A DNA stretch of 12,207 nt from NCBI GenBank assembly GCA_003554235.1, contig PWFY01000036.1:1-12207 (forward strand), in the 5' to 3' direction. The position numbers and the translations under genes are program-made. The notes below the pieces were generated by a model. That model did not search any database, was not told the DNA's origin, and was given only the letters and a program-made list of their open reading frames with translations. The DNA comes from Candidatus Aenigmatarchaeota archaeon. Lineage in GTDB: Archaea > Aenigmatarchaeota > Aenigmatarchaeia > PWEA01. Positions 1 through 12,207 of this stretch are shown here, in pieces. The stretch's first letter is position 1. Each line of letters begins with the position of its first letter.

Positions 1-1587
1 GACAGGCTTTTCTATATTCCAGTTTTCGAGCACTTCAGGATGTATTTCACCAACGACTCCCACATCTTTTCCATTGGCAACTATTGTTCCCGACCTTTCC
101 CCCATGAACATATCTTCTTCGTGCTTTTCTATTTCAACATCGACGCCGGTTATTTCCAGCAGGCTTTCTGTCACAGATGCCAGATCAACATAGTTTACCT
201 TTTCGTCGCAGAGAACAGCAGCTGCCTTCCTCCTGTTTCTGGTTCCGGTTTCACTTTTTTTGTCCAGGAATACCACATCTCCCATCTCAAATATTTTTTG
301 AGGATAGGACCTATGTTGATTCTGACTCAAAACATCCATGAGACCGGGAATTATATACTTTCTACATATGTCATACTCTTCCGAAAAAGAGTTTTCCATT
401 TCGGCAACATCTTCGTCATTTTTTTTCATTTTAGAAAACTGTTTATCCTTATTTGTTAGTACAGTGGTTTTCACTTCCTGAAACCCAAAACCCAGCATAA
501 TTTCCTTTATATTCCCTGTAAAGTCCTCGATGCCTTGTGAGTACCCTGTGCCAGGAACGTCCGGTATTTCAGAATCAAAGCTTTCATAACCATAGCTTAT
601 GGCTATATCTTCTACCACGTCGATTGGATGCATCATGTCGGTTCTGTATGGGGGAATGAGTACTGTCCCGTCGGAGTAACCAAATCCCATCGCCCCAGCA
701 AGCTCCTTGAACTCATCTTTGTCTAAATCAAGGCCAAGAAGCCTGTTAACATATTTTATGTCCACACTCATTTTTCCTGGACTCAGGTCTGGTTTTTCTT
801 TTCCGTCGATTTTCACAGTCTCTATCCTGCCACCCCTCTCGGCCAAAGAAGTCGTTATTATGTTCAATGCTTCGTCCACGGCCTTTTGGTCGGTGCCGGT
901 CACATCTATGAATACATCCTTTGTTTCCTCTGTAAGCTCTGTGAGTTTACCGTTTATCACAGGGGGAAAGCTCAGAACATCCCTGTTTTTATCGACTATA
1001 ACAGGCCACTTCTCATTTTTCTTGATGATTTCAACGTATTTGCCCTTCGGGTGTTTCTTCCCTATCTCTCTGAGGTTCATCTTTTTGTTGCTCTGTAGAG
1101 GTGTGAACTCAACTTCCTCCGGATCCACGCCTTTGTACGTAAACGGGGATTCGACTCCTTCGAGGTCATGTATGCCTATTGCTATTTTCTCTCTCCCCCT
1201 CCCAAATGTTTTATGTATCTTTTCTTGGACCTGCATGATAGATCTGAGCATTGCTTCATCGAGATCCACGTTTTTTACAACTCCGCCTGATATACATGGA
1301 CGTACCTGTTCAACGGTTTTTTCTACATTAAGCTCTATTCCACTTTTTCCCAGTTCGTAACTCTGCAGTCCTTTGTTGGTTCCGATAAAATAGCTTAAAG
1401 CCCTTGCAAAGCCCTCGACAGAAAGCATATCAGGTCTGTTGGGGAATACCTCGTATTCCACCTCTCCATCACCAATTCCTTCAAATTCGCAACCCATCAT
1501 CGGCACTTTATTCTCGAGGATGTTTCTACTTAACCCTCTACCTACCAACTGTTCCAGTTCTTCAACAACAAAGCTTACAACTGCCAT
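1..1587 (-). CDS. pheT: Phenylalanyl-tRNA synthetase beta subunit, 3' end outside window
   Basis: Beta subunit of the (alpha-beta)2 enzyme that charges tRNA-Phe. It carries the editing domain and a catalytic-like fold that supports PheS. I translated 529 codons from the ATG at 1587; the frame is open to base 1. The archaeal subunit is usually about 540-560 residues, so only a short C-terminal tail should be missing. Recognisable segments are NRPDMLSVEGFARAL (near residues 50-64), an RP-C-I-S-G stretch near 96-100 at the start of the B3/B4 editing region, a GIHDLEG segment near 138-144, and the B5 block with VNRLLGL followed by PYRTDMMHPIDVVEDIA. The ATG lies one base after the pheS stop, so translation is almost certainly coupled. 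A purine-rich GGGGG about 14 bases upstream, inside pheS, may act as a weak ribosome binding site. Identity is very secure; only the 3' end is unseen. Confidence 0.96.
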   Translation of the reverse strand, partial: MAVVSFVVEELEQLVGRGLSRNILENKVPMMGCEFEGIGDGEVEYEVFPNRPDMLSVEGFARALSYFIGTNKGLQSYELGKSGIELNVEKTVEQVRPCISGGVVKNVDLDEAMLRSIMQVQEKIHKTFGRGREKIAIGIHDLEGVESPFTYKGVDPEEVEFTPLQSNKKMNLREIGKKHPKGKYVEIIKKNEKWPVIVDKNRDVLSFPPVINGKLTELTEETKDVFIDVTGTDQKAVDEALNIITTSLAERGGRIETVKIDGKEKPDLSPGKMSVDIKYVNRLLGLDLDKDEFKELAGAMGFGYSDGTVLIPPYRTDMMHPIDVVEDIAISYGYESFDSEIPDVPGTGYSQGIEDFTGNIKEIMLGFGFQEVKTTVLTNKDKQFSKMKKNDEDVAEMENSFSEEYDICRKYIIPGLMDVLSQNQHRSYPQKIFEMGDVVFLDKKSETGTRNRRKAAAVLCDEKVNYVDLASVTESLLEITGVDVEIEKHEEDMFMGERSGTIVANGKDVGVVGEIHPEVLENWNIEKPV

Positions 1588-1588
1588 T

Positions 1589-2830
1589 CTATATCTTCGC
1601 CCCCTTTAACATATCTAGATTGTTTTCGTAGTAGAAGTTCCTTATATCGTCTATACCCTCCTTTATCATAGGAAGCCTTTCTAAGCCCAGGCCCCATGCC
1701 AATACAGGAACATCGATGCCCAGTGGTTTGGTGACCTCTGGTCTGAATATTCCTGCTCCTCCCATCTCAAGCCATTCGTCCCTTTCTTCGAAGTATACCT
1801 CCGGTTCAACTGACATTTCAGTGTAGGGAAAGTAGCCAGGTCTGAACCTTACCTTCTCGAAACCAAGTTTACTGTAGAACTTTTCGAGATATCCAAGAAG
1901 ATTTTGAAATGTGACGTCCCGGCTCACTACAATTCCTTCTACCTGCATGAACTCTGGTAGATGGGAATAGTCCAGGGTTTCGTTACGGAAAACTCTATCC
2001 ACCGAGAACAGTTTTGCAGGAGGTTCTATCTCTGCTAGTTTTCTAGCGCTAACTGCAGTTGTATGTGTCCTTAAAACAGGCTTCCTTGATATATCCTTTT
2101 CCCAACTGTAGCCCCAGCCCTCTGCCCCGTCGCCCCCTTCTTCATGCATTTTTTTGACAGAGTTTACCAGTTTTTTTGAGGGAAGGTCCGTTTGAGAAGG
2201 CTTCTTCATATAGAAAGTGTCCTGCATGTCCCTTGCGGGGTGATCTTGAGGTATAAAAAGCGCGTCCATGTTCCAGAAACTGGATTCTATGTAGGGTCCC
2301 TTCATCTCTTCGAAACCCATATCAAAGAAAACCCTTCTTATTTTTTCTATGTAATACGAGAGAATATGTTTCCTTCCGGGGTATTTTTTCTTTCCTGTCT
2401 TCGTCGGATCGTATTTTTTGAACTCTGCTTTTTTCCATAAACCCGTTTTTATAAGCTCAGGAGTAAGATTGGATATTCGGCCTTTTTTAAGCTGGTCCTC
2501 TGCCTGCTTGACGACATCTTCACGGACCTCTTCTACGAGGTTTCTATCAACAAGTCTCCTCCTCGTTTTTTCATCCAGTTCTTCGCCATCTCTCGCACTT
2601 TCAAGTGCCCTCTGGAGTTCTATTTCTTCCGGCCTCTTCTTTATGCGTACAGTTCTGTCTTCTATTTCTATCCATCCGTTCTTAAGGGCCCAGTTTATGG
2701 CTATAGATGATTTCTCTACATTCTGTTTCACTTCGTCTATGCTGGCCTCTTCTTCTAGAAATTCAATGAGCCTCTTCTCAGGGAGACCTTTGTCCAGGTA
2801 GCTCTTTCCTTCTTTTGTAAGTCTGTACAT
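1589..2830 (-). CDS. pheS: Phenylalanyl-tRNA synthetase alpha subunit, short N terminus
   Basis: Catalytic alpha subunit of PheRS, forming Phe-AMP and transferring Phe to tRNA-Phe; 413 residues. Class II signatures are clear: HPARDMQDTFY at 197-207, LRTHTTA at 253-259, motif 2 FSVDRVFRNETLD at 275-287, and motif 3 GLGLERLPM at 380-388. The N terminus begins directly at a winged-helix segment (YRLTKEGKSYL) that in typical archaeal PheS follows another winged helix of roughly 60-80 residues. The protein therefore seems to lack the first DNA-binding-like repeat. The frame upstream closes at a stop about 15 codons before this ATG, and AGGTG lies six bases upstream of it, so the start is well supported. 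The gene follows the flippase by 29 bases and precedes pheT by one base. Confidence 0.96.
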   Translation of the reverse strand: MYRLTKEGKSYLDKGLPEKRLIEFLEEEASIDEVKQNVEKSSIAINWALKNGWIEIEDRTVRIKKRPEEIELQRALESARDGEELDEKTRRRLVDRNLVEEVREDVVKQAEDQLKKGRISNLTPELIKTGLWKKAEFKKYDPTKTGKKKYPGRKHILSYYIEKIRRVFFDMGFEEMKGPYIESSFWNMDALFIPQDHPARDMQDTFYMKKPSQTDLPSKKLVNSVKKMHEEGGDGAEGWGYSWEKDISRKPVLRTHTTAVSARKLAEIEPPAKLFSVDRVFRNETLDYSHLPEFMQVEGIVVSRDVTFQNLLGYLEKFYSKLGFEKVRFRPGYFPYTEMSVEPEVYFEERDEWLEMGGAGIFRPEVTKPLGIDVPVLAWGLGLERLPMIKEGIDDIRNFYYENNLDMLKGAKI

Positions 2831-2835
2831 ATCAA

Positions 2836-2840
2836 CACCT
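2836..2840 (-). promoter_or_regulatory. Shine-Dalgarno site of pheS
   Basis: AGGTG sits five bases upstream of the pheS ATG at 2830 and matches the archaeal GGAGGTGATC consensus. It fixes the start codon and so supports the short N terminus of PheS. It also indicates independent ribosome loading within the four-gene unit. Confidence 0.65.
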
Positions 2841-2859
2841 AAAATTTCTCTATAACCAA

Positions 2860-3927
2860 TTAAATACTTTTACCCGGTGTGCTTTCATCCGAGCTCTTTA
2901 AAAATTCTCCACCTAGGATGTCCAGTCCGTAGTACGTTCCTAACCCGCTTCCCAAACCAGTTACAGCCCAAAACCATATCAACCTGTCTAAAAACACGAC
3001 TGCTGCAGCTATTCCCGCAGGAACACCCATTATTATAAAAATCGATACCATACCACCTTCGAATATTCCTAGGCTACCGGGCGTAGCCGGGACCATCATG
3101 ATCATGTAACCTACTCCCAATGCTATGAGTATTGTGAAAACATTTATCTGGTACCCGAACGCTGCAAACAGAACATAAAACTTGGCCACAGAAATAACCT
3201 TTCTTGTTACTGTCAGAGAAGCGGTCTGTGCAAAAACCTTTCTGTTTCCTAGGATAGTCCTAAAGGTATTTTGAAAGGTTTCATACTTTTCTATTATACT
3301 TTCCCTATAGTCCTCAAGTTTTTCTACTCTGTTACATACCCAGTTTATGATTGTGTATATAACCTGCTGTCCTGTGTATAGACCAAATATACCAAATATT
3401 ATCAAAGAGGACATGAGTACAAATACGATCAGTATTCCATACAACCAGAAGGGAGGACTCAAAAATATCATTAGAAACACGACAGCCACTATAGCCAGTA
3501 AAATATCTACAATCAGCTCCATGGTCAGATCTGAGCTAACTGTAGCGAGACCTTCCCTCCCCTTTATACCGCTCCTTGCCTTTAGCAAGTACACCCTTGC
3601 TGCCTCTCCCCCCATTTTGAAAACAGGCGTCAGGTTGTTTATTGCAAGCCCTATAATAAGATTTTTCAGGAGTTCGTAGAATCCCACATCATGTCCGCTC
3701 AGGCTGGTGAAAAGGCTCCATCTTATTGCCCATGTTACTATGCTTAGAGAAATCAAAAATATAGCAATTATGTAGTAGGGAACATGGAGCTGGGATATTG
3801 CTCCGGCTATCTGTCCAAATCCTACAAAGTTGAATACCCCTAGAAAAAGGACTACACCCACAGCAAAAAGACCTGTGAACTTCAGGACATTTCTTTCTAT
3901 TTTTTTTGAATTCATGGTTTTATTCAT
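2860..3927 (-). CDS. UPF0104 / LPG-synthase transmembrane-domain protein, probable lipid or polyprenol flippase-like protein
   Basis: Polytopic membrane protein of 355 residues, in the family defined by the membrane half of bacterial lysylphosphatidylglycerol synthases (UPF0104; Pfam LPG_synthase_TM). Hydrophobic segments lie around residues 15-36, 50-72, 137-157, 160-184, 248-275, 277-300 and 305-325. Family hallmarks are TPVFKMGGEAARVYLLK at 100-116, PATPGSLGIFEGG at 280-292 and a late FLDRLIWFW at 312-320. A basic/acidic cytoplasmic-looking loop lies at about 199-230. No soluble aminoacyl-transferase domain follows, so aminoacylation of lipid is not expected; lipid or glycan-carrier handling is inferred from the family only. 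The ATG at 3927 overlaps the end of the PHP gene by eight bases (ATGAATAA), indicating translational coupling. A second Met is at codon 5, without a visible ribosome binding site. The exact substrate is unknown. Confidence 0.85.
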   Translation of the reverse strand: MNKTMNSKKIERNVLKFTGLFAVGVVLFLGVFNFVGFGQIAGAISQLHVPYYIIAIFLISLSIVTWAIRWSLFTSLSGHDVGFYELLKNLIIGLAINNLTPVFKMGGEAARVYLLKARSGIKGREGLATVSSDLTMELIVDILLAIVAVVFLMIFLSPPFWLYGILIVFVLMSSLIIFGIFGLYTGQQVIYTIINWVCNRVEKLEDYRESIIEKYETFQNTFRTILGNRKVFAQTASLTVTRKVISVAKFYVLFAAFGYQINVFTILIALGVGYMIMMVPATPGSLGIFEGGMVSIFIIMGVPAGIAAAVVFLDRLIWFWAVTGLGSGLGTYYGLDILGGEFLKSSDESTPGKSI

Positions 3928-4567
3928 CTGTCAATAGTTTGTATTTAAGCTTTTCAAAGTTGCCTAGTATGTAGGAAGTGGGACTACTTTTAATCCCATG
4001 TATTTCAACATCCTGTTCTTCGAACCTTTTTTTGAATTCGTCGATGTTTTCTGCGTCTGCCTTTACGTAGGCCTTTCCTATTTCCCAGGCCGTGTGTGCG
4101 TCGCTTCCTGCACTTCTCATGCAACCCACCTCTTCCGCATAGTTCTCGGCCTTTCTGTTCATCGCTCCGAGAAGATTTCTACTGTTGAATGTTTCTATCC
4201 CATCAAAATCAAGCTGTTTCCAGCTTTTAAAACCACGGAAAGGATCGAATGGGTGTGGAACTATTACCAACCCACCTCTCCTGTGAACTTCGTCCACCAC
4301 TTCTTCGGCACACCTCTTTTTTATTTCTTTCTCTACAAACAACCCCAACAGTTCACCTTCGTCTGTTGTTATTTCGATTCCCGGAATTATATGGAGATCA
4401 TGGTCCATGTCCTTTATCCTTTTGAACCCCTCCACTGTGTCGTGGTCTGTTACAGCGATGCCATCGAGCTCCTTCCTTTCGGCTTCTCTTACTACTCTTC
4501 TGAGGGGTGTGTTCGAGTCCTTTGAGAATTCAGTGTGAACATGCAGATCTATTTTCATAGCAGACAT
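3920..4567 (-). CDS. PHP-domain metal-dependent phosphoesterase
   Basis: Soluble protein of 215 residues with the full set of PHP (polymerase and histidinol phosphatase) metal ligands: H9 and H11 in DLHVHTEFS, D41-H42-D43 in VTDHD, E65 in PGIEITT, H105 in PHPFDPFR, E125 in GIETFNSR, and D156/H158 in GSDAHT. It matches the short stand-alone archaeal PHP proteins (TrpH/YciV-like, COG0613), whose relatives hydrolyse nucleotides or 5' ends of nucleic acids. No polymerase is attached and the true substrate is not evident. The Met at codon 4 (4558) starts the family's usual MKIDLHVHT opening, so it is an alternative start. The upstream ATG at 4567 has only a weak AAGGT before it. First gene of the unit leading into flippase, pheS and pheT. 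Confidence 0.88.
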   Translation of the reverse strand: MSAMKIDLHVHTEFSKDSNTPLRRVVREAERKELDGIAVTDHDTVEGFKRIKDMDHDLHIIPGIEITTDEGELLGLFVEKEIKKRCAEEVVDEVHRRGGLVIVPHPFDPFRGFKSWKQLDFDGIETFNSRNLLGAMNRKAENYAEEVGCMRSAGSDAHTAWEIGKAYVKADAENIDEFKKRFEEQDVEIHGIKSSPTSYILGNFEKLKYKLLTDE

Positions 4568-4583
4568 AAGACCTTTGGTTACT

Positions 4584-4595
4584 TTTAAATTTAAA
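4584..4595. promoter_or_regulatory. Palindromic TATA box shared by divergent PHP-pheST unit and glyS
   Basis: TTTAAATTTAAA is a perfect 12-bp palindrome in the 57-bp gap between the two divergent genes, and the only TATA-like element there. Its centre is 35 bp from the glyS ATG, leaving room for a short leader with GTGAT before the start. It is 22 bp from the ATG at 4567 and 31 bp from the Met at 4558 of the PHP gene. One TBP site could therefore serve both directions, or the halves could be used separately. Inferred from position and composition. Confidence 0.6.
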
Positions 4596-4624
4596 TCTCA
4601 AGTAATATAGAGGACTGTGATAAT

Positions 4625-6142
4625 ATGGATCTTGATGATATGGCTTCCTTTTGTAAGAAGACCGGTATAATATTTCAGAACTCTGAGATTTACGGAGGAC
4701 TTTCTGGATTTTGGGACTACGGTCCCGTCGGTGCACAGATAAAGAAGAACATGGTGGACCTTTGGTGGGAGGAGTTTGTAGAAAAAAGGGACGACGTAGT
4801 TGGAATAGATGGTTCTATAATTTCGAGCAGCGAAGTTTGGAAGGCATCGGGACACGTTGATTCGTTTTCTGATCCTCTTGTCGACTGCAAGAAGTGTAAG
4901 AAAAGGATGAGGGCTGATCGTTTGATAGAAGAGGAGACAGGAGAAAAAGTTGAGGGCGAGGGCCCTGGAAAAATGGATTCTATTATAGAAGAAAAGAACA
5001 TATCATGTCCGAGGTGTGGAGGAAGCCTCACAGATGTAAGAGAGTTCAACCTGATGTTTGAAACAAATCTTGGTTCTGTGGATTCCGAAGAAAACAAAGC
5101 GTATCTAAGGCCCGAGACAGCTCAACTGATTTTCACCAACTTCAAGCAGGTTGTTGACAGCACAAGGCAGAAGTTACCCTTTGGAATAGCACAGATCGGT
5201 CGAGCCTTCAGAAACGAAGTTTCACCGAGAAATTTTGTTTTCCGTACAAGAGAGTTCGGTCAGATGGAGATAGAGTATTTCGTACATCCTGATAATAAGA
5301 AGAAATGTCCTTTCATAGACGAAGAGATAAGGAGCTACGAACTCCAGGTCCTGACAGCCGAGCACCAGAGGGGAGGGGAGGGGCATGAAAGAATGACCAT
5401 AGGAGAGCTTGTGGATGGCGGTTATGCAGAAACAGAATGGTTGGCATACTGGCTTTATCAACATTTCAATTGGTTTGTCAAGTTAGGGGTAGATCCAAAG
5501 AACCTTCGTCTCAGAGAGCATATGGAAGACGAACTTGCCCACTACGCCGGTTCATGTTTTGATATAGAATATAATTTTCCCTTTGGGTGGGATGAAGTTT
5601 ACGGAAATGCAGATCGTGGTGACTATGACCTTCGTCGTCATCAGGAAGCCTCTGGTAAAAAACTGGGCGTTTACGACCAGAACAAGGAGGAGCATGTCCT
5701 ACCTCGCGTTGTCTCTGAACCTTCCCAGGGAATAGAGAGAAGCCTGATGGTCTTTTTAATGGATGCATATACAGTTGAGGATGGAAGGAAGTTCCTGGAA
5801 CTGGATCCAAGGCTTGCTCCTGTAAAATGTAGGATATTTCCTCTGATGCCGAAGGACGGCCTTGACCAAAAGGCCAGAGAAATTTATTCTAGCCTGGATG
5901 ATAGAATAAATGTGGAGTATGAGGAAAGCGGTTCTATAGGAAAGCGATATGCTCGTGCCGATGAAATCGGAGTTCCCTACTGTATAACTGTTGACTATGA
6001 TACCCTTGAAGACGATACAGTGACTATAAGGGACAGGAATAGCACGGATCAGATCAGGGTAGTTATAGATGAGCTATATGATGTATTAAAAGATCTTGTT
6101 TTTGGCGACAAAACATTTGAAGAATTCCTTGAGGAGTCCTGA
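4625..6142 (+). CDS. glyS: Glycyl-tRNA synthetase, archaeal/eukaryotic alpha2 type
   Basis: Class IIa glycyl-tRNA synthetase that charges tRNA-Gly in the cytoplasm; 505 residues. Visible elements: FWDYGPVG at 29-36 near the catalytic core entrance; an inserted zinc-ribbon candidate with C88, C91, C128 and C131; YLRPETAQ at 160-167; motif 2 around 185-219 with GRAFRNEVSPRNF and REFGQMEIEYF; motif 3 EPSQGIERS at 365-373; and a C-terminal anticodon-binding domain from about 400 to 500. It is somewhat shorter than many archaeal GlyRS (about 570), mainly through compact insertions; nothing essential appears missing. GTGAT lies just before the ATG at 4625 and GAGG further upstream. It diverges from the PHP-pheST unit and ends 12 bp from the convergent CBS-HPF gene, without a clear terminator. 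Confidence 0.96.
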   Translation: MDLDDMASFCKKTGIIFQNSEIYGGLSGFWDYGPVGAQIKKNMVDLWWEEFVEKRDDVVGIDGSIISSSEVWKASGHVDSFSDPLVDCKKCKKRMRADRLIEEETGEKVEGEGPGKMDSIIEEKNISCPRCGGSLTDVREFNLMFETNLGSVDSEENKAYLRPETAQLIFTNFKQVVDSTRQKLPFGIAQIGRAFRNEVSPRNFVFRTREFGQMEIEYFVHPDNKKKCPFIDEEIRSYELQVLTAEHQRGGEGHERMTIGELVDGGYAETEWLAYWLYQHFNWFVKLGVDPKNLRLREHMEDELAHYAGSCFDIEYNFPFGWDEVYGNADRGDYDLRRHQEASGKKLGVYDQNKEEHVLPRVVSEPSQGIERSLMVFLMDAYTVEDGRKFLELDPRLAPVKCRIFPLMPKDGLDQKAREIYSSLDDRINVEYEESGSIGKRYARADEIGVPYCITVDYDTLEDDTVTIRDRNSTDQIRVVIDELYDVLKDLVFGDKTFEEFLEES

Positions 6143-6154
6143 CCCAGAGATCGG

Positions 6155-7303
6155 TCAGCCTTTCGAATGCTTGCCCCTACCCCTCCTCCTTTCAACCTGT
6201 TTTTCATGATACTTGGTAATCTGCTTATCTAGTTTTTCTAGGCATCCCTGGACAGAGTCCATGATCTCCCATTCCCAGTCCTGTTTTGCAACAAACATAC
6301 CGTCTGAGGTAAACATTCTTGCTCTGGTGCAGTACTGCTCCTTCTTGCCTTCCACATTCTGTCTCTTGACATGTAGTATAAGCCTTTCGACACCCCTGAA
6401 CATCCTCCCCGCCTTTTCCACCTTTCTTTCTGCGGCGTCCAGAACCTTGTCCTTTGCAAAGGAATCAAGATCCTTTATACCTGCAACCTGTATATATGCT
6501 CCACCTTCCTCCTTTCTTGATGCTATCATTTCTATTATATCCTTTGGAGTTATCATCCCGATGGGCTTGCCACTATCTTCTAATACTGCATAAAGTCCTT
6601 CTTGGCTGGTCATCTTTTCCAAAACTTCTTTCATGCTCGAGCCTCTGGGAAGTGTTATGGGAGTTCTTGTCATTATTCCGGTAACAGGGGTGTCCCTTTC
6701 AGGTACAGATTCGCCCTGTTTTTCACCTAACTTCATGGCATCTTCGGGCTTCAAGGTCTTCAGAATGCCGGATAGATCTACAGAACCTACAAGCATTCCA
6801 TCATCATCTACAACAGGGAGTCTTGATATTCTATTTTCCCTCATTAGTGCCCTGGCCTTGCCTATGGTTTTATCTTTGTTTATTGTTATGACCTCTGTAG
6901 AAACTTCCTTGGCTTTCTTATCACCAAGTCCGCCGTCCTTTGAAACAGCGTCTATGAACTCCTTCTGGGATATTATCCCTATTACATTGTCCTTTTCGAA
7001 GACAGGTACAGATCTGGATCCTGTTTCTAACATCTTCTCTGCCAAATCCACGATATTTGTGTCGTGCTCTATCCTTGGAGGGTGTACCATAAGCCTTTTA
7101 ACCTTTGTATTGGGCGAAACCTTCCTCTGTATGATTCTCCTCCAGGTTATCATGCCCTTTAACTCTTTCTTTTTCATGACCGGTGCTGAAAAGGCTTCTT
7201 CCTTTTTTATTTTACCAAGGACGTCTTTTAAGCTGTCATCAGGCGATACTGAAAAGTAGTTTTTATCGGCAATTTCCTTTGCAGTGAGATTGTCAATATT
7301 CAT
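6155..7303 (-). CDS. Four-CBS-domain protein with C-terminal HPF-like ribosome hibernation domain
   Basis: 382 residues. Four CBS modules can be followed at about 8-59, 67-122, 131-186 and 206-262, recognised by recurring SRSVPVFEKDNVIGIIS-type and RLPVVDDDGMLVGSVD-type strands. These would form two Bateman modules, which in known families bind adenine nucleotides. Residues about 268-366 have the beta-alpha-beta-beta-beta-alpha order and spacing of the HPF/RaiA (S30AE) domain. The order is a first strand IQVAG, a helix to about 300, strands through 343 (ending in QDWEWEI), then a helix SVQGCLEKLDKQITKYHEK. A strongly basic tail (RRRGRGKHSKG) follows, suited to rRNA contact. Likely role: an energy-sensing factor that binds and silences ribosomes. 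I recall CBS proteins being reported as archaeal hibernation factors but cannot check this here. The ATG overlaps the endA stop (ATGA) and has a strong GGAGG. Confidence 0.82.
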   Translation of the reverse strand: MNIDNLTAKEIADKNYFSVSPDDSLKDVLGKIKKEEAFSAPVMKKKELKGMITWRRIIQRKVSPNTKVKRLMVHPPRIEHDTNIVDLAEKMLETGSRSVPVFEKDNVIGIISQKEFIDAVSKDGGLGDKKAKEVSTEVITINKDKTIGKARALMRENRISRLPVVDDDGMLVGSVDLSGILKTLKPEDAMKLGEKQGESVPERDTPVTGIMTRTPITLPRGSSMKEVLEKMTSQEGLYAVLEDSGKPIGMITPKDIIEMIASRKEEGGAYIQVAGIKDLDSFAKDKVLDAAERKVEKAGRMFRGVERLILHVKRQNVEGKKEQYCTRARMFTSDGMFVAKQDWEWEIMDSVQGCLEKLDKQITKYHEKQVERRRGRGKHSKG

Positions 7304-8382
7304 GGTTTTATCCTCCTTATTCTATAGTATTTTTTATTTCCGTCTACAACTCCTAAGGTTGGTTTGCTCCTAATATTTAAAGCTAACCTCACGAACCGCG
7401 AGAGCTCAGGATACGACCATTTCGAGTCCCTGTTTACTGCGTGTACAACCCATTTTGTGTGTTCGTCGGGGTTTTTTTGCCCGCGTTTTAACTCTACGCC
7501 TCGGTCGTATACACGGAAATGTGTTCCAAATTTAAACCCGCATTTTACAAGAAAACCCTTCTCCCTTAGATCTTCATATATTTCATATTTTTTATCAAAC
7601 TCTATGTCCACTCCCCTACCTCTTTCCTTTAGTTCACCTACTCCAACTTCTTTTCCTTGGGAAACGACGGTCAGCTTTTTTTTCTTCAGTAGGAACACCG
7701 CCTCTATCAGGTTAAGCTCCACCCTCCCCTTTCTTTTTTTACCAAAGTACATTGGTTCATAAATACTGTCCATGTCCTTCCAGACAATAACCGTGTTGTC
7801 CTCGAGGAAGCCTTCTGCGTGCTCTGTGCCCTTCATATCCCCTTCGAAATCATCGTTTAGCCTCCCCTCCTCCTCGACCTCATAATATGTGACATCTCCC
7901 TCTTCGTCTACGATCCCAAGGGCAAGACCGCTTCTTATATTTTTAGCACTTCCAAGCTTTTCTGACTTTTCCTTCAGCGAAAATTCGGAGTCTGTTCTGA
8001 CTACGTCCAACAGCCACTTAACGTGCTTCAGCTTTTTCTCATCTTTATCAAACGAAACCCCTCTTTCATAAACTCTTAGATCACACGGGAAGGAATGCCC
8101 TGGCCTTACTACAAACCCTCTGTTTCTTAGGTCTTGGTAAACAAGGAGCCTTTCGTGGAAGTTTTCCACAAGTTTACAGGCCTTCCTGTAAAATTCTTCT
8201 TCGTCGAGGCTTCCTTCATCGTCCTCGATCTCGAGTTTCCCTCTCTGGATAAGGTTCATAGCTTCCACGGGTTCTAAAATTAAAAGTTCCCCCTCTATTT
8301 TACCATAGCCGCCTACCTGAAACACTTCTTCTGGGTTCTCATCTACAACTATGCTTTCGTCCTTCAGCTTAGCCTTATACAT
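7300..8382 (-). CDS. endA: tRNA-splicing endonuclease, fused two-repeat (alpha2) form
   Basis: 360 residues. The enzyme cuts bulge-helix-bulge motifs at both ends of archaeal introns, leaving 2',3'-cyclic phosphate ends for ligation. The chain holds two tandem endonuclease repeats, each an N-terminal subdomain plus a catalytic-type core: cores at about 76-168 and 263-356. The second repeat has the complete triad: Y292 in FRVYDRG, H308 in DEHTKW and K340 in NIRSK. The first repeat aligns residue for residue and keeps Y105 and H120, but has G152 where the lysine should be, so it should be structural or inactive. The two cores are unusually alike by eye (RVY-RG, H-KW, A-NIRS, LG-VD shared). The ATG at 8382 lies 20-28 bp from a TTTAAATTA box, consistent with a leaderless mRNA. 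It overlaps the CBS-HPF gene by ATGA. Its natural substrates include the tRNA-Phe at 9365-9528. Confidence 0.94.
   Translation of the reverse strand: MYKAKLKDESIVVDENPEEVFQVGGYGKIEGELLILEPVEAMNLIQRGKLEIEDDEGSLDEEEFYRKACKLVENFHERLLVYQDLRNRGFVVRPGHSFPCDLRVYERGVSFDKDEKKLKHVKWLLDVVRTDSEFSLKEKSEKLGSAKNIRSGLALGIVDEEGDVTYYEVEEEGRLNDDFEGDMKGTEHAEGFLEDNTVIVWKDMDSIYEPMYFGKKRKGRVELNLIEAVFLLKKKKLTVVSQGKEVGVGELKERGRGVDIEFDKKYEIYEDLREKGFLVKCGFKFGTHFRVYDRGVELKRGQKNPDEHTKWVVHAVNRDSKWSYPELSRFVRLALNIRSKPTLGVVDGNKKYYRIRRIKP
7311..7316 (-). promoter_or_regulatory. Strong Shine-Dalgarno site of the CBS-HPF gene
   Basis: GGAGGA lies seven bases upstream of the ATG at 7303, inside the 3' end of endA. It is the best anti-16S match I noticed in the window. 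It indicates high translation initiation from an internal cistron and confirms the start. Confidence 0.8.
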
Positions 8383-8401
8383 AATATCAAATCTTGACCT
8401 C

Positions 8402-8410
8402 TAATTTAAA
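8402..8410 (-). promoter_or_regulatory. TATA box of endA-CBS unit
   Basis: TTTAAATTA spans -28 to -20 relative to the endA ATG, the spacing expected if transcription starts at or next to the start codon. It stands back to back with the box of the divergent zinc-knuckle gene. The 106-bp intergenic region shows no other feature beyond a weak AACAGG/CCTGTT inverted repeat. Confidence 0.6.
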
Positions 8411-8460
8411 CAGGTTACATGCCCCTTTGTTTGACCCCTTGATTACTTGTCCCTGTTATT

Positions 8461-8468
8461 ATTTAAAG
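8461..8468 (+). promoter_or_regulatory. TATA box of the zinc-knuckle membrane protein gene
   Basis: ATTTAAAG spans -28 to -21 relative to a GTG at 8489. This supports leaderless initiation at that GTG rather than at the in-frame ATG at 8498. Confidence 0.55.
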
Positions 8469-8488
8469 CTCCATAAGACACTATAACT

Positions 8489-8785
8489 GTGTCCGATATG
8501 TTGGATAGAGTTCGATCCTGGTACAACAGAGCATACCGCAAGAACTACTGTCCTAACTGCGAGGAGGAGATAACTCCCAAAGAGGTATATAGATGGGAGG
8601 TCGTGGTGATTGGTGTTTTGGGCGTACCACTTGCTCTAGGTCTTTATGGTGGAATAGTTGCTGCGTTAGTTTTCTTTCTTATCATTTTGGCATATTTTCT
8701 TGACAGGCTTTTCGTCTGGGATAGAATGTGTCCAAACTGTGGCAAGCCTTACAGTAAGCTTGAGAGAAGGGATTTTGAAGACTGA
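8489..8785 (+). CDS. Small two-TM protein with split zinc-ribbon cysteines
   Basis: 98 residues, not assigned to a named family. A basic, aromatic N terminus leads to CPNC (C21, C24). A hydrophobic hairpin follows at about residues 37-71 with a short GLYGG turn, enough for two membrane passes. A second knuckle, CPNCGKPYS, follows with C81 and C84. If both ends face the cytoplasm, the four cysteines could meet to form one zinc ribbon across the hairpin. The GTG at 8489 fits the upstream TATA box; the ATG at 8498 would remove three residues. The gene diverges from endA and ends three bases from the convergent amzA. No SD site is seen. Function unknown; zinc-dependent membrane anchoring or an interaction role is inference. 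Intact ORF, protein-like composition and conserved knuckles make it a real gene. Confidence 0.8.
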   Translation: MSDMLDRVRSWYNRAYRKNYCPNCEEEITPKEVYRWEVVVIGVLGVPLALGLYGGIVAALVFFLIILAYFLDRLFVWDRMCPNCGKPYSKLERRDFED

Positions 8786-8788
8786 TAT

Positions 8789-9313
8789 CTACTTGAGCGA
8801 AAGCCCCTTTGTGGAGATTTTAACCTGGCATTCATCACAAAAATCACTGCTTTTATCATCCAGACCCCTCACAGACGAAGAATACTGCATAACACACCCC
8901 GGGTTTTCACAGTGTTCCATTCCAAAACAGTGTCCCAGTTCATGTACAACCTGTTTTTTGAGTCTATTAAATAGAAGGTCTTCGTTGCTATCCTTTCCAT
9001 AGAACTTGGGATCAAACCTATGTAGGCTAACTATTGCAGGTCCTCTGTATTCTGAGTCTCCGAATACATAGTTTTTGTCTCTTGTAGTTATATCCTCCTT
9101 GGTGACTAGAATCTGTATTCCGTCTTGGTAGAACTTGTCCATTATAACTTCGGTTATGTATTGATCTCTAAATGTATTGTAGGCTTCTTCTGGAAGCTCT
9201 TTACCGTCCCCAATATAGATCCTTATGTTTTTGAACTGTTTCCTCAGTGAAGATTCAAGCCTTTTTAGTGTATACTCGGTTACCTCACCGAGCCCAAGCA
9301 TAGGGATCTGCAT
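8789..9313 (-). CDS. amzA: Archaemetzincin zinc metalloprotease
   Basis: 174 residues with the complete archaemetzincin signature. HELGHCFGMEH supplies three zinc ligands (H124, H128, H134) and the catalytic E125. C135 and C140 follow, M142 gives the Met-turn, and FCDEC adds C159 and C162, which with the other cysteines should bind a second, structural zinc. Length is close to the family norm (about 170-190). No signal peptide is present, so it is intracellular. Physiological substrates of archaemetzincins are not known. The ATG at 9313 is preceded by AAGGT. The gene starts 51 bases after the encoded CCA of tRNA-Phe on the same strand, with no T-run terminator between them, so transcription may continue from the tRNA. 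Confidence 0.95.
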   Translation of the reverse strand: MQIPMLGLGEVTEYTLKRLESSLRKQFKNIRIYIGDGKELPEEAYNTFRDQYITEVIMDKFYQDGIQILVTKEDITTRDKNYVFGDSEYRGPAIVSLHRFDPKFYGKDSNEDLLFNRLKKQVVHELGHCFGMEHCENPGCVMQYSSSVRGLDDKSSDFCDECQVKISTKGLSLK

Positions 9314-9403
9314 ATTACCTTATAACACTGGTTTCCTAATACTAATAAGCTTTTGTATAAGCAATGGTGGGAGGGGAGGGATTTGAACCCCCGACAACCA
9401 GAT

Positions 9404-9445
9404 TTCGAAAACGGGGTTTTCATATCTTGAAAACCCTTTCAGGAT
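9404..9445 (-). other. Canonical 42-nt intron at 37/38 of tRNA-Phe
   Basis: It interrupts the anticodon loop after G37. A strong hairpin GGGTTTTC/GAAAACCC with a seven-base loop occupies 9414-9436. The central helix of the splice motif is weaker than in the first intron: U33-G34-A35-A36 or C32-A35 against UUCG with a wobble or mismatch. AT at both borders allows one- or two-base shifts giving the same mature tRNA; I chose the position usual for archaeal introns. Confidence 0.85.
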
Positions 9446-9460
9446 CTTCAGTCTGGCGCT

Positions 9461-9505
9461 TTCGGGATTCCGCGTCAGCGAAAATCGAAAGCACGCTTTC
9501 GCATT
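9461..9505 (-). other. Non-canonical 45-nt intron in the D arm (22/23) of tRNA-Phe
   Basis: The 5' exon ends CGGGAG and the 3' exon begins AGCGCC. Exon CGGG pairs with intron CCCG as a four-bp central helix. The three-base bulges AGA and AAA are each cut after their second base, which restores the D stem exactly. The outer helix would be supplied by D-stem bases 10-12 with 23-25. The intron has its own hairpin, CGAAAG/CTTTCG with a four-base loop (9486-9501). One-base ambiguity of the border exists because A occurs on both sides. Confidence 0.85.
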
Positions 9506-9554
9506 CTCCCGGACTGAGCTACCCTCCCTGGTAGCCTTTGAGTCTTTGTGAGTC

Positions 9555-9563
9555 AAATATAAA
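9555..9563 (-). promoter_or_regulatory. TATA box of tRNA-Phe
   Basis: TTTATATTT on the minus strand is centred about 31 bp upstream of G1, predicting a 5' leader of about five bases. It lies in the 94-bp gap between the divergent tRNA-Phe and Sec61-beta genes. Confidence 0.55.
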
Positions 9564-9585
9564 AATCTTTTACAGACATCAAAGA

Positions 9586-9593
9586 TTTATAAG
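9586..9593 (+). promoter_or_regulatory. TATA box of the Sec61-beta / SNase unit
   Basis: TTTATAAG is centred about 33 bp before the Sec61-beta ATG at 9623, giving a predicted leader of about eight bases. No SD match is seen in that leader. Confidence 0.55.
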
Positions 9594-9622
9594 CTTTCTA
9601 TTACAAGTTTGGACCGGATAGC

Positions 9623-9781
9623 ATGGCTAAAAAGAATGAGAATAGGATGCCTTCTGGGTTCGCAGGTCTAACACGTTACTTTGATGAGTCTCCGGAAAAG
9701 GTGAAACTGACCCCCACGCAGGTTATAATTTTGTGTGCATCCGTTATAGCTGTTGTCAGCACGCTCAAGTTCATAATGTAA
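9623..9781 (+). CDS. secG: Preprotein translocase subunit Sec61-beta
   Basis: 52-residue protein, the small beta subunit of the SecYEG/Sec61 channel through which proteins enter or cross the membrane. The cytoplasmic N terminus (MAKKNENRMPSGFAGLTRYF) carries the family's pattern of a glycine-containing segment followed by L-x-RYF-(D/E)-E. It is followed by PEKVKLTPTQ and a single C-terminal transmembrane helix at about residues 33-50, ending in LKFIM. Length matches archaeal Sec61-beta (about 52-60). TATA box 9586-9593 precedes it. The SNase-OB gene begins 4-13 bases downstream, so the two are likely cotranscribed. Confidence 0.92.
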   Translation: MAKKNENRMPSGFAGLTRYFDESPEKVKLTPTQVIILCASVIAVVSTLKFIM

Positions 9782-9794
9782 AAACGTGCTACAT

Positions 9795-10553
9795 ATGAAG
9801 AAGTTTGTCGTATTTCTCCTGTTGTTTTTTGTTTTCTTCGGTTTATACAATATTTATTTCACTTCAGATGGATACGAGATCAGGTATGCGAATGTCACAA
9901 GGGTTATAGACGGCGACACCTTTATCGTCGAAGGAGGTGAGAGGGTGAGACCAAAGGGTTTTGATGCGACGGAGATGGGTGAGGAGTGTTCAAATGAAGC
10001 CGAGGACTGGTTGAGGGAAAGCATAGTTGGTGAAGAAGTAAAGATGGGGGTGGTAGGTGATGATGTCTACGGTAGAACCCTGGCGCACGTTTACGTAGAC
10101 GGAGAGCATATAGGAAAGAGTATGGTGGAGCAGGGACTGGCCTATACCTACTATTTTGATGAGGATGAAAAATATGTGGATGAACTTATAGAGAGGGAAA
10201 GGAGTGCAATCAAAGGTATGGTGGGCTGTCTTTGGGAAAGAGATACCGATGATCCTGAAGATGTTGTCCATGTATGTGATGCCAGTGACCATGTCTCTGA
10301 GGTTATTATTGTCGAAGGTTCCGTGGAAGAGGTGAGCCATACAGAGGATATTACCTTCATCAACTTTGAGGACGAATACCCGGACCACTGCTTCGTCGGA
10401 GTTGTGTGGGACAGTTACAGGTCGAGGTTTCCTGAAAACAAGAAAGAGTATGTTAACGAAACTGTCAGGGTTGAGGGGCTCGTAACCGAGTACCAAGGAA
10501 AGCCTCAGATAGAACTAAGAGATTCTTTGCAGGTTAAGGTGGTCGAGGACTAG
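9795..10553 (+). CDS. Membrane-anchored thermonuclease (SNase) fused to OB-fold domain
   Basis: 252 residues from the ATG at 9795; a GTG at 9786 would add three. Residues 4-22 are strongly hydrophobic after MKK, an uncleaved anchor or signal peptide, with no lipobox. Residues about 32-147 are an SNase domain: VIDGDTF at 37-43, RPKGFDATE with the arginine (R52) and glutamate (E60) equivalent to SNase R35/E43, and VYGRTLAHVY with R94 equivalent to R87. The catalytic set looks intact. Residues about 170-247 resemble the nucleic-acid-binding OB fold seen next to nucleases such as YhcR, with VEGSVEEVSH, FINFEDEYPDHCFVGVVW and VRVEGLVTEYQGKPQIELRD. Likely role: calcium-dependent degradation of DNA or RNA outside the membrane, possibly for nucleotide scavenging (inference). 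Its stop shares CTAG with the opposing radical SAM gene. Confidence 0.9.
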   Translation: MKKFVVFLLLFFVFFGLYNIYFTSDGYEIRYANVTRVIDGDTFIVEGGERVRPKGFDATEMGEECSNEAEDWLRESIVGEEVKMGVVGDDVYGRTLAHVYVDGEHIGKSMVEQGLAYTYYFDEDEKYVDELIERERSAIKGMVGCLWERDTDDPEDVVHVCDASDHVSEVIIVEGSVEEVSHTEDITFINFEDEYPDHCFVGVVWDSYRSRFPENKKEYVNETVRVEGLVTEYQGKPQIELRDSLQVKVVED

Positions 10554-12154
10554 ATTTCAGCATATTTTTTTAGTTTCTCCAGAGTTACCTTATCGTCTAT
10601 TATTTCACTTGCTTCTTCCCATGAATCCGGTTGTTCCCTGAATATTTTTGCAGCCCTCCTTTCACCCAACCCAGGAACTGCCTTAAGCTCCTCGTAGCTT
10701 GCATTCCCAAGTTTGAAAGGATGGGCCAGACCGGTTACGCTTCTGAATCCATGGTCGGTGACAACTATGTTCTTGTATTTTCCCAGTTCTACAGGATACT
10801 CTATCCCCACCAACAGCGGATAGGTACCTATCTGCCTTCCGAATGTTTTATTCCCATCCCTCTTTTCCATGTACACATCCTTTAGAACTGTTCCTCTGGG
10901 AATGATCTTTCTCAGCATGGGTCTGTCAATCTTTTTCCTCACATTCTCTTTGAATTTTTTAAAATCGTCTTTGTGGTTCATTTCAAAATCTTCTGTGTGC
11001 GATAGCACCTGCCTTATATTTATTCTTCTGACAAGGATATCGTTTTTCAAGACCTTTTCTAAAAAACTCAAGTTCTTTTTGTAAGTTTGGGAACTTTCTT
11101 TCTTCAAACCGGCCAGGAAATTTAGACCCGGGAGTAGCTTCGGCATCCCATTTTCCCCTCTTTTCCTTCCAACTTTATTTATGAGCTCCATCGCCATGTA
11201 TACCTCATCGGGATTGCTGTTGAGATTGTTTTCCTCTATCACCCTAGGATCGGATGATTCCATACCCAAAGCAAGGACATTGCCGGGTGTAGTGTTTTCG
11301 ACAAGTATTCTCAAAACCCTTTCTGATTCATCAGGCCAGTTTGACACGACAGAGGGATTTGCATTGTCCAAGTGCAAGACTTCTATGTCCGGGCAGTTCT
11401 TCCATATGCCTTCGAACAACTTCTTTACTTCGCGAGGCTGAGGTCTGGGTGTTTCGGTGTCTCCAATACCCTCGGCCATATAACTAATGGTACAGGATTG
11501 TCCCCCTATGCGGAACTTTCTAACCCCCTTTTCATACAGTTCCTTTATCTCTGTTACAATGTCTTTCTGTTTTCTGAACCTAGGTTTTCCATAATGTGGT
11601 TCCGAGCAGAAAGAGCAGCCCCCGGTGAAATATCTAACGCAACCTCTGTAGAGACTTATTTCAACTATAAGGGGATCAGGGAAGTCGGGATGTTTTTTCA
11701 CAACAACCGAGCCTTTTTTTAACCACCTTTCCATCTCCTTTCTATTTGTCCAACGTTCTTCCTCTCTACCTGACAAGTGATTATAGAAATAGACCGGGAG
11801 ATCTTTTTTTACCACGTGGTCGAAGTTTTCCACGTTTCCATATTTTGCCAGAGGACCGGCTATAAAGGTTTCTTCCCCTGCCCTTCCTATTTCGTTTGCT
11901 TCTCTTTCACTAATGGGCCTTCCTCGCAAATAGTTCCCGGGAACAGTGACCCCTCCGTAGACTAATATTTTATTTGCTTTTGAAAGGCCTTCCCGTCGGT
12001 ATTCGTCAACGGTTATATAATCCCAATCAAGCTCGAGCTCTTCTAGACATCCTGCTAACATCCTTACCTGTGGCGCTATGTAGGGAGGCACCCCAAGTGT
12101 GCTTGGTTCGTCGACATAACCGTCGACTATTAAAACATCGTGGTCCCTGTCCAT
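10550..12154 (-). CDS. Radical SAM protein of the COG1031 / MJ_0865 type with C-terminal HhH
   Basis: 534 residues from the ATG at 12154. The N-terminal ~150 residues open with DVLIVDGYVDEPSTLGVPPY and resemble a B12-binding-like domain, but no DxHxxG is seen. The radical SAM core follows EISLYRGC. The iron-sulfur cysteines occur as CX7CX2C (C172, C180, C183), wider than the usual CX3CX2C but typical of this archaeal family. Further conserved stretches are KFRIGGQSC, LHLDNANPS and LALGMESSDPRVIEENNLN. A beta-rich TRAM-like segment lies at about 418-470. A helix-hairpin-helix EELKAVPGLGERRAAKIF at about 488-505 suggests nucleic-acid binding. The reaction is unknown; RNA modification is a guess from TRAM plus HhH. 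A TTG at 12178 would add eight residues unlike the family start. TATA box -29 to -22 supports leaderless initiation at 12154. Confidence 0.88.
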   Translation of the reverse strand: MDRDHDVLIVDGYVDEPSTLGVPPYIAPQVRMLAGCLEELELDWDYITVDEYRREGLSKANKILVYGGVTVPGNYLRGRPISEREANEIGRAGEETFIAGPLAKYGNVENFDHVVKKDLPVYFYNHLSGREEERWTNRKEMERWLKKGSVVVKKHPDFPDPLIVEISLYRGCVRYFTGGCSFCSEPHYGKPRFRKQKDIVTEIKELYEKGVRKFRIGGQSCTISYMAEGIGDTETPRPQPREVKKLFEGIWKNCPDIEVLHLDNANPSVVSNWPDESERVLRILVENTTPGNVLALGMESSDPRVIEENNLNSNPDEVYMAMELINKVGRKRGENGMPKLLPGLNFLAGLKKESSQTYKKNLSFLEKVLKNDILVRRINIRQVLSHTEDFEMNHKDDFKKFKENVRKKIDRPMLRKIIPRGTVLKDVYMEKRDGNKTFGRQIGTYPLLVGIEYPVELGKYKNIVVTDHGFRSVTGLAHPFKLGNASYEELKAVPGLGERRAAKIFREQPDSWEEASEIIDDKVTLEKLKKYAEI

Positions 12155-12175
12155 GCTTAGACTTTTGTTTTCAAA

Positions 12176-12183
12176 CAATTAAA
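12176..12183 (-). promoter_or_regulatory. TATA box of the radical SAM gene
   Basis: TTTAATTG lies at -29 to -22 from the ATG at 12154, the spacing expected for a leaderless transcript. It overlaps the alternative TTG start, which argues against that TTG. The remaining 24 bases to the window edge show nothing further. Confidence 0.55.
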
Positions 12184-12207
12184 CTCTGGCCCCGGTGGTG
12201 TCTTGGA

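Follow-up and report, generated by a model that had tools for sequence, protein, structure and literature searches.

Among archaea, tRNA genes that combine canonical with non-canonical introns have been described in Thermoproteales (Sugahara 2008; Fujishima 2010; as related in the accessible text of PMC4090602, PMC4033280 and PMC8450103). There, similar introns recur in different tRNAs and have been read as transposed between tRNAs in the work of Fujishima 2010, again according to the accessible text (PMC4090602, PMC4033280), and the splicing endonuclease is of the (alpha beta)2 type. Multiple or non-canonical introns are likewise recorded for ARMAN-1/2 and Korarchaeum, together with an extra, lysine-carrying endonuclease loop near the active site (accessible parts of PMC12397907, PMC6379350 and PMC4033280). 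In the Asgard archaea Atabeyarchaeia and Freyarchaeia, tRNA introns are reported to be exceptionally abundant, with 92–95% of the tRNA genes carrying them, and to occupy many non-canonical positions (PMC11291895, accessible text). In the available portions of PMC6379350 and PMC12397907, the catalytic triad is described as conserved in four types of the splicing endonuclease EndA, and relaxed specificity is linked to the lysine-bearing loops ASL and CSL.

Here we analysed a 12,207 nt stretch of DNA from a Candidatus Aenigmatarchaeota archaeon (contig PWFY01000036.1), in the following called the window, which holds a tRNA-Phe(GAA) gene with two predicted introns. Like the Thermoproteales genes described in the accessible sources, this gene unites a canonical and a non-canonical intron in one tRNA, and similar introns occur in different tRNAs of its genus. 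Unlike them, it belongs to a DPANN lineage whose two-unit endonuclease lacks the canonical lysine. The parallel to ARMAN-1/2 and Korarchaeum, as far as the accessible text describes them, lies in the introns and in an extra endonuclease loop with lysines; here, however, the loop lies between the catalytic tyrosine and histidine instead of at the presumed ASL/CSL position, the canonical lysine is absent, and the enzyme has two units where that of ARMAN-2 has three. The genus shares its very high intron load and many non-canonical positions with Atabeyarchaeia and Freyarchaeia, for which the accessible text of PMC11291895 describes neither intron families nor such an endonuclease variant.

Because position 22/23 is already among the known archaeal intron positions and multiple introns are known as well (PMC4090602, accessible text), the tRNA-Phe gene alone is a known phenomenon in a new group. 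What is new here, beyond the gene itself, is the endonuclease variant together with the spread of introns. Among the literature matches listed, which covered few subscription journals, we recognised none on tRNA introns or the endonuclease of Aenigmatarchaeota or DPANN, which is weak evidence of absence. The setting resembles a natural experiment, with closely related genomes that have or lack given introns, one intron family in three tRNA loops, and an endonuclease without the catalytic lysine, a residue that all four known types are said to conserve. It opens to experiment both the movement of archaeal tRNA introns and the endonuclease features that permit them.

The tRNA-Phe(GAA) gene

Standard tRNA finders overlook or misname intron-bearing genes of this kind. 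Default ARAGORN reported no tRNA anywhere in the window, nor did Rfam at its gathering threshold, the tRNA-Phe site scoring 20.4 bits at best against a cut-off of 29. With introns enabled, ARAGORN called the unspliced gene a tRNA-Gly with a 75-nt intron. Once 45 nt and 42 nt are taken out, a 77-nt RNA with an encoded CCA results, which ARAGORN assigned to tRNA-Phe(gaa). Read from the sequence, the spliced tRNA has T8, A14, G15, G18, G19, T33, G37, C48, G53, TTCAA and C61 all in place, as had been claimed for its conserved tertiary bases and its CCA end.

Our own intron-aware parser put the 45-nt intron at 22/23. In its first version it scored intron 2 slightly higher at 34/35 than at 37/38 (30.4 versus 29.8); the bonus for 37/38 was raised before the full run and intron 2 was then assigned to 37/38, a site backed by the tRNA-Phe genes of relatives. 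Each intron edge can be moved by 1 nt (A repeats), positions 23/24 and 38/39 giving an identical mature RNA.

Table 1 Location of the features discussed in the window and in related genomes
Feature	Position or locus	Strand	Description
tRNA-Phe(GAA) gene	9365..9528	-	three exons, two introns, encoded CCA; read from 9528 to 9365
Exon 1	9506..9528	-	tRNA positions 1-22, plus one extra D-loop base
Intron 1	9461..9505	-	45 nt, D stem, between positions 22 and 23
Exon 2	9446..9460	-	tRNA positions 23-37
Intron 2	9404..9445	-	42 nt, at 37/38, anticodon loop
Exon 3	9365..9403	-	tRNA positions 38-76, CCA included
TATA-like element TTTTTATAT	9557..9565	-	29-37 nt upstream of the tRNA-Phe gene
tRNA-splicing endonuclease (P0001)	7300..8382	-	360 aa, two fused units, PF01974 E 2.4e-40
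Phenylalanyl-tRNA synthetase alpha subunit	1589..2830	-	same window as tRNA-Phe
tRNA-Phe/EndA neighbourhood	window 9365-9528 + 7300-8382; L055, L056, L061, L051, L049/L054, L202, L205
T-loop introns, G010	L209, L212, L215, L218, L221, L224, L229
T-loop introns, G012	L216, L220, L227, L230, L233
T-loop introns, G008	L211, L217, L234
T-loop introns, G013	L205

The genome of the window (G000; 560,609 bases in 91 contigs, 77% complete) is one of a family of six (G000–G005), all of one genus, in which we identified six tRNA-Phe genes in five genomes. In G003, whose pheS contig ends at 7067 bases, before the place where both genes would be expected, neither tRNA-Phe nor EndA was found. Once stripped of their own 37/38 introns, the tRNAs of G001 and of both G002 genes, all with uninterrupted D arms, are identical to the spliced tRNA-Phe of G000 at 74/74 positions. 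Since three congeneric genes combine an uninterrupted D arm with an identical mature sequence, the inserts in the window's gene are not a matter of chance. The gene of G005 also has an uninterrupted D arm, along with an altered anticodon stem. The D-arm intron is present in G000 and G004; the two genes agree at 70/74 exon positions and at 33/45 positions of this intron, and two of the four exon differences form a compensatory pair, C28-G42 to U28-A42, in the anticodon stem. An intron of 26–61 nt at 37/38 is found in all six tRNA-Phe genes of the genus, and the same nine bases of the TATA-like element occur within 60 nt upstream in all six loci. These comparisons confirmed, at the sequence level, the predicted tRNA-Phe(GAA) gene with introns of 45 nt at 22/23 and 42 nt at 37/38 on the minus strand of the window. 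A search of the 77% complete assembly for a second intact copy returned no tRNA-Phe gene other than this one.

The structure at the first intron turned out to be looser than described in the original prediction. The CCCG at its 3′ end pairs with the CGGG of the D loop, and this central helix, itself foreseen, has 4/4 pairs in both G000 and G004 and lies exactly two nt from either cut. The clean symmetrical bulges of three bases did not hold up. With the helix enforced, the best G000 fold flanks it by internal loops, 5x2 on the outer and 3x3 on the inner side, lengthens it by one A-U pair, and costs 2.3 kcal/mol relative to the unconstrained optimum. The unconstrained optimum of G004 does contain the central helix, but there the intron forms two hairpins and the inner helix is absent. 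A strict bulge-helix-bulge (BHB) motif, with two 3-nt bulges and closing inner and outer helices, was found for intron 1 in neither genome, and its predicted motif is a relaxed BHB. Consistent with the BHB type, removal of the insert restores a canonical tRNA that equals the mature tRNA of the orthologues with uninterrupted D arms. By eye, the corresponding helix of intron 2 has 3/4 pairs with a U33.C mismatch in G000 and G004, and that of the 37/38 intron of G005 has 4/4 pairs.

Multiple introns and D-arm introns had been noted as known mainly from Thermoproteales and relatives; the two introns and the D-stem position both stand. The best segments of the PheS protein are 80, 75 and 71% identical to three Aenigmatarchaeota MAGs named T1Sed10, presumably from hypersaline soda-lake sediment (80% for PWIB01000056.1), and 84% identical to a partial gene (residues 213–413) of a ‘DPANN group archaeon’. 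The host is a member of the Aenigmatarchaeota (DPANN), not of the Thermoproteales, and belongs to a genus in which D-arm introns are themselves common. In a tree of EndA proteins, G000 and G004 do not group together, which requires two changes for the D-arm intron; a single change suffices in 2% of 200 bootstrap trees. Because the forks separating the two are weakly supported, the well-supported branches alone still allowing one change, the intron may have arisen by two gains, by one gain followed by losses, or by transfer.

Introns in other tRNA genes of the genus

For a census of the six genomes, we searched for loci with an intact T arm and then ran the parser on them to place introns. This yielded 140 distinct genes, one of which (L162) remained without a parse; two were dropped (score <20) and a 10-nt item in a variable region was ignored. 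With genes common to several genomes counted once per genome, we obtained 151 entries, 105 of them with an intron, 46 with a D-arm intron and 26 with two or more, counts that are lower limits because genes with T-loop introns escape the scan (two were found later, in G001 and G004). The search for non-canonical introns in other tRNA genes of G000, proposed along with the original prediction, was productive as well: 16 of its 21 entries have an intron, six a D-arm intron and four two or more. Judged from these gene models, D-arm introns are common in this genus. They sit at positions 14–26, four of the 46 being those of tRNA-Trp at 25/26, and occur under 20 of the 37 isoacceptor labels, or about 18 once misparses are merged. 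The misparses, recognised by eye, concern Ala-GGC-like genes of G002 and G003 labelled Ser-GGA, Ile-TAT of G000 labelled Thr-CGT, Thr-TGT of G003 labelled Ser-TGA and one Pro-like gene of G001 labelled Trp; some D-arm assignments, such as that in Thr-GGT of G004, are less certain.

The parser scored 4/4 central-helix pairs for 39 of the 46 D-arm introns and 3/4 for the other seven, a count that is biased by construction and no proof, since good helices are rewarded. For the same reason, and through the raised bonus, its positions lean toward 37/38. As with Phe, splicing Asp-GTC, Ile-GAT, Leu-GAG and Leu-TAG in silico yields, from end to end of the mature tRNA, the sequence of an orthologue whose D arm is uninterrupted. 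Gly-GCC, Glu-TTC, Leu-CAG, Met-CAT and Pro-TGG come close to their best orthologue of this kind, without reaching identity. The tRNA-Gln(CTG) genes of G000, G002, G003 and G004 (L013, L166, L151, L159) have a predicted D-arm intron of just 11–14 nt.

The 114 introns of at least 18 nt were then aligned to one another wherever their tRNAs bear different labels (6190 pairs), and the highest score in five rounds of dinucleotide shuffling was 29. Among the clean pairs above this level, the D-arm introns of Ile-GAT and Val-CAC, both of G005, reached 72, and the 37/38 intron of Cys-GCA in the same genome scored 50 and 52 against these two. Similarity extended across genomes, with a score of 45 between the 37/38 introns of Cys-GCA in G002 and Phe in G004, and scores of 44 and 42 for the D-arm intron of Ile-TAT in G004 against Cys-GCA of G005 and the 37/38 intron of Val-CAC, respectively. 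For the window's own D-arm intron no significant partner emerged, the best among the matches listed scoring 27 (Val-TAC), inside the shuffled range. The intron pairs Ser-TGA/Thr-TGT (two) and Ser-GGA/Ala-GGC were discarded as one gene under two names, and the pairs Leu-CAG/Leu-TAG and Glu-CTC/Glu-TTC may reflect gene duplication.

A pattern search of the six genomes with a 27-base core of the G005 family, allowing up to 3 mismatches, returned four sites, the two already known and two insertions in the T loops of other tRNA genes, in G001 and G004. The raw score of these insertions against the Val D-arm intron is 64, given here without a shuffled baseline. By sequence similarity, a single intron family occupies three kinds of loop, D, anticodon and T, in different tRNAs. 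The relatives of G000 point to a repeated spread of such inserts among the tRNA genes of the group.

The splicing endonuclease and the RtcB ligase

The endonuclease encoded about 1 kb from the tRNA-Phe gene consists of two PF01974/PF02778 units, and its closest PDB sequences are those of M. kandleri (5X89) and A. fulgidus (1R0V/2GJW). Two PF01974 domains per open reading frame were found in all five family genomes in which the gene was detected, and in the five that have either gene, tRNA-Phe and EndA lie on one contig, 0.8–1.9 kb apart. Like the alpha'2 EndA of A. fulgidus (1R0V, 2GJW), the window enzyme has two fused units with a catalytic C-terminal unit holding tyrosine and histidine, and its predicted architecture is two-unit alpha'2-like in one chain. 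This architecture deserves mention because D-arm and multiple introns had been noted as rare in lineages with alpha2 endonucleases; the nearby enzyme is of the two-unit kind, but in a variant without the canonical catalytic lysine. Unit 2 retains Y292 and H308, while the site of A. fulgidus K287 is occupied by S339, adjoined by K340. The canonical Tyr-His-Lys triad was found in neither unit, unit 1 also having no lysine at this site. The segment YFGKKRKGRVEL aligns with the A. fulgidus enzyme without an insertion, the ASL/CSL location there being our assumption.

Unit 2 has a long loop with a K.G.K motif between the catalytic tyrosine and histidine, which exceeds that of the other two-unit homologues in the comparison by about 5–8 residues. 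We surveyed the 120 homologues listed out of 129 found. All 50 without the lysine have a Tyr-His loop of 15–16 residues with K.G.K, all 65 with a short loop have the lysine and none of them has K.G.K, and five combine a long loop with the lysine; as the homologues are related to each other, these counts are not independent events. A shift of the lysine by one residue cannot account for all cases, because the residue next to the vacant site is lysine in 28 of the 50 lysine-less homologues and differs from it in 22. The accessible part of PMC6379350 ascribes a narrow specificity to alpha'2 enzymes, whereas many introns of this genus have relaxed motifs, and the predicted intron content of the genus argues against a narrow, strict-BHB specificity of the window enzyme.

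The K.G.K loop may do both jobs, replacing the lost catalytic lysine and broadening specificity. In the corresponding evolutionary scenario, EndA of this Aenigmatarchaeota order would have lost its lysine, the role passing to a lysine of the K.G.K loop (or to the neighbouring K340), and the independently evolved loop would have relaxed specificity, in the manner of ASL in ARMAN and CSL in Crenarchaea, enough to let mobile intron families enter D, anticodon and T loops of many tRNAs, the tRNA-Phe gene being one result. We consider this scenario tentative, with the balance tilted somewhat against it.

RtcB was found in four of the six genomes (G002–G005), and in neither G000 (77% complete) nor G001 (83% complete). 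In G004, a single open frame of 960 aa holds the RtcB match (G004:C60:1491-4211) in two parts separated by about 1.2 kb; the gap is perhaps an intein or another in-frame insertion in the tRNA ligase.

Taken together, the window very probably contains a functional tRNA-Phe(GAA) gene whose transcript would lose two BHB-type introns by protein splicing. Intron 2 would be removed at a site occupied in all tRNA-Phe genes of the genus. At 22/23, intron and D loop would form the central helix read by the splicing endonuclease, which would cut two nt beyond it on each strand, and RtcB would then join the exons. The D-arm intron would be polymorphic and belong to a type of insertion that, in this archaeal group, spreads among tRNA genes into their D, anticodon and T loops. 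This explanation is supported by the identity of the spliced sequence with relatives, the compensatory pair in G004, the promoter-like element in six loci, the endonuclease on the same contig, D-arm introns in 46 of 151 entries, the sharing of introns across tRNAs and RtcB in four of six genomes. Speaking against it are the missing RtcB in G000 and G001, a strict BHB that is not the lowest-energy G000 fold, the U.C mismatch at intron 2, the absence of the canonical lysine, which makes the activity of the window enzyme an assumption, the lack of a partner for the window's D-arm intron, and the EndA tree that splits G000 from G004.

Three other readings were rejected. The locus could be a decayed tRNA-Phe pseudogene that has taken up insertions, with a working copy missing from the contigs; this would fit an assembly that is 77% complete and a gene scoring below the tRNA cut-off when unspliced. 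Yet the exons are intact and spliced match the mature tRNA of three congeneric genes, the congeners show a compensatory stem change and the promoter-like element, G004 has both insertions with diverged interiors, and no other tRNA-Phe was found in the G000 assembly, so that we regard decay as very improbable. Hardly any weight falls to a tRNA-Gly(GCC) with a single 75-nt intron: this ARAGORN output for the unspliced gene demands a poor D arm and a poor anticodon arm, the spliced gene is called Phe(gaa), and the relatives, whose identical acceptor and T arms belong to genes that read as Phe, refute it. Inserts created by assembly or binning, conceivable in a draft MAG of 91 contigs, can be dismissed with similar assurance, as a separate assembly (PWIB01000056.1; L020, with the same tRNA-Phe as G004) has both introns in the same places with diverged sequence.

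The introns could also be real and the D-arm intron be removed by a second, undetected endonuclease in place of the window enzyme. The missing canonical lysine and the incomplete assembly would leave room for such an enzyme, but PF01974 matches one G000 gene only (two domains, one open reading frame), and the lysine-less form is the sole one found in the family and in eight sister genomes of the order. We judge a second enzyme unlikely, if less so than decay, and retain two introns processed by the window endonuclease as the preferred explanation.

Sister genomes of the order

The order comprises 14 genomes, 13 of which have EndA. The enzyme is single-unit in all eight genomes outside the window's family and two-unit in the five within, and by eye each of the eight sister enzymes has the long loop and lacks the lysine. 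The vicinity of tRNA-Phe and EndA recurs in G010, at a distance of about 1 kb, and in G013, with both on one 3.3-kb locus. In G010, the D arm of tRNA-Phe is intact, and across the genome Rfam scores for tRNA reach 31.6 bits at most.

Among the resolved tRNA genes of four sister genomes, defined as those passing the scanner in 34 loci (30 for 47 matches, plus four), 26 of 37 have T-loop introns, with 12/13 in G010, 7/11 in G012, 5/11 in G008 and 2/2 in G013. Within genomes, 24 of 98 pairs of T-loop introns score >35 (maximum 28 in five mononucleotide shuffles), and in some cases different tRNAs of the same genome have almost identical introns. The idea that the two-unit fusion of EndA explains the non-canonical introns was weakened by these single-unit sister genomes, which have such introns too. 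By eye, two tRNA genes of G010 (L235 and L218) have long inserts after the anticodon that share a repeated unit, CCTTTACTCGGCGTAAAG..CAACGGAAACTGGCTTGGTGAA, as if introns were nested or duplicated.
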